NCBI RefSeq assembly: GCF_030068605.1
Contig: NZ_JASJOU010000001.1
Location: 186,001-250,000 of the forward strand
From: Xanthocytophaga agilis
GTDB lineage: Bacteria; Bacteroidota; Bacteroidia; Cytophagales; 172606-1
Direction of reading: 5' to 3'
Length of the DNA: 64,000 nucleotides
Each line of letters opens with the position of its first letter. Positions within the stretch are counted from its first letter, which is position 1. This document shows, in pieces, positions 1 through 64,000 of the stretch. Below the pieces are notes generated by a model that had not been told where the DNA came from, did no database searches, and was given only the letters and a program-made list of their open reading frames with translations. A program made the position numbers and the translations under genes.

Positions 1-1242
1 CAGAGATAAGTCAAGAGCCAAGCCAACTACACATCCATAAGGATAATAGGAAGTATAGGTATTGGCAAAGTTGACTGGATCTACATAACTGGCCGCATCC
101 ACAAACGGAGCCTGCTGACTCATCTCTACAGGTGAAAAGCGATACGTACCAGGAGAATTAAGTACATAATTTAACTGTCCTGACAGACTTTGTGTATATT
201 GGTCATTGTCATAAAATCCTGCTCTTCGTAAAATAAGCTCACCATAATAGCTGGTAAATCCTTCTGCAAACCAAAGTTCGCTGCTCATATTGGAATGCTC
301 AAAATTGAATGGTTCCAATGACTTGGGACGAATCCGCTCTACATTCCAGCAATGAAAAAATTCATGAGAAACTGTACCCAGAAAATCTTTCGGATTGCCT
401 TTAAAAGATGCCGCATCTGTAATGAATGTTGAATTGCGGTGTTCCATTCCATCCCCATCATTATCTGGAAACACATCCTGGATAAAGGTGTAGGTACTAT
501 AATCATAGGAAGGCCATTCACCAAAAATACCTCCTGCTTCCTGTACTACTTTTTGTACCATAGGAGTATAGGTAGTTACATTTTCATCTGTACCATCATG
601 ATGTAAGGCAAGACGAATGGTAAGAGACTTTTTATCAGTGTTGGTTACAGTCCATTCTTTCAGTGTAAAGTTGCTTAGCTCAGTTGGTGAATCCATGAAG
701 TATTGCAGATTCGGAGCTGAGAAAGTATTTGGCTCAGGGGCTGGTTTGAGTTGGGTGGCTACTTTCCAGTTTGAACCATCTGGTATGTCAAATGTAATAC
801 TGATAGGTGCACTCTCTAAACCTTTGGCCCACAGAAAGGTGGCAGGCATATTCAAATGGGCATGTGTTTCATCAATGCCCACATACGTACCATCGACCAG
901 ATTTCCAAATAATGTGTACAGAATATTGACCGTGGTCCCATGTTTCGGTATTTCCCATACATCTGACTCTAGCCGATTGATTGCAATATAATTTCCATTG
1001 GCATCAGTAGCCTTCAGATTATAAATATTCTTACCAAACTCATGTGTTGCATAACGGCCTGGAGAAGATCGGCTCATTCGAACTATCAGTGGCTGACTGG
1101 ATAAACCTGAGAAGTTAGCTGTAATTTCTGCTTCGTGATGAACCGCATTGGGAAAAGATACTCTATAATAGATTGCTGATTGGCAATACCCTAAAGAGAC
1201 AATGAAAAAGATTGTAAAAACAGATACTAGTGTTTTTTTCAT
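1..1242 (-). CDS. M61 family metallopeptidase (glycyl aminopeptidase-like), 3' end outside window
   Basis: An open frame runs 414 codons from an ATG at 1242 to the left window edge without a stop, so the C-terminus is missing. The first ~20 residues form a signal peptide ending in GYCQ, so the protein is exported. The zinc motif HEFFH lies at residues 293-297, and WFAEGFTSYY supplies the third ligand, Glu327, thirty residues after the catalytic Glu294. This is the usual M61 arrangement of an N-terminal beta domain followed by a thermolysin-like catalytic domain. Family members are aminopeptidases acting on Gly/Ala N-termini, but the substrate here is unknown. A PDZ domain, common at the C-terminus, would lie outside the window. 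A second M61 gene lies at 6292-8082. The start was chosen because the signal peptide begins directly at this Met. Confidence 0.9.
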   Translation of the reverse strand, partial: MKKTLVSVFTIFFIVSLGYCQSAIYYRVSFPNAVHHEAEITANFSGLSSQPLIVRMSRSSPGRYATHEFGKNIYNLKATDANGNYIAINRLESDVWEIPKHGTTVNILYTLFGNLVDGTYVGIDETHAHLNMPATFLWAKGLESAPISITFDIPDGSNWKVATQLKPAPEPNTFSAPNLQYFMDSPTELSNFTLKEWTVTNTDKKSLTIRLALHHDGTDENVTTYTPMVQKVVQEAGGIFGEWPSYDYSTYTFIQDVFPDNDGDGMEHRNSTFITDAASFKGNPKDFLGTVSHEFFHCWNVERIRPKSLEPFNFEHSNMSSELWFAEGFTSYYGELILRRAGFYDNDQYTQSLSGQLNYVLNSPGTYRFSPVEMSQQAPFVDAASYVDPVNFANTYTSYYPYGCVVGLALDLSL

Positions 1243-1871
1243 GAAGATTGTAAAGTGAATAAAGATTTTTAGCTTGTTTTTAATGTCCGGAATGGTACTA
1301 TTCTTAGTTTCAGATACCTTCCGGTTTTGAAGATACTATTTTTTGCTCAAGTCTGTGAAGGATGATGGATTATTTTCAGTTGCAAGTATGCTTAGTTAGA
1401 TAATAACATTAAAATATATAGACTTTTTCATAGAATCGAACATATCACTAGGTATAGGCAAATCATCACTTGTATAGTAATGTTATCCTAGTTTACTGGT
1501 AAACATACTATATACTCTGGTGAATCTAATCTGGCTATGCTTATTTTGGGCCATCTGTCTCTCTCCAAATCCTCAATGATAATCAATCTGTGTGCACTTG
1601 ATAGTGCTTTGCCTCAATCCTCAAATTAGTGAAATACTTGGAATATGAAATAAAGATAGGAAATATTCTTTTGAGAAGATGTAATTGTATTTACTATTAA
1701 AACAACTCTCAGAATGAATATAATTACTTAGAAAAAAAATATTATATCAATTGTTTATCCTGCCAAAAAAACAGAATTAATAGATTGAGAGTCACCTGTT
1801 TAATACACAGACGAGTGGAAATCTCCACTTCTTAATACCTGTTTAATTTCCATTTAAAAACACCTAAAGCT
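1243..1871. other. Intergenic region between divergent genes
   Basis: This 629-base AT-rich gap separates the divergently transcribed M61 and T9SS cargo genes and must hold both promoters. I found no clear TAnnTTTG element, RNA gene, hairpin terminator or coding frame with convincing composition. Confidence 0.6.
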
Positions 1872-4328
1872 ATGAAACATTTTTATTGGTTGCTGATGTT
1901 ATTCGGCAACATTTTCACAACCAGCTATGCGATTCAGTCGCCTGTATTAATTTTCCCGCAGGCAAATTCTACAGTTAGTCTTAAAGATCTTTCTGGATTT
2001 ACGGTTAATGCCAATGAACCTACTGCCCGATATATTGCTATTCGGGTCTGGCTTAATGATCCGCGTAATCTGATATTTGCAGATGCTAAAAATCTGACAG
2101 CAAATGAAGCAACCCAAGCTGTTACTTTTAGTTCGTGGGACAAGAGTTTATTAAAGCCCTCACAGCAATATCTGATAGAGCTGAAAACGCTCAATGCCAA
2201 TGGTGGGTTTCTCAAACAATTATACTTTACCTTTTTTACCTCATCATTGCCTATTCAGATTGCAAGTAAACCTTTATTAATATCTCCCAAGCCTGACTCA
2301 GCATTGATTTTATCTGAGAGAGGGGTACTTTACAAAAGCATGGGAACTTATATTGTAAATGCCAATAACCCAATTGCTCGGTATATGAGTGTAAAGGTTT
2401 TGAATGCCAGGACTGGCGAGCAAATTAATTATGTAAGAGGAGGTCCCGTATCTGAGATTTATTTACAAGATGCGCAGGCTGCTATCAGCAATGTGAGTCG
2501 TACACAATATATTTATGAAGGAAGTATCAGTGAAGGAATTACAGGTAAACCCTTTGGTGGAAAAGTAACTATTGTTACCTACGATTCACTACATGTGTTA
2601 TTGGATTCTGCTTCTTATCCAATCACAATTATACCCAGACCATTTTCTAAGGATATACCTATACAATTGCTTTCACCTACCCCCGGGCAAAGTAATGTCG
2701 CACTTCCTGTTCAGGTTCGAATAAAGCATCCGGATACAACTCCTTTTACAGACATAGAGTTTGTTTATTCCGGTTATGAGATTGATCGGTATCCTGCGGA
2801 TTGGCAAGGGAGCGATTTTAGAAAAAATACCACTGTGAGAAGGTATTTTTCCGGATCGATTGGTTCTTGGGATATAGATAGCCTGCAACCTGGTACAACC
2901 TATCAGTTGAAATTGAACTACACAGTTTTCAATACCTTGGATGCCCAGCCATACATTAACCTGGATACTATCATTACGTTCACGACTAAGCCAGTGATAA
3001 GTAGCAGTAAACCTTTGCTCCTCTCACCTAAACCTGATTCTGTAATGGTTCTGTATCAGAGAGGTGTTTTTGATTTGAGTATGGGAAGTTATGTTGTAAA
3101 TGCTAACAACCCAATAGCCAGGTCTATGGATGTACGCTTTTATAATACACAAACAGGTCAAAGAATAGATTATGTAAGGTCTGAACCCGTACCATTATTT
3201 TATTTCGCTAATGCTCAGCTAGCTACCAGTGATGTAACCAGAACTCTATATATCAGCACACCCAATACGGGGAAACTATTTGATGCGAGGGTAGATATGA
3301 TTACATATGATTCACTTCATACAAGACTGGATTCTGTCTCATACGCTATAAAGATTCTGCCTCGTCCATTGGGTAAAGATCTACCATTAACTTTTCTTTC
3401 ACCTACCCCCGGACAAAATAATGTGGAGCGTCCTGTTCAGGTTCGAATACAGGAACCAACGTCGCCTCCTTTTACAGATATAGACTTTGCTTATGAATAC
3501 TATCTGATCGATCGTTATCCGGCAGACTGGCAAGGCAGTGATTTCAGAAAGAGGATGCTCTCAACCAATTTTCCTGTAGGTTCGACACCTTCCTGGCAGA
3601 TTGATAGTTTGCAAGCGGGTACTACTTACCAGATGAAACTGAGTTATTTGGTTATCGGAGCTTTCGATAGTAGACCTTATCTTCGTTTAGATACAACTAT
3701 TCTCTTTACAACAGCGCCAGCACAAGGGACGAATCCATTGTTACTTTGGCCAGTAAATAATGCAACTGTTAGTATTTGTGATAGTACGAATGCATTGTTT
3801 AATGCAAACAATATCAATGCACAAATGCTCTCTATAAAGGTATTCAGAAATGATCCAAGACAAGTAATACATGAATACAGCTATCAGCTTTCAGATGCTA
3901 TGTCAGCAACAAAAACTATTGCTGTACCAGATTTCTTTCAGCAGTTGAATGCTTCTGGTCAGTATCTGATCGAAGTAAAAACACAGACCGCTTCAGGTGG
4001 GTTAATCGCTCAACAGTACTTTACGTTATTTACCAGTGGTTGTTCATCTGCTGCCAGAAAAGTTTTGTCTGAAAATATGGAGTCTTCTTTACAGTCTATA
4101 GTTTCTCCTAATCCATCTGTAAGTGATTTTAAAATCCAGCTACACAGTGGTTACAGTAAAGCTATCGTTGAGGTGATTTCTATAGATGGCAGAATCATAA
4201 ACCAATACAGTGCTCAAGGTAATAGTCAGATTCAGATAAATGGTAGTGGATTAAAGCCTGGAATGTACCTTATCCAGGTGAGGGGTAGTGATGGAAAGGC
4301 TGAACAATTTAAAATCGTGAAGCAATAA
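1872..4328 (+). CDS. Secreted modular protein with duplicated Ig-like modules and T9SS C-terminal sorting domain
   Basis: An 818-residue protein with an N-terminal signal peptide (about residues 1-20, cleavage near SYA). Four beta-rich modules follow: A (about 22-130), B1 (133-378), B2 (380-618) and A' (621-725). A type A T9SS sorting domain spans about 745-818; it starts SPNPS, carries the VISIDGR and GLKPGMYLIQV motifs and ends in basic KIVKQ. B1 and B2 are clear duplicates, both opening KPLL-SPKPDS and both containing IDRYPADWQGSDFRK. A and A' resemble each other (LWPVNNATV / IFPQANSTV; QYLIE-KT). No catalytic residues are recognisable. The protein is probably a surface-anchored or released adhesin or structural protein. 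Its specific function is unknown. Confidence 0.85.
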   Translation: MKHFYWLLMLFGNIFTTSYAIQSPVLIFPQANSTVSLKDLSGFTVNANEPTARYIAIRVWLNDPRNLIFADAKNLTANEATQAVTFSSWDKSLLKPSQQYLIELKTLNANGGFLKQLYFTFFTSSLPIQIASKPLLISPKPDSALILSERGVLYKSMGTYIVNANNPIARYMSVKVLNARTGEQINYVRGGPVSEIYLQDAQAAISNVSRTQYIYEGSISEGITGKPFGGKVTIVTYDSLHVLLDSASYPITIIPRPFSKDIPIQLLSPTPGQSNVALPVQVRIKHPDTTPFTDIEFVYSGYEIDRYPADWQGSDFRKNTTVRRYFSGSIGSWDIDSLQPGTTYQLKLNYTVFNTLDAQPYINLDTIITFTTKPVISSSKPLLLSPKPDSVMVLYQRGVFDLSMGSYVVNANNPIARSMDVRFYNTQTGQRIDYVRSEPVPLFYFANAQLATSDVTRTLYISTPNTGKLFDARVDMITYDSLHTRLDSVSYAIKILPRPLGKDLPLTFLSPTPGQNNVERPVQVRIQEPTSPPFTDIDFAYEYYLIDRYPADWQGSDFRKRMLSTNFPVGSTPSWQIDSLQAGTTYQMKLSYLVIGAFDSRPYLRLDTTILFTTAPAQGTNPLLLWPVNNATVSICDSTNALFNANNINAQMLSIKVFRNDPRQVIHEYSYQLSDAMSATKTIAVPDFFQQLNASGQYLIEVKTQTASGGLIAQQYFTLFTSGCSSAARKVLSENMESSLQSIVSPNPSVSDFKIQLHSGYSKAIVEVISIDGRIINQYSAQGNSQIQINGSGLKPGMYLIQVRGSDGKAEQFKIVKQ
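2268..3008 (+). repeat. Internal duplication unit B1 of the T9SS cargo gene
   Basis: This unit encodes residues 133-379. It matches the next unit along its whole length, with shared phrases such as NANNPIAR, YDSLH, LSPTPGQ and IDRYPADWQGSDFRK. Confidence 0.85.
3009..3731 (+). repeat. Internal duplication unit B2 of the T9SS cargo gene
   Basis: This second copy of the ~245-residue module covers residues 380-620. It is in phase with B1 at a period of 247 residues. The many conservative substitutions indicate an old duplication or gradual divergence after copying. Confidence 0.85.
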
Positions 4329-4362
4329 TCCTAATAATTGATTTTGTTCTGCTTATGGACAG

Positions 4363-4401
4363 ACTACCAATAGCCACAGATATGTTGTGGCTATTGGTAG
4401 T
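4363..4401 (+). terminator. Rho-independent-like hairpin
   Basis: A perfect 16-bp stem (4363-4378 with 4386-4401) surrounds a 7-base loop, 35 bases after the stop of the T9SS cargo gene. No strong T-run follows, so termination is inferred from position and stem strength. Confidence 0.6.
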
Positions 4402-4494
4402 ATATAGGGATACTTTTCGTGATAGAGTATTGGTTGTTCAATTTTTTGAGATGATCTTGCATCTGACAAGTCAGACCAACAAACCAATTCCTTT

Positions 4495-6234
4495 ATGAAG
4501 CATTTCTTACTAATCCTATCTCTATCAGTATACATCTCCTCTCAGGCACAAAAAAACGAATTTCAAACCAAGTTTGAACGCACCAAAGGGACAGAAACGG
4601 TTACATATCAGGAAGGTATTGAATTTCTGGAAAAGCTGGATCGCCAGTATGACAAGCTTAAACTTGTAACCTATGGCACAACAGATATAGGCAAACCTCT
4701 GCACCTTGCTGTATTGGATGTTCAACAAAGTTTTGACCCGTTTGCCATCCGAAAATCAGGACGGAGCATATTGCTTGTTAACAATGGGATTCATCCTGGG
4801 GAACCTGATGGGGTAGATGCAAGTCTGATGCTGTTGCGTAATTTGTTGCAGGACAAAAAACTGCAGCCATTAATTCAGAATACAGTCATTTGCGTAATTC
4901 CTTTTTATAATGTAGATGGGATATTAAACCGCGGCAAATACAGTCGAGCGAATCAGAATGGACCTGCCGAGTATGGATTCAGAGGAAATTCCCGAAATTA
5001 TGATCTGAACCGGGACTTTATTAAAAATGATACGAAAAATGCACAAACCTTTGTCTCTATTTTTAGAGAGTGGCAACCCGATTTATTTATTGATAACCAT
5101 GTGAGTAACGGGGCAGACTATCAGTATATAATGACTTACATTGCCCCTCAGAAAAATAAACTGGGAGGAGAACTGGGGAAGTATCTGGACACCAGATTGG
5201 TTCCTGAGCTAAAGCGGCAAATGAAAGAGGCAAAGTTTGAAATGACACCTTATGTCAATGAATTTGCGACTACTCCTGATTCCGCTGGTATTGCAGGATT
5301 TCTGGAAACGGCCCGTTATTCTACCGGATATACTGCATTGTTTCAAACCATAGGGTTCATGCCTGAAACACATATGCTGAAACCTTTCGCTCAACGTGTA
5401 GAGGGTACCTACCAGTTTATGATTAGTATGTTGACTATGTTACAAATCGACGGGCAAAAAATACGAACATTGAAACAGCAGGATATAGAGAATGTAAAGA
5501 CTCAAACCAATTTTGTTGTGGAGTGGCAATTGGATAAATCTGTTTCTGAAAAGATTGTTTTCAAAGGATATGAAGGTAGAATGATACCCAGTAAGGTGAC
5601 TACAGGAAAACGACTATTCTATGACAGAACAAAGCCTTACACAAAAGAAATTCCTTATTACAATACATTTACCCCAAAAACTACTGTTCAAAAGCCTCAA
5701 GCCTATCTTATTCCACAGCAGTGGGAGAGTATTATTACAAGACTGAAACTCAATAAAGTAGAGTTGCAGCAGGTGTCCCGTGATACAAGTGTGGAAGTAG
5801 AAGTATATTATATAGCAGATTTCAAGACCTCCGGACGTGCTTTTGAAGGGCATTATTTGCATTCAGATGTAAAACTTCGTAAGGAAAACCAAACCCTGGT
5901 TTTTCGAGCTGGAGATTATATAGTCCCTTGCAATCAGACTGCCAACCGGTATATTGTAGAGACGCTGGAACCCCAAGCGACAGATTCATTCTTTAACTGG
6001 AATTTTTTTGATAGTATTCTTCAGCAAAAGGAGGGATACTCTGATTATGTATTTGAAGAGCTCGCTGAGAAACTACTCAATGAAAAGCCGGAACTGCGAA
6101 AAAAGTTGGAAGACCAAAAAGCTTCAGACGAAAAGTTTCGTAATAACCCCAGAGCACAACTGGATTTCGTATATAGAAATTCTCCTTATTACGAACCATC
6201 TCATCTACGTTATCCTGTCTTTCGAATTCTATAA
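4495..6234 (+). CDS. Secreted M14 family zinc carboxypeptidase-like protein
   Basis: A 579-residue protein with a signal peptide (MKHFLLILSLSVYISSQAQ). The M14 catalytic domain occupies roughly residues 30-320. The first zinc-ligand motif is HPGE (His100, Glu103) in NNGIHPGEPDG. The later ligand is His202 in FIDNHVSNG. The RNYDLNRDF segment matches the Asn-Arg substrate-binding region of M14 enzymes. The remaining ~250 residues are a family-specific C-terminal region without a recognisable domain. Family members remove C-terminal residues or act on peptidoglycan peptides; the substrate here cannot be told. It is flanked by two hairpin terminators, so it is probably monocistronic. Confidence 0.88.
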   Translation: MKHFLLILSLSVYISSQAQKNEFQTKFERTKGTETVTYQEGIEFLEKLDRQYDKLKLVTYGTTDIGKPLHLAVLDVQQSFDPFAIRKSGRSILLVNNGIHPGEPDGVDASLMLLRNLLQDKKLQPLIQNTVICVIPFYNVDGILNRGKYSRANQNGPAEYGFRGNSRNYDLNRDFIKNDTKNAQTFVSIFREWQPDLFIDNHVSNGADYQYIMTYIAPQKNKLGGELGKYLDTRLVPELKRQMKEAKFEMTPYVNEFATTPDSAGIAGFLETARYSTGYTALFQTIGFMPETHMLKPFAQRVEGTYQFMISMLTMLQIDGQKIRTLKQQDIENVKTQTNFVVEWQLDKSVSEKIVFKGYEGRMIPSKVTTGKRLFYDRTKPYTKEIPYYNTFTPKTTVQKPQAYLIPQQWESIITRLKLNKVELQQVSRDTSVEVEVYYIADFKTSGRAFEGHYLHSDVKLRKENQTLVFRAGDYIVPCNQTANRYIVETLEPQATDSFFNWNFFDSILQQKEGYSDYVFEELAEKLLNEKPELRKKLEDQKASDEKFRNNPRAQLDFVYRNSPYYEPSHLRYPVFRIL

Positions 6235-6235
6235 A

Positions 6236-6270
6236 GCAAAAGGAGGAGTCTGTCAGACTCCTCCTTTTGC
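6236..6270 (+). terminator. Bidirectional intrinsic terminator
   Basis: A perfect 16-bp inverted repeat (6236-6251 and 6255-6270) with a 3-base loop, A-rich on one side and T-rich on the other. It lies between the convergent M14 and M61-PDZ genes and can end transcription from both. Confidence 0.85.
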
Positions 6271-6291
6271 TTTATTATAACAGGTTAGTTA

Positions 6292-8082
6292 TTACAGTTT
6301 AACCCATTTTTTCAATACCACATCCTGTTGAGAAGACGGATTGGAGATTTTCTCAATGCGATAACTAATTGCAGGATTACTGCTTAAAACAACATTAATA
6401 TTTTGAAGAATTCCTCCACGGCTAATCGTAAATACTACTTTATCTCCAGCTTTTTTTCTTCCAAGCCACTGTTGTAAATCATCTCCCAGACGGAAGTTAT
6501 CAATGGCGATAATCTCATCGTTTACATTTAATCCATACTCATAGGCAGGAGTCCCTTTGGATACACCATTAATGGTTAGCTTTCCTGATGAGAATGAAGT
6601 TGTTGCTCCCAGAAATGCTGCTTGTGGATTTGATTTGTATTCTCCTAAACGTAATCCGGCATAACCTAGGAATTTATTGTAATCAATTGTTTTGGCATCG
6701 TAGATATTGTTTCTGAAGAAATCATCCATGCTGTGTCCTGCTATCTTCTCCACGGTTTGTTGAAACTCTGTATCTGTAAAACCACGTTTCTGTTTTTTAT
6801 AGTATTCTTCATATAGGAATTTCATCACATCATCCAGTGATTTTTGTCCATTGGTACTATGAATGATTTCCAGATCCAGCATAGGAGCAATTACTCCACC
6901 TTTTGTATAGTAGGAAATAGTAGAGTTGCGAGAGTTTTCATCTGGACGATAGTATTTAATCCATGCATCCCAGCTTGACTCTGCTGCTGACTGAACTTTA
7001 TTACCTGGTTGGTTTTCTGTACTGCCAATTCCGTTTGCAATGGTCGTAATAAACTGACTTGCATCCATAAAGCCTGCACGATGTGCGATCAGATCTTCAT
7101 AGTAGCTGGTAAATCCTTCTGATACCCACAACATATGTGTGTAGTTCTCATTATCATAATCAAAAGGTCCTAATACTTGTGGGCGTATACGTTTTACATT
7201 CCATAAATGGAAATACTCATGAGCAACCAGAGTTAAGAAGCCTACATAGTTATTTTCATAACTCCAGCGAGTAGTTTGCAGAGTAGTTGAATTCAGGTGT
7301 TCCAGACCACCGCCACCATTTTGCAGATTATGTACAATAAATGTGTAATCTTTATTTGGATTTTCGCCTACTACTTTACCAGCTTCTTCTACAATTTTTT
7401 TCATGTCGTCAGCCAGTTTTCCTTCCTCATAGTTTCCAATTCCATACATAGCTACTTTGTGAGGAATACCCAAGGCTGTGAATTCAAATATCTTCTGATT
7501 GCCAACTTCGATAGGGGAATCAACCAGAATATCATAATTGGGAACTGCCAGTGTCCATTTATCTTTTCCGGCAGCGGATAAACCTGTAGAAATCTGAGTC
7601 CAGTCTTTGTAGGGTTTAACAGTTACTGTAGAAGGGAGCTCTTGTTGCTTATCAATATACATGAATACTGCTGCTGGTTGCACATAACCATGAGATGCAT
7701 CCAGATAAGGTGTACGAACACTTACTTCAAATGCGTATACTTTGTACTCTACAGTGACTTCTTCTGCATTGTTACTATACACTCTCCATGCATTTTTAGA
7801 TACTTTTTCGCTTTTTAGCGAACTACTCTTACCACTCACTGCAGTGAACCCTTCTACATTGCGGGCATACTCACGCACCAGGTATGAACCAGGTGTCCAG
7901 ACTGGTAATTTAAAATCAATAGTAGATTGTTTAAGACCACTAACGGTAATTTTGACTGTAAAGTAGTGGGTGTGAGGTTCATCCATACTCAGGAAATACG
8001 ATAATTTAGGGGCTGCCTGCAGAATCGTTGAAGAGAGGAGAATAAGGAGTGAAGAGAGAATAAAGCTTTTTTTCATTAGCAA
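6292..8082 (-). CDS. M61 family metallopeptidase with C-terminal PDZ domain
   Basis: A 596-residue exported protein. An N-terminal hydrophobic signal peptide ends near LQAA. The N-terminal M61 beta domain is followed by the catalytic domain with HEYFH at residues 288-292 and the third-ligand segment VSEGFTSYYEDL. A PDZ domain lies at about 505-575 (GTPAYEYGLNVNDEIIAID), which typically binds peptide C-termini or links substrate to the protease. Met3 (position 8076) is an equally good start. It shares the family, but not close sequence, with the peptidase at the left window edge. The predicted activity is aminopeptidase in the periplasm or outside the cell. Confidence 0.92.
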   Translation of the reverse strand: MLMKKSFILSSLLILLSSTILQAAPKLSYFLSMDEPHTHYFTVKITVSGLKQSTIDFKLPVWTPGSYLVREYARNVEGFTAVSGKSSSLKSEKVSKNAWRVYSNNAEEVTVEYKVYAFEVSVRTPYLDASHGYVQPAAVFMYIDKQQELPSTVTVKPYKDWTQISTGLSAAGKDKWTLAVPNYDILVDSPIEVGNQKIFEFTALGIPHKVAMYGIGNYEEGKLADDMKKIVEEAGKVVGENPNKDYTFIVHNLQNGGGGLEHLNSTTLQTTRWSYENNYVGFLTLVAHEYFHLWNVKRIRPQVLGPFDYDNENYTHMLWVSEGFTSYYEDLIAHRAGFMDASQFITTIANGIGSTENQPGNKVQSAAESSWDAWIKYYRPDENSRNSTISYYTKGGVIAPMLDLEIIHSTNGQKSLDDVMKFLYEEYYKKQKRGFTDTEFQQTVEKIAGHSMDDFFRNNIYDAKTIDYNKFLGYAGLRLGEYKSNPQAAFLGATTSFSSGKLTINGVSKGTPAYEYGLNVNDEIIAIDNFRLGDDLQQWLGRKKAGDKVVFTISRGGILQNINVVLSSNPAISYRIEKISNPSSQQDVVLKKWVKL

Positions 8083-8171
8083 CAGGTTTTGGTATCTAGA
8101 ATGTTGGTTAGGTTCGCAAAATAGTAAAAAACGCTGGTATTACTTTGCTGCGTTTAAACAGAATCGTCAAA

Positions 8172-8951
8172 TCAAACAGAATAAAGTGTCTGAAGCGCTT
8201 TCTGCAAGTCATTGGGAGTTCCCACATCCAGACAGCTGCCGTCTTCAAACAAGACCCCGCGTACATGTAGACCATTGTCAATAGCAGCTTGCATGATGTC
8301 ACTGAAAATGATTTCACGGGCATTGCCTGTTTCAAATTCAGGTCGTCTGTGTTCCAGATACTCATGCATAAACTGCGTAAAAGCAGGAGACCAGGCGGCA
8401 ATTGCCCATACATATTTGAGAGAAGTTTGAGTAGGTTTAATCTCTACCTTAACAATTCTTCCGTCTGTTGCCAGGTCAACAGGATCCCATTTATGCGGGA
8501 ATTCAGTTGGGAAAAGCCCCAATACCACATCTGCAGATGTAGATTTTAACTCAGACACTATGTCTTTAAATGCATCCCGTGGAGTAATCAGGATGTCAGG
8601 GAAGCCCATTACAACAATATTGTTCTGCACGAATGGATAGGCTTGATCCAGTGTGTAAGGTGGACCATAAGGGACATTCATTAACAAATATCCTATATGC
8701 ATGTTTAACATTGCACCATCTCCATAATAAGCAGGAATATCCCATTTGCCTTGCCGAATGACTATAAATGCTTTGTCTGCACCTCCTGCACGCATATCTT
8801 CCAGTAAATATGTAGCTACAGCTTTGGGACGAAGTCCTCCATCAGAGGTTGGATATAGCCCTAATGGAAATAATTCTTTACTACAGGGCAGTGGTGAAAT
8901 GCGGGTTGCCTTACCTCCCGCAGGAATTAATCCGATAATATCTTGATCCAT
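8172..8951 (-). CDS. Sugar-phosphate nucleotidyltransferase-like protein
   Basis: About 260 residues from the chosen Met at 8951; the frame stays open to an upstream Met at 8993. The later start was chosen because IIGLIPAGG, the nucleotide-binding loop of the NTP-transferase fold, then lies right at the N-terminus as in RfbA/GalU-type enzymes. The following ISPLPCSKELFPLG resembles their conserved Arg/Pro-Lys region. MGFPDILI fits the Asp-containing metal-binding motif. Such enzymes join an NTP and a sugar 1-phosphate to make an NDP-sugar. The exact sugar is not predictable, and some homologues are annotated only as NTP-transferase domain proteins. Confidence 0.8.
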   Translation of the reverse strand: MDQDIIGLIPAGGKATRISPLPCSKELFPLGLYPTSDGGLRPKAVATYLLEDMRAGGADKAFIVIRQGKWDIPAYYGDGAMLNMHIGYLLMNVPYGPPYTLDQAYPFVQNNIVVMGFPDILITPRDAFKDIVSELKSTSADVVLGLFPTEFPHKWDPVDLATDGRIVKVEIKPTQTSLKYVWAIAAWSPAFTQFMHEYLEHRRPEFETGNAREIIFSDIMQAAIDNGLHVRGVLFEDGSCLDVGTPNDLQKALQTLYSV

Positions 8952-9066
8952 GCCGAAAATTGCAGGAATTTTAGCGAAAAAAAAAGCTGCCAATAGTAAA
9001 ACTGGTAATCGGCAGATAATTGATTTAGTAAACAGGTGGTTGGAAATGTAATAACATACTGTATAG

Positions 9067-9410
9067 TTATTCTTCTGATATCCAGGTTTCGGTGAAGGTG
9101 TATTTATATGTGTTATTTTCTATAGAGTCTGTTTGGGGATATGGATAGCTGATAATCAAAGTAGATTTAGTGAGCTTGTCAATGATATAAGATACATTGT
9201 CTAATACAAGATGGGATTCATCTTTATTAATAGACCCTGCTCTATTGTTTACATGTTCTTTTCCTTGTTTCGTAATACCTAAAAGATTATCCTTATACTA
9301 AATGTAGGCTTGATTTTATTGAAGACATACTTTTCATCCCTATTGCATCTATCCACTAACTCAAATAAATTGTGTGATATATCTTTACTTCTTCTGCATT
9401 TGTAAATCAT
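9067..9410 (-). pseudogene. Possible frameshifted remnant of a small gene
   Basis: Two minus-strand frames abut here. One runs from an ATG at 9410 to a stop at 9279 and contains DISHNLFELVDRCNRDEKYVF. A different frame, open from about 9297 to the TAA at 9067, reads GITKQGKEHVNN and ends FTETWISEE. Both have protein-like composition, and the switch occurs near 9280-9297, as expected for one gene broken by a frameshift. No family is recognised. Alternatives are two unrelated chance frames or a real gene with an assembly error. Confidence 0.35.
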
Positions 9411-9460
9411 ATAAGATAGAAACTTAATCAATTCTGTTTTTTCACCAGACAACCATTTAC

Positions 9461-10555
9461 ATGAAAACATTCTCACGCCGAAATTTTCTTCAGGTAATGA
9501 TGATGAGTGGGGCAGCTTCTACAGTTTTTTCCTCTCATTCACTCCTTGCATGTACAAATCGTATTCAAAAATCCCGATTGGGAATAGCGTTAGTGGGATT
9601 GGGATATTATAGTACAGATTTGCTCGCACCTGCTCTGCAATTAACAAAAAAATGTTATCTGGCTGGAATTGTGACAGGAACTCCGGAAAAGGCCGAAAGA
9701 TGGAAGAAACAGTATAAGATTCCGGATAAGAATATTTACAACTATCAGAATTTTGATCAGATAGCCAATAACCCGGATATTGATGTAGTATATGTGGTAT
9801 TGCCTCCTTCTATGCATGCTGAATATACTATCAGAGCAGCAAAAGCTGGCAAACATGTATTTTGTGAGAAACCTATGGCAATGACAGTTGCTGAATGTGA
9901 ATCAATGATTAAAGCTTGTAGGGATAACAAAGTAAAGCTGGCTATTGGGTATCGTTGCCAGCATGATCCGAATACTCGTGAATACATGCGCTTTGCAAAA
10001 GAAAAAACATTTGGAAAGGTTCAGATGGTTGCATGCGGAGCTGGATATTTTGATCCGCGTACAGATCACTGGAAGCAAAAAAAGGCATTAGGAGGAGGTG
10101 TAATGTATGATATGGGAGTATATGCATTACAGGGTGCAAGATTAGCCACAGGAGAGGAGCCTATAGCTGTAACAGCCCAACACTTTACTACCAGACCTGA
10201 AATTTATAAGGATGTAGATGAAACTACATTATTTCAATTACAATTCCCAAGTGGTACTGTTGCGGCCTGTCATACCAGTTTTGGAATTAATATGAACTAC
10301 CTTCAGGCTAACTGTGAGAAAGGTTTTTTTAAGATGGAGCCGTTTTCTTCATATAGTGGAAATCAGGGCATAAGTTCACAAGGTACTATTCAGTTTCCAT
10401 TGGCTAACCAACAGGCAAAACAGATGGATGATGATGCAGAAGTTATTTTAGCTAATCGATCTCTTCTGGTACCAGGCGAAGAAGGACTACGGGATATCAG
10501 AATTGTAGAAGCTATTTATCAGGCTGCCCGTTCAGGAAAGCAGGTAAAATTGTAG
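9461..10555 (+). CDS. Gfo/Idh/MocA family oxidoreductase with Tat signal
   Basis: A 364-residue protein. The N-terminus has a twin-arginine motif (SRRNFLQ) followed by a hydrophobic stretch, predicting folded export by the Tat system with its cofactor, as in glucose-fructose oxidoreductase. The Rossmann fold starts at about residue 40 with GLGYYS, a variant of the usual GxGxxG. EKPMAMT is the conserved Lys-Pro segment of the family. The second half fits the alpha/beta GFO_IDH_MocA C-terminal domain. It is likely an NAD(P)-dependent sugar dehydrogenase or reductase in the periplasm; the substrate is unknown. A strong terminator follows. Confidence 0.88.
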   Translation: MKTFSRRNFLQVMMMSGAASTVFSSHSLLACTNRIQKSRLGIALVGLGYYSTDLLAPALQLTKKCYLAGIVTGTPEKAERWKKQYKIPDKNIYNYQNFDQIANNPDIDVVYVVLPPSMHAEYTIRAAKAGKHVFCEKPMAMTVAECESMIKACRDNKVKLAIGYRCQHDPNTREYMRFAKEKTFGKVQMVACGAGYFDPRTDHWKQKKALGGGVMYDMGVYALQGARLATGEEPIAVTAQHFTTRPEIYKDVDETTLFQLQFPSGTVAACHTSFGINMNYLQANCEKGFFKMEPFSSYSGNQGISSQGTIQFPLANQQAKQMDDDAEVILANRSLLVPGEEGLRDIRIVEAIYQAARSGKQVKL

Positions 10556-10571
10556 GAGGCAATAAAAATAA

Positions 10572-10607
10572 AGAAGCCGGATCACATAACATCCGGCTTC
10601 TCTTTTT
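10572..10607 (+). terminator. Intrinsic terminator
   Basis: An 11-bp perfect stem (10572-10582 with 10591-10601), 8-base loop and T-rich tail. It lies between convergent genes and can also act on the minus strand. Confidence 0.85.
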
Positions 10608-10614
10608 GAAGTAT

Positions 10615-11973
10615 TTAATTCTTCTTTCTATACACAGGTTTTACTGGACGGCCAAGCAGATATTTTTCAATTCCTTCATCTAATGCCTTCCGATAAACTT
10701 GTAACGATTCATGGATAATGTCAAGTGTTTGAGCTACATCCTGATCAGAATGGGAATAACTCACAATTAGTGATGGAGCCAATAAACCACGTCTCATCGT
10801 TTCCTGCAGAAATAAAGTTCTGTAAGGTTGAGAAGGTTGTTTTTGCTGGTCTTTAGTATAATATACCAGTGCACAATCTTTTCCTGAAACGCCAAAATGT
10901 CCTTCCAGGTGCAGTTCCTGTACAGATTGCTCAATACCTTTTCTCAACTTTGCTCCCTGAGTATATAAATGTTGAATTACAGGTTCCTGCTGATACACTT
11001 TTATAGTAGCCATTGCTGCTGCCAAGGCATGACTTTCAGCTCCATAGGTCGTTGACATTAAGAATACCCGATCTTTATCATGTTGCAAACCACCCAATTG
11101 CATGATCTCTTTTTTTCCTACCAAAGCTGATAAGGCAAATCCATTAGCAATAGCTTTACCAAAACTTGCCAGATCCGGCTGGATGTCATACATGGTTTGA
11201 GCCCCACCATTGTGCCAGCGAAACCCTGTAATGATTTCGTCCAGGATGAATACCGCACCATTCTCATGACAAAGCTTTTTTAATTCTTTAAAGTAATTTG
11301 GTGCAGGAGGAACATCTTTTTCCGCTTCCAGAATGATACAGGCTATTTGATTAGGATATTGAGCAAATAGATCTTTCAGACTTTGAAGATCATTGTATTT
11401 GAATTTTACTGTCATATCCTGAATAGCTTTCGGAATACCAGAGTTGACAGCTGTAGTTCCAATAAACCAGCCTTCTACTGAGAAAAACGGATGATCTCCA
11501 CAAATAGCAATCATATCACGTCCTGTATAGGCCCGCGCTAATAATACAGCTGCAGAAGTTGCATCAGAGCCATTCTTGGCAAACTTAACCATTTCCTGGC
11601 CTTTGATTATATCCAGCACTATTTCTGCACATTCCAGTTCAATAGTAGCAGGACGATTAAAATTAATCCCCAGATCCATTGCTTGTTTGGCCGCCTCATT
11701 AACAGGAGTAAACGCATGTCCTAATGTAACGGAACGGAGACCCATGGCGTACTCAATAAATTCATTGCCATCCACATCCCAGATATGGCATCCTTTACCT
11801 TTGACTATATAAGGTAAAGATGTTTCCGGATACTGATCATCCCCTTTGGCATATGTATGACTACCACCAGGTATAATTTCGTTAAAGCGTTTTTGTAATG
11901 CGTTTGATTGCACAAAGCTGCCAATTTCAGTAACGGTGTGATTCATAGGGTGTATAGATTTTGTATGAAACAT
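10615..11973 (-). CDS. Class III aminotransferase, glutamate-1-semialdehyde 2,1-aminomutase-like
   Basis: A 452-residue PLP-dependent fold-type I enzyme. Visible motifs are KNGSDATSAAVLLAR (phosphate binding), FILDEIITGFR with the PLP-ring Asp, and SFGKAIANGF with the Schiff-base Lys273. Met10 (11946) is a possible alternative start, giving a length closer to HemL. The protein is about 20 residues longer than typical HemL, and there are no haem genes nearby, so it may be one of the HemL-like aminotransferases used in sugar or secondary metabolism rather than the tetrapyrrole enzyme itself. It is transcribed alone, convergent with the oxidoreductase. Confidence 0.85.
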   Translation of the reverse strand: MFHTKSIHPMNHTVTEIGSFVQSNALQKRFNEIIPGGSHTYAKGDDQYPETSLPYIVKGKGCHIWDVDGNEFIEYAMGLRSVTLGHAFTPVNEAAKQAMDLGINFNRPATIELECAEIVLDIIKGQEMVKFAKNGSDATSAAVLLARAYTGRDMIAICGDHPFFSVEGWFIGTTAVNSGIPKAIQDMTVKFKYNDLQSLKDLFAQYPNQIACIILEAEKDVPPAPNYFKELKKLCHENGAVFILDEIITGFRWHNGGAQTMYDIQPDLASFGKAIANGFALSALVGKKEIMQLGGLQHDKDRVFLMSTTYGAESHALAAAMATIKVYQQEPVIQHLYTQGAKLRKGIEQSVQELHLEGHFGVSGKDCALVYYTKDQQKQPSQPYRTLFLQETMRRGLLAPSLIVSYSHSDQDVAQTLDIIHESLQVYRKALDEGIEKYLLGRPVKPVYRKKN

Positions 11974-12198
11974 GAAAAGGTATTAGACCGGCGTATTCAA
12001 CTATATAATTATGGAGGCAAGCTTCTGGAATTTTATAATTAATAATAAAAAGCGGCAATATGTAAACTTCTGGTTTATCTTACATAAGTCAACATACATA
12101 GCTAATATAATAAGTTTGTAGAAGTTATATACAGTGCAACAATGATTTATGAATTTTAATAGTTGTATATTTTGAATTTTATACAACAAATTTTATAC

Positions 12199-12236
12199 AA
12201 AAAAAGGTGTTTGCAATATCACAAACACCTTTTTAG
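12199..12236 (-). terminator. Intrinsic terminator of the DUF3857 operon
   Basis: A 13-bp stem (12201-12213 with 12222-12234) with an 8-base loop. On the minus strand it is followed by a T-run. It lies just after the stop codon at 12254. Confidence 0.8.
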
Positions 12237-12253
12237 ATTTCGTTCCGATTCTA

Positions 12254-14167
12254 TCAGGAGCCTTTATTCACTAAAACCATTTGTGTTTTGTCTGCCTTGA
12301 CAATCTTCTTTCTAAAGTCTACCCACTCATTATAGACACTAGCTGGATATCTCCCCCGATTAACAGTAACACTGCGTATATAGGTAATTTCTCCTTCTTT
12401 GGTTTGTAATGAAGACTGATATGTTCCGAATTTCGATTCGATTTTTATTGTTTCTGGTACAAACTCTATCCCGTAGCCTTTAGGCAATTGATAGATAACT
12501 GTATCTACATCCTGATAGGCCATACGAAGTACAATCTCATTTTTCCTGTTTTCTATTTTGGGTGGAATATAGGAAGACGCATTCATTACATTAGGGGTAA
12601 TAAACATGCGTGTACCACTTTTAGATCCACATTTACGTACTGTTAATGATAATTTTTCTGTAACAACAGGAATACGCGCCTTTTTCTCTGTTAAAGAAAA
12701 TTGATTAATCTCAAAGCTAGGTATATTAATTTTTTTATAAAGAGCTTTTTTCTGGTCTTCTTGATTTTGAGAATTTAAAATATAACTAAGATCTTCCTGT
12801 TGCTCTCCATGATAAGCAGCTAATGATTCTACAATAGCATCTCCATTTACATCAAGGTTAACCTGAACTTTTCTGCTGACAAGATTATCTTTAGCTGTGT
12901 AGCGTGTAGTATTTACCAGTTTTCCTCCGGTTGGTGTAATTATGAGTGCATGTCTGTTTCCTGTAAAACTTCCTTGATAGCCAAAAGGATTTGTCTGACT
13001 AGTACATTCTAACCAGATTGTATCCTTTTCAACAGGAACACATAGAATAGCATGATTAAAGTTAACACGAGAGGAGAAATCAACTAATAAATCAGTTTGC
13101 TTTGAACCTGCACCAATAATAGTATAGTAAGATTCGATCCCTATCGCTTTAAGCATCGCCTTAGTATAATTGGATAATGCCTTACAATCTCCATATCCAT
13201 TTTGAGCTACTGTCTTGGCATCAAAAGGTTGCCAGCCACCAATTCCCATCTGAATACTCACATAGCGTGTATTGGCTTGCAGGTATTCGTAAACCTTTTT
13301 TATCTTTTCTACCTTATTTGTTTCTTTTGCTGTAATTTGAGTAATCTGCTGTTTTACATTCTCAGGAAGTTCATCTCTGCCAGCAAGCAATGTACTTTGG
13401 AAACGTCCTAAATTTTCCCAGGAAGTCATATTGCCTTTATAACCTGATACTTCAAAGTCAGAAGGAGAGAGATATACCCCAGAGATGATTTCGTCATTAG
13501 ATGGTGCATTTGGCTCTTCTATAAGTGCAGGAAGGTTTTCCAATGTCCATTTATAGGTAGAAACTTCTCCTGCTGTCTGTACTTGTACAGAGCTGCTCAT
13601 TTTTTGCTCTTTGTATCGTAATGTGATATTCTTAGGACATAAAACAGTCAGGGTTGCTTTTTCAAGTGAAACATCTTCATCATTTTGAGGAAACCATTGA
13701 GGATAATACATTAAATTGGTTGTAACTACCTCAGACGTAAATTCTACTGTATAAGGATATTGTGCATAGGTAAAAGATGCTATCTTAAATTTCATATCAG
13801 TATATAGAGAAAATCCATCTGCTGCACTGATATCGCGTATATCTGTTTTTTTTAAGGTTTTTACTTTACTACCTAATGCATCATAAAGAATACCGTCAAA
13901 TTCAGTAATGCGATTCATCTTGTCATAATACTGAAAATTTCGCGCCATATCTTCGCCCTGCTCATCCAGAATAGTGATCACATAATGTGTTCTTTCAATC
14001 GCTTCTCCAACAGATTTGATTGTAAAGGTTGTTTCATGGAGGCGAATAACTGCATGAGCATCTTTCTTAAGAGCTTCAGAGATGGTACTTACAGGATAAA
14101 CCATCTCTGCATAACTCTGATACATACCTAAAATTGTGAGGATGATCAATAGGAGGTGCTTTTTCAT
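12254..14167 (-). CDS. DUF3857 / transglutaminase-like domain protein, catalytic residues present
   Basis: A 637-residue exported protein (signal peptide about residues 1-20). The N-terminal half matches the DUF3857 beta-domain, followed by a transglutaminase-like core at about 285-400 and a C-terminal DUF3858-like beta region. The cysteine-protease-like triad is visible: Cys328 in GDCKA, His372 in FNHAIL and Glu387 in WLECTS, where Asp is more usual. Transglutaminase-like proteins of this type are thought to cleave or cross-link peptides, but no member function can be assigned. It is the second gene of a pair, 17 bases after the upstream paralogue. Confidence 0.85.
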   Translation of the reverse strand: MKKHLLLIILTILGMYQSYAEMVYPVSTISEALKKDAHAVIRLHETTFTIKSVGEAIERTHYVITILDEQGEDMARNFQYYDKMNRITEFDGILYDALGSKVKTLKKTDIRDISAADGFSLYTDMKFKIASFTYAQYPYTVEFTSEVVTTNLMYYPQWFPQNDEDVSLEKATLTVLCPKNITLRYKEQKMSSSVQVQTAGEVSTYKWTLENLPALIEEPNAPSNDEIISGVYLSPSDFEVSGYKGNMTSWENLGRFQSTLLAGRDELPENVKQQITQITAKETNKVEKIKKVYEYLQANTRYVSIQMGIGGWQPFDAKTVAQNGYGDCKALSNYTKAMLKAIGIESYYTIIGAGSKQTDLLVDFSSRVNFNHAILCVPVEKDTIWLECTSQTNPFGYQGSFTGNRHALIITPTGGKLVNTTRYTAKDNLVSRKVQVNLDVNGDAIVESLAAYHGEQQEDLSYILNSQNQEDQKKALYKKINIPSFEINQFSLTEKKARIPVVTEKLSLTVRKCGSKSGTRMFITPNVMNASSYIPPKIENRKNEIVLRMAYQDVDTVIYQLPKGYGIEFVPETIKIESKFGTYQSSLQTKEGEITYIRSVTVNRGRYPASVYNEWVDFRKKIVKADKTQMVLVNKGS

Positions 14168-14184
14168 CGTACTATTTTCTTTAA

Positions 14185-16149
14185 TTAGATTTTCTTCAAT
14201 ACAATTTGCTCTGCATGTTTGCTGACAATCTGAGCATATAACTCTCTAAGTGCAGCATATTCTTCAGCATAGAATATGGGTTTTCTTATAGAGATTTTGC
14301 TACTTATCTGAATTGTATTTCCGTTAACAGCAGCCATAAATGAAAATCGTCCTGCATTTTCAGGTAGTGCCATTATGGCATTTTTAGGCATTTCCTCCAC
14401 TTTAAAACCTTCAGGGACAGTAATTGTAGCTACATATGTTCTATCCATTGCGGTTGCAAAGTCCACCGGAAATTTTCTTTCTTGATGCTTAAACGGATTG
14501 TCAGTTAAGGCTTCACTAAGTAGTGGTTTTAAATAGATAATATTTCCAGCCTTTTGACTTGCATCACCCATCGTTAATTCATATTTCTCACTAAAAGCTT
14601 CTGCATACTTATCAAGGTTGATGAGATCTATTTTGGATATTTGCCAGGTAGGATGCTCTTTTTTCAGATTTTCGGTATGTTTATCCTTCCCAATTGCAAT
14701 TATTTCTTTACGGTGTGTCCATGCATCATAACCAGCCAATGATTTTTCTATCTTACCACTTAATTCTCCATCTTCATTGATAGCCATTTGGACATTTATG
14801 AGTTGTGATGCTCTTTCTTTAGGGTCTAATGCAATCCAGTCTCCACCTTTTGAATCAATCAGTCTTCCTATACCGTTGAGACATCTGGTTGGTAACATTC
14901 CCGGGGATATATGTTCATCTGTAGCGTCTAGTAATATTGAATTCTCTCCGAGCTGTACATGAGCTATAACATAATTGAACTTAGAAATTGTAGCATAAAA
15001 GGGGAGTATTTTCCCATTTTCTCTAGTGCTAAGTAAAACGGGTTTAGCATCTAAACCAATTTCTTTTAGCATAGCAATCAACAAAAGGTTAATGTCAGCA
15101 GTTGTACCACTATGAGTTTCATACGCTTTTTTAGTTGCATCACTATATACATCTTCTACTTCATTCCATTTGATAGATTTTCGTACAAAATCGTAACTAG
15201 CAATAGCTTGAGCTAAAGGCTCTTTATTTTCACTCTTAATTTTGGCTATAAATTCTTTTACAAATCCGGTTTTTTTGATTTGTCCTCCAAAACTTTCGTC
15301 TGTCAACATATTCTCACATATGCTGGTCCAGTTGTTAGAAAATGATTTATATGATACACCAGGAACTGAAATATTTGCTAACTCAAACTCTATTTTGGAG
15401 ACATAATCATCTATAGTAGTTATATATGGTTCTTCTTTGAGTGCAGGAACATCTTTAAATACCCAACGATAATTTTTTCCTGATACATTTGTTGTACCAA
15501 AAGATACATTTGCTGGCTCTGTTTTTGAAATGTGTGGGGCTTCATAGCCAGACATTTGTAATTTATAAGACAAATACTCAGGAATGGATGCCCGATATTC
15601 ACTCCAAATAACAGGAATTTCTTTTTGGAACGTCCAATTATGAAATTCATACCAAAAATCAGAAACTGTTGTATAAGTGTATTCAATTACAGAACCTTCC
15701 TTGACATTGGGTAACGTGAATTTCTGAAAATAAAGATTCTTGCTTTTCTTTTCTGAGAAAACTGCTTCTTTACTCATCTTTTCTTTTATTATCTCTCCAT
15801 TCTGTAAATTGTAGGTAACTCCTTTCAGATCCATAATTTTTACTTCGGCTCCCGTACTTTTCAAAAATGGTATTATCCCATCTGCCCAGCTATATCCTGA
15901 TTTCTTTAAGATTTTAATTCTTACAATTCTCTCAAATTGAATCTGTAGATTATTATTAAAAAAAGCTTTCCCATAATCGCACAATACAACAGCATCTGCA
16001 CTAGTATCTTTGTCATATGATTTCATTTGAAGATCTGCCAATTCTATCTTGCCAAACTTTATAGGATCTGCTTGTGCAAATGTTAGATGGATTGAGACTA
16101 CTGACAGGGCAACATACCAGAGGCATTGAATAAAAAAACGGTGTTTCAT
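14185..16149 (-). CDS. DUF3857 / transglutaminase-like paralogue lacking catalytic Cys and His
   Basis: A 654-residue exported protein with a signal peptide ending near FAQA. It has the same overall plan as its downstream neighbour: DUF3857 domain, transglutaminase-like core, C-terminal beta domain. Aligning the cores by eye puts Thr350 (SGTTADIN) where the neighbour has its catalytic Cys, and Tyr393 (FNYVIAH) where it has its His; only the acidic position (LLDATD) is kept. It is therefore predicted to be catalytically inactive, perhaps a binding or regulatory partner. The two genes form an operon with this one first. Confidence 0.85.
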   Translation of the reverse strand: MKHRFFIQCLWYVALSVVSIHLTFAQADPIKFGKIELADLQMKSYDKDTSADAVVLCDYGKAFFNNNLQIQFERIVRIKILKKSGYSWADGIIPFLKSTGAEVKIMDLKGVTYNLQNGEIIKEKMSKEAVFSEKKSKNLYFQKFTLPNVKEGSVIEYTYTTVSDFWYEFHNWTFQKEIPVIWSEYRASIPEYLSYKLQMSGYEAPHISKTEPANVSFGTTNVSGKNYRWVFKDVPALKEEPYITTIDDYVSKIEFELANISVPGVSYKSFSNNWTSICENMLTDESFGGQIKKTGFVKEFIAKIKSENKEPLAQAIASYDFVRKSIKWNEVEDVYSDATKKAYETHSGTTADINLLLIAMLKEIGLDAKPVLLSTRENGKILPFYATISKFNYVIAHVQLGENSILLDATDEHISPGMLPTRCLNGIGRLIDSKGGDWIALDPKERASQLINVQMAINEDGELSGKIEKSLAGYDAWTHRKEIIAIGKDKHTENLKKEHPTWQISKIDLINLDKYAEAFSEKYELTMGDASQKAGNIIYLKPLLSEALTDNPFKHQERKFPVDFATAMDRTYVATITVPEGFKVEEMPKNAIMALPENAGRFSFMAAVNGNTIQISSKISIRKPIFYAEEYAALRELYAQIVSKHAEQIVLKKI

Positions 16150-16489
16150 AAATAGTAAATTGAAGTTTAAATGTAAGAGGGGGTGGGGTAGAAGCTTATA
16201 GTGTAATTGTTAAAAGCAAACATCAGTAAGGGTTGAGAGTAGAAAACCTACATTAATAAGAATATAGATAATAGGTAAACATAGTAACCTGCAAAATTTA
16301 TTAAAACAATTCATATTTCCAATATGTATTTATTTTGCAGAATGTAAGATTTGTTGATAAAGCTAGACACAGAGGTTAAAGGAGCCTTCACGTAAACATT
16401 TAGCTAAAATGCTAAGGTTAGTTTGTAAATAGAGTAGTGTATAGTTCTTTTTAGTACTTTTATAAAGTGAGCAATTTTATTTATCTTTT
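16150..16489. other. Intergenic region between divergent genes
   Basis: This 340-base AT-rich gap must contain the promoters of the DUF3857 pair and the subtilase. I see no clear promoter consensus, structured RNA or repeat. Confidence 0.55.
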
Positions 16490-18151
16490 TTGCTTTATTT
16501 TGTTTTTATGTTATCCAGATATATAGTCTTGTACTTTTTTTGTTGTCAATTTTTTATAGGCTTTGAAGGCTTCTCTCAACAGAAAAAGTATTTTATAGAA
16601 TTTATAGATAAGAAAAATTCACCGTATTCTCTTTCAAAGCCTTTAGAGTTTCTTAGTCAGAGGTCTATTGATCGAAGGGAACGTCAGAGCATTGCTTTAT
16701 CAGAACGAGACCTTCCTGTTAATCCTGTTTATATACAACAAATACGTCAATTAGGAGCTGTAATTTGGTATTCTTCCAGATGGATGAATGGAGTATTACT
16801 AGAGGCAGATGCATCTACTTTAGATCAGATAACAAAATTAGCCTTTGTGAAGCCTGTTACGGATGAAAACCGGCTGAATAACCGTTTGCTAATACCGGAA
16901 AACCGTAGTGGAAAAATAGAAGCAACAAAACAAACTGCTACAATAGATTATGGTAGTGCAACTCGTCAGAATAGAATGCTGGGTATTGATAAAATGCATG
17001 AAGTTGGGTTCGCTGGAAAAGATGTACACATTGCAGTGATGGATGGTGGATTTTATCAGGCAAATGCAATGAATGTGTTTGGACATCTTTATGAAAACCA
17101 GCAATTATTGGGGACATATGATTTTGTGAGAAAGCAGGAGAATGTATATGACCGAAGTAGTCATGGTTCAGAAGTATTATCAGTGATAGCTGCAAATAGT
17201 CCAGGAACAATGGTCGGACCTGCCTATGATGCTTCATTCTGGTTACTTAGAACAGAAAATGAAGATAGTGAATATCGACTTGAAGAAGTAAATTGGCTTA
17301 TTGCTGCCGAATTTGCTGATAGTGTGGGCGTCGATATTATTAATACATCCTTGGGCTATAACTATTTTGATGATGCTTCCATGGATTATCTTCCTGAACA
17401 GATGGATGGCAAAACGGCACTAATTACCCGTGCCGCGAATATGGCAGCTGCAACCGGAATGTTGGTTGTTGTAAGTGCTGGCAATGAAGGCTCGTCCTGG
17501 TGGAGAACATTATCGGCTCCTGCAGATGCTGATTCTGTCCTGGCTGTAGCTGCTGTGGATAATTCGGAGTTGCGTGCTTCTTTCAGTTCGATAGGAAAAA
17601 TAATAGGGGGGAGTACTATCAAACCCAATGTAGCAGCTCAAGGAGTCGGTACAGTGGTGATGACACCTTCAAACTCTCTTGGTACCGATAATGGAACTTC
17701 ACTAGCAACGCCACTTATTACAGGGCTGGCTGCAGGATTATGGCAAGCATTTCCTGATCTGACTAATATGCAATTGCTGGATTTTATTCAGCGCTCGGGA
17801 AGCCAGGCAGAACGACCAGATACATTGTTAGGTTATGGAGTTCCAGATTTTACTATTGTCTCAGAATTAATCCGAAAAGAAACCGACCCTAATGCACCTA
17901 TCGGATATTTATCTCCTAATCCCGTTACTTCAAATGAAGTTATGCTGAGAGTAAATATAACTCATCTGGATAAACCAATAAACATTGAGTTCTTTGATGT
18001 ACAAGGACGAAGGATTTATACTCATACAATTGCGAATCCTGTATCTGAGAATAGTGTAAGAATCTCTCCGGATATATTTAGAATGGGATTGTACATCGTG
18101 AAAATATATAATTCAGATAGTCAGGTGGTTACTCGCCTGGTTAGACTGTAG
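16490..18151 (+). CDS. Subtilisin-like serine protease (S8) with T9SS sorting domain
   Basis: A 553-residue secreted protease. The catalytic triad is Asp185 (VMDGG), His225 (SSHGSEV) and Ser404 (NGTSLATP). About 160 residues before Asp185 are signal peptide plus a propeptide-like region (KYFIEFIDKKNSPY...), the usual inhibitor/chaperone part. The C-terminus from about residue 475 is a T9SS type A sorting domain, starting SPNPV and ending in RLVRL, so the enzyme should cross the outer membrane. Met7 at 16508 gives a more normal signal peptide and may be the true start. Confidence 0.92.
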   Translation: MLYFVFMLSRYIVLYFFCCQFFIGFEGFSQQKKYFIEFIDKKNSPYSLSKPLEFLSQRSIDRRERQSIALSERDLPVNPVYIQQIRQLGAVIWYSSRWMNGVLLEADASTLDQITKLAFVKPVTDENRLNNRLLIPENRSGKIEATKQTATIDYGSATRQNRMLGIDKMHEVGFAGKDVHIAVMDGGFYQANAMNVFGHLYENQQLLGTYDFVRKQENVYDRSSHGSEVLSVIAANSPGTMVGPAYDASFWLLRTENEDSEYRLEEVNWLIAAEFADSVGVDIINTSLGYNYFDDASMDYLPEQMDGKTALITRAANMAAATGMLVVVSAGNEGSSWWRTLSAPADADSVLAVAAVDNSELRASFSSIGKIIGGSTIKPNVAAQGVGTVVMTPSNSLGTDNGTSLATPLITGLAAGLWQAFPDLTNMQLLDFIQRSGSQAERPDTLLGYGVPDFTIVSELIRKETDPNAPIGYLSPNPVTSNEVMLRVNITHLDKPINIEFFDVQGRRIYTHTIANPVSENSVRISPDIFRMGLYIVKIYNSDSQVVTRLVRL

Positions 18152-18210
18152 TCGCAACTTTACCCCTTCTTTTTCGTAGCAATGGCAGTATCTAATCAAG
18201 CTATTGTTTT

Positions 18211-18738
18211 ATGAAAAAATTATTATGGACAATCGGGCTGTTTTCTCTCTTTACAATTAATACTATTTGTGGTCAGACAGGTCATGGCGCTGCAATGGCG
18301 GGAGGCGGCCTTAGACTTTTCTTTCCAAAGAACTCTGATAACTTCACTATGGAGTTCAATCCCAGACTTGGCTTTTTTGTAGCGAATAATATAGCTGTTG
18401 GTGGCATATTACCTGTCACAATAAATCGTACTGGAAATACCCGCATCTCTTCTGTTGGCCTAAAGCCTTTTGGACGATTTTATCTTGGAAGTTCGCAGTT
18501 AAAATTGTTTTTGGAAGGACGATTTGGATTAGAACATTTCACCGCAAAAGAAGTTTCTACAGATCGTCGAATCAATCAGTATGATGATATCTCTGTAGGT
18601 TTTGGAGCAGGGTTAGCTGCTTTCCTTAATAAACATGTAGCCTTAGAACCACAGGTGAGTTATGATGTGTACAATCGGAATACAGCACAGTATGCGGGTG
18701 TAACAGTTTCTGTTGCTTTACAAGTATACTTCCCATAG
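18211..18738 (+). CDS. Outer membrane beta-barrel protein
   Basis: A 175-residue protein with a signal peptide ending near ICGQ. The rest alternates hydrophobic and polar residues in strands ending in aromatic residues, with a terminal VALQVYFP that fits a C-terminal barrel strand. The size suits a small 8-stranded porin-like (OmpA/OMP_b-brl) barrel. It starts 60 bases after the subtilase and may be cotranscribed. Substrate or partner is unknown. Confidence 0.75.
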   Translation: MKKLLWTIGLFSLFTINTICGQTGHGAAMAGGGLRLFFPKNSDNFTMEFNPRLGFFVANNIAVGGILPVTINRTGNTRISSVGLKPFGRFYLGSSQLKLFLEGRFGLEHFTAKEVSTDRRINQYDDISVGFGAGLAAFLNKHVALEPQVSYDVYNRNTAQYAGVTVSVALQVYFP

Positions 18739-18902
18739 GTACAAGTATACAGAATGATTTCTTTCCTGATGTCATGGCTTAGTCTATACTTTCTATGCGA
18801 ACGTCTGCACTATTGTTTAGTATGTCTATTCATAAAACTGTCTATCATTTTGTATGTTATTTTTAGGGTATAAGTAATGCCTTTTCTATAACAACTACTG
18901 AT

Positions 18903-19331
18903 ATGATAACAAAAAGATGTTTCCAATTTATTTTACTCCTTTTATGTTATATGAATATCCTGGCTGGTTTTGCTCAAGTACCAGTAGGGTTTGGTCCTCC
19001 TCCGGATATGGAGATGAACCAGCCTCCAACGCCAACAGAAATGGCTGAACAGGAAAGTAAATGGATGAAAAAGAAACTTAACCTAAGCAAGCAACAGTAT
19101 GAAAATGTAAGTGCCTTAAATCTGGTTTATGCAAATATCCGTTCTGAAAAGATGACAGCACGAATAGGACAATGGCAAACTGGACAACTGCCTTCACAAG
19201 ATGAAATGCAAAAGATGAGAGAAGACGACCAGAAGTTAGAACAGGAAAAAGAGGCAAAGCTGAAGGGTATTCTTACAATAGAGCAATGGGAAACCTACCA
19301 GAAAAAAAAGAAAAATATGCCTCAGATATAG
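18903..19331 (+). CDS. Periplasmic Spy/CpxP-like helical protein
   Basis: A 142-residue protein with a signal peptide (to about GFAQ). A Pro-rich segment rich in Met/Pro follows, then a helical charged region. Two LTxxQ-like motifs occur: LNLSKQQYENV at about residues 60-70 and LTIEQWETYQ near the C-terminus, as in Spy/CpxP periplasmic chaperones and related Bacteroidota proteins. The role is likely envelope stress or chaperoning. The assignment rests on short motifs, so it is tentative. Confidence 0.65.
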   Translation: MITKRCFQFILLLLCYMNILAGFAQVPVGFGPPPDMEMNQPPTPTEMAEQESKWMKKKLNLSKQQYENVSALNLVYANIRSEKMTARIGQWQTGQLPSQDEMQKMREDDQKLEQEKEAKLKGILTIEQWETYQKKKKNMPQI

Positions 19332-19375
19332 GAATGGCCCCATCTGCTGGTAGTATGCCGGGTAATCCATAACAT

Positions 19376-19416
19376 AAAAACTCCCAAGGTAGTACAAAGT
19401 TTACCTTAAGAGTTTT
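19376..19416 (-). terminator. Intrinsic terminator of bshB1
   Basis: Read on the minus strand, a 12-base-pair stem with two internal G-U pairs is followed by a T5 tail, 30-70 bases after the bshB1 stop. Confidence 0.7.
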
Positions 19417-19444
19417 CAATAGCAAATCTATTTTGTAGCGTATA

Positions 19445-20161
19445 TTACTTCAAATCAAAGAGATTAGCCACCCCTGGTGTACGGTGTGTTGTAAATCCTT
19501 CTCCATACAATACACCTATCCGATGGCCAAATTCTATTGCTCTGGCTTTCTGAAAATCCAGAAACTCAGGTTTGGAAATATGTGTAATAGGCTCACTACT
19601 TGAAGGATTAAAAAATTGAGTGCCGAATGCTTTTATAGAAGCTTCTTTTTTATCCCAGTAGGAGGAAATATCAACAATGATATCAGGTTCAATATAGGTA
19701 TCCTGGATAACATGATAAACAATCTTAGGGCGCCATGCCGATTGAGAAATGCCATTGTCAACTGTTTCAACTTTGGCTAATCCAGACAAAAAGCAACTGT
19801 CTCGTACTAGCTGGGCTGCTCTTCCATGGTCACAATGTCTGTCTGTAATGGCATTAGTAAGTACAATTTCTGGTTGGTATTTGCGTATGGCACGAATAAC
19901 CTCTAGTTGATATTCTTTTGTGTTTTCAAAAAAACCATCTGGTAGTCCCAGATTTTCTCGTACATCCAGTTGTAGAATAGCAGCAGATGCTGCTGCTTCT
20001 TGTTTGCGTATTTCCGGGGTGCCCCGAGTTCCTAGTTCGCCTCTGGTCAAGTCTACAATACCTATTTTTTTGCCTAGTGCTGCGTGAGCCAATAAAGTTC
20101 CGGAACAGGCAAGCTCTGCATCATCAGGATGAGCTACTATTGCCAGAATATCAATTTTCAT
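19445..20161 (-). CDS. bshB1: Bacillithiol biosynthesis deacetylase BshB1
   Basis: A 238-residue LmbE/PIG-L family metal-dependent deacetylase. The zinc motif AHPDDAE lies at residues 10-16, and DRHCDHGRAAQLV supplies the later His. DLTRGELGTRGTPE and NLGLPDGFF are typical of BshB1. The enzyme removes acetyl from N-acetylglucosaminyl-malate in cytosolic bacillithiol synthesis, a low-molecular-weight thiol used by many Bacteroidota. It starts 46 bases after the stop of the M23 peptidase gene and may be cotranscribed with it. Confidence 0.93.
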   Translation of the reverse strand: MKIDILAIVAHPDDAELACSGTLLAHAALGKKIGIVDLTRGELGTRGTPEIRKQEAAASAAILQLDVRENLGLPDGFFENTKEYQLEVIRAIRKYQPEIVLTNAITDRHCDHGRAAQLVRDSCFLSGLAKVETVDNGISQSAWRPKIVYHVIQDTYIEPDIIVDISSYWDKKEASIKAFGTQFFNPSSSEPITHISKPEFLDFQKARAIEFGHRIGVLYGEGFTTHRTPGVANLFDLK

Positions 20162-20207
20162 AAAGTATCTGCTTGCGCTTCTTGTATTTTCTTGGGATGT
20201 TATGTCT

Positions 20208-21212
20208 TTATCGTACTCTTAATCGCTGACCTGCGCGTATTGTTTTGCTACGCAGGTGGTTTAGTTTCATTAGTTTGGAAACGGTTGTTCCATGACGACT
20301 TGCTATTCCCCCCAATGTATCTCCTCTCCGCACTCTATAGTAAACAAGCCTTCTTACCATTGCTGACTTTTTCTGACCTATATAAGAGAAATGCTGAGGT
20401 AATAAATAAAAGTATTGTTGTCTCAATTTTTCTCCCATATAATCATACAATACATCAGAATTAAATGCGTTTCCCTGATAGCGAACTTCATAGTGAAGAT
20501 GAGGACCAGAGCTTCTTCCTGTACTTCCACCCAGACCAATTATATCTCCTGCTTTCACTAACTGACCTACTTCTACCAATTGCTTACTCATATGACCATA
20601 AAGAGTTTCTAATCCATTGTAATGGCGCAATAATACGAAGTATCCCCAACCACCTGCTTCATAACGCACAATCCGTACAATTCCATCAAATGCAGCACGA
20701 ATTGTATCACCTGTATTTAAGTCCAGATCTGTACCGTAATGCCATCTATAACCCCTAGAACCAAAATTAGAGTTAACTTTGGTATGAGTAAGTGGTAATG
20801 CCCAAAGCTGGCTTTGGGTTTCATCATAAAGCTGTATCTCTACACTGTCATCAAAATCTTTTGGATCAATTCCATAGGGATCTACATTTCGGGAATCCCA
20901 GACAGAATAGTATTCTGCGATTTTAATCCATGAAGAATCTACCCGCACCTCTTCCGTTACTTCTACGACACTTAATTCGCCTTCATCTATATCTGTGGTA
21001 TCCTCACTGACTACAGTGGGCCTGCGTTGAGGGTCAAAGCCAGGATGGTGTTTAGCCGGAGCTTCCTGTATTTCAGAAGGGATATCTTTTACTGTATCTT
21101 TTTTTTCTGTGGGCGCTTTTTTATTGAGAGGTTTGGTAAACTTATCACCTTCTTGTGCCAATGCCCATGAAATACAGAATAGAGTAAAAAGAAAACTAAT
21201 GAAAAAACGCAT
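20208..21212 (-). CDS. M23 family metallopeptidase with C-terminal LysM domain
   Basis: A 334-residue exported protein (signal peptide about 1-19). Residues 20-110 are a charged, Pro/Lys-rich linker. The LytM/M23 domain spans about 140-255. Zinc ligands are His158 and Asp162 (WHYGTDLD) and the His238-Leu-His240 motif (GPHLHYEV). A LysM peptidoglycan-binding domain occupies about 290-334 (YRVRRGDTLGGIASRHGT). It is predicted to cut peptidoglycan cross-links or to activate amidases in cell-wall remodelling. All catalytic residues are present, so it is likely active. Confidence 0.92.
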   Translation of the reverse strand: MRFFISFLFTLFCISWALAQEGDKFTKPLNKKAPTEKKDTVKDIPSEIQEAPAKHHPGFDPQRRPTVVSEDTTDIDEGELSVVEVTEEVRVDSSWIKIAEYYSVWDSRNVDPYGIDPKDFDDSVEIQLYDETQSQLWALPLTHTKVNSNFGSRGYRWHYGTDLDLNTGDTIRAAFDGIVRIVRYEAGGWGYFVLLRHYNGLETLYGHMSKQLVEVGQLVKAGDIIGLGGSTGRSSGPHLHYEVRYQGNAFNSDVLYDYMGEKLRQQYFYLLPQHFSYIGQKKSAMVRRLVYYRVRRGDTLGGIASRHGTTVSKLMKLNHLRSKTIRAGQRLRVR

Positions 21213-21417
21213 GATATATATATAAGCAGCTTGTCAATAGAGAAAGCTGGGCTTGTTTCAATGAATGAATAGTGAACCTGCTAAAAACGAAAGAAGCGTC
21301 GAAATAGTATTTTATACGTAACAAATTAATTAGTAATTCCTTTAAGCATATAGTATCAAGGAATATTTAGTATGTCTCTAGTTGTAATACAAATAGTATG
21401 ATTAGAAAATCCTACTA

Positions 21418-22362
21418 TTACAGACCTTTTGAGACAAGATAACGTTCTGCATCCAACGCTGCCATACAGCCCGTTCCTGCAGCTGTAACAGCCTGTCTAT
21501 AAATATTATCTTGTACATCTCCACAGGCAAATACACCCTCTACATTAGTACGGGTACTTCCTTTCTCTGTAATGATATATCCACTATCATCCATTTCCAA
21601 ATAAGGCTTAAATATATCAGAATTAGGTTGATGTCCTATTGCGACAAAGAAACCTTTAATAGCTATATCTTTCAATTCTCCGGTTTTTACATTTTTTACG
21701 CGAACGGCTTCAACTGCATGTTCTCCTAAGATCTCCTCAGTTTCTGAATTCCATAAGATTTCGATATTGGGAGTATTTTTAACTTTTTCCTGCATAATTA
21801 CTGATGCCCGCATTTGATCTTTGCGAATCAGCATATATACTTTATTACAGATTTTAGCCAGATAAGTAGCTTCCTCACAGGCAGTATCACCTGCTCCAAT
21901 AATAGCTACATCCAGTCCCCGATAAAAGAAACCATCACATACAGCACAGGCTGAAACTCCAAAGCCATTTAATCTTTTTTCAGAAGGTAAGCCCAGCCAT
22001 TTAGCGGATGCTCCTGTCGAAATAATGATAGTTTCTGCTTCTATGGTATGTGTATCATCTATAATGACTTTTCTGGCGCTATTAGAAAAATCGACACTTG
22101 TCGCAAGGCCAAAACGAATATCTGTCCCAAAACGAGCTGCTTGCTTCTGAAAATCATCCATCATTGTCGGACCCATAATCCCATCTGGATAACCTGGAAA
22201 GTTTTCGACATCATTGGTAATCATCAATTGTCCACCAGGCTGCAGGCCTTGATATAACACAGGTTTAAGACCAGCACGTGCAGCATAGATGGCAGCTGTA
22301 TATCCGGCAGGACCGGAGCCTATAATCAGGCATTGTACTTTTTCAATAGTAGTATTATCCAT
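21418..22362 (-). CDS. trxB: Thioredoxin-disulfide reductase
   Basis: A 314-residue low-molecular-weight thioredoxin reductase. It has an N-terminal FAD-binding motif (IIGSGPAGYTAA), the redox-active CAVC at residues 139-142 inside the NADPH domain, a second nucleotide-binding motif (VAIIGAGDTACEEA) and the C-terminal FAD segment GVFACGDVQD. It transfers electrons from NADPH to thioredoxin in the cytosol. It has its own promoter candidate and sits downstream of rpoD, from which a strong terminator separates it. Confidence 0.97.
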   Translation of the reverse strand: MDNTTIEKVQCLIIGSGPAGYTAAIYAARAGLKPVLYQGLQPGGQLMITNDVENFPGYPDGIMGPTMMDDFQKQAARFGTDIRFGLATSVDFSNSARKVIIDDTHTIEAETIIISTGASAKWLGLPSEKRLNGFGVSACAVCDGFFYRGLDVAIIGAGDTACEEATYLAKICNKVYMLIRKDQMRASVIMQEKVKNTPNIEILWNSETEEILGEHAVEAVRVKNVKTGELKDIAIKGFFVAIGHQPNSDIFKPYLEMDDSGYIITEKGSTRTNVEGVFACGDVQDNIYRQAVTAAGTGCMAALDAERYLVSKGL

Positions 22363-22408
22363 AAGTGTAAATGACTGTTTTTGTTAACTCCATAACAAAA
22401 ACGAGCAC

Positions 22409-22440
22409 CAAAGTTGCATAAAACAGAGGAGATGTGCAAA
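22409..22440 (-). promoter_or_regulatory. Candidate trxB promoter
   Basis: On the minus strand TTTG (22440-22437) is followed by 20 bases and CAACTTTG (22416-22409). This is one base off the Bacteroidota -7 consensus TAnnTTTG with normal spacing, and sits 47 bases before the trxB start. Confidence 0.5.
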
Positions 22441-22452
22441 AATAGTATCTCT

Positions 22453-22493
22453 ATAAAACAGAAAACCTCCAATATGGAGGTTTTCTGTTTTAT
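22453..22493 (-). terminator. Intrinsic terminator of rpoD
   Basis: A perfect 18-bp stem (22453-22470 with 22476-22493) with a 5-base loop, A/T-rich at its base. It lies 47 bases after the rpoD stop and before the trxB promoter, so it insulates the two genes. Confidence 0.9.
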
Positions 22494-22539
22494 GTAAGAA
22501 CAAAAATAAAGTTGATTTTCAATCTACTACTATACTGTA

Positions 22540-23403
22540 TTAACCCAGATATGGTTTCAATGCTTTGCTGCGTGATGTATGACGCAAACGACGAATTGCT
22601 TTTTCTTTAATCTGACGTACACGTTCCCGTGTTAAATTAAATTTCTCACCAATCTCTTCCAGTGTCATGGAATGCTCACCATTTAATCCAAAGTAAAGTG
22701 TAATTACATCCGCTTCACGTTGAGTTAGAGTAGATAAAGCTCTTTGTACTTCTCTACGTAATGAATCATTAATTAAACCTGCATCTGGAGTATCTTCGCT
22801 GTCGTTTTCCAGCACATCTAATAAGCTATTTTCTTCACCTTGTACAAATGGCGCATCCATAGATACATGGCGACCACTTATTTTCAGTGTATCAATAACC
22901 TCATTTGTTGGTACTTCCAATACTTCTGCTAATTCTTCTGGTGAAGGTTCACGTTCGTATTTCTGTTCTAATTCAGAGAATGTTTTAGATATTTTATTTA
23001 AAGAGCCTACACGGTTTAATGGTAAACGAACAATCCGTGATTGTTCTGCAAGTGCCTGTAGAATAGACTGTCGTATCCACCATACGGCATACGAAATAAA
23101 TTTAAAACCACGAGTTTCATCGAAACGTTGCGCTGCCTTAATAAGGCCCAGGTTTCCTTCATTAATCAAATCGCCTAGCGATAAGCCTTGATTCTGGTAT
23201 TGTTTTGCTACTGAAACTACGAAACGTAAGTTGGCTTTCGTAAGTTTTTCTAAGGCTAATTGATCGCCTTCCCGAATACGTTTTGCCAATTCAACTTCCT
23301 CGTCTGGGGTAAGCAAATCCACTTTACCAATCTCTTGTAGATATTTATCCAAAGATTGGCTTTCGCGGTTTGTAATTTGCTTGCTAATTTTTAGCTGTCT
23401 CAT
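22540..23403 (-). CDS. rpoD: Primary RNA polymerase sigma factor (RpoD/SigA)
   Basis: A 287-residue sigma-70 protein, the short form typical of Bacteroidota primary sigma factors, which lack most of region 1.1. Region 1.2 is [18 protein letters not shown]. Region 2 carries the -10-melting segment [16 protein letters not shown]. Region 3 follows. Region 4 has the helix-turn-helix [28 protein letters not shown]. It directs core polymerase to housekeeping promoters of the TTTG/TAnnTTTG class seen in this window. It is likely monocistronic. Confidence 0.97.
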
Positions 23404-23779
23404 TCTGAAATTGTATATTTTTAAGTAGCCTGCGTTAAATTACCTGATTTTTAAACGTCTGACCTAAGCCAAAAGTTCCGTTTTTAGTAGTATTTATTTT
23501 GAGGATATATGTATGATTTACAATCAATATATATCTTCATTTGATTAGTATGGAATCCTTTTATAAGGAAACACAAAATAAAATATATTTACAGACTATA
23601 GAATGTACTGATCAAGCAAACTTTAGACTACTACTTTCTGATGATCATATTATCGCTATATTTTCATTTATATACTAAGAAAAAACAGTATTGTATGAAT
23701 TCTTAAAATACAAATAAAAACAGGCATTCTTTGTTACTATCGAAAGAAAATATTTTGTGTCTCCATAATACTAAATTTT
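23404..23779. other. Intergenic region between pnp and rpoD
   Basis: This 376-base AT-rich gap lies upstream of rpoD and downstream of pnp. No consensus promoter, terminator hairpin or RNA gene was recognised by eye. Confidence 0.5.
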
Positions 23780-25921
23780 TTATGACTGAGCTGGCTTTCC
23801 TTCAGGTTTTGGTAACAAAACTTTTCGGGACAAACGATATTTACCAGTTTTCTTATCAATCTCTACCAATTTAACTTTTACTTCTTCGCCAACTTCCATT
23901 ACCCCTTCCATTGATTCCAAGCGATCCCATTTAATTTCAGATATGTGTAGCAAGCCATCTTTACCAGGTAAAAATTCAACAAATGCGCCAAATGGCATAA
24001 TAGTTTTTACCTTGCCATCATATACTTCTCCAATTTCAGGAACTGCAACAATACCTTTTACTCGACTAACCGCTTTTTTCATCGACTCGTCATTTGTTGC
24101 GAAGATATTAACATATCCGGCATTGTCTTTTTCTTCAATAACTACTGTAGCTCCTGATTCTTTTTGGATTTCCTGCACTACTTTACCTCCTGGCCCAATA
24201 ACTGCACCTATCTGGTTTTGCTCAATTCTGATTGTTACAGAACGAGGTGCATGTGGTTTCATCTCCGGACGAGGTTCACTAATAGTTTGATTCATTATTC
24301 CGAGAATATGTAACCGCCCTTTTTTTGCCTGAGACAATGCCTGAGCTAAAACTTCGTAAGAAAGTCCATCTACTTTGATATCCATCTGACAGGCTGTGAT
24401 CCCTTCTGCTGTGCCCGTTACTTTAAAGTCCATATCTCCCAGGTGATCTTCATCTCCCAGAATATCAGAAAGTACAGTATATTTTCCTGTCTTGCTATCT
24501 GAGATCATACCCATTGCAATACCAGAAACTGGTCCTTTGATTTTTACACCTGCATCCATAAGAGCTAAACTACCAGCACATACCGTAGCCATTGATGATG
24601 AACCATTAGATTCCAGAATATCAGAAACAACACGTATCGTATATGGGTTTTCATCCTCTGGAGGCAACACCTGCTTTAATGCGCGGAATGCAAGGTTACC
24701 ATGTCCAACTTCACGTCGTCCTGGTGCCCTATTAGGTTTTACTTCACCAGTAGAAAAACCAGGGAAGTTATAGTGTAACATGAATTTCTGATAACCAGAT
24801 AACATTACACTGTCAATAATTTGTTCATCTAATTTGGTTCCAAGTGTTACTGTCGTCAGAGATTGTGTTTCTCCACGGGTGAAGACAGATGAACCATGAG
24901 GGGAGGGAAGATAATCAACTTCGCACCAGATAGGACGAATTTCATCAGGTTTACGACCGTCCAGACGCTTGTTTTCGTTCAATGCAAGATTCCGGGCTGC
25001 ATCTTTCTCAATATCGTGATAATATTTTCCAACTAACGCCAAATCAATAGTATGATCCTCTGGCAAAGAAGCAATATACTCATCCTTTATGGCTTTAAAT
25101 GCTTCACTTCTACCATGTTTGTTTGCATTACCTGACTGAGCCACTGCATATACTTTATCATACAATAACTCATAAAGTTTAGCTTTGAGTTCGGGATCAT
25201 TTACTTCGTGAGAATATGTACGTTTTTCAGTCTTGCCGACTTCTGCTTCCAGTTCTTTTTGAGCCTGAATTTGTATTCTAATAGCCTCATGTGCTGTCTT
25301 TAATCCTTCAAGGATTTCTTCTTCCGATACCTCTTCACATGATCCTTCCACCATTAAAATATCTCTTGCTGAAGCAGCTACTACCAGGTCCATACGTGCA
25401 TTCTTAAGCTGAGTGCTGGTTGGATTAATTAAATATTGACCATCAACCTGTGCTACACGTACTTCAGAAATAGGACCATTGAAAGGAATATCTGATACGG
25501 CTAGTGCAGCAGATGCTGCTAGGCCTGCCAGAGCATCAGGTTGTACTTCAGCATCTGCAGAAATTAAAAATATATTTATTTGAACATCTGCATGAAAATC
25601 ATCCGGAAACATTGGCCGGATTGCCCGGTCTACCAGACGGCTGATTAAGATTTCATTGTCAGATAATTTTCCTTCACGACGTAGGAAACCACCAGGAATT
25701 TTACCTGCTGAGGCAAACTTTTCTTGATAATCAACAGAAAGGGGTAAAAAATCAACGCCAGCCTTTGCTTCCTGATTGGCAACAACTGTTGCCAGTAACA
25801 TTGCATTACCTTGTCGTACAACGACTGAACCATCAGCTTGTTTTGCGAGTTTACCAGTTTCTATCGTTATTTTTTGCCCGTTGGGCATTTCAAATGTCTT
25901 GGTGATTACGTTGGGATACAT
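23780..25921 (-). CDS. pnp: Polynucleotide phosphorylase
   Basis: About 713 residues from the Met at 25921. An upstream in-frame Met at 25945 adds eight residues that do not fit the family, so the later start is preferred ([10 protein letters not shown]). Two RNase PH domains are present, with [18 protein letters not shown] and [14 protein letters not shown] marking them, separated by the helical domain. A KH domain ([16 protein letters not shown]) and an S1 domain ([26 protein letters not shown]) follow. It degrades RNA 3'-5' using phosphate, in the cytosol. It lies downstream of rpsO in the same direction, as in many bacteria. Confidence 0.97.
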
Positions 25922-26036
25922 ATGTATTATCAAATCAAAATTCAAAATATTTGCAACTATTGTGTGTATAAATACTGAAACTAATCATAACTTCCTATTA
26001 TTGAGAAAAGTAGATTGTTCCTTCATTATATTTCGT

Positions 26037-26061
26037 AAAAAAATCTGCCATTGAAAGGCAG
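26037..26061 (-). terminator. Weak terminator or attenuator upstream of pnp
   Basis: On the minus strand a 5-bp CTGCC/GGCAG stem with a 7-base loop is followed by A and seven T. It lies 116 bases before the pnp start. The short stem makes this tentative. Confidence 0.35.
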
Positions 26062-26207
26062 GTTTGGAGTGGCACCGATGGGAGAGAGACAATCAAGTCG
26101 GTGAGATATTAACTATTTTATTGATACTATTCCGCTTTAAATTTTATGGCTGCTTCTGTTGTGTTTAGGCATACACTAACCATTGACTTGCTAATGGCAA
26201 AAGAACG

Positions 26208-26241
26208 AAAAAAGGGAACTGCCCTTTGGTAAGTTCCCTTT
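26208..26241 (-). terminator. Intrinsic terminator of rpsO
   Basis: A 10-bp stem (26211-26220 with 26232-26241) with an 11-base loop. Its minus-strand tail is T-rich. It directly follows the rpsO stop. Confidence 0.8.
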
Positions 26242-26247
26242 GATGGC

Positions 26248-26523
26248 TTATTTTCTTATATTTAGCTCACCAATGATAGCACGATATCTTTCGATATCTA
26301 CTTTTTGAAGATAATCTAGTAATCTTCTTCTTTTACCAACCAGTTTCAACAAACCCAGACGAGTATCGTAGTCTTTTTTGTGAGTCTTAAGATGCTCGGT
26401 CAGGTGATTGATACGGTAAGTAAACAGTGCAATTTGTGCTTCTGGAGAACCGGTGTCAGTTGTCTTCTTCGCTTGTCCGTACTGCGCAAACAGTTCTTGT
26501 TTTTTTTCTAAAGTTAAATACAT
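26248..26523 (-). CDS. rpsO: 30S ribosomal protein S15
   Basis: A 91-residue protein covering full-length S15, which is usually 88-90 residues. [27 protein letters not shown] and [16 protein letters not shown] are the conserved helices that bind the 16S rRNA central domain. It has its own near-perfect promoter and a terminator. Confidence 0.97.
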
Positions 26524-26585
26524 TTTGTTTTTGCTTAAAATACTTATAATTTTTTAACAAAGAATGCCTATGCCAAAACAGACGG

Positions 26586-26617
26586 CAAAGATAGAAATAT
26601 ACTAATGTAAATACAAA
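26586..26617 (-). promoter_or_regulatory. rpsO promoter
   Basis: On the minus strand TTTG (26617-26614), a 20-base spacer and TATCTTTG (26593-26586) match the Bacteroidota consensus exactly. Predicted transcription starts about 55 bases before the rpsO ATG. Confidence 0.75.
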
Positions 26618-26649
26618 GAATAATATAAAATAATTTGTAAGAGAAAGCT

Positions 26650-28161
26650 CTACAACTGAGGAACCTCTTCATTTTTCTCCTCTGGTTTTAACTGAGGCAG
26701 AGATGATTTATCTGTTTTTTTGAAACGTGAGATAAATTTATTAAACGCAATTTTGTAAATGTCCGCATCAAACAATCGAGAGTCGTTGCGTGCTTGTCTT
26801 AGGAAAAACAAGCCAATCATAAATAGAACAAAGTCTGCCAGCCATGCTCCATATGGTATCTCCATCACACCTTCTCGTGCCCATTTTTCGCCCATTAAGG
26901 TTAATACATAAAATAAGATAAAGAATCCTATAGAGACAAGAACAGGCACTCCCAGCCCCCCTTTACGAATGATTGAGCCTAAAGGTGCTCCTATTAAAAA
27001 CATAGCCAGACAGGCTACAGATTGAGTAAATCGGCGGTGTCGTTCAATGGCAAAGATTCTATATTCTTTTTGTGCACTTTCCTGTTGATATTTACCTCCA
27101 TCCAGATTGCTCTTTACATTACGTGCCTGATTAATAGCTGTTTCAATAATGCTTACCTTTTTATAAGGAGGATCTTGCAGATGGGCACGTTCTGTTGAGT
27201 CTGCCCAATTAGTAGATCCATTGGTTAGTTTTATTTTTTGAGAAACGTTTGAGTTGAGCTGTTTTAAATGGTGGTAATAATATTGAGAAACTCCCGTCTC
27301 TGTGTTATGGATTTCTTTTTCGAGTTTTTTGTTCAAAGAATCTGCAGACTCCCGTAGTTCTTTGAAGTTTTTCATCAAGCGATCGTACTTGAACAATGAG
27401 GTAGGCGTTGTGTCCATTTCAAACGAAGCCAAACTAAAGACCATCTTTGTTCGTTTGAAGATATTGCGTATAAATTGTGCTTTTTGATCGCGACGATTGC
27501 TAGCTCCCTGATCATCATAAATAGTACCGTTAAATAACTCGAAAACGAGATATTTGCCATTCATGATGTTATACATTTGTGCTGAATCTGCAAGAATTAA
27601 ACGCGAGTTTCCGTGACCTTGACTATGATCGTAGATCATAAGTTCTTTCATGCTTTTACCATCTGGAAATTTCTTATTGGCTTTTATACTTACTCCTTCA
27701 AGACCACTATAGAAAATCCCCTCTTTAATAGATAGAGAAGGCTTTTTTTGCCGTATATCATATAATAGGCTATAGGCTCTCAGATTGGCTTTGGGTACAA
27801 TATTATTGTTAAACCAGAACGCAAATAAAGTCAATCCTACTGCGAAAATAAATACCGGTTGTAAGGCACGTAGCAAAGAAATACCTGAACTCTTAATGGC
27901 TGTTAACTCATTATATTCACCCAGGTTTCCAAATGCAATCAAGGAAGAAAGGAGAATCGAAAGAGGAAAGGCGACTGTTGAAGTATTAATACTGAAATAA
28001 AAGAGAAGTTTTATATAAACCAGAAAAGACAATCCCTTACCTACAATCTCATCAAAATACTTGACTAATGTCTGAGTTACAAATATAAAAACAACTACAG
28101 CAAAGGTAAGTACAAAAGGACCAAGAAACGCTTTTAATACCAAAATGTGTATCTTCTTCAT
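26650..28161 (-). CDS. LptF/LptG family permease
   Basis: A 503-residue YjgP/YjgQ-type membrane protein. Three transmembrane helices lie in the first ~120 residues (about 12-34, 50-78, 100-122) and three near the C-terminus (about 375-395, 405-425, 435-455). The large periplasmic beta-jellyroll region between them carries a coiled-coil insertion (about 265-300). In the LptB2FG complex it extracts lipopolysaccharide from the inner membrane. Bacteroidota usually have two such genes; only one is here. The charged C-terminal tail (to residue 503) is longer than in E. coli LptF (366 residues). Confidence 0.9.
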   Translation of the reverse strand: MKKIHILVLKAFLGPFVLTFAVVVFIFVTQTLVKYFDEIVGKGLSFLVYIKLLFYFSINTSTVAFPLSILLSSLIAFGNLGEYNELTAIKSSGISLLRALQPVFIFAVGLTLFAFWFNNNIVPKANLRAYSLLYDIRQKKPSLSIKEGIFYSGLEGVSIKANKKFPDGKSMKELMIYDHSQGHGNSRLILADSAQMYNIMNGKYLVFELFNGTIYDDQGASNRRDQKAQFIRNIFKRTKMVFSLASFEMDTTPTSLFKYDRLMKNFKELRESADSLNKKLEKEIHNTETGVSQYYYHHLKQLNSNVSQKIKLTNGSTNWADSTERAHLQDPPYKKVSIIETAINQARNVKSNLDGGKYQQESAQKEYRIFAIERHRRFTQSVACLAMFLIGAPLGSIIRKGGLGVPVLVSIGFFILFYVLTLMGEKWAREGVMEIPYGAWLADFVLFMIGLFFLRQARNDSRLFDADIYKIAFNKFISRFKKTDKSSLPQLKPEEKNEEVPQL

Positions 28162-28354
28162 AACTACTATGCTTTTATTGTTCTGCAGTATTTTAGACGG
28201 GATAATTTTTACACAGGAAATAGTTTTTAGAGTTTCCTCAAAAACTGTACCTGAGTTTGAAAAGCAAAGTAATATCTAATGATTTGTAAAAACTATACTT
28301 CGCACGTCATTATTTAGTAACCGAACAATAAAAGATTGGAAAATTGACTCTTAT

Positions 28355-28750
28355 TTAACCACCCACAGTTTCTTTTAAAGATGCTATCAGATTTTCCCAA
28401 AGTTCCTGAAGATCTTCTTCTTCAGCCATCTCTGAATAATCTGTGATCTTTACAAAGGATGACTGGGTTAACTCATTCTGATCGAATTTAAACTCAATGT
28501 AATTTGGGTCTGTAGATTCTTTTCCATCATCATCCAGAAACTCAAACTTAACATAACGGTTTAAACGTTGGGCTGCAATTTTTGCGTAATGAGGGCGATT
28601 GTCCCACTGAAAGCTGAATATTTTTTCACCATCTATGGAAACATCATCAGCAAACCATTGAGCCAAACCGGCAGGGGTAGTAAAGTAGGAAAAAAGCATT
28701 TTGGGAGATGCTTTCATCTCGTACTCAACTGAGAATTTAAATTTCTCCAT
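28355..28750 (-). CDS. START-like (SRPBCC fold) domain protein
   Basis: A 131-residue single-domain protein. The opening FSVEYEMKASPKMLFSYFTTPAGLAQWFADDV matches the helix-grip START/AHSA1-like family common in Bacteroidota. A hydrophobic cavity is expected, but its ligand is unknown. It is cytosolic, with no signal peptide. It is 193 bases upstream of the LptF/G gene, in the same direction. Confidence 0.85.
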   Translation of the reverse strand: MEKFKFSVEYEMKASPKMLFSYFTTPAGLAQWFADDVSIDGEKIFSFQWDNRPHYAKIAAQRLNRYVKFEFLDDDGKESTDPNYIEFKFDQNELTQSSFVKITDYSEMAEEEDLQELWENLIASLKETVGG

Positions 28751-28798
28751 TTGTAAAAGATTTAGTGCCAGGTATTATTGCAAATATTGAAAAAAAAA

Positions 28799-28831
28799 TT
28801 TGTAAATTAAAATAAAAACTTCATACCTTTG
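28799..28831 (+). promoter_or_regulatory. tRNA-Met promoter
   Basis: TTTG (28799-28802), a 21-base spacer and TACCTTTG (28824-28831) match the Bacteroidota consensus. The tRNA starts 12 bases later. Confidence 0.7.
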
Positions 28832-28842
28832 TGACCCAATTC

Positions 28843-28916
28843 GGCGAGGTAGCTCAGTTGGTTAGAGCACAGGATTCATAACCCTGAGGCCACGGGTTCA
28901 ACTCCCGTCCTCGCTA
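28843..28916 (+). tRNA. tRNA-Met (anticodon CAT)
   Basis: A 74-base cloverleaf. The acceptor stem GGCGAGG pairs with CCTCGCT (one terminal G-U). The D arm is GCTC/GAGC. The anticodon loop TTCATAA carries CAT, and the T arm is ACGGG/CCCGT around TTCAACT. CCA is not encoded. It is elongator-type rather than initiator, since the anticodon stem lacks the three G-C pairs of tRNA-fMet. A lysidine-modified tRNA-Ile would share the CAT anticodon, but overall it resembles Bacteroidota tRNA-Met. Confidence 0.93.
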
Positions 28917-28929
28917 CTCATTCAAGAAC

Positions 28930-28964
28930 GCCCTGTAAGCAGCAGCTTATGGGGCTTTTTTTTT
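28930..28964 (+). terminator. Intrinsic terminator of tRNA-Met
   Basis: An 11-bp stem with two G-U pairs (28930-28940 with 28945-28955), a 4-base loop and nine T in a row. Confidence 0.9.
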
Positions 28965-29094
28965 CATTTCCGGCAAGTTGCTAAAATTATTTAATTATGC
29001 TAGACTTTCAGATATTTTTTCATTGACTGTTCAGTAGCATAGTTAGTGTGTTAGTAGTAACTCAATGAGCTCCTGTAGGATATGTGATAAAGTC

Positions 29095-29124
29095 TTTGGG
29101 TATAATGTAAAAGCATTACCTTTG
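29095..29124 (+). promoter_or_regulatory. Candidate promoter of the S8 protease gene
   Basis: TTTG (29095-29098), an 18-base spacer and TACCTTTG (29117-29124). It implies a leader of about 100 bases before the ATG at 29232. Confidence 0.6.
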
Positions 29125-29231
29125 TACATCTTTAAACAAGACTTTTTTGTCAGTTTTACTTCTTTGAAGAATGCATTTGCATGAGATTTGTTCATAACTA
29201 AAATTATGTCTCATTAATTATTTTCTTTTAT

Positions 29232-30842
29232 ATGATAAGAATAAATATCCGGAGAGTTGCTCAGCCTATCATTTTAGCAGCTTTACTTAGTGGCTCTGGG
29301 TTTGCACAATCAGCAGATACCGAAAAAAAAGCTCCTGAAAATTGGTTCAATCTGGATCCGACTGCGGATAAGGTATATGGAGTAAGTACAGAGAAAGTAT
29401 ATCAGGAACTTTTGAAAGGGCGTACTGCAAAGCCAGTGATTGTTGCTGTGATTGATGGAGGAGTGGATGTAAATCATGAGGATTTAAAATCAGTGATATG
29501 GACAAATCCCAAAGAAATACCAAACAATGGAAAAGATGATGATAAGAATGGCTATATAGATGATGTATACGGCTGGGATTTCATTGGTGGGAAAGATAGT
29601 AGTGTGCATTATGACAATCTGGAGTTGACACGTTTATACCGTTCCATGTTGCCTAAGTTTGAGAAAGCAGATACTACTAAGTTTTCTGAGGCCGACAAGA
29701 AAGAATATGCACGCTTCAAAGAGATCAGTGTTGCCTATGAGAAAGAGGCAAAAGAATCGCAGGGAAACTATTTTGGCTATCAGATGATGATGGATGGTGT
29801 AGAAAAAATGAAAGGTAAAATAGGTAAAGAAACTATTGCATTAGCTGATGTGCAGGCATACAAACCAACAGATCCGGTATCGGAACAAGTAAAACAGATT
29901 GTAGAGAATGCACTGGCAAGTGGCGTAACATTTAATGAGTTGGTTGGGCAATTGAAAGAGGCTATTGATTATTTTGAAGCTAAAGCAAAGTATCATACCA
30001 ATCTTGAGTATGATCCACGTAGCATTGTAGGAGACAATTATGCGGATGCCAAAGAAAAAATATATGGTAACAATGATGTCGTAGGACCTGATGCAGATCA
30101 TGGTACACACGTAGCGGGTATTATTGCTGCTGTTCGGGACAATAACCTGGGAATCAAAGGGGTTTCAAATGCTACTAAAATAATGGTTCTGCGAGTGGTT
30201 CCGAATGGAGATGAACGGGATAAAGATGTGGCTAATTCAATCCGGTATGCTACTGATAATGGCGCTAAAGTAATTAATATGAGTTTTGGGAAAAGCTATT
30301 CCTGGAATAAAGGTGTGGTAGACGAAGCTGTAAAATATGCTGCATCCAAAGATGTATTACTGATTCATGCTGCTGGTAATGATTCACAAAACAATGATGA
30401 GGCAGATAATTTTCCGAATGACGAAGATGATAACGCCAAGGAAATTGTGAATAACTGGGTGGAAGTAGGAGCTTCTTCCTGGAAACCTGGTGAGCAGGGA
30501 ATAGGTGATTTTAGTAATTATGGAAAAAATTCAGTAGATGTATTTGCTCCTGGTGTAGCTATTCATTCCACTACTCCCGGATCCAAATATGCTGATCATA
30601 ACGGCACAAGTATGGCAGCACCGGTAGTTTCAGGTGTGGCTGCTTTGATTCGGGCTTACTATCCTAAATTAAAAGCGGCACAGGTTAAAGAAATTTTAAT
30701 GAAATCAGCTCTTCCTTATAAAGAGAAAGTGTTAGTGCCTGGTTCTGAAGGACAAACAGCAAATTTGTCGGACTTGAGTAAGACAGGAGGAATTGTAAAT
30801 GCGTATGAGGCATTAAAAATGGCTCAGAAAATGGCTAAATAA
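29232..30842 (+). CDS. Subtilisin-like serine protease (S8) with long insertion
   Basis: A 536-residue exported protease; the signal peptide ends near GFAQ. The triad is Asp75 (AVIDGG), His290 (DHGTHVAG) and Ser460 (NGTSMAAP). There is almost no propeptide. The Asp-to-His distance is 215 residues against roughly 30-50 in subtilisins; the insertion is charged and probably helical (about 95-270). The protein lacks a T9SS sorting domain, so it is likely periplasmic. A typical NDGxDDDxNGYIDDxxGWDF segment (about 95-118) is shared with other Bacteroidota S8 proteins and may bind calcium. Confidence 0.92.
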   Translation: MIRINIRRVAQPIILAALLSGSGFAQSADTEKKAPENWFNLDPTADKVYGVSTEKVYQELLKGRTAKPVIVAVIDGGVDVNHEDLKSVIWTNPKEIPNNGKDDDKNGYIDDVYGWDFIGGKDSSVHYDNLELTRLYRSMLPKFEKADTTKFSEADKKEYARFKEISVAYEKEAKESQGNYFGYQMMMDGVEKMKGKIGKETIALADVQAYKPTDPVSEQVKQIVENALASGVTFNELVGQLKEAIDYFEAKAKYHTNLEYDPRSIVGDNYADAKEKIYGNNDVVGPDADHGTHVAGIIAAVRDNNLGIKGVSNATKIMVLRVVPNGDERDKDVANSIRYATDNGAKVINMSFGKSYSWNKGVVDEAVKYAASKDVLLIHAAGNDSQNNDEADNFPNDEDDNAKEIVNNWVEVGASSWKPGEQGIGDFSNYGKNSVDVFAPGVAIHSTTPGSKYADHNGTSMAAPVVSGVAALIRAYYPKLKAAQVKEILMKSALPYKEKVLVPGSEGQTANLSDLSKTGGIVNAYEALKMAQKMAK

Positions 30843-30868
30843 TCAGGAGATCTGAATAAAATCTATGG

Positions 30869-30897
30869 AGCTGTACTCAATTGAGTACAGCTTTTTT
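30869..30897 (+). terminator. Intrinsic terminator, bidirectional
   Basis: A 24-base perfect palindrome (30869-30892) followed by a T-run. It lies between the convergent S8 and DUF1003 genes. Confidence 0.8.
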
Positions 30898-31601
30898 TAA
30901 TCTGTACTCTTCTTTTTCATTAATTGCTCAAGCATATCTACCTGAAATTGCTGTAATTCCAACAGTTTTTGCCCCTGATGCATGAGCAGGTGATCTACTT
31001 TTTCATGCAAGAGGCGTATCTCCAGTTCTGCCTTTAAATTTACCTGGTAATCATATTGGGATCGTAATCTGTCTTTTGCTTCCTGTCTGTTTTGACTCAT
31101 CATGATGATGGGAGCCTGAATAGCTGCCAGACAGGATAATATCAGATTTAATAGAATAAATGGATATGGATCAAATGGTTTATGGTATAAAACAAAAACG
31201 TTAACTCCCATCCATACAAACAGGAAGGAGAAGAAAATGATGATAAATGTCCAGCTTCCTCCAAAATCTGCTACTTTGTCCGCAATCTTATCTCCCAGAG
31301 TCAGTTGCTGATCGCTTTCTACATCTACATTTCTTGAAAGAACTTCCGTATTACGTATACTCTCAATTACCTTTTCATCCAGTTTGTTTAGCCTCCCTTT
31401 TTCATCGGCTAATAGCTGTCGAATGTATTGATTTCTGTATTTGTTTAGCTCTTCAACTGCAATATATCCTTTGGGTAACCAATCGGGATGTTTTTCCTGT
31501 ATGAGTTTGAGTATGTTAGGATGTATAGAGTGGACAGACGCCAGTTTTTCAATAGGTAGATTCTTCCCTGTAAGCTGACAATGGTTGGAGGTAGGCTTCA
31601 T
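30897..31601 (-). CDS. DUF1003 domain membrane protein
   Basis: A 234-residue protein. An N-terminal cytosolic region with two Cys/His positions (HCQLTGK) is followed by the DUF1003 domain: GDKIADKVADFGGSWTFI, two transmembrane helices at about 118-138 and 145-165, and the conserved NLILSCLAAIQAPIIMMSQNR segment. A C-terminal amphipathic coiled-coil of about 50 residues follows. The function of the family is unknown. It ends at the shared terminator with the S8 protease gene. Confidence 0.88.
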   Translation of the reverse strand: MKPTSNHCQLTGKNLPIEKLASVHSIHPNILKLIQEKHPDWLPKGYIAVEELNKYRNQYIRQLLADEKGRLNKLDEKVIESIRNTEVLSRNVDVESDQQLTLGDKIADKVADFGGSWTFIIIFFSFLFVWMGVNVFVLYHKPFDPYPFILLNLILSCLAAIQAPIIMMSQNRQEAKDRLRSQYDYQVNLKAELEIRLLHEKVDHLLMHQGQKLLELQQFQVDMLEQLMKKKSTD

Positions 31602-31684
31602 ACAGAATAAATGAGTACAGAATAATAAGTGTAAATCTGATAAATAATAGAATGGGTTCTATGCAAAGTCTGATGTTGCCTGAA

Positions 31685-32020
31685 TTATTCAAATTTCCTG
31701 TTAAATATACGTAATCGTATTGCAAAAATCTTTTGCAGCAAATTGCCAACCAATGTAGGACGTTCTGGGATACTTCTATGAGGACTTTTCCAGCCAATAC
31801 GGAAAATGATTCTGGGATTGTTGGAACGCGATTTATATTTTTTTTGTGAGGGAATAAACAACTCTGGTACTTTCTGGTTGTCAACGGCACTTAACTGCAT
31901 GAGATCATACTTAAAACTGGTAAGAGGCTGGTAGGATACCTGGTAAGTACAAGAGTCTTGTTGTGCATAGGTGAAAGAACTTAACAGACAAACCATATAT
32001 AGTAAACAGGGAACTTTCAT
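31685..32020 (-). CDS. Small secreted protein of unknown function
   Basis: A 111-residue frame with a good signal peptide (MKVPCLLYMVCLLSSFTYAQ), then a short beta-like segment with one Cys and a basic C-terminal third. No family is recognised. It lies 83 bases upstream of the DUF1003 gene on the same strand and downstream of the efflux operon terminator. The signal peptide favours a real gene, but the basic tail could be chance coding. Confidence 0.55.
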   Translation of the reverse strand: MKVPCLLYMVCLLSSFTYAQQDSCTYQVSYQPLTSFKYDLMQLSAVDNQKVPELFIPSQKKYKSRSNNPRIIFRIGWKSPHRSIPERPTLVGNLLQKIFAIRLRIFNRKFE

Positions 32021-32050
32021 TCGTATTCTACAGATAAAATTGTATACAAA

Positions 32051-32087
32051 TAAAAACTGGATACAGGAAGTCTTCTCCTATATCCAG
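32051..32087 (-). terminator. Intrinsic terminator of the metal efflux operon
   Basis: An imperfect stem (about 32057-32070 with 32073-32087) followed on the minus strand by five T. It directly follows the RND pump gene. Confidence 0.7.
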
Positions 32088-32108
32088 CCTTGACCTTGAA
32101 AGTAGATA

Positions 32109-35100
32109 TCAGACTTGTTTAAGCTGTTTTCTTTCTTCTTTCTTGCGAATTTTTCGACCATAAATCAGGTTAAATATTGCCGGTAATATAAGCAGTACCA
32201 GAATGGTTGCTGATATCAGACCTCCAATTACAACTACAGCAAGTGGTTTCTGGGTTTCAGAGCCAATCCCTGTAGAAATAGCTGCTGGCAAAAGACCGAG
32301 ACTTGCCATCAGTGCTGTCATTACAACAGGTCTGAGCCGGCTAATGGCTCCTTCGCGAACTGCATCTTTGAGGAGCATGCCATTTTTCAGATTCTCATGG
32401 AAGATATTCACAAGAATTACGCCATTCTGCACCGAGACCCCAAATAACGCAATAAATCCAACGCCTGCTGAGATACTAAAGTTAATTCCTGTCAAAAGTA
32501 ATGCAAGAATTCCACCAATCAATGCGAAGGGAACGTTTAACAAGATAACGGTTGCATCTGTAGTACTGCCAAAGGCGAAGAAGAGGATCAGGAAAATCAT
32601 AACAATAGAAATCGGTACCACTACGGATAATCGTTTGGTTGCTCGTTGCTGGTTTTCAAATTCTCCTGCCCATTTTACTTTATAACCTTGGGGAAGCTTT
32701 ATTTGCTGTGCTACACGTTGTTGTGCATCGGCAATGGTACTTCCTAAATCTCTGCCCCGAACAGAAAATTTGACAGCGATAAACCGGGCATTACTTTCCC
32801 GATATACAAAGGCTGGTCCGGCTACATTGCGCAAATGCGAGATTTCTTTAAGAGGGATTTTTGATCCGGTACGTGTTGGCACCAATAGATCTTCAATCTT
32901 TTCTTCTGAAAAACGATAGGCTTCATCATAACGTACTTTTATATCAAAGCGTTTTTCATCCTCATAGAATGTACTGACTGTTTTACCACCTACAGCCATT
33001 TCTATTACAGACTGGCAAGCTTCTGTACTGACATTATAAAGAGCCATTTTCTGCTGATCCAACTCGATTCTGAATTCAGGTTGCCCTAGGTTTTTGACAA
33101 TGCCCAGATCTTCTACACCTGGAACTTTCGCCAGAATGTCAAAAACATTTTTTGCTTGTGTATCCAGGTATTTAAGGTCATTGCCAATAATCTTAACGGC
33201 CATCGAGCCTTTGACACCTGATACCGCTTCTTCTACATTGTCAGAAATAGGCTGAGAGAAACCGAAGGTAACGCCCTTATAAGGCTTTAGCTTCTCCTGC
33301 ATCTGGGCTACGAGTTCATCTTTGGTAATATCCCGTTTCCATTCTTCTTTGGGATACAGGTCCACAAAGAACTCCGCATTAAAGAATCCGGTTGGGTCTG
33401 TACCATCATTCGGACGTCCTGTCTGACTCATTACACCACGTACTTCCGGAAAGCTCTTGAAGATCTGACGTATCTGACGGGTAAAGTGATAGCTATCGTC
33501 CAGATTGATGGATAATGGCATACTGGCACGTACATATACAGATCCTTCATTGAGGTGTGGCAAAAATTCAGAGCCGACAAAGCGGAACAGGAATAATGAG
33601 GTTGCCAGAATAACTACAGCGATGGAAATGCTTCGCTTAGGGAATTTTAAAACTTTATCCAGAGCTGGAACATACAGTCGGTTCAGAAAGTTAACAAACG
33701 GATTATTTTTCTCCCGGACATTTTTATTCAAAAGCACATGGGTTAGCATGGGAATCAGGGTGAGACTGATGATCAATGCACCCAATAAGGCAAAACCTAA
33801 TGTATAAGCGAGAGGCGAAAACATCTTACCCTCTACTTTCTGGAAAGAGAATATAGGTAATAAGGCTGTAATGATGATCAGCTTGGCAATAAAGATGGAT
33901 TTTCCCATCTCAGTTGCTGTCTTCGAAATCCAGCCCATTTTAGCGCGTTTGTTAAAGGCTTCTTTGCCAAGTTCATGGGATTTATGGGCCAGCATTACAA
34001 ATATCCCTTCTACCATCACCACAGCTCCATCAATGATAATCCCGAAGTCAATTGCTCCAATTGACAGCAAGTTGGCACTCATACCCTTGATACGCATACA
34101 GATGAAGGCAAATAAAAGGGCTAACGGAATAACAATGGCTACTGTAACAGTTGTACGCCAGTCAGCCAGGAAGATGAGCAGAATAAATGTTACCAGCAAA
34201 ATACCCACTACCACGTTTTCCGAAACAGTGTGCATGGTATGGTTATTTAGCGTGGTACGGTCGTAGAAAACGTTAATTTTAACATCTTTGGGCAATACAT
34301 AGTTATTCAGTTCATCAATCTTTTCATGCAAGGCCTGTAGTACTTCTCCTGGATTTTCACCCTTGCGCATAAGAATAATCCCTTCCAGTACATCATCTTT
34401 GGTGTCACGCCCTGCCATACCTAGGCGTGGCTGATAGCTTTCTTTGACAGTAGCAACATCTTTTATTTTAATAGGGGCATTATTGACGTTGTCTATGATC
34501 ACATTTTCTACATCTTCAATTTTGGTTAAAAGCCCAATACTTCGTACCACAAACGCCTGATTACCTCGTTTGATTACATCACCACCTACGTTGATATTGC
34601 TTTTGCCTAAGGCATCGAAAACATCCAGTGCGGAGAATCCATAGTTGGCAAGTAATTTAGGGTTTACACTTACCTCAATGGTTTTTACCCGGCCTCCAAA
34701 GCTTACAACATCTGCGATGCCAGGCACAGATTTAAATTGTTTGTCGAGCGTCCAGTCCTGAATGGTTTTCAGTTCTGTAATATCTTTGGTTTTACTTTCC
34801 AGCGTATAACGATAAATCTCACCAGTAGGACCAGATGGAGGTTGTATTTCCGAATCTGCTCCAGCAGGTAGGTCTACGTTGGCAAGTCGATTGGCTACCT
34901 CTACACGCGCATTAAAATTGTCTACGCCATCTTCAAAAATCAGCGTAACAACTGAGAGACCAAATAGAGAAATAGAACGAAGAGATGTCTTTTTGGGAAT
35001 CACATTCATCTCTGTTTCTATAGGTATAGTCACAAAACGTTCTACTTCCTCAGAGCTTCTTCCTCTCCACTGGGTGATAATGATAACGTTGGTATTGGTG

Positions 35101-35234
35101 ACATCTGGGAAAGCTTCAATGGGAGTATTGACAAAGCTGACCACTCCACCTACAATGAGTAGGAGGGTAGCAAAAATGACAAAAAACTTATTTTTGAGGG
35201 AGAACTTGATAACTCCTTTGATGAACTTATTCAT
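32109..35234 (-). CDS. CusA/CzcA family heavy-metal efflux RND pump
   Basis: A 1041-residue inner-membrane proton antiporter of the HME-RND type. Family marks are the N-terminal helix and FVNTPIEAFPDVTN, GAIDFGIIIDGAVVMVEGIFV in transmembrane helix 4 with the proton-relay Asp residues, and a second six-helix bundle near the C-terminus (FGVSVQNGVILV). Twelve transmembrane segments and two large periplasmic loops are expected. It works with the adaptor and TolC-like proteins encoded upstream to expel metal ions (Co/Zn/Cd or Cu/Ag). The metal specificity cannot be read by eye. It is the last gene of the operon. Confidence 0.94.
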   Translation of the reverse strand: MNKFIKGVIKFSLKNKFFVIFATLLLIVGGVVSFVNTPIEAFPDVTNTNVIIITQWRGRSSEEVERFVTIPIETEMNVIPKKTSLRSISLFGLSVVTLIFEDGVDNFNARVEVANRLANVDLPAGADSEIQPPSGPTGEIYRYTLESKTKDITELKTIQDWTLDKQFKSVPGIADVVSFGGRVKTIEVSVNPKLLANYGFSALDVFDALGKSNINVGGDVIKRGNQAFVVRSIGLLTKIEDVENVIIDNVNNAPIKIKDVATVKESYQPRLGMAGRDTKDDVLEGIILMRKGENPGEVLQALHEKIDELNNYVLPKDVKINVFYDRTTLNNHTMHTVSENVVVGILLVTFILLIFLADWRTTVTVAIVIPLALLFAFICMRIKGMSANLLSIGAIDFGIIIDGAVVMVEGIFVMLAHKSHELGKEAFNKRAKMGWISKTATEMGKSIFIAKLIIITALLPIFSFQKVEGKMFSPLAYTLGFALLGALIISLTLIPMLTHVLLNKNVREKNNPFVNFLNRLYVPALDKVLKFPKRSISIAVVILATSLFLFRFVGSEFLPHLNEGSVYVRASMPLSINLDDSYHFTRQIRQIFKSFPEVRGVMSQTGRPNDGTDPTGFFNAEFFVDLYPKEEWKRDITKDELVAQMQEKLKPYKGVTFGFSQPISDNVEEAVSGVKGSMAVKIIGNDLKYLDTQAKNVFDILAKVPGVEDLGIVKNLGQPEFRIELDQQKMALYNVSTEACQSVIEMAVGGKTVSTFYEDEKRFDIKVRYDEAYRFSEEKIEDLLVPTRTGSKIPLKEISHLRNVAGPAFVYRESNARFIAVKFSVRGRDLGSTIADAQQRVAQQIKLPQGYKVKWAGEFENQQRATKRLSVVVPISIVMIFLILFFAFGSTTDATVILLNVPFALIGGILALLLTGINFSISAGVGFIALFGVSVQNGVILVNIFHENLKNGMLLKDAVREGAISRLRPVVMTALMASLGLLPAAISTGIGSETQKPLAVVVIGGLISATILVLLILPAIFNLIYGRKIRKKEERKQLKQV

Positions 35235-35402
35235 ACTTCAGCATGGAATGTATGTGTATAGATAGATGAAACCTTGACTAATTTGAGACACATCAACTAC
35301 TATAAAACAGTGATAGGTATTTAGAAAAGGCATGAGCATAGAAGGGAGCCCTCAGGCTCATTACTTAATACAATCAATTGAAATGAATTATTTGATTGAT
35401 AG

Positions 35403-36482
35403 TTAGCTATTTAGCTCGTTGAAGAGCAGTAGACTGCCTTCGGTTACGATGGTGTCCCCTGGTTTAATATCTCCTTTCAGAAAGGCCTTTTGGGAGGTAT
35501 TTTTTAGTATCTCAACTCTGCGCTTTTCATATTTCCCATCTTTGGTAATGATGACGAAATAATCATCGTTGTCAAAGACAACAGCTTTTAACGGCACAGC
35601 AAGCATTTTTTCATCCTGGGTGAGTTGAAGATGCACAGTAGCAAACATATCAGGTTTCAGCAGACCGTCAGTATTATCAATCTCAACGCGTACTTTCATC
35701 ACCCGTGAGCTCTGATCCAGTACATTGGAAATATTGGATATTTTTCCTGTGAAGGTTTTATCCGGATAGGATAATGTTTTGATGGTAACTTCCTGTCCCT
35801 GCTTCACAGAGGCTATGTCGGTTTCATATACATTAGCAAGTACCCATACCTTTTTCAAATTAGAGATAACAAACAAAGGCTCAGAATTATCGGGTCGTAA
35901 TTCCTGACCCGTATTCACATTTTTTTCTACGATATAACCGGCTATAGGGGCTTTTACAACAAAATAAGGTTTGTCTGACTTGGTAGCTCCTCCATAAATG
36001 CGAAGAACTTCGCGACTGCGGGAGGCTTCTTGCTCTGCTTTTTCTTTTTCCTTTTTAGCTGTCAGATAATCTGTTTCAGAAGCAAAACCTGACTTGTATA
36101 ACGTTTCTGCATTCTGAAGACTTTTCTGAGCCAATTCCAGATTGGCTTTGTCTACTTCATAATCTTTTATGTAATTGGTTACGTCGGCACTTTTAATCAC
36201 TGCCAGTTCCTGTCCCTGTTGCACATACATACCAAGCTGAGGCTTTACAGTTTCTACATTGCCACTAACCAGCGGGAATACTCGTACGACATTACTTTCG
36301 TCAAAGGAAATTTCACCATTTAATACCAGTTCTGCTTCAGCATTGGTATAACTAACCACTGCTGTCTTATAAATGGTACTGGTTGTTTGTTCATCTGTAT
36401 CTTTTTCTGTTTGCTGTGGTGCTTGAGGCTTACTACAAGCAGCTAACACTAGCATTGACACAAAAATGAAATATCTGTTCAT
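35403..36482 (-). CDS. RND efflux periplasmic adaptor (CusB/CzcB-like lipoprotein)
   Basis: A 359-residue membrane fusion protein. The N-terminus is a lipoprotein signal with lipobox LAAC (Cys16). A barrel-sandwich hybrid surrounds a coiled-coil hairpin (about 115-155). The beta-barrel and membrane-proximal domains follow, to GDTIVTEGSLLLFNEL. It bridges the pump and the TolC-like channel. There is no His-rich metal-binding extension. It lies 51 bases after the TolC gene and 168 bases before the pump gene. Confidence 0.92.
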   Translation of the reverse strand: MNRYFIFVSMLVLAACSKPQAPQQTEKDTDEQTTSTIYKTAVVSYTNAEAELVLNGEISFDESNVVRVFPLVSGNVETVKPQLGMYVQQGQELAVIKSADVTNYIKDYEVDKANLELAQKSLQNAETLYKSGFASETDYLTAKKEKEKAEQEASRSREVLRIYGGATKSDKPYFVVKAPIAGYIVEKNVNTGQELRPDNSEPLFVISNLKKVWVLANVYETDIASVKQGQEVTIKTLSYPDKTFTGKISNISNVLDQSSRVMKVRVEIDNTDGLLKPDMFATVHLQLTQDEKMLAVPLKAVVFDNDDYFVIITKDGKYEKRRVEILKNTSQKAFLKGDIKPGDTIVTEGSLLLFNELNS

Positions 36483-36533
36483 ATAGGTAGGATGGATAAA
36501 GTCAGGATTGAACCAGAGTTATAAATAAGTGGT

Positions 36534-37847
36534 TTAGAAAACTTTGGTATTGGTTACAAAGTTGAGATACTGTTGAGACTGAAACACTGTATTTTGCAGG
36601 TCAATCAGTTTAAGACTTGCTTGCTTGTATGTCCGGATCTTATCCAGATAGTCTAGCAGGTTGATGGTGCGTTGATTGTAGTTTTTAGTTGCCTCTGCAC
36701 TGATATTTTTCAGACTTTCCCGATAGGTGGCTGGGATTTCTTCATTTAGCTGGTTTATCTGAACAAACTTCTCATACGCGTTCATAACCTCGTTTTGTAC
36801 CGTTATCTGCTGACTTTCAACAGACTTTTTTGCACTTTCCAGTTGGAGTTGGGCTACCTGAATATTTCCCTGATTTCTGTTGAAAACGGGCAGATCCATA
36901 GCTACACTTAATCCGGTATAGTTCATAAACGCACTCGCATACTTGTCAAATGTAAGTCCTGCTACCAGATCTGGGGTCCGACGGGCTTTTTCATACACCA
37001 GACTCTGATGTGCATTGTTTACCTGTTCCTGAGATAGACTTACATCCGGTCGGTTGGTCAAGGCTGAGTCCATAACGGTTTTCAGTTGTGGCAAGGTAAT
37101 AACCGAAGGCACCACTTCTGTTGGCTTGATAAATACTATATCTTTTTGAGCTAAAAATGTACGAAGCGTAGTCTCTTCATCTGAGATACGACCTTGCAGA
37201 TTTAAAATGTCTGATTGAATGCTCCTGAGTTCAGCTTCGAGCCGTGTCACTTCATACGCTGAGATACCTCCTTTACTCAAAAGCTGCTGCATTACATTGA
37301 CCAGTGACTTCTGCTGCTTTTCTTCATTGCGAAGTAGAGTATACGATTGCATATCAAAATACAGACTGGCATAGCTGGAATGAAGCTGATAACGTAGGTT
37401 GCGTAGTAAATCTTCGAATGCCAGAGATTGTAAGTTTTTATTGCTTTCGGCCAGTAGAACTAACTTACTGCGTTTGCCTGCTGTATAAATCAGTTGTTGC
37501 AACTGAAGGGTGATAGAGCCTTTATTGTACTGTGATGCTGCTATATCGGCAGCCGAATTCTTGCCATATTGGAAGAATTTACCTGTTTGAGGGTTATAAA
37601 AATTACTTTCTACAAAAAAGTTTGGATTGGCCCAGAGTTTGGATTGACGGATATTGGCTTCCGCAATATTGATATTATACTTTTGAGCTAATAGAAGGTA
37701 GTTCTTAGTGAGAAAGATATTTTCGGCTTCTTGTAAAGATAGGGTTAATGTATCACTTGTCAGAGAAGGGGTTTGACTCCATGCACTTCCCAATATGCAG
37801 ATCCATAGGATGGATGCTACTATCCATTTCTTATTCAAATTGGACAT
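36534..37847 (-). CDS. TolC family outer membrane efflux channel (CzcC-like)
   Basis: A 437-residue protein with a signal peptide ending near AWSQ. Two internally related halves of long helices (about 35-215 and 235-430) match the OEP fold, with repeated alanine/leucine heptads and the NRPDV segment typical of CzcC-like proteins. It is the first gene of the tripartite efflux operon. It is divergent from the universal stress protein gene, with a 229-base shared promoter region. Confidence 0.92.
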   Translation of the reverse strand: MSNLNKKWIVASILWICILGSAWSQTPSLTSDTLTLSLQEAENIFLTKNYLLLAQKYNINIAEANIRQSKLWANPNFFVESNFYNPQTGKFFQYGKNSAADIAASQYNKGSITLQLQQLIYTAGKRSKLVLLAESNKNLQSLAFEDLLRNLRYQLHSSYASLYFDMQSYTLLRNEEKQQKSLVNVMQQLLSKGGISAYEVTRLEAELRSIQSDILNLQGRISDEETTLRTFLAQKDIVFIKPTEVVPSVITLPQLKTVMDSALTNRPDVSLSQEQVNNAHQSLVYEKARRTPDLVAGLTFDKYASAFMNYTGLSVAMDLPVFNRNQGNIQVAQLQLESAKKSVESQQITVQNEVMNAYEKFVQINQLNEEIPATYRESLKNISAEATKNYNQRTINLLDYLDKIRTYKQASLKLIDLQNTVFQSQQYLNFVTNTKVF

Positions 37848-38026
37848 AATTTATAATCATTTTGCTTGGGACAAATGTCTGAGAGTTGGATTAAACGGGT
37901 ATTAAGGCCGAATTAAAAGGTGATTAAAAGATATAGATGCTATTCTGAAGCAGCTAATAAGGCGCTGATTGAGATATATCAGGCGTTGTATTGAGGGTTA
38001 TCATACATTACCCGGAAAAGTCTGAG

Positions 38027-38034
38027 TAGGTTTG
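38027..38034 (+). promoter_or_regulatory. Possible -7 element for the Usp gene
   Basis: TAGGTTTG matches TAnnTTTG and lies 43 bases before the ATG. No clear -33 TTTG is present at the normal distance, so it may need an activator or be chance. Confidence 0.35.
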
Positions 38035-38076
38035 TCTGTCGGAATTATTGTATTGAACTACTAGACTATAGAGGCC

Positions 38077-38901
38077 ATGAAAAAAATACTTGTACCAACT
38101 GATTTTTCGGATCATGCACACCAGGCATTGCTGTATGCCGCAAAGATTGCTAAGGTAACAAAGGCAGAAATTGTGGTTGTACATGCCTATCACTTTTTGT
38201 CTGCAGATCCTCTGTTTTCACAAAGTATGTATGAAACGGCAATTGACAATATGGCAAAACAGGCACAGTCTATAATGAATGAATATGCAAAGCGTGTTGC
38301 AGATCTTATTGAGGTACCTTGTTTTTTTGAGACAAAGATGGGATTGGCAGCAGATGTGATTATTGCAGAATTTCAGGCCAAACGAGCGGATATAGTGATA
38401 ATGGGGACACGGGGTGCAAATGGAGTTTTAGGAAATGTGTTGGGCAGTGTTACATCGGCTGTAATAGAGGGACATACAGTACCCGTCCTGGCTGTACCTA
38501 ATAGTAATATTGGGAATTTTAATACGATTGTTTTTGGAACCGATTATGCTGAAATCCGAAACCCGGAAACGCTACGTCCTATGATAGACCTGGCAAAGTC
38601 GTATGGATCGCATATACATATTTTGAATGCAAGCTTTGTACCTGGTCATGAGGATTCAGACTATGCAGGTGAAGAGCAACTGGAACGCTTATTTGAAAAT
38701 CTTAAAATTTGTTTTGATTACACCTGTGAAGAGGATGTAGAAAAGGCTTTACTGGATTGTATGAAACAGGATAGTGCGTCTCTGCTAGTTATGATTGCAC
38801 ATGACAGAGGATTCCTGAAAGGATTATTTCATTCCAGTAAAACACGTAGTATGGCGCTTCATGGACATGTCCCTTTGCTTGTATTACCTGAGTTATACTA
38901 G
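38077..38901 (+). CDS. Universal stress protein (two UspA domains)
   Basis: A 274-residue cytosolic protein with tandem UspA folds. Domain 1 (about 1-148) starts KKILVPTDFSDHAHQAL and ends with the ATP-binding GTRGANGVLGNVLGSVTSAVI motif, a form of G-2x-G-9x-G(S/T). Domain 2 (about 149-274) starts IVFGTDYAE and is more diverged (MIAHDRGFLKGLF). It is probably an ATP-binding stress regulator. Being divergent from a metal efflux operon suggests a possible shared stress signal. Confidence 0.92.
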   Translation: MKKILVPTDFSDHAHQALLYAAKIAKVTKAEIVVVHAYHFLSADPLFSQSMYETAIDNMAKQAQSIMNEYAKRVADLIEVPCFFETKMGLAADVIIAEFQAKRADIVIMGTRGANGVLGNVLGSVTSAVIEGHTVPVLAVPNSNIGNFNTIVFGTDYAEIRNPETLRPMIDLAKSYGSHIHILNASFVPGHEDSDYAGEEQLERLFENLKICFDYTCEEDVEKALLDCMKQDSASLLVMIAHDRGFLKGLFHSSKTRSMALHGHVPLLVLPELY

Positions 38902-38920
38902 GTATGCTATATGATGCATA

Positions 38921-38970
38921 AGCCCATTTTCTTTCATAATTCTGATAAAATACATGGAAGAAAATGGGCT
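38921..38970 (+). terminator. Possible bidirectional terminator
   Basis: A 13-bp perfect stem (38921-38933 with 38958-38970) around a 24-base loop, between the convergent Usp and serine hydrolase genes. The large loop lowers confidence. Confidence 0.5.
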
Positions 38971-39002
38971 CCGTAAATGGTACTAAAATAGAGGAAAATC
39001 CA

Positions 39003-40295
39003 TTAATCATTTATAGCCTGATAGATCATACGGACAAAAAGAGCTTCAGAGTTATCTCCAATCGCTCCCTGTGTTTGTTTCATCAGTATGGCTACTATTT
39101 TTTCCTGTGGATCTACAAAGTAGTTGGTATTGAAATAACCTCCCCAGGCAAAGCGGTTTATACTACCTTGACCTTTGTTGTGTCCCTGTTGATTCACTAC
39201 GCGAAAGCCCATACTGAAATGAAATCCATCTTCTCCAAATAGATTACCTATCTGATCGGAGACAGTCAATAATTCCACTGTAGGTCGGCTAAGGAATCGT
39301 TTGCTGTTAAAAGTACCATCATTGAGCAACATTTGCAGAAAAGTTGCATAGTCCTTAGCAGTACTGGACAAGCCTGCACCTCCTGAAAAAAATGTTTTTG
39401 CTCCTTTAATGGGATACTCCGGATCATAAAATGTAACCGGATACTTAATCCATTGCTGATTAGCATCTGGTTTCTGAACAGGAACCAACCGATCTTTTTT
39501 TGTATCTGGCAGATAGAAATAGGTATCATTCATTCCCAGGGGCTCAAACAAGCGGGTACGTAAAAACTGGTCAAAGGTCATACCTGACCAGATTTCTATA
39601 AGGTAGCCTAATACATCAGTATTCAATCCATAGGTCCATTTCTCACCCGGATTATGCTGTAGTGGTAACTTTGCCAGCTTTTTGATGTTATCAGATAGCT
39701 TGACAGGTTGCGTAGTGAATAAATCAACAATACCAGCTTTAGCATTGATAGCATGAAAGCGTTCATCTCCTGAGATAATACCATAACTGATTCCAGACGT
39801 TTGTGTAAGCAGATGCCGTATGGTGATCTCGGATTTGGCTGGCTCTGTGGTATAGGTTGAGTCTTTCCAGTGAAAAGATTTCAGGACTTGTGGGTTTTTG
39901 AATTCCGGAATATAGAGCGAAACCGGGTCATCCAGTCCGAACTTACCTTCTTCATACAGCATCATCGCTGCTGTAGATGTCAACGCCTTAGTCATAGAGG
40001 CAATCCGAAAAATGTCATCTGTTTTCATATTTCTACCTGCCTGTACATCTGCTTTTCCCAGTGCTTTATGGTATACGATCTGCCCATTCCGAATGACAAT
40101 TGCCACCATACCTGGTAATTTATTCTGGTCAATAAACTGTTGTAGAGAGTGGTCCAGCCGTTGCAATCGTTCAGAGGATATTCCTGCTGCTTCCGGTGTT
40201 TTTGCCACAACCAGTTTTTGAGGTTTACTGGAGTACTGGGCAAAGGTTGGGGCAAAGGAAACCCACAGAAGAAAGCTGAATAAAAGTTTTCTCAT
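39003..40295 (-). CDS. Serine hydrolase, class C beta-lactamase-like family
   Basis: A 430-residue exported protein (signal peptide ending near TFAQ). The catalytic SxxK is Ser100-Met-Thr-Lys103 in RIASMTKAL. The second motif is Tyr222 in WTYGLNTDVLG; Asn is at +3 rather than the YxN spacing of true AmpC. Overall it matches EstB/penicillin-binding-protein-like esterases and D-aminopeptidases. It is likely a periplasmic esterase or peptidase. An antibiotic-resistance role is not supported by the sequence. It lies 35 bases downstream of the GH140-like gene on the same strand, so the two may be cotranscribed. Confidence 0.9.
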   Translation of the reverse strand: MRKLLFSFLLWVSFAPTFAQYSSKPQKLVVAKTPEAAGISSERLQRLDHSLQQFIDQNKLPGMVAIVIRNGQIVYHKALGKADVQAGRNMKTDDIFRIASMTKALTSTAAMMLYEEGKFGLDDPVSLYIPEFKNPQVLKSFHWKDSTYTTEPAKSEITIRHLLTQTSGISYGIISGDERFHAINAKAGIVDLFTTQPVKLSDNIKKLAKLPLQHNPGEKWTYGLNTDVLGYLIEIWSGMTFDQFLRTRLFEPLGMNDTYFYLPDTKKDRLVPVQKPDANQQWIKYPVTFYDPEYPIKGAKTFFSGGAGLSSTAKDYATFLQMLLNDGTFNSKRFLSRPTVELLTVSDQIGNLFGEDGFHFSMGFRVVNQQGHNKGQGSINRFAWGGYFNTNYFVDPQEKIVAILMKQTQGAIGDNSEALFVRMIYQAIND

Positions 40296-40330
40296 GGTGG
40301 ATGTAGTGGAATATTGTGTAAAAGCTTTGT

Positions 40331-41770
40331 TTAGTTAATCAGACCTGGGGCTTTAAATTTTTTGGAGGAATCGTCTATGACCAGTATCCAGTCCGTTCCA
40401 TTGGGAGGTGGAGTAAAGGTCTGAGAGGCTGTATCTTTTATGGAGCCACTTTTTGTTGCCTTTCCAGTGCGGGGATCAAACCACCAGATATTCTTTGATT
40501 TACCTGTTATTTTGCTCAAATCAATGGTAACAGGTTTACTTTGTGGCAAATAAATCAGGGCATAGGTACCTTGTTCATCACGGGTGGCTTGTACCAGATC
40601 AACATAGGTGCTGCCTTTATCTGAGGTGATCAGTGACTGGTCTGGAATTCGGGTAAAATAAGGACGTGAAAGCATAAGGTTTTTCAGGTATTGCATTTGG
40701 TAGGCGCCCTCTGCTTTAGCAGCCTTTTGCCAGCCTATAATAGTATCACCCGGATTAATAGGTGCATACAGATCTTTATTGAGAAACTGCCAGATCTGGT
40801 GGTGTCCGTAGGTTACCCCACAGGTCCCTGCAAATACACCTCTGTAGATACGTGCACGAACGTCATACGCTGTAAAATATCCGCGCTGACGTGTCCATTT
40901 GCCATCCCAGGGATTGACAGGATGATCTTCATAACAGGGCTCCATATCCAGTGTAGGTTTTAGTGGTTCCAGAGATAAGTCGTGAGTTACCCAGTTCCAT
41001 ACATCGGTTTCTCTTGCTCCATGACCAGACTGAAACGCATTCATGTCCAGCCAGTCTCTTAAATGAACGAATTTGCTGGAACTATTACCTCCTGATGGGT
41101 GATAGGTAATAAATACATCCTTCCCTAACACTTCCTGTATGCCTTGCGCCATAGCTTCCCATACAGGTCGGTCATCATGAATAGCTTTGTCATTTCCCTG
41201 ATACACAGCCGGACGATCTCCCCCCAGTATCCATACCACATTCCATTGTTTACCATATCGTTTAGCGAGAGTAGTTGCATAAGCTTTGGCATTTTCAGGA
41301 TTAAAAATTCTGGGTCCATCCCCCCAGAGATCTGCTACTTTATCTCCCCATGTAGGCAATAAACCAATATATAGCCCTTTTTCAGCTGCCTTATTGATAA
41401 CAAAATCTACATTATCCCAATAGTCATATTCGTCTGCATTGGTTGGACTGGAGCCGGGTGTAATGGCTAGCTTTGTTGGATCAGCATTGACAAGTGGAAA
41501 ATCACCATATCTGTTCGGCTGCCGGATACCTTCAAACTCGGCCAGTGCCACTGCCTGAATGACATTGAATCCCTGCTGGCGACGAATTTCCAGAAATTCT
41601 TCTGCTTCTTCTCTGGTGAGACGATGAAAGATTTCCCAATCTGTATCTCCCAGCCAGAAAAAAGGTTGTCCGTCTTTAGTAGCAAGATAACGATGATTAT
41701 CACTTACCCTAATTTGAGCAAAGCTGATTAGTGAAAAAAGAAAGACTAAAAGTGAAGAGATAAAACGCAT
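40331..41770 (-). CDS. DUF4038 / glycoside hydrolase family 140-like protein
   Basis: A 479-residue secreted protein (signal peptide about 1-18). The N-terminus, VSDNHRYLATKDGQPFFWLGDTDW, is diagnostic of the DUF4038 apiosidase-like (GH140) TIM barrel. A C-terminal DUF5060/collagen-binding-like beta domain (about 390-479) carries WFDPRTGKA. GH140 enzymes release apiose from rhamnogalacturonan II. The candidate catalytic acids lie in the barrel strands (GGDRPA, LDMEPCYED). A role in plant cell wall pectin degradation is inferred. It is the gene upstream of the serine hydrolase. Confidence 0.88.
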   Translation of the reverse strand: MRFISSLLVFLFSLISFAQIRVSDNHRYLATKDGQPFFWLGDTDWEIFHRLTREEAEEFLEIRRQQGFNVIQAVALAEFEGIRQPNRYGDFPLVNADPTKLAITPGSSPTNADEYDYWDNVDFVINKAAEKGLYIGLLPTWGDKVADLWGDGPRIFNPENAKAYATTLAKRYGKQWNVVWILGGDRPAVYQGNDKAIHDDRPVWEAMAQGIQEVLGKDVFITYHPSGGNSSSKFVHLRDWLDMNAFQSGHGARETDVWNWVTHDLSLEPLKPTLDMEPCYEDHPVNPWDGKWTRQRGYFTAYDVRARIYRGVFAGTCGVTYGHHQIWQFLNKDLYAPINPGDTIIGWQKAAKAEGAYQMQYLKNLMLSRPYFTRIPDQSLITSDKGSTYVDLVQATRDEQGTYALIYLPQSKPVTIDLSKITGKSKNIWWFDPRTGKATKSGSIKDTASQTFTPPPNGTDWILVIDDSSKKFKAPGLIN

Positions 41771-41955
41771 AATACATAGAGTGTTTGTAAACAGGAATCT
41801 AAAAGTAACTTTTTATTTTACCTTTAAAAAGTTGAACTATTTTAATGGTTTTTAGGGAAAGATCCAGCTTTTATTTAAAAAACTTCCTTTTGTTGTGTAG
41901 CAACTTCCTGAAAATGTAACCATAAATCATACTAATCTCAGAGATATCGCTTAAG

Positions 41956-42227
41956 GGGTAAGAAGGGTCGGATGCGGGTCAGTTGCGGGCAAGATCTAAG
42001 TGATTGATAATCAATGCGGGTAAGAAGGGTAAGATGTTTAGAGCGAAACGGTAGCAGAAGAATAGCAACAGAAAGGGTTAGTATATGCTATATTTAGTAT
42101 TTTCTTTTATATAATATATATAATACGTGTAGACTAGAAAATATTCCTACCCCTTCTTACCCTAACTGATTCTCAGGGCTTTACATCTAACCCGCATCCG
42201 ACCCGCTTCTTACCCTTCTGACCCGCA
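41956..42227. repeat. Nested inverted repeats of GGGTAAGAAGGGT-type motif
   Basis: Two direct G-rich motifs on the plus strand (41956-41969 extending to about 41990, and 42016-42030) face two C-rich counterparts (42150-42163, and 42189-42227). The outer pair reads GGGTAAGAAG-GGTCGGATGCGGGT on both strands, with one inserted C. The AT-rich centre (about 42085-42125) would be the loop. The whole 270-base unit could fold into a large cruciform. Confidence 0.7.
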
Positions 42228-42309
42228 GTTAATAGGTTCATTGTCATGTGGCTTCCTGTAAAAGTGGTTTAAAAATAAAGAAAATATACAGATGGTAAAC
42301 CCTCTTTTT

Positions 42310-42423
42310 TGTCCTCCCTTTGGGATCTCGTGGCAAGACCGGCGGCCTGTGGATTTAGAGCGTATCTTTTCTTCCAGAAACTAGCGATGGCTCTATTTGT
42401 CACAAGATTCTTTCAGAAGGACA
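42310..42423 (+). repeat. TGTCC...GGACA palindromic element, copy 1
   Basis: A 114-base element. The right arm reads TTTGTCACAAGATTCTTTC then AGAAGGACA; the left arm begins TGTCC and includes CTCGTGGCAAGACCGGCGG. It shares ends, length and core landmarks (GACCGGCGGC; GATGGCTCTATTTGTCA) with the copies at 47222 and 57325. Extra half-sites (cctttcggac, gatcctttcaggagg) follow to about 42500. Confidence 0.85.
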
Positions 42424-42570
42424 GAAAGGGGGAGATTCTTATAGTAAAAACAGAAAGGGAATGGACCTTTCGGACAAAAGGAGAGATCCTTTCAGGAGGA
42501 AAAAAGATTAAGAGGCGCAAAAAACAGAGCTTTTTCAGTTCAAAACTGCAAAAGAGATTATTGACCTGAA

Positions 42571-42784
42571 CTATGCGCATGAAACTTTTTGCGGTGAATT
42601 CCGATCAAAAGGAATTCTTGCGGTTTATTCTATGCAAAAACTTTTTTGCGGTGAATTCAACGCATTGACAATATGGATGAGAGTAGGAGTATTTTTTTCG
42701 GTCAGAGAATTTTGCGTTGAATTAACCGCAGGAATTTTTTGCCGTGAACTCAGTTCAAAATTTATTTTGTGCTGAGTTCACGGC
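42571..42784. repeat. Degenerate short repeat array (GCGGTGAATTC-like)
   Basis: Units TTTTTGCGGTGAATTC at 42586-42601 and 42643-42658 are followed by weaker copies at 42711-42723 and 42737-42752. Inverted relatives occur at 42725-42731 and 42772-42784. The first two are preceded by CTATGC, giving a 57-base period. The last unit forms a perfect 13-bp hairpin (42741-42753 with 42772-42784). Confidence 0.6.
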
Positions 42785-42824
42785 GGGTTATTCGATTCAG
42801 CGGGTATAGTGACCTGAAAAAGAA

Positions 42825-44027
42825 TTATGGGAAAAGTGTTTTTTCGATACCCATTTCCAATCCACGAAGTTCGGCTAGTCCACGCAGACGACCAATCGCT
42901 GTATACCCTGGATTACTGCCTGATTTTTTCAGGTCATCGAGCATACGATGGCCATGATCCGGACGCATTGGGATCTGATGGTCATTGCGACCTACTTCAC
43001 GACGCTTCTTTTGCTCTTCCACAATGGCTTTGACTACCCCATACATGTTGGCACTTCCTTCCAGGTGATTGGCTTCATGGAAAGACTCCAGTGGCTGAGG
43101 TTCTGTTTCAATCTGTACACTGCGCAGATGCAGGAAGTTAATCTTTGTTCCCAGGCGACTTACCATACCTGTCAGATCATTGTCTGCTCTGGCACCAAAA
43201 GAGCCTGTACACATAGTAAAGCCATTAGATGGAGAATCTTTCACTGCTAGTAGCTGCATAATATCATGTTCTGTACTTACTACTCGTGGTAAGCCTAAAA
43301 TAGGGCGGGGAGGGTCATCCGGATGGATAGCCATACGAATGCCGGCTTGTTCGGCTACAGGGATTATTTCAGAGAGGAAGTAATACAGATTTTCTCTCAG
43401 CTCTTTGTCGCCAATATGTTTATATGCATTCAATGCCTCCTGAAATTGTTCCACAGTAAAGCTTTCCTCAGATCCGGGAAGACCGGCAATGATATTTCGG
43501 GTAAGCTTCTGAATGCCCGCTTCATCCAGGGCATCGAAGTATTGCTGAGCCTGATGCACAAAGGTTTCCGGATAGGTTGCTGTTGCTCCCGGACGTTTTA
43601 AGATAAAGATTTCAAAGGCAGCAAAGGCAACTGAATCAAAGCGAAGAGCTTCTGATCCATCGTCTACTACATAGTGCAGATCTGTACGGGTCCAGTCCAG
43701 GATAGGCATAAAGTTGTAACAGATAGTCTGAATGCCACACTGACCCAGATTGCGGATACATTCTTTGTACACATCAATATATTTCTGACGATCGGGCATA
43801 CCGCGTTTGATGTGTTCGTGTACAGGTACACTTTCCACTACGGACCAAACCAGACCCGCTTGTTCTATTTCATTTTTTCGTTTTTCTATCTCTTCCACAG
43901 TCCATACTTCCCCATTGGGTATATGGTGAAGGGCTGTTACGATGCCCGTTGCTCCGGCTTGTCGAATATCAGCAAGAGATACTGGGTCTTTAGGGCCAAA
44001 CCAACGCCAGGTTTGTAGCATGCTCAT
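42825..44027 (-). CDS. uxuA: Mannonate dehydratase
   Basis: A 400-residue protein whose N-terminus ([33 protein letters not shown]) is characteristic of UxuA. Further marks are [24 protein letters not shown] and CTGSFGAR, which supply metal ligands in the TIM barrel, and MRPDHGH near the C-terminus. It converts D-mannonate to 2-keto-3-deoxygluconate in glucuronate catabolism, in the cytosol. It lies next to a dicarboxylate symporter and an SMP-30-like protein, but the other uronate genes (uxaC, uxuB) are not in the window. Confidence 0.95.
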
Positions 44028-44214
44028 ACAGTAAAAGGTGTGCGTTTAAAGTTAGATAACAGGGTTTTGTTTGAAGTTCTGCTATACAGCCCTCTATATA
44101 TGCTTAGTCGCAAAATGGAAGGTTTTGTAGCATCTTCGAACTTTATGTGAATTGCTGGTGAATTTGAGTAGGATTTACGAGATTTACAACCTTCTGTTTA
44201 CGCAATCTACATTC

Positions 44215-45501
44215 ATGGAAAAAACACCGCGAAAAAAACTCTATCAATACCTGACTTTTCAGGTGTTGGTTGCCATTACAATTGGGATTCTGGTGGGGTA
44301 CTATCTGCATGAGCAGATTCAGCAAAAAGCAATTGATCCGGGTGTTTTAAAGAAAGTGGAAGCTATTGGCAAGACGTTCATTAACATGATCAAAATGCTG
44401 ATAGCACCTATTATTTTCCTGACTATTGTAATCGGAATCGGGAAGGTGCAAAATATGAAGAAGTTTGGCAGAATAGGAGGGAAGGCGTTGGGGTACTTTC
44501 TGATTGTGACCACTGTCGCTTTGTGTATTGGGGTGTTAACAGCTAATATTATTAAACCAGGATCGGGTATTGATCCTGAGAAGATGAAAAAAGAAGATGT
44601 CTCTCAATATGTAGAGAAGAGCAAAGAAAAATCCTGGGTCGACCATATTACAGAGATCGTCCCTCCCAATGTAGTAGGTGCTTTTGCTGAAGGCAATCTT
44701 TTGCAGGTATTGTTTTTCTCTATCTTGTTTGGTGTGGCTGTTTCAAAAATGGGCGAAGCAGGACAGTCGCTGGTGCATACCTTCGAGAAGATTCTACATG
44801 CGTTGTTTAAAGTACTGGGGATGATTATGGTTTTAGCACCTATCGGAGCTTTTGGGGGGATGGCCTATACAATTGGCAAATATGGATTAGAGACACTGAT
44901 CCCATTAGGAAAGCTGATGTTATCCGTTTATCTGACAATGATCGTGTTTATTTTTGTTGTGCTCAATCTGATATGTCGGAGCGTAGGCATTAGCCTCTGG
45001 CATCTGTTAGGCTATATCAAAGAAGAAATTCTGATTGTATTGGGTACATCCTCTTCTGAGTCTGTCTTGCCCCGAATGATTGAAAAGATGGAACGCTATG
45101 GCTGCTCTGCTCAGGCTGCCGGATTGGTGATCCCAACCGGATATTCTTTTAATCTGGATGGGACAAGTATCTATCTGTCTATGTCGGTGCTGTTTCTGGC
45201 TCAGGTCTTTCATGTAAACTTAAGCCTTGGGGAACAACTTGGAATTATAGGAGTGTTGATTTTAACCTCCAAAGGGGCTGCGGGTGTAACAGGGAGTGGA
45301 TTTATTGTACTGGCCTCTACACTTGCTTCTTTTCCGCAAATTCCTATTGAAGGTTTAGGTTTGTTACTAGGGGTAGACCGGTTTATGTCCGAAGCCCGCT
45401 CCATTACAAACCTGATTGGCAATGCGGTAGCTACTGTGGTGATTGCCAAAAGTGAACATGAGTTTAATCCGGTACTTTTAGAAAAGAAGATAATAGAATA
45501 A
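44215..45501 (+). CDS. Dicarboxylate/amino acid:cation symporter (DAACS family)
   Basis: About 428 residues from the Met at 44215. An in-frame Met at 44152 would add a hydrophilic stretch, so the later start (MEKTPRKKLYQYLTFQ) is preferred. Eight transmembrane helices and two re-entrant hairpins are expected. The serine-rich HP1 motif is TSSSESVLP, the TM7 motif is NLDGTSIY, and the HP2 segment is LTSKGAAGVTGSGF. The last helix has DRFMSEARSITNLIGNAVAT. It takes up glutamate/aspartate or C4-dicarboxylates with H+ or Na+. It is cotranscribed with the next gene (2-base gap). Confidence 0.93.
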   Translation: MEKTPRKKLYQYLTFQVLVAITIGILVGYYLHEQIQQKAIDPGVLKKVEAIGKTFINMIKMLIAPIIFLTIVIGIGKVQNMKKFGRIGGKALGYFLIVTTVALCIGVLTANIIKPGSGIDPEKMKKEDVSQYVEKSKEKSWVDHITEIVPPNVVGAFAEGNLLQVLFFSILFGVAVSKMGEAGQSLVHTFEKILHALFKVLGMIMVLAPIGAFGGMAYTIGKYGLETLIPLGKLMLSVYLTMIVFIFVVLNLICRSVGISLWHLLGYIKEEILIVLGTSSSESVLPRMIEKMERYGCSAQAAGLVIPTGYSFNLDGTSIYLSMSVLFLAQVFHVNLSLGEQLGIIGVLILTSKGAAGVTGSGFIVLASTLASFPQIPIEGLGLLLGVDRFMSEARSITNLIGNAVATVVIAKSEHEFNPVLLEKKIIE

Positions 45502-45503
45502 CT

Positions 45504-46202
45504 ATGGTTTTTATAGGAGTTGGAATAGGAATTTTGTTTTTGGCTATTATTTGGGTTTGTGTAATGGGTGATGATATCAGATATCCCCGAAGTGTGTATC
45601 CAAAAGTAAAAGAAAAGAAAATTGAACCAGCCTTTATTCCGGATGAAAACGAAAGAAGAAAAGAGGCAAAACAGTTTGTGAAAAGATTAGACGAACTGGG
45701 ATATTTTAAATGGACAGCTCCGGAAGACCTTAGAAAAGTAAAGGCTCATATTGCTAAGTATTACGCCGAAGAGCAAACTTTTTATACACTTAGTGATGAA
45801 AATAACGCTTCTCTGGATTATCGGGTCTATTATTTAGATCCTGAGACTATATATCATGGTGGGGCAAAATCAGAGTTTTTGAGACTAGGTCGGACACTGG
45901 AGAAGCTAGGATTTGTTGTAGACCGGATTGAGCAAACTCTGACAGAGCAGAATACCTATACTTTGTATATGAATGATCTTGAATTTGATCTTATCCCTTC
46001 TCCATATAATTCTCCTGATGTCGATTTCGTTGATTTTATCAATGTGATTTTACAGAAAGAATTAAAAGTAGAAGAACGGTTATATGCTATAGAAGGAGAC
46101 TATAGCTATGAAGTTATCTTTCTGGATCAAAAATTGTATCAGTTTCTTCGACAATCCAATCTGGATGAAAAAAGTAAACCTTTCCTGCTGAAAGGGTATT
46201 GA
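45504..46202 (+). CDS. Membrane-anchored protein of unknown function
   Basis: A 232-residue protein beginning with one transmembrane helix (about 3-20, VFIGVGIGILFLAIIWVCV), then a soluble, acidic region rich in Tyr and Glu. No family is recognised. It begins 2 bases after the symporter stop, so expression is translationally coupled and a link to the transporter is possible. The soluble part has alternating helix and strand composition. Confidence 0.8.
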   Translation: MVFIGVGIGILFLAIIWVCVMGDDIRYPRSVYPKVKEKKIEPAFIPDENERRKEAKQFVKRLDELGYFKWTAPEDLRKVKAHIAKYYAEEQTFYTLSDENNASLDYRVYYLDPETIYHGGAKSEFLRLGRTLEKLGFVVDRIEQTLTEQNTYTLYMNDLEFDLIPSPYNSPDVDFVDFINVILQKELKVEERLYAIEGDYSYEVIFLDQKLYQFLRQSNLDEKSKPFLLKGY

Positions 46203-46244
46203 CAGAATAGTAGTTTAATTTAATTTTCAATTTCCACTTATCGT

Positions 46245-47129
46245 ATGAAATCTCTTTTAGGCACATTTGCTACCTTACTTTTGATTAATTCTGCTTTTGC
46301 ACAAGATCTATTTGTTGCAAAAGATCTTACTGCTGAGAAACAATTTACTGTGAATATTGAAGGACCTATGGTCGATAAAAAAGGGAACTTATATGTCGTA
46401 AATTACCAAAAAGATGGTACCATCGGATTGGTAAAGCCCAATGGAGAAACTTCTCTTTTTGTAGAACTGCCTGCAGGAAGCACAGCCAATGCCATACAGT
46501 TTGATAGCAAAGGAGCTATGTTCCTGGCTGACTTTTCAGGACACAATGTACTTAAGGTTGACCCTAAAACAAAAAAAGTAACGGTCCATTGCCATAATGA
46601 TAGCTTTAACCAGCCTAATGATATTGCTATCAACCGTAAAAACCAGTTGTTTGCCTCAGATCCGAACTGGAAAGAAAGCAAAGGCCAGATCTGGCGTATT
46701 GATACTGATGGCAAAGCAACATTGCTGGAAAAAGACATGGGCACTACCAACGGGATTGAGTTAAGTCCGGATGATAGAACATTGTATGTCAACGAAAGTG
46801 TGCAACGTAAGGTATGGAAGTATAATGTGGATTCTGTAGGAAATATTTACAACAAACAACTCTTCACCCAATTTGTCGATGGGGGTATGGATGGAATGAA
46901 GTGTGATGCTGAAGGAAACCTGTATATTTCCCGGTGGGGTACTGGTAAGGTCGTAGTTTTTTCACCAGAAGGCAAACAATTGCGCGAAATTCCATTAAAA
47001 GGTAAAAATGTAAGTAATATCATATTTGGTGGCAAATCCGGAAAAACAGCTTTTGTAACTTTACAGGATAGAGGCTGTCTGGAAACATTTCAGGTAGACG
47101 TACCCGGTAAACGATTTATGAAAAAGTAA
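46245..47129 (+). CDS. SMP-30/gluconolactonase-like secreted beta-propeller protein
   Basis: A 294-residue protein with a signal peptide ending SAFAQ. Repeated D-x-x-G-N-L-Y/F motifs (DKKGNLYVV, DAEGNLYISRW) mark a six-bladed SMP-30/gluconolactonase propeller. TNGIELSPDDRTLYVNES is the family calcium/active-site blade. It may hydrolyse a sugar lactone in the periplasm, consistent with uxuA nearby, but many members have other roles. It lies 42 bases after the unknown membrane-anchored gene. Confidence 0.85.
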   Translation: MKSLLGTFATLLLINSAFAQDLFVAKDLTAEKQFTVNIEGPMVDKKGNLYVVNYQKDGTIGLVKPNGETSLFVELPAGSTANAIQFDSKGAMFLADFSGHNVLKVDPKTKKVTVHCHNDSFNQPNDIAINRKNQLFASDPNWKESKGQIWRIDTDGKATLLEKDMGTTNGIELSPDDRTLYVNESVQRKVWKYNVDSVGNIYNKQLFTQFVDGGMDGMKCDAEGNLYISRWGTGKVVVFSPEGKQLREIPLKGKNVSNIIFGGKSGKTAFVTLQDRGCLETFQVDVPGKRFMKK

Positions 47130-48563
<1,434 letters not shown>

Positions 48564-48993
48564 GGAAAACTGTTTTCACTTACAGTAGAAAGGATTGGCA
48601 TTTCTTGTACTCAGTCTTCTGGCATAATAGGCATTTTTTCAACGATATTTTCTTTTCCCTTTATCTAAATTCCTTTTTTACCACTATTTAGGTTCATTTC
48701 TATTTTCCTGTTTACCAGAGCCAATGTAGATATGAGTACAATTATATAAGGACTGATCTTATCTGATTACACTAGACAGGATGCTTTTTAAGGTAGATGA
48801 TGCCATTTTTTTTGACTATCAAGACCTCAATCGATAAAGTAACAGTAATAAGGCAGCCGGTATGAGAATTTCCTGAATGAAAGGATCTTACCATACAACC
48901 TATGTAATATATACTCGGTTTTATTACCTGTTTATCTACAAGACTTTTGTAGATTGCCCGACATTATTGGATTATTTTGTTTTTTAGTAGGCT
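48564..48993. other. Intergenic leader before the VWA-MoxR-LRR operon
   Basis: A 430-base AT-rich gap. One short hairpin (48934-48941 with 48947-48954) lies 40 bases before the VWA gene; a clear promoter consensus is not visible. No repeat or RNA gene was recognised. Confidence 0.5.
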
Positions 48994-50199
48994 ATGGCAC
49001 AAAGCCCTTCAGTAGGGGATATATCCCGAATCTGCATACAACTTTTATTGAAAGAGCCCTTTTATGGACACTTTCTTATGGGGATTCCCAAAGAATTCTC
49101 TGATAAGATAAAGACTGCGGCGGTTGCGCTCTATAAAAAACAGATGATCAAATTAATGGTCAATGCTGAATTCTGGAATTCCCTCTCAGAGATTCACCAG
49201 TACGGATTGATCAAACATGAAGTTCTGCATATTGTGTTGCGGCACTTGATTCTGCAAAAAAGCTTTCCTCAGAAGAGATTATTTAACATCGCTGCTGATC
49301 TGGTTATCAACCAATATATTCAGTCTGAACAATTACCAGAAGGGGGACTAACCCTGGAGATGTTTCAACCCCTGTTGTCTAAATACGGTATTACACTGGA
49401 AAAGAAACAGGGGGTAGATTACTACTATCAGCAGTTAGCCAAAGTAATGCACTCTGTTAATTCCTCTGGTGAAGGTTGTTCAGATCCTATCTTCACTATT
49501 TTTAATGAAGACAATGATGAACTGGACAAACACTCTTACTGGGATGAGTTTCGGGAACTGGAAAGTGGTGAACTGAAAGTAATGGAGCATCAACTAAAGC
49601 GATTAACCAAGACGACTCTGGACAGGGTTAAACCCAAAAACTGGGGTGGACTGCCTTTGGATCTGGTTGAGGCATTGCAACAGATTGTATTGGAAGAACC
49701 CAAAATAAACTGGAAAAGGGCTCTACGACTTTTCGCTGCCTCCAGCAATAGCACCTATGTGAAAAATACCATTCGTCGGGCATCCAAACGGTATGGAACG
49801 GTACCCGGAATTAAACTGAAACGCCGACAGGAACTACTAATAGCCATTGATACATCCGGCAGTATAAACCTGGAAGAGGTACAAAGTTTCTTTCAGGAGA
49901 TCTATCATATCTGGAGGCAGGGCTGTATTATCACCATAGTAGAATGTGATGCCAAAATTCATAGAGAGTATGAATTTAAAGGAAAGTTTCCTGCCGATTT
50001 TCAGGGAGGAGGAGGAAACGACTATACAGAGGCTGTGGAGTTAGCAAATAAAACTATGCCAGATGGATTGATCTATTTTACGGATGGACACGTGTCTACA
50101 CCCGATATAAAACCTCGTATGCCTGCCCTTTGGGTTATTTCAGTAGATGGCTCAACCCAATACAGAGCGAAAGATGAGCGGGTAATTCAAATGAATTAG
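48994..50199 (+). CDS. DUF2201-type metallopeptidase-like/VWA domain protein
   Basis: A 401-residue cytosolic protein, first gene of a three-gene operon. The N-terminal half has a zinc-peptidase-like motif His75-Glu76-x-x-His79 (KHEVLHIVLRH), followed by NIAADLVINQYI, the pattern of the DUF2201 putative metallopeptidase domain. The C-terminal half (about 275-400) is a VWA-like domain with MIDAS motif DTSGS at 286-290 and YFTDGHVS at about 366. It resembles the VWA partners of MoxR ATPases, in which the VWA protein binds the ATPase and a client. Peptidase activity is possible but not shown. Confidence 0.88.
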   Translation: MAQSPSVGDISRICIQLLLKEPFYGHFLMGIPKEFSDKIKTAAVALYKKQMIKLMVNAEFWNSLSEIHQYGLIKHEVLHIVLRHLILQKSFPQKRLFNIAADLVINQYIQSEQLPEGGLTLEMFQPLLSKYGITLEKKQGVDYYYQQLAKVMHSVNSSGEGCSDPIFTIFNEDNDELDKHSYWDEFRELESGELKVMEHQLKRLTKTTLDRVKPKNWGGLPLDLVEALQQIVLEEPKINWKRALRLFAASSNSTYVKNTIRRASKRYGTVPGIKLKRRQELLIAIDTSGSINLEEVQSFFQEIYHIWRQGCIITIVECDAKIHREYEFKGKFPADFQGGGGNDYTEAVELANKTMPDGLIYFTDGHVSTPDIKPRMPALWVISVDGSTQYRAKDERVIQMN

Positions 50200-50270
50200 A
50201 TAAATACCTACTTTCAAGTAACAAAGTAACCATACATACTATTTTTTACTATTAAATTGATTGATCCTAC

Positions 50271-51380
50271 ATGGCAGCTTCTAATGGGTATGTTTTCTAT
50301 GGAGTAGAATCTACTTCGCAGGAAGTACGCAAATTTACCGAACATATATTAAGGGCCAATCTGGCAGCAGAAGAGAAAGGACACAAGAAAACGCCTGTTT
50401 GTATCTGGGGGACACATGGGATTGGAAAAACAGAAGTGGTTCAGCAGATTGCCAGAGATAATAACTACCAGTTTGTCTATATTGCTCCAGCCCAGTTTGA
50501 GGAAATGGGCGACCTGATTGGAATGCCCGCCATTGAAAATGGGAAAACCGTATTCCGTGCTCCGGAATGGGTGCCTACACAACCAGGACCGGGAGTCTTA
50601 TTGATTGATGACGTGAATAGGGCTGATGACCGGATTCTACGAGGGATTATGCAATTGTTGCAGAATTACGAACTGGTAAGCTGGAAGTTACCGTATCAGT
50701 GGCAGATTGTGTTGACTGCCAATCCCGATGGAGGCAATTATTCTGTAACACCTATGGATGATGCCATGCTGACTCGTATGATGCACATTACCATGAAGTT
50801 TGACAGCAAAGTATGGGCATTCTGGGCCGAGAAAGCAGGCGTAGACCCGAGAGGGATCAACTTTGTACTTACCTATCCGGAAGTGGCACACGGCAGTCGA
50901 ACTACACCTCGATCCCTTGTGCAGTTTTTTGATAGTATCAGCAGCATCAAAAGCTTGTCTGACGAATTGCCTCTGATTCAAATGCTGGCATCTTCCTGTC
51001 TGGACGAAGAAACTGTTACCTCGTTTATTTCCTATGTGCAGCAGAATCTGAGTGAGCTGATTTCGCCGGAAGAAATTTATGAAGCCAAGGATTTTTCCCG
51101 GCAGGTATACCATCCGGTTAAAAAGTGTGTAGACCAGGATGTGTTTCGGGTCGATATTATGGCTACCATCTGCACTCGTTTGATCAACCATCTGACTATT
51201 CAGAATATAAAGTTAAAACCTGAGCAGGTTAAGAATATACAGGAATTTATTAAGATAGATTTTCTGCCCAATGACTTGCGTCTTTCTTTGTTACAGGATC
51301 TGGTGCAATCTCCCAATGCAACACTAAAAATGGTGATGGCAGATCCGGAAGTAAGTCGGTTATTACTAAAGAAAATGTAA
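50271..51380 (+). CDS. MoxR-like AAA+ ATPase
   Basis: A 369-residue protein. Walker A is GTHGIGKT (Gly47-Thr54, Lys53). Walker B is LLIDDVNRA (Asp113-Asp114). Sensor 1 lies in VLTANPDG, and the arginine-finger region is DAMLTRMMHI. The C-terminal 150 residues are helical. It fits the MoxR/RavA branch of AAA+ proteins that act as chaperones with VWA partners. It lies 71 bases after the VWA gene and 3 bases before the LRR gene, a tight operon. It is predicted to remodel a target in an ATP-dependent way. Confidence 0.9.
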   Translation: MAASNGYVFYGVESTSQEVRKFTEHILRANLAAEEKGHKKTPVCIWGTHGIGKTEVVQQIARDNNYQFVYIAPAQFEEMGDLIGMPAIENGKTVFRAPEWVPTQPGPGVLLIDDVNRADDRILRGIMQLLQNYELVSWKLPYQWQIVLTANPDGGNYSVTPMDDAMLTRMMHITMKFDSKVWAFWAEKAGVDPRGINFVLTYPEVAHGSRTTPRSLVQFFDSISSIKSLSDELPLIQMLASSCLDEETVTSFISYVQQNLSELISPEEIYEAKDFSRQVYHPVKKCVDQDVFRVDIMATICTRLINHLTIQNIKLKPEQVKNIQEFIKIDFLPNDLRLSLLQDLVQSPNATLKMVMADPEVSRLLLKKM

Positions 51381-51383
51381 ACT

Positions 51384-54284
51384 ATGTCACTGGAACTGGA
51401 ATATCAACATTATTATTATCTGTGGGGAAGTGGGCACGAGGTGAAAGCTATTTACCTGTCGAAGCCTGTCCCTGTTTCTGAATTAAAAACACGAGTGCCT
51501 AATATAAAAGGAATTCATCTGGAATTTGATAAGACAGAGTTCAAACCTGCCCGAATCAATCACGATGAATATTTGCTGGAACTGTTACAGGCATTTCCGT
51601 TAAAAGAATTAAAGATTGACCGGAGCCGTATTACAACGATTCCGGAAGTTCTCTGGACGCACCCATTGGAATTGCTGCAAATAGAATATGCTTCAGAACT
51701 AAAATCTATTTATGTTCCGGATGATGCTACATTAGTGCTGGAAAAACTCGTGATTAATGGAGAAGATACTGCGGTTAGCCCCAATCTATTTTCATCACCT
51801 GTTTTACATGAAGTCAACGTAACAGGGGTTCAGAGAGGACTAGAAGGTATAGATAAAGCTGTTACTCTTAAAAGACTTCAAATTGGTAACTATAAACATC
51901 AATCCCTGCCAATTGACTTTACGGCTTTACATCAGTTAGAGTATTTATCTATTGGTAATTCTGATAGTCTGGAGGTACTTCCGGATCTGACTGGACTAAC
52001 AGGTCTGAACGAATGTTATTTTTATAAATTGCCTGTACTGGCTCAGATGCCTGCTGGCTGGGATAAGTTGCAACAGCTGACAAACCTGAAGCTATCGAAG
52101 ATTGCCAGTGAAAAGACTCCTGTAACATTTAATTTCACACAACTTGATTCTCTAATACATCTGGAGGTCTTTTCCAGTCATTTCGCGGAAAATCCATTTG
52201 GGAAAATGCCTGCATTGACAGGAGTAGCTGTAACATACATGCCTGTTTCTGAGCTGCCTGCCTATCTTTTTCAAAGTCGACAACTTAAATGGCTGAAATT
52301 GGAAGGGTTACCACAATTAACAAAATGGCCGGAAGAAATGAAACAGTTTGACCAGTTGACTGTTTTGAATATACGAAGAACTGGTATTGAAACATTACCA
52401 GATTCGTTAGACCATCCTTTGCTGGAAAGGATATATCTGGAAGAACTGTCCCTGAAATCATTACCTGAGTGCTGGGCTCAACTAAAAAAGCTTACCTTGC
52501 TTTCCATAACGAATTGTCCGGATCTGGAAATACTTTCCAGTCTGGGAAAAGAGAACACTTCGCTGAGCCAGATAGAACTTACTAATTTACCAAAGTTAAG
52601 TGCGTTACCTGAGTCCTGGTGTCAACTGACAAAACTTGTTTTTTTAAGTATCAAAGATTGTCTCAACCTGGAGAAACTTTCTGATCTGGGAAAAGAAAAT
52701 TTTTCACTGGATGAGATAAGAATTTCAAACCTGCCAAAACTAACTGCATTGCCAGATTCCTGGGATGAATGTCCTGTCTTGGCAAAGCTGGAGATTCGCC
52801 AGACCGGACTTCGCCAGTTTCCTGATAGCTGGCAACATATGAGTCAGTTAGCAGAAATTCGAACTTCTGAAAATAACAATCTTCAGTATATACCTGGGGT
52901 AGTGGCCGTCTGGCCTTCCTTACAACAAAACTGGATTGCGGAAAAGTGTATTCCTGCACACTATAGGTCATATGTCCGTGATTTACCTCATTTGTTACAG
53001 GAAACAGGCTGTACAGCTGAACAGCGAAAGCTGATAGGAACTATCATCTTTGCAGGAAAACAGGCATTGGCATCTTTTCCCAATGTAAAAGATCTGTTGG
53101 TGAGTCTGGTTAACAGGAAAAATTCACAGATCCGGCAATTGGTTTGGGATAATCTGTCAGTTTTAAATGATAATGTACCTGTATCTGACAAACAAACTAC
53201 ATTCTCTGTCTCTATTTCTGGCAGTACAAAGCGGGCTAAAACCTATTACAAAGAAAAACTGAAAGCCAGTGGGTTTGCCTATCAACAAAAAATAAGTGCA
53301 GATACCCAATGGATCGTAGTAGGTGATGAGCTAACACTACCATCTGATTTTTGGAAATACCCCCACCGTTTTCTGTCAGAAACAGAGCTGGATACCTTTC
53401 TGGATCAGGAGCAGCCTGGTTTTATGACTGCTCTGGAACAACCGGAACTGGAAAATTTGCGAAAATTGGTTTGGTCTAATGATCCTGTGAATGAAGAATT
53501 AGTATTGGAGATGATCAAAGGAGGAGGAATTCCGGATGAATTTGTCCCGGATCTGCTGATCGTGGCAAAAACAACGAGAGAAAAAAAGATAAAGGATAAT
53601 TTGCGAAAGTTGCTGGCTCCGAAGCTATCTAAAGGCGCATCGCAGATTTTATCAAACCCGGTAAACCTGGGGCTAGGACGTTGCCCTTATTTACAGTATG
53701 AAAGAGTAGCTCCCGATTTTGATGTAGCTCAGATGGCTGTCTGTCATTATAAACGTACAGGCAAATTTTTGCAAAATTTTTTCTACCTGAAAAGTAGCCT
53801 GACCAATAGGTATCGAGCAGAGTTATTCAATCTCACTATTCCAGCTTTTACTGTAAAGCCACGCTATGTTACTTTGGGTGGCTGGAATTTTACAGATGCA
53901 GAGATTAACCAGATCCTGCAAATGGAAATATTTCAGGGACGATTAGAACGCCTGATATTGCCTAAATGCAATATAGCATCTATCATGGATTCATTGCTGC
54001 TTCACTCGGCAACATTACAGGATATTCAGGCATTTACGGATGAAAAGGTTGTACCTGCAGAACTGGAGAAGCTCTCCCGGCTGCAAAAGATTAACATTCA
54101 TGGAGATAAACTAAAGGAGATTCCCGACTTTTTACCACGATTAAAGTATCTGAAAGAGATATTTCTGTATAGCAAAGAAGCTCTTGTCGTGCCTGAGAAC
54201 TTTAAAGAACTGAAAAAAATGAAGAGGCTTTTGATACAGCCAATGCCTATCAATGCAGCTGATTTTAGCAATAAATTTATATAA
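51384..54284 (+). CDS. Large leucine-rich repeat protein with BRCT-like segment
   Basis: A 966-residue soluble protein without a signal peptide. Residues about 60-520 are irregular LRRs of the bacterial type with LPxSW turns (ALPDSW, QFPDSW). Residues 364-459 contain two 48-residue near-copies. A helical segment at about 535-600 is followed by a BRCT-like stretch at about 605-690 (FSVSISGSTKRAKTYYKEKL ... QWIVVGDE). A second LRR block closes the protein (about 835-966). It starts 3 bases after the MoxR gene, so it is likely the third component of that system, perhaps the recognition or scaffold subunit. BRCT assignment is by pattern only. Confidence 0.85.
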   Translation: MSLELEYQHYYYLWGSGHEVKAIYLSKPVPVSELKTRVPNIKGIHLEFDKTEFKPARINHDEYLLELLQAFPLKELKIDRSRITTIPEVLWTHPLELLQIEYASELKSIYVPDDATLVLEKLVINGEDTAVSPNLFSSPVLHEVNVTGVQRGLEGIDKAVTLKRLQIGNYKHQSLPIDFTALHQLEYLSIGNSDSLEVLPDLTGLTGLNECYFYKLPVLAQMPAGWDKLQQLTNLKLSKIASEKTPVTFNFTQLDSLIHLEVFSSHFAENPFGKMPALTGVAVTYMPVSELPAYLFQSRQLKWLKLEGLPQLTKWPEEMKQFDQLTVLNIRRTGIETLPDSLDHPLLERIYLEELSLKSLPECWAQLKKLTLLSITNCPDLEILSSLGKENTSLSQIELTNLPKLSALPESWCQLTKLVFLSIKDCLNLEKLSDLGKENFSLDEIRISNLPKLTALPDSWDECPVLAKLEIRQTGLRQFPDSWQHMSQLAEIRTSENNNLQYIPGVVAVWPSLQQNWIAEKCIPAHYRSYVRDLPHLLQETGCTAEQRKLIGTIIFAGKQALASFPNVKDLLVSLVNRKNSQIRQLVWDNLSVLNDNVPVSDKQTTFSVSISGSTKRAKTYYKEKLKASGFAYQQKISADTQWIVVGDELTLPSDFWKYPHRFLSETELDTFLDQEQPGFMTALEQPELENLRKLVWSNDPVNEELVLEMIKGGGIPDEFVPDLLIVAKTTREKKIKDNLRKLLAPKLSKGASQILSNPVNLGLGRCPYLQYERVAPDFDVAQMAVCHYKRTGKFLQNFFYLKSSLTNRYRAELFNLTIPAFTVKPRYVTLGGWNFTDAEINQILQMEIFQGRLERLILPKCNIASIMDSLLLHSATLQDIQAFTDEKVVPAELEKLSRLQKINIHGDKLKEIPDFLPRLKYLKEIFLYSKEALVVPENFKELKKMKRLLIQPMPINAADFSNKFI
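52473..52616 (+). repeat. LRR 144-bp tandem unit 1
   Basis: Encodes residues 364-411 (starts WAQLKKLTLLSI, ends LSALPES), in phase with the next unit. Confidence 0.85.
52617..52760 (+). repeat. LRR 144-bp tandem unit 2
   Basis: Encodes residues 412-459 (starts WCQLTKLVFLSI, ends LTALPDS), an in-frame near-copy of unit 1 with exactly the same length. Confidence 0.85.
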
Positions 54285-54312
54285 TCCACTATTCTGAAAT
54301 TTACTTGTTAAC

Positions 54313-54370
54313 AGCCCTGCCAGTTATTGTATGTATGATAATACAATAACTGGCAGGGCTTCTGTTTTTT
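54313..54370 (+). terminator. Strong intrinsic terminator of the VWA-MoxR-LRR operon
   Basis: A perfect 20-bp stem (54313-54332 with 54341-54360), 8-base loop and a T-rich tail with six T. It closes the operon 29 bases after the LRR stop. Confidence 0.93.
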
Positions 54371-54569
54371 AGCAAAACGGAAGAGATGAAAATCTGTTGA
54401 AATATGAGTTTTTATAGATAAGGTAAGTAATCGGATGGATATGTTATTTGCCCTGATTAGTATAACGCTGAATTTTAGGTTAAAGTCCATTCGTAACCAG
54501 TTCTCAGCAAACATACGTCTATGGATAAATTGAATATATGTACTTGTTTATTCAACTTATTGACAATCA

Positions 54570-57119
54570 ATGCGTCGTTTACACTCTAAATCTCCATACT
54601 GGAGTATGACAAAAATCCTGATTCAGCAGTTTATCTGTATAGCACTGGATTTTGTTTATCAATTTGTGAAAAGAAAGGATAGAAGTGATTCTTTAGTTAT
54701 TGTAACATTTCGATCAAAACAGATGGGTGTTATCCCAGACTATACAATCTCTGCCAATACCTTTCAGCAGGTAAGACACAGGAAGAGATATCCCTATTTT
54801 CTCTTGATTTTGGTTTGTCTGACTTTGCAGGTATTTCCGAAAAGAGCGGAGGCAGTCGTTGCCAAACCGAAGGAAAATACAAAAGGTCCTTCTATAACCG
54901 TAGATAGTCTGGTCAGTCAGATTGAGTCTATGTATACTACACTAAACCGTATCAATTTTCGTAATCGGCGTGGTTTTGCAACCAGAGAGATCGATCAGTA
55001 TCTGCCTGAGGTTAAGTCTAACATTCAGATTATACGCGAGAATCTGGCACTTTACAAACAGGTAATAAATATCAAGAACCTGGAAACCATGTCTGTATTG
55101 CTGAAAGACATGAAGAGTGATCTGGAAGAGTGGCGTAAAACGCTGATTCAGCATAGTAAAGATCTGAAAGAAATGAATCAACAACTAGTTGAGCTTTCTC
55201 GTGACTTTAACCTGCGAATCCAGCAAACTTCTGATACCAGTGTGAGTCATCTATATACAACAGAATTAAAAGAATTAAAAGAAAAATGGGTAAAGTCCCG
55301 CAAAGCCACCAGTGAGAATATAGCTAAAATCAATCACCTGCAGGCTGTAGTTTCGGACAACTACTTTGAAAGTATAGAACTTCAGAACGAAGTACGGGAT
55401 ATGTTGCGACAGTCTGCCACAAAGACTGCCGGGAAAGAATATGATTTCTTATGGGAAACACCAGGTTCTGTAAAACAGGACGATGCCATTCCACAGATGG
55501 CCCGCAAATCATATGAAGGACAACGAAAAATCTTAAAATACTATATCGATAAAAACGGGAGTAGCCGTTTGGGTATACTGGCTCTGGGAGGATTATTCTT
55601 CTGGTGGGTGTTTTCTAACTTCCGGAAGATTGACAAACTACAGGCAACTGAAGCACTTTCGGATATAAAAATTCAATACCTGAAACGTATCCCTGTCATT
55701 TCCACACTGGTAGTCATTCTGATTCTGGCACCATTTATTGATCTGCATCCACCTTCTGCCTATGTGGATATGATGCAGTTCTTTTTGCTCATTACGCTTA
55801 CAGTATTTATCTGGCGTAACTGGCCAACGAATCTGTTTTATTACTGGCTGGCAATCATTGTATTCTATGTTCTATTCCTGATTACCAACAACTTCCTTGC
55901 TCCAACACTAGGGCCAAGACTTTTGTTACTGGCATTGAATGTGGCTTCTGTGGTGTTTGGATTGTTGTTCTTCTCCCGTATACGCAAGGCATTATCCATT
56001 GTACGGTTTGTTCGTGTCGTATCTATTATCTACATTGTATTTAACGTTCTCTCCATTCTGCTTAACTTGTTTGGACGACTGAGTCTGGCCAAGACCTATA
56101 GCATGACTGCTATTTTTGGTATTACTCAAATCATAGGGTTGGCTGTGTTTATCCAATTGTTAACAGAAGCGATTCAATTGCATTTAAAGAAAAGCCAGCT
56201 TTCCAAAGGCATCGCTTCCCGATTTGATCAGGAAAAGATACAGAAGGTGCTTAACAAAGGGCTTTTGATCATAGCTATTGTGTTCTGGGTGGTCATCTTT
56301 ACTATCAATCTAAATATGTATAGTATGGTGTTTGGCTCACTGGAACGCCTGCTTACTCGTCCACGATCATTAGGGAACACTTCCTTTACCTTAGGGAATG
56401 TTCTGTTGTTCTTTGCCATTATCTATATTTCCAACTTATTGCAAAAGAACATTGGACTTTTCTTTGGTGAGACTGATGATGAAACTATTCCAGACAAAAA
56501 AGGTTCTCGTCTGGTAGTGATGCGCCTGATTCTGTTGTTACTAGGATTCTTACTGGCCATTGCCGCATCTGGGTTGCCTATTGATAAAATCACCATTATT
56601 CTGGGAGCTTTGGGTGTCGGTATTGGTTTGGGTTTACAGAATATCGTTAACAACCTGGTGTCTGGTGTGATCCTTATTTTCGAACGTCCGTTCGAAATTG
56701 GCGATTCTATTGAAGTTGCCAGCAAAAAAGGGCGGGTAAAAGACATTGGTATCCGTTCCAGCCGACTTATTACTGCAGAAGGCTCTGAGATTATTGTGCC
56801 CAATGGAGACTTGTTATCAGGTCATGTGGTGAACTGGACATTGAACAACAACCATGTGCGTATAGAAATGATATTTAAGGTAGGCACAGGGGTAGATCTG
56901 GAAACAGTGAAATCGTATTTGCAGGAAGAGATTATGAAAAACCCGAATATCCTGTCCACAACGCCGCCGGACATACTACTTAGCGGAATTTCCGAGAAAA
57001 GCTTTGAGATTAAAGTCTTGTTCTGGATTAGCAATATCCGAAAAGAGCAAGTTATAAAAAGCGAAATACTAACCAGTGTCTATAAGCGATTTGTAGAACA
57101 ATCCGTGCCGATTATCTGA
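54570..57119 (+). CDS. MscS family mechanosensitive channel with long periplasmic coiled-coil region
   Basis: Up to 849 residues; the first ~50 look poorly coding and Met52 (54723) is a likely start, because an export signal (PYFLLILVCLTLQVFP) then lies near the N-terminus. Residues about 110-310 form a periplasmic coiled-coil domain. About 9-11 transmembrane helices follow (from about 330). The MscS pore helix and beta domain lie at about 670-780 (GVGIGLGLQNIVNNLVSG; ERPFEIGDSIEV; VPNGDLLSG). It opens under membrane tension to release osmolytes. The extended N-terminus resembles MscK/YbdG-type larger channels. Confidence 0.9.
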   Translation: MRRLHSKSPYWSMTKILIQQFICIALDFVYQFVKRKDRSDSLVIVTFRSKQMGVIPDYTISANTFQQVRHRKRYPYFLLILVCLTLQVFPKRAEAVVAKPKENTKGPSITVDSLVSQIESMYTTLNRINFRNRRGFATREIDQYLPEVKSNIQIIRENLALYKQVINIKNLETMSVLLKDMKSDLEEWRKTLIQHSKDLKEMNQQLVELSRDFNLRIQQTSDTSVSHLYTTELKELKEKWVKSRKATSENIAKINHLQAVVSDNYFESIELQNEVRDMLRQSATKTAGKEYDFLWETPGSVKQDDAIPQMARKSYEGQRKILKYYIDKNGSSRLGILALGGLFFWWVFSNFRKIDKLQATEALSDIKIQYLKRIPVISTLVVILILAPFIDLHPPSAYVDMMQFFLLITLTVFIWRNWPTNLFYYWLAIIVFYVLFLITNNFLAPTLGPRLLLLALNVASVVFGLLFFSRIRKALSIVRFVRVVSIIYIVFNVLSILLNLFGRLSLAKTYSMTAIFGITQIIGLAVFIQLLTEAIQLHLKKSQLSKGIASRFDQEKIQKVLNKGLLIIAIVFWVVIFTINLNMYSMVFGSLERLLTRPRSLGNTSFTLGNVLLFFAIIYISNLLQKNIGLFFGETDDETIPDKKGSRLVVMRLILLLLGFLLAIAASGLPIDKITIILGALGVGIGLGLQNIVNNLVSGVILIFERPFEIGDSIEVASKKGRVKDIGIRSSRLITAEGSEIIVPNGDLLSGHVVNWTLNNNHVRIEMIFKVGTGVDLETVKSYLQEEIMKNPNILSTTPPDILLSGISEKSFEIKVLFWISNIRKEQVIKSEILTSVYKRFVEQSVPII

Positions 57120-57324
57120 GGTGAGAGAATTATAGAGAAAGCTAAAAAAGGTACAAAGAGAGTCGTGATGACCTCAATCGCGGAAGGTCGTTTAGGTGCG
57201 TGGGAATAAAAATTCTACGGACCTAGCGTTAACCCTTATTGTGTCCCATAACTTTTCTGGAAAAGAGATTTGTAAATAAAGAAAAAACACTCTCCCTATC
57301 CTTTTGAAAGGAACATCCACTCTC

Positions 57325-57438
57325 TGTCCTTCTGAAAGAATCTTGTGACAAATAGAGTAGCGTTTGGATTTGGAGAGAAAAAATACTCTCCACTCGGAAA
57401 AGCCGCCGGTCTTGCCACGAGGTCCTTTCAGGAGGACA
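57325..57438 (-). repeat. TGTCC...GGACA palindromic element, copy 3 (core inverted)
   Basis: A 114-base element. Both ends match copies 1 and 2 (TGTCCTTCTGAAAGAATC; GGTCCTTTCAGGAGGACA). The landmark GCCGCCGGTC lies on the right, so the core is in the opposite orientation. The extreme centre (about 57360-57395) differs from the other copies. Confidence 0.85.
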
Positions 57439-57761
57439 GGAAGGAGATAGATCCTTTCAGAAGGACAAAAAAGGTAAGAAGGCAGGGAAAAGTGAGAGGC
57501 ACAAAAAAAAGATTGTCCCCTAAAACCTGCAAAATTGAAAAAGTTATGTGACAAGATTAGGTGTTAGCCCTATGGGGCGAAGCTTTGGAATTTTTTGTCC
57601 TTTTTGGGTTATTTTTTTGGACAAGCAAAAAAGTAACAGGCCGCAAGTAGAACAAAGCTAGGGAATATGGAATAACGATTGGAAGAAGGCAAAAAAAGAA
57701 ATAAACCTTTAAAAGTAATGGAATATAAAACAACAAGGTTGAAAAACAACTCAAAATAAAA

Positions 57762-57800
57762 GGAGTGTCAGGGGATTTGTAGATCCATCCCCTGAACAAC
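57762..57800 (-). terminator. Terminator of the secreted unknown gene
   Basis: A 9-bp perfect stem (57768-57776 with 57787-57795), extendable with a bulge, followed on the minus strand by T-rich sequence. Confidence 0.65.
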
Positions 57801-57826
57801 TCTTATATACACCTGTTTGAAATATC

Positions 57827-58492
57827 TTACTTAGCTGGTTCTGTTTTGGTGAGTTGCAACTTAAACACACCATTCGTCAGTACCAGTTCATCTTTCTGAT
57901 CTGTTCTTTTATAGCCATTTCCTTCCGGATCAATGTCTGAATCATACCCGGTTGCACTGGTTACAGCTTTGTCCTCCATTTTATTGATGATACGACCTAC
58001 TCCGCCAAATGCGGTTGCGGTTGCTTTTTCTTTGAAATGAGTGCCATCCAGATTGGCTGTGAATTTTCCTTCAATCACGTTTGCATTAGAGGTTGTGACT
58101 TCGATAATTCCTCCATTTATATGGCGTGACTTGCCGACATGGTATTCCATTCGCGGAGTTTTTGTTTCTTCCACGTATTTGACAAACGCAATTCCTTTGT
58201 ATTTACCTTCTTCTGCCAGTTGTTTGATCTCTTTATTGCTGTAGTTTTCTTCTACAATCAGGTATTGACCTACTTCGGGAAGTTCGGTTTTGTTAAAGTT
58301 AGCAAACCAGAAACGTAAGGATTTATCGGGTTTTACCGCATTGGCAGTAATATACCATACAGAGCCCATCCGAATACGACGGGGAGCTGTTTTAAATTCC
58401 TTGCCATCGATCTGCACACTGAGTGTATTTTCGTTTTGTGCAAAAACATAGCTGCTTGTTAGCAGAAGTAAACAAATAAAGACTGATTTCAT
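57827..58492 (-). CDS. Secreted protein of unknown function
   Basis: A 221-residue protein with a clear signal peptide (MKSVFICLLLLTSSYVFAQ). The mature part is beta-rich and charged (IDGKEFKTAPRRIRMGSVWY, GGIIEVTTSNANVIEGKFTANLDG). The pattern resembles small Bacteroidota beta-sandwich proteins of unknown role that bear an IDGKxF opening, but no family is named with confidence. It is transcribed alone. Confidence 0.8.
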   Translation of the reverse strand: MKSVFICLLLLTSSYVFAQNENTLSVQIDGKEFKTAPRRIRMGSVWYITANAVKPDKSLRFWFANFNKTELPEVGQYLIVEENYSNKEIKQLAEEGKYKGIAFVKYVEETKTPRMEYHVGKSRHINGGIIEVTTSNANVIEGKFTANLDGTHFKEKATATAFGGVGRIINKMEDKAVTSATGYDSDIDPEGNGYKRTDQKDELVLTNGVFKLQLTKTEPAK

Positions 58493-58758
58493 AGGTGAGT
58501 GTACGTTTAGGTAGTAATGGATAACTAAAATTCAACCAGATGGGAAAGGATGTGTGATCTGCCTGATAATTTATTGACTGTCATATTGTTAGTCGGTAGT
58601 ATGGATAATAGGTAAACAGGGGATATTTCCCACAGTGAATGTATTGGCAGAATTGTATTCTGAAGTGTGAATAAAAGCTGTTCAATTGTAAGTTACCTTG
58701 CTTGAAAACAAGGGTATAAATACTACATTGTAGCACAGAAAAACTAACCTGTATACCT

Positions 58759-59541
58759 ATGACTCACACAGAAATACTTCGTACCGTAAAATGGAAAGAC
58801 CTGCAGCAGCTATCTATTCGGGAGATGCTGATCGAGAATAACCTGACTATTCCCTGGGCATTGATTTCATGGTTATTTGCCTTTTATGGTTATTATATGC
58901 TGGCTTTGCCCTTCTCGGCTTTTTTCTTTTTAACAGCTCTGCGACAGGTACACAATGGATTTCACAATTCTTTGGGAACCAACAAAACACTCACCTGGCT
59001 GTCATTGTATATCAATAGCATACTGATGATGGTTTCTATTCATGCGGTAAAGTATAACCATATCAGGCATCATAAATATTGTTTGTCAGAAGAGGATTAT
59101 GAAGGGAAATCGGCAGGTATGACCTGGTATGGTGCTATTCTGTATGGTCCTGTACATATGTTTCTGATACATAAAGTGACTTTGCAACTGGCAAATAAAA
59201 AGTATGTACGCAATGTATTACTTGAGCTTTTCTCTGTGGCAGTTTTTGTGGGTGTTATCTTCTATTTTAATATTGCGTTTTTGATCTATCATTGCATTGT
59301 TATGTTGATTGGCGAATTTCTGATGGCGTTTTTTGCCGTATGGACTGTACACCATGATACACATGAAGCACCAGAAATTGCCAGAACCCAAAGAGGAACA
59401 TGGAAAAATAAACTAACATTCAGTATGTTTTATCATCTGGAACACCATCTGTTTCCTGCTGTACCTACAATAAAGTTACCAGAACTAGCCAAACGGATTG
59501 ATGATGCCTTGCCTGAACTGAACAAGAAGCAAACTTTTTGA
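58759..59541 (+). CDS. Fatty acid desaturase family protein
   Basis: A 260-residue membrane protein with the histidine boxes of the membrane desaturase/hydroxylase fold: HNGFH at 65-69, HIRHH at 101-105 and HLEHH at 226-230. These hold a di-iron centre. Four transmembrane helices are expected (about 30-50, 55-75, 155-175, 178-200). It could introduce a double bond or hydroxyl into fatty acids or carotenoids. No redox partner is adjacent. Confidence 0.88.
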   Translation: MTHTEILRTVKWKDLQQLSIREMLIENNLTIPWALISWLFAFYGYYMLALPFSAFFFLTALRQVHNGFHNSLGTNKTLTWLSLYINSILMMVSIHAVKYNHIRHHKYCLSEEDYEGKSAGMTWYGAILYGPVHMFLIHKVTLQLANKKYVRNVLLELFSVAVFVGVIFYFNIAFLIYHCIVMLIGEFLMAFFAVWTVHHDTHEAPEIARTQRGTWKNKLTFSMFYHLEHHLFPAVPTIKLPELAKRIDDALPELNKKQTF

Positions 59542-59576
59542 AAGCAAATAGTATATAGTCTTTCTGGGTAGAATAT

Positions 59577-59620
59577 AAACAGGTTATTTATGGATGATAT
59601 TCATAGGTAACCTGGTTTTT
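59577..59620 (+). terminator. Intrinsic terminator of the desaturase gene
   Basis: A bulged stem (about 59577-59592 with 59602-59618) with G-U pairs and a T5 tail, 36 bases after the stop. Confidence 0.75.
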
Positions 59621-59739
59621 GCTTGTATAGGTATAAATAATTCACACCTGTAAGTGCCTTCAGTAACTAATTTGCAGTGTATTTTGAAAATACCTCTCAG
59701 GAATAGGTATGACTATTAGATATACTCTTCTTTTCTATG

Positions 59740-59747
59740 TATTTTTG
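59740..59747 (+). promoter_or_regulatory. Possible -7 element for the receiver gene
   Basis: TATTTTTG fits TAnnTTTG and lies 26-47 bases before the two candidate starts; no TTTG at the -33 position was seen. Confidence 0.3.
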
Positions 59748-59772
59748 GCCTTAGCAAACCGTTTACTTTACA

Positions 59773-60213
59773 ATGGCCATACGCCATACCCACATGAAGC
59801 AAAATACTTTCTTTCTTTTAATTGCTGAGGATGATCCAGATGATAGAGACATGTTGCGTATGGTACTCAAAGAAAATTTCCCCCACTGGCAATATTATGT
59901 TGCTAACAATGGACAACTATTACTGGATTATCTGACAAATCGGCCTCTGGATTTACCTCCTGTTTCACTGATCATGCTTGATATCAATATGCCCATTAAA
60001 GATGGTGTAGAGACATTGATCGCCTTAAGAAGGTGTCACAATTATACTCAGTTGCCTATCGTTGCTTATTCTACATCAAAAACTATACAGGGTGTACATA
60101 CCTTTATGCAGGCAGGTGGAACAGCTTATTTTCAGAAACCTTGTGATCTGGAAGAAATGATAGACATATTTTCCGGTTTATCTGAATTGGTGCCTGTTTC
60201 CCAGGGTCGGTAG
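59773..60213 (+). CDS. Single-domain response regulator (receiver protein)
   Basis: A 146-residue REC domain; Met8 (59794) is a plausible alternative start. The acidic pocket is AEDDPDD, the phospho-acceptor is Asp70 (IMLDINMPIKDG) and the conserved Lys122 is in YFQKP. No output domain is present, so it signals by protein-protein interaction or phosphotransfer. It lies 350 bases before a hybrid histidine kinase with its own receiver and may accept phosphate from that kinase. Confidence 0.9.
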   Translation: MAIRHTHMKQNTFFLLIAEDDPDDRDMLRMVLKENFPHWQYYVANNGQLLLDYLTNRPLDLPPVSLIMLDINMPIKDGVETLIALRRCHNYTQLPIVAYSTSKTIQGVHTFMQAGGTAYFQKPCDLEEMIDIFSGLSELVPVSQGR

Positions 60214-60562
60214 GATGTATTCTGAAGATTAAAGTAGTTAGCTACTTTTGTTTGTCTATTGGTTGCTGGAAATGGATAGCCCGTCTGAAAATATAAAATA
60301 ATAGCCATATCCTTTTTTCTGTTATTTTTACAAAAAATAAGTATATCAATCCTTATTTTTGCTTTGTCCTTCTTATTCAGCCTTTTAGCTGCTTCATAAA
60401 AAAGCAGAGCAATATTTTTTTCTCCTGTCGTTACTTTAGATAGTAGCAATGGAGTTTGAACAGATCTTCTACACTGTTTTGGAAAATAAAACAGTTAAGG
60501 TGATTTTAGGGAAGGGCCGGAAGATAAATAGCTTACAATCAAACTAAATTTCAGGAAATAGC
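60214..60562. other. Intergenic region before the hybrid kinase
   Basis: A 349-base AT-rich gap. A short hairpin (60231-60237 with 60242-60248) with a T-rich tail could end the receiver transcript. Nothing else was recognised. Confidence 0.5.
60231..60256 (+). terminator. Weak intrinsic terminator
   Basis: A 7-bp stem with a 4-base loop, followed by T-rich sequence after the receiver gene. Confidence 0.4.
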
Positions 60563-63500
60563 ATGCGGGACTTAGCATCTAGCCATTCTTTTATATCAGG
60601 AGGCGGAGAGATGGGGGCGTTGATACGTTCAATGGATTGGTCAAAGACACCACTTGGTCCGGTTGAGGACTGGCCTCAGAGTTTAAAGACCACTGTAAGT
60701 CTTTGTCTTTCGTCAACCTTTCCCATACTGATTGCTTGGGGGCCAGAACTGATTCAGATTTATAATGACAGTTATCGGCCTATCTGCGGCGCTAAGCATC
60801 CGGAGTCGATGGGGCAAAACTTTAAAATATGCTGGGAAACGGCATTGCCAGTAGTGGGAGGTGCTTTTGATCGCGGGCTGGCTGGAGAGGGGACATATAT
60901 TAAGGATCAGCAGATGCTTTTGGATCGGTATGGCTACCTGGAAGAGGCATTCATGACATTCTCTTTTGCGCCTATCCGGGATGAATCCGGAAATGTGGGA
61001 GGTATTTTTCACCCCATCACAGAGACAACAGAACAGATTCTGAGTGCCAGACGGACACAGGTTTTACGTGATGTAGCTGTCCATATCGGTAAAGCCCGGA
61101 CTAACAGTGAGGTGGTAAGAGAACTAACAACTATTCATCCTTCATTAACCTATGATTTACCCTTTATCCAGCTTTATGAACTGGATTCCAAAACAGGTTT
61201 GGCAACTCTTCAGATGTCTTCAGGAACCAGTCAGGGAGCACTTGAATTTCCGCAGATAGACACTCAGACGTCTGATGAAACGCATTGGCCATTTGACCTG
61301 GTACTAGAAAGCCAGGACTTTGTACTGGTTAGTAACCTGGAGGAACGTTTTGGTTCCTTCCAGTCTGGCCCCTTTGAACAACCACCCCACACTGCATTCA
61401 TTTTTCCTATTCAAATTGCCGGACAGGAAAAGCCCTATGGGTTTATGGTCGCAGGTGTGAGTAGAGGACGAGCCCTGGATCAGGAATACCAAAACTTTTT
61501 TGAGTTGCTTTCGAATGCAATCTCCACTGCTTTCTCAAGCGTAGATGCCTATCAGCAGCAACAAAAGCGGGCACAACAGCTGGCTGAAATTGACAAAGCA
61601 AAAACTGCTTTTTTTAGCAATGTGAGCCATGAGTTTCGTACACCCCTTACACTGTTACTTGGACCATTGGAGGAACAGATTGAAAAGTCCCGGAATACAC
61701 TTACCATGCAGGATATTGAATCTATGCATCGGAATGCGCTGAGACTTTTGAAACTGGTGAATAACTTGCTTGATTTTAGCCGGGTGGAAGCAGGGAGGGT
61801 AAAAGCCAGCTTTGAAAAAGTGGATTTAGGAGAAGTGACTGAAGATCTGGCTTCTACCTTTCGATCGGTCATGGAGAGTGCTGGCTTGGAACTACAGGTT
61901 AAAAGGCCTGCTGAGGTGATGCCTGTATATGTAGATATGGATATGTGGGAGAAGATTGTATTAAACCTGCTCTCCAATGCATTTAAATATACCCTACAGG
62001 GTAGAGTAAAAGTTTCTGTATTTGAAAAAGACGGTCAGGCAGTATTACAGGTTGCAGATACTGGGGTTGGTATTGAAGAAAAAGAACTGCCGCATATGTT
62101 TGAACGTTTTCACCGGGTCGAAAATTCACAGGGACGGACCCATGAAGGTACAGGGATTGGTCTCTCATTAGTGTATGAGCTGGTGAATTTACATCATGGA
62201 CAGATTCAGATTGCCAGTGTGTTTGGAGAAGGCACCACTTTTACGGTGTCTATTCCAACAGGTAAAGACCATATTTCCATAGAGCAACTTTCTGAAGGTA
62301 AAAACCTGCCAAAAGTCGTTTCTCAGAAACAAACATTTATTCTGGAGGCTATGAGCCTTCTGGGAACACAGAACGCCGCAGAAGGGAGTTGGGAAAGTAC
62401 GTCAGCTTCTGATCAAATACTGGGTAATCCATTCGACAATAATCAGATAGAAACTATTACAGTTCAGAAGGATATTCATTTGCTGATTGTGGACGATAAT
62501 GCTGATATGCGACAATACCTGCAACGAATGCTTTTACCTTATTTTTCTCTTTCGCTTGCTACAAATGGACAAGAGGCCATCGATAAAATAGAGATTCGAA
62601 CTCCTGATTTGATTGTTAGTGATATTATGATGCCTGTCATGGATGGACGAGAGATGTTGCAGCAAATCCGTTTACGGAGTGGTTATCAGATTCCGGTTAT
62701 TTTACTATCGGCCAGAGCTGGGCAGGAATCGCGTCTGGAAGGCATGGACTGGGGTGCCGACGATTACCTGGTTAAGCCATTTTCTGCAAAGGAATTACTT
62801 ACCAAGGTGAGTGCACTAATTAAAATTCATCAGGGCCGGAAAAAGACAGAAGAAGAGCTGCGAAGTATTTTCCGTCAGGCTCCTGTTGCTATAGGAATTT
62901 TCCGTGGTCAGGACTTGGTTATTGAAGTAGCAAATACCATGCTGCTCAATTACTGGAATAAGACAAGTGAACAGGTTATAGGACTGCCGTATCTTTCTGC
63001 AGTTACAGAGATTTCAGATGATGGATTTGAGACTATGGTTAGAGAGGTGTTGCAGAGTGGTATAGGACGTGTAGTAGATCAATGGCCCGTGGAAATCAAA
63101 CGCGCAGATACCTTAGAAAAACTATACATTACCCTGGCCTTGGAGCCGTTACAGGAACACAATGGTATTGTGACTAAGGTAATGATGGTTGCCAGCAATG
63201 TAACTGAGCTATCTACCGCACTGGAACAGATTCGGGAAAGTGAACAACGTTTCCGTTTATTGGCCAACAGCATGCCACTGTTAGTGTGGAGTCTGGATAT
63301 AGAAAGTAACAATCACTTTTACAATGCTTTTGCTCATACCTATTTTGGACATTTGGAACAGTCACTAACTCAGTATATTTTACTGGATCTTGTGCATCCG
63401 GATGAAAAAGAGGAGAGTATGATGCATTGGAAATACTCTCTGCAAACCGGGAAAGATTTTATTTATGAACATCGCTACCAACGGTATGATGGCGAATACA

Positions 63501-64000
63501 GGTGGCATTTGACCAGGGGCACGGCCTTACGAGGAAGGCATGGACAAATGGATAGCTGGATTATGACTAGCACGGATATTCACGATCAGAAAACGGTGGA
63601 GGAAATACTGGAAGATCGTGTAGCTATCAGAACATTCGAACTGAAAAATATCAATGAGCAACTGATAAAGACCAATGCCGAACTCGAGCAGTTTGCCTAC
63701 ATAGCCAGTCACGATTTGCAGGAACCACTCCGGAAAATTCAGGTCTTTACTAAACTGATACGCAAGAGACTTTCGCTGGAAGATGAAGAAAGCCAGGTGT
63801 ATGCTGACAGAGTGATTGCTTCTGCAAATCGTATGTTGCAGCTGGTGAATGATATTCTGAAGTATTCAAAAGTAGCCCACATAGAGTTAACCTTTGAACA
63901 GACAGATTTGAATACGATTGTACAGGAAGTCCTGGCAGATTTTGAACTTTTAATTGCAGAGAAAGAGGCTGTAGTTTCTGTTGACCCGTTACCTGTTATT
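60563..64000 (+). CDS. Hybrid sensor histidine kinase/response regulator with second kinase module, 3' end outside window
   Basis: The frame is open for 1146 codons from the ATG at 60563 to the window edge. Domains in order: PAS-like (about 25-155), GAF-like (165-330), HisKA with His356 (NVSHEFRTPL), HATPase (about 460-570, with GVGIEEKE and GTGIGLSLV), receiver (about 640-755, Asp644-Asp645, phospho-Asp687, Lys738), two PAS domains (about 765-885 and 890-1010), and a second HisKA with His1050 (YIASHDLQEPL). A second HATPase is expected beyond the window. It lacks transmembrane segments in the visible part, so it is cytosolic, and probably autophosphorylates and relays to other proteins. Confidence 0.92.
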   Translation, partial: MRDLASSHSFISGGGEMGALIRSMDWSKTPLGPVEDWPQSLKTTVSLCLSSTFPILIAWGPELIQIYNDSYRPICGAKHPESMGQNFKICWETALPVVGGAFDRGLAGEGTYIKDQQMLLDRYGYLEEAFMTFSFAPIRDESGNVGGIFHPITETTEQILSARRTQVLRDVAVHIGKARTNSEVVRELTTIHPSLTYDLPFIQLYELDSKTGLATLQMSSGTSQGALEFPQIDTQTSDETHWPFDLVLESQDFVLVSNLEERFGSFQSGPFEQPPHTAFIFPIQIAGQEKPYGFMVAGVSRGRALDQEYQNFFELLSNAISTAFSSVDAYQQQQKRAQQLAEIDKAKTAFFSNVSHEFRTPLTLLLGPLEEQIEKSRNTLTMQDIESMHRNALRLLKLVNNLLDFSRVEAGRVKASFEKVDLGEVTEDLASTFRSVMESAGLELQVKRPAEVMPVYVDMDMWEKIVLNLLSNAFKYTLQGRVKVSVFEKDGQAVLQVADTGVGIEEKELPHMFERFHRVENSQGRTHEGTGIGLSLVYELVNLHHGQIQIASVFGEGTTFTVSIPTGKDHISIEQLSEGKNLPKVVSQKQTFILEAMSLLGTQNAAEGSWESTSASDQILGNPFDNNQIETITVQKDIHLLIVDDNADMRQYLQRMLLPYFSLSLATNGQEAIDKIEIRTPDLIVSDIMMPVMDGREMLQQIRLRSGYQIPVILLSARAGQESRLEGMDWGADDYLVKPFSAKELLTKVSALIKIHQGRKKTEEELRSIFRQAPVAIGIFRGQDLVIEVANTMLLNYWNKTSEQVIGLPYLSAVTEISDDGFETMVREVLQSGIGRVVDQWPVEIKRADTLEKLYITLALEPLQEHNGIVTKVMMVASNVTELSTALEQIRESEQRFRLLANSMPLLVWSLDIESNNHFYNAFAHTYFGHLEQSLTQYILLDLVHPDEKEESMMHWKYSLQTGKDFIYEHRYQRYDGEYRWHLTRGTALRGRHGQMDSWIMTSTDIHDQKTVEEILEDRVAIRTFELKNINEQLIKTNAELEQFAYIASHDLQEPLRKIQVFTKLIRKRLSLEDEESQVYADRVIASANRMLQLVNDILKYSKVAHIELTFEQTDLNTIVQEVLADFELLIAEKEAVVSVDPLPVI

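Follow-up and report, generated by a model that had tools for sequence, protein, structure and literature searches.

Recurrent linkage of a DUF2201-type VWA protein and a MoxR-type ATPase to LRR-BRCT proteins in Xanthocytophaga agilis and other bacteria

Introduction

Pairs of MoxR ATPases and VWA proteins are widespread, and few of their substrates are known. Midasin (Rea1), a single giant eukaryotic chain, strips assembly factors. In NorQ-NorD, the MoxR ATPase acts via the VWA protein, a finger of which lies in the ATPase pore (PMC13036017), and the target is nitric oxide reductase (PMC13036017; PMC9976466 as reported in PMC11432383). Kaur et al. 2020 (PMC7159879) describe MoxR-vWA ternary conflict systems, and PMC8195603 adds further ternary classes. 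Here we describe a locus of Xanthocytophaga agilis at which such a pair is accompanied by an LRR protein with a probable BRCT domain, and its occurrence in other genomes.

The three-gene locus

The three genes lie on the forward strand of the window, the 64,000-nucleotide stretch of DNA that was analysed: ORF1 (48994-50199, 401 aa), ORF2 (50271-51380, 369 aa) and ORF3 (51384-54284, 966 aa), separated by 71 and 3 bases, respectively. An earlier sequence-only reading had seen them as genes for a DUF2201 HExxH-VWA protein, a MoxR ATPase and, 3 bases downstream, an LRR protein, which the reading frames and the Pfam matches confirm. It had also placed a 20-bp-stem terminator at the end of the operon, and this was found as a perfect 20-bp stem with an 8-nt loop and a T-rich tail at 54313-54360 (+ strand), with TCTGTTTTTT directly 3' of the inverted repeat. 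As classes, neither terminator-like patterns (2 found versus 4.6 expected from shuffles) nor promoter-like patterns (15 versus 15.5) were in excess; we consider the gene set to be beyond chance because the same set recurs in other loci.

ORF1 encodes an N-terminal putative metallopeptidase-like domain and a C-terminal VWA domain, with matches to Pfam DUF2201_N (2e-13) and the VWA-like DUF2201 (7e-18) that both exceed the curated cut-offs, and has a paralogue of 41% identity (P0008) in the same genome. The motif HEVLHIVLRH (residues 75-84, 49216-49245, + strand) conforms to HExxHxxxxH, and the MIDAS motif DTSGS is located at residues 286-290 (49849-49863, + strand). ORF2 matches AAA_5 (1e-9) and contains both a Walker A motif, GTHGIGKT (50409-50432, + strand), and a Walker B motif, IDDVNRAD (50604-50627, + strand), as expected of an AAA+ protein of the MoxR/midasin clade; its best match among PDB profiles was Midasin (2e-22). 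The gene-linked VWA protein with a MIDAS site that characterizes MoxR-VWA systems is provided by ORF1. Walker A was present in all 82 AAA ORFs compared and the Walker B pattern in 72. In a set of 53 VWA ORFs, which includes redundant loci, the MIDAS motif was DTSGS, DTSAS or DSSGS in 51, and the zinc motif was HExxHxxxxH in 44, HQxxHxxxxH in 6 and neither in 3, two of them fragments.

The LRR-BRCT protein family

ORF3 was assigned to LRR families by Pfam (LRR_14, 4e-19), and NCBIfam matches to the type III effectors XopAE, XopAC and XopL (119, 101 and 91 bits versus cut-offs of 600, 450 and 500) were rejected as LRR cross-matches far below the cut-offs. An AlphaFold2 model with a mean pLDDT of 85, considered together with family alignments, divides the protein into an N-terminal LRR solenoid (residues ~40-520, 51501-52943), a BRCT domain (~608-678, 53205-53417), a conserved helical domain (~686-830, 53439-53873) with the family signature S..D..N...ALEM...GG.P, and a short C-terminal LRR block (~851-952, 53934-54239), all on the + strand. 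The central domain is probably a divergent BRCT, an assignment that for ORF3 draws on fold and family alignment and otherwise on relatives. Pfam gave no BRCT match in ORF3 itself at E<=0.1. The paralogue P0006 scored 21.5 bits against a cut-off of 21.3, a Flavobacterium limi relative that also carries WGR scored 23.5 bits, and 24 of 52 family members matched BRCT at E<=0.01 (52 of the 66 core proteins were scanned, leaving out loci close to others). Most of the 50 Foldseek matches listed for the model used for this assignment (mean pLDDT 92) were titled BRCT or came from BRCT proteins, with a weak best E of 0.04. The 25 commonest of the 35 Pfam families in the 52 proteins were LRR, BRCT, TPR or WGR only. 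In addition, the BRCT half of the family profile gave weak matches to ORFs that were mostly some 670-710 aa long; the one that was checked is an NAD-dependent DNA ligase with its own BRCT.

The components evolve at unequal rates. The dN/dS ratio was 0.007 for the AAA gene, 0.035 for the VWA gene, 0.10 for the BRCT domain, 0.07 for the helical domain, 0.07 for the C-terminal LRR block and 0.306 for the N-terminal LRRs (residues 1-515, compared with X. flavus). Thus, the ATPase is nearly invariant and the N-terminal LRR region is the fastest-evolving part. The changes were not enriched on the exposed face of the LRRs, where they affected 11 of 101 strand-exposed residues compared with 15 of 172 others (p 0.67).

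Recurrence and linkage

A second locus in the X. agilis genome encodes a VWA protein, an AAA+ ATPase and four LRR-BRCT paralogues. Among 80 related AAA+ loci (the best 80 of 209 relatives), a DUF2201-VWA gene was linked in 48 and the core of the LRR-BRCT family, i.e. the BRCT and helical domains, in 33; 31 of the 48 VWA-linked loci also had a linked LRR-BRCT gene and 17 had no linked core. The linked sets were found in Bacteroidota as well as in Vibrio, Photobacterium, Ferrimonas and Microbulbifer, and so in two phyla and in different gene orders. The earlier proposal of a VWA-MoxR pair with an LRR/BRCT third protein is thus borne out by linkage in both Bacteroidota and Gammaproteobacteria. 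For the 41 loci with at least 8 kb of flanking sequence on both sides, we counted 20 with VWA and core, 8 with VWA only, 13 with neither and none with the core only. Clustering of the neighbours in 74 loci (the 80 used for the linkage count minus L044, L046, L066, L081, L101 and L118) recovered VWA in 43 and the LRR family in 32, while the next-largest cluster was present in 8. An independent-pairs test on the AAA tree yielded 2 pairs on starred branches, and the fewest changes of the linked-LRR label was 13.

The earlier reading had named an LRR gene that is usually unlinked as a refuting case. This case holds by half: in the X. agilis genome, 5 of the 12 clear core matches are located at VWA-MoxR loci and 7 lie away from both engine loci.

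Genome-wide co-occurrence

We also searched for unlinked copies. Genomes without a linked LRR-BRCT gene contained a core match elsewhere in 22 of 27 cases, 18 of which extended over at least 120 of the 139 model positions; these matches were scored on the core model and not on the LRRs of their ORFs. The remaining 5 of the 27 genomes had no core at E<=1e-8. (The 27 represent all but one, L091, of the 28 loci with at least 3 kb of flanks and no linked core.) Likewise, a VWA gene was found elsewhere in all 16 genomes without a linked VWA.

Among 59 relatives, AAA was present in 6 and a strong core in 7, including all 6 with AAA. The corresponding numbers for 149 genomes of the Saprospira order were 5 and 6, with 4 genomes containing both (p 3.8e-6 in a Fisher test, which ignores the relatedness of genomes). 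Across 395 genomes of the phylum, AAA was identified at E<=1e-40 in 3, based on the best 5 candidates per genome; the core search was based on the best 10 candidates per genome, so that absences in both searches are soft. Core matches weaker than 1e-10 were not counted (33 of the 36 phylum genomes and 6 of the 13 relatives) because the listed matches fall for the most part in the BRCT half and resemble DNA ligase, as in the one that was checked. The core was present with no match to AAA among the best 5 candidates, and no VWA, in G330, and with no AAA match in G592 and G612. Some genomes combine one or two engines with several to many core genes: in X. agilis, 2 ATPases accompany 12 clear core matches, and in G051 a single ATPase accompanies 17 matches to the core at E<=1e-5, of which 8 were at <=1e-10.

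A candidate remodelling system

Gene content, domains, linkage in two phyla, co-occurrence and unequal rates are observed. On this basis, we propose a three-component AAA+ remodelling system with a shared MoxR-VWA engine and variable LRR-BRCT recognition or client subunits, a reading that in our judgement stands about an even chance of being correct. The engine would consist of the DUF2201 VWA protein and the MoxR/midasin-type ATPase, for which a hexameric ring is expected. The VWA protein may couple to this ring in the manner of NorD and NorQ, and may grip a partner through its MIDAS site. The variable N-terminal LRR arrays might recognize different ligands or complexes, and the conserved BRCT and helical core could serve as a common handle, contacting the VWA protein and allowing one engine to engage every family member. 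ATP hydrolysis would then pull on or release the LRR protein or its bound ligand.

It is possible, if unlikely, that the pair is instead an assembly chaperone and the LRR-BRCT proteins its clients, matured or stripped from a complex that is perhaps DNA-bound, by analogy with Midasin and its assembly factors or with the maturation of its target by NorQD. BRCT and WGR are modules of DNA repair proteins, and the presence of BRCT in the family and of WGR in one member is consistent with this, as are the Midasin match and the almost invariant ATPase. However, two ATPases for 12 clear core matches in X. agilis and one for 17 in G051 argue against it, since a recognition role accounts for many variable partners better than a single fixed client does. 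Furthermore, phosphate-binding BRCTs have Ser or Thr just before the conserved glycine, whereas among 45 family members this residue was Ser in 4, including ORF3, and one of L, C, A and V in 28.

Slightly more doubtful is an anti-phage or conflict system, in which the LRRs would sense invaders and the MoxR-VWA engine trigger a response, as has been proposed for the ternary systems of PMC7159879, whose grammar is shared here. The variable repeat protein and the patchy distribution of AAA (3 of 395 phylum genomes, best 5 candidates each) fit such a role. In the L059 locus, the set lies directly 3' of methyltransferase, REase_III-like, DndD-like and DndH-like genes. Across the neighbourhoods, one neighbour gene matches PD-T4-2_B (8.7e-60), and 3 of 122 neighbours contain the caspase domain Peptidase_C14. 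The closeness to defence islands that had been raised as a test is nevertheless not shown by these matches. PADLOC matches at E<=1e-10 among 122 of the 145 listed neighbours, from 21 of 22 loci (all but L066), comprised the four-gene cluster in L059, one gene in L055 and at least one other gene. In raw counts, 1 of 21 neighbourhoods had a gene cluster, with single matches in L055 and for the other gene; several PADLOC families on adjacent genes were seen only in L059, among 25 of the 64 families and with 9 of the 122 proteins rescanned singly. Nor was an effector domain present among the 25 commonest of 35 Pfam families of the 52 LRR-BRCT proteins. Searches of 72,556 plasmids and 50,697 phages gave no relative of the ATPase with more than 60% identity, which speaks against defence. 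On this result, and because the VWA gave no such match in the phages either, we also rejected a mobile-element hypothesis. A neighbour of a MoxR gene in Vibrio phage phiKT1024 proved not to be a VWA.

Regulated proteolysis, in which DUF2201_N would act as a zinc protease and cleave either the LRR-BRCT protein or the ligand of that protein when the engine fires, would agree with HExxHxxxxH in 44 of the 53 VWA ORFs, yet appears improbable. Of the 50 intact zinc motifs, 44 have Glu and 6 have Gln at the catalytic position. The latter represent five distinct loci (L064, L070, L103, L112 and L118), all three His are kept in them, and four of the five have a linked LRR-BRCT core, a pattern that points to metal binding, rather than catalysis, as the more important function. 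A passenger origin of the LRR gene, by chance insertion next to a VWA-MoxR pair to which it is unrelated, is highly improbable, despite the 7 of 12 clear core matches away from both engine loci in X. agilis, given linkage in different gene orders in two phyla, the neighbour clustering, the linkage counts and the genome-wide co-occurrence of unlinked genes.

For the proposed remodelling system, the genome comparisons point to a candidate family of partners for MoxR-VWA pairs of the DUF2201 type, with the BRCT and helical domains as its conserved handle. This opens the way to a concrete test of which targets a MoxR-VWA engine remodels and whether bacteria run a repertoire of LRR receptors on a common motor.

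Comparison with known systems

Midasin is the closest AAA+ protein by PDB profile and has the combination of AAA+ and MIDAS in common with the X. agilis pair; to our knowledge it has no LRR-BRCT partner. NorQ-NorD is likewise not known to have an LRR partner or a metallo-domain of DUF2201 type. The likeness there is in a MoxR ATPase that works through a VWA protein (PMC13036017).

The E. coli locus L123 (YehL/YehM/YehP/YehQ with YehF, annotated PF05406, WGR, and YehI) combines MoxR and VWA genes with genes for large proteins and for a WGR protein, and WGR is also present in the LRR-BRCT protein of F. limi. However, YehP is VWA_CoxE, YehI is DUF4132 and YehM is DUF5682, whereas the X. agilis VWA is of DUF2201 type, and hhalign comparisons of the family profiles with single E. 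coli sequences yielded probabilities of 1.1 and 1.8, no similarity at the level of a family, so that membership in the Yeh system was rejected.

Two large phages, Moorella phage MTATph1 and Alishewanella phage Slickus01 (phrog_1297, phrog_1314), encode AAA+/DUF2201 pairs in which the AAA-profile match adjoins a DUF2201-type VWA with HExxHxxxxH and DTSGS, as in X. agilis. Their VWAs are 28% (MTATph1) and 25% (Slickus01) identical to that of X. agilis, and the Slickus01 ATPase match is weak (profile E 3e-10, no BLASTP match). The LRR-BRCT core was not found among the phage proteins tested, and since the pair has no LRR-BRCT neighbour in these two phages it may act alone.

No description of a DUF2201-MoxR-LRR/BRCT set was recognized among the open PMC papers that the searches listed. 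BRCT, bpX, WGR and leucine-rich are absent from the main text of PMC7159879, where the single LRR is part of the name LRRK2 in a reference; PMC8195603 mentions neither BRCT nor WGR, and the mentions of LRR listed from it concern general or other settings. ORF3 lacks the VMAP, iSTAND, FtsH and beta-propeller domains of subsystems 1-4 of Kaur et al. 2020 in Pfam, NCBIfam and PADLOC, and these are also absent from the 25 commonest of 35 Pfam families in the 52 LRR-BRCT proteins. In that paper, the MoxR of subsystem 4 often has a GXXXTAKS P-loop or is bpMoxR, whereas the P-loop of ORF2 is GTHGIGKT, with no bpMoxR match at E<=0.1. Effector domains are fused to the VWA or the third component in the ternary systems, whereas the Pfam scan detected none in ORF1 or ORF3; the DUF2201-type VWA likewise differs from the VWAs described there. 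On the families listed, assignment to one of the known ternary systems was rejected.

In PMC7159879 and PMC8195603, a MoxR AAA+ protein, a VWA and a variable third component are combined as they are here, and the partners in PMC7159879 are similarly repeat-rich. The third component is VMAP, iSTAND, FtsH, a beta-propeller or TERNS3 there and an LRR-BRCT-helical protein in X. agilis. Judging from sequence, our reading is that the locus belongs to the MoxR-VWA ternary type, with a new third component.

Structure of the three-gene operon

ORF calling placed three genes on the forward strand at 48994-54284, exactly where the sequence-only reading had put an operon, and Pfam identified these domains: ORF1 (401 aa) carries DUF2201_N and DUF2201 (VWA-like), ORF2 (369 aa) AAA_5 and ORF3 (966 aa) LRRs. 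The genes are separated by 71 bases (ORF1/ORF2) and 3 bases (ORF2/ORF3), and the closing terminator, likewise claimed earlier, lies at 54313-54360, with a perfect 20-bp stem, an 8-nt loop and a T-rich tail. Promoter-like matches were no commoner than chance (15 observed, 15.5 expected).

ORF1 contains HEVLHIVLRH at residues 75-84 and a MIDAS of the form DTSGS, and ORF2 contains GTHGIGKT and IDDVNRAD. The top PDB match of the ATPase family profile was Midasin (2e-22); the VWA profile hit a single PDB chain at E 0.84, which we judged to be chance. Among 53 VWA ORFs from the collected loci, some of them redundant, the MIDAS was intact in 51, while HExxHxxxxH was found in 44, HQxxHxxxxH in 6 and neither in 3, two of which are fragments. 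Since the three histidines stay even where Glu is replaced by Gln, we take this to be a putative metal site, at which proteolysis, if any, would be optional.

The full-length model of ORF3 (14 aligned sequences; mean pLDDT 85, pTM 0.59) predicts that an LRR solenoid occupies the N-terminal part up to about residue 520, followed by helices, a BRCT domain at about residues 608-678, a helical domain ending at about residue 830 and, at the C-terminus, a short LRR block. Residues 597-857, modelled separately with 47 sequences, reached pLDDT 92 and pTM 0.84, and the Foldseek matches listed for this second model were mostly BRCT proteins (RFC1, Rev1, XRCC1, Dbf4, TopBP1), with high probabilities yet a best E-value of 0.04. 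Pfam BRCT was matched at E<=0.01 in 24 of 52 LRR-BRCT family members, and not in ORF3 itself. The most strongly conserved positions of the BRCT and helical core over 45 sequences were the Gly after the first BRCT strand (Gly613 in ORF3; 44/45), a BRCT-typical T-H pair (34/45 and 31/45; Q-W in ORF3), Ser698 (40/45) and the second Gly of the GG.P motif (Gly715; 44/45).

Paralogues and evolutionary rates

The source genome (9.77 Mb, 66 contigs) holds a second DUF2201 copy, at locus L003, where the gene order is three LRR-BRCT genes, VWA, a fourth LRR-BRCT gene and AAA, a small ORF separating the first LRR-BRCT gene from the second. The VWA proteins of the two loci are 41% and the ATPases 57% identical, and for each of the four L003 LRR-BRCT proteins the best local match to ORF3 fell over, or included, the BRCT and helical core. 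The core profile gave 12 clear matches in this genome (E<1e-10), five of them at the two engine (VWA plus ATPase) loci and two covering the helical half alone.

A tandem array on contig 15 (L039, 12036-16500), downstream of a full-core gene, consists of further genes with LRRs and only the helical half. It comprises six short ORFs of 98-379 aa, each beginning with the helical half as EKENIIRLLLSGQE...GLQLA or a near variant, and five of the six show LRR patterns. Two adjacent genes on contig 4 (L042, 8082-9945; 305 and 303 aa) combine the helical half with LRR patterns and are without the BRCT half. The genome also contains four WGR-domain matches, on contig 23 (30976, 99123) and contig 3 (633404, 634539), the operon being on another contig.

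Relative to Xanthocytophaga flavus, dN/dS values in the operon were 0.007 for the ATPase and 0.035 for the VWA gene; within ORF3, the N-terminal LRR segment stood at 0.306, the BRCT at 0.10, the helical domain at 0.074 and the C-terminal LRR at 0.07. At L003 the values were 0.014 (ATPase), 0.087 (VWA) and 0.08-0.21 (three LRR-BRCT genes), and five genes near the operon spanned 0.016-0.27, the upper value belonging to a 232-aa ORF at 45504-46202 that lies well above the other four. Judged by these ratios, the engine is held and the LRR part is drifting or adapting; adaptation is not claimed, because changes in the ORF3 LRRs were not concentrated on strand-exposed positions.

Linkage in other genomes

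An ATPase-alignment scan of species genomes yielded 209 relatives, and the best 80 loci of the 209 were searched stop-to-stop with the VWA and core profiles. The suggested linkage of the LRR gene to the VWA-MoxR pair recurs, with both partners at 31 of the 80 loci, and is not constant: 17 had the VWA without a core, 2 a core only and 30 neither. Both core-only ATPases sit about 0.3 kb or less from where a contig stops, and at the 41 loci with at least 8 kb of flank on each side the corresponding numbers were 20, 8, 0 and 13. When the genes flanking the ATPase, four per side, were clustered at 74 loci, the VWA recurred at 43 of them and the LRR family at 32, far ahead of the next cluster, which occurred at 8.

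The gene order varies. The window and many Bacteroidota have VWA>AAA>LRR; LRR>VWA>AAA occurs at, for example, L066, L070, L101 and L118, and LRR>LRR>AAA>VWA at L103 and L112. The Vibrio, Photobacterium, Ferrimonas and Microbulbifer loci have VWA>AAA with between one and three LRR-BRCT genes oriented divergently from it. At L112, from Flavobacterium limi, a 317-aa ORF without a Pfam match separates the LRR-BRCT genes from the ATPase, and one LRR-BRCT protein (3516-6983; the same gene as L035, 3320-6790) carries TPRs as well as a WGR domain at its N-terminus. At least 13 changes of the linked-LRR label were needed on a quick tree of the ATPases, so that linkage has been lost or regained many times; a tree-based pair test had few pairs to compare. 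Beside the ATPase of Photobacterium proteolyticum (L097, 9477-9971) there is a VWA fragment and a short LRR ORF, the core search found no match anywhere in that genome, and the locus looks decayed.

Co-occurrence without linkage

Absence of a linked partner seldom meant absence from the genome. A core match at E<=1e-8 was present elsewhere in 22 of 27 genomes whose well-flanked ATPase locus lacks a linked core, 18 spanning at least 120 of the 139 model positions and 4 being partial; the other 5 had none at this threshold, and these counts reflect the core profile, not LRR content. A DUF2201-VWA gene was present elsewhere in each of the 16 genomes that lack one linked to the ATPase.

Among 59 relatives, the ATPase occurred in 6 and a strong core in 7, namely the same 6 and G002, whose genome is 72% complete and has core matches next to a VWA gene. 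The ATPase, the core and both were found in 5, 6 and 4 of 149 Saprospira-order genomes (one of the 5 ATPases being cut by a contig end and one having an internal stop) and, for strong cores, in 3, 3 and 2 of 395 genomes of the phylum. Fisher tests, which ignore kinship, gave p values of 1.6e-7, 3.8e-6 and 1.2e-4 for the three sets; leaving out the own genus from the first set, the seed genome from the second and the own genome from the third gave 2.7e-6, 7.5e-5 and 0.010. The exceptions were G330 (core, no ATPase and no VWA), G095 (judged by contig position to be G487 of the Saprospira-order set; an ATPase 42% identical, no core) and G592 and G612 (core without an ATPase match). Two ATPases stood against 12 core matches in the source genome and against 11 in the same-genus genome G001, and one against 17 in G051 (E<=1e-5, 8 of them <=1e-10). 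We are highly confident that the AAA+, VWA and LRR-BRCT proteins belong together.

Neighbouring genes and phages

That the set serves defence seems to us unlikely. A Bacteroidia MAG has, at L059 (287-12735), its VWA-AAA-core set immediately downstream of four defence-like genes on the same strand, encoding a type III methyltransferase (MTase_III) and REase_III-like, DndD-like and DndH-like proteins. PADLOC (E<=1e-10) matched 64 families among 122 proteins encoded in the neighbourhood of 21 loci, the 25 listed each on one protein, and a single-protein rescan of 9 neighbours mapped most of the families to these four genes; HEAT-ARM_XIII matched one L055 gene and PD-T4-2_B (8.7e-60) one of the 122 proteins. 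No Pfam family was found on more than three of the 122, Peptidase_C14 (caspase) being on three, and the 25 listed of 180 Pfam families were mostly hydrolases, regulators, transporters and enzymes. PADLOC matches among the 52 LRR-BRCT proteins were weak (WGR_XIII in 2, PDC-S48 in 1).

Distant relatives, all below 60% identity, were found in phages for the ATPase (309 records) and the VWA protein (191 records). AAA and VWA genes lie side by side in two of three phage stretches examined, one of them with a weak AAA match; in Vibrio phage phiKT1024 the gene adjoining the ATPase relative was rejected as a VWA. The pairs are at L175 (2407-4637) and L176 (2383-4676); HExxHxxxxH and DTSGS are present in both of their VWA proteins, one of which is annotated as an HNH endonuclease and the other as a metallopeptidase. 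The engine pair thus also occurs without LRR-BRCT genes, and we take the LRR-BRCT protein to be its partner in some bacteria.

Proposed mechanism and comparison with known systems

For NorQD it is established (PMC13036017) that the VWA protein reaches with a finger into the pore of the ATPase and that a linker of the VWA protein is remodelled by ATPase activity. The DUF2201 protein would, by analogy, couple to the AAA+ ring, with its MIDAS gripping a partner. The BRCT and helical core is proposed as the handle because it is what the LRR-BRCT paralogues have in common, and the LRRs may form the variable recognition end. We give about even odds to the reading in which a shared engine has the LRR-BRCT proteins as its recognition side.

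The E. coli Yeh system was rejected as the identity of the set on profile and domain comparison. Set against the features drawn from the account of MoxR-vWA ternary conflict systems (Kaur et al. 2020, PMC7159879), the window set had, among the Pfam families listed, no VMAP, iSTAND, FtsH or propeller component and no fused effector, and its ATPase had no bpMoxR match, a tested feature of those systems. The two nevertheless appear to work alike, and we rate the window set as a MoxR-vWA-like ternary arrangement that lies outside the tested defining features of the known ternary systems.
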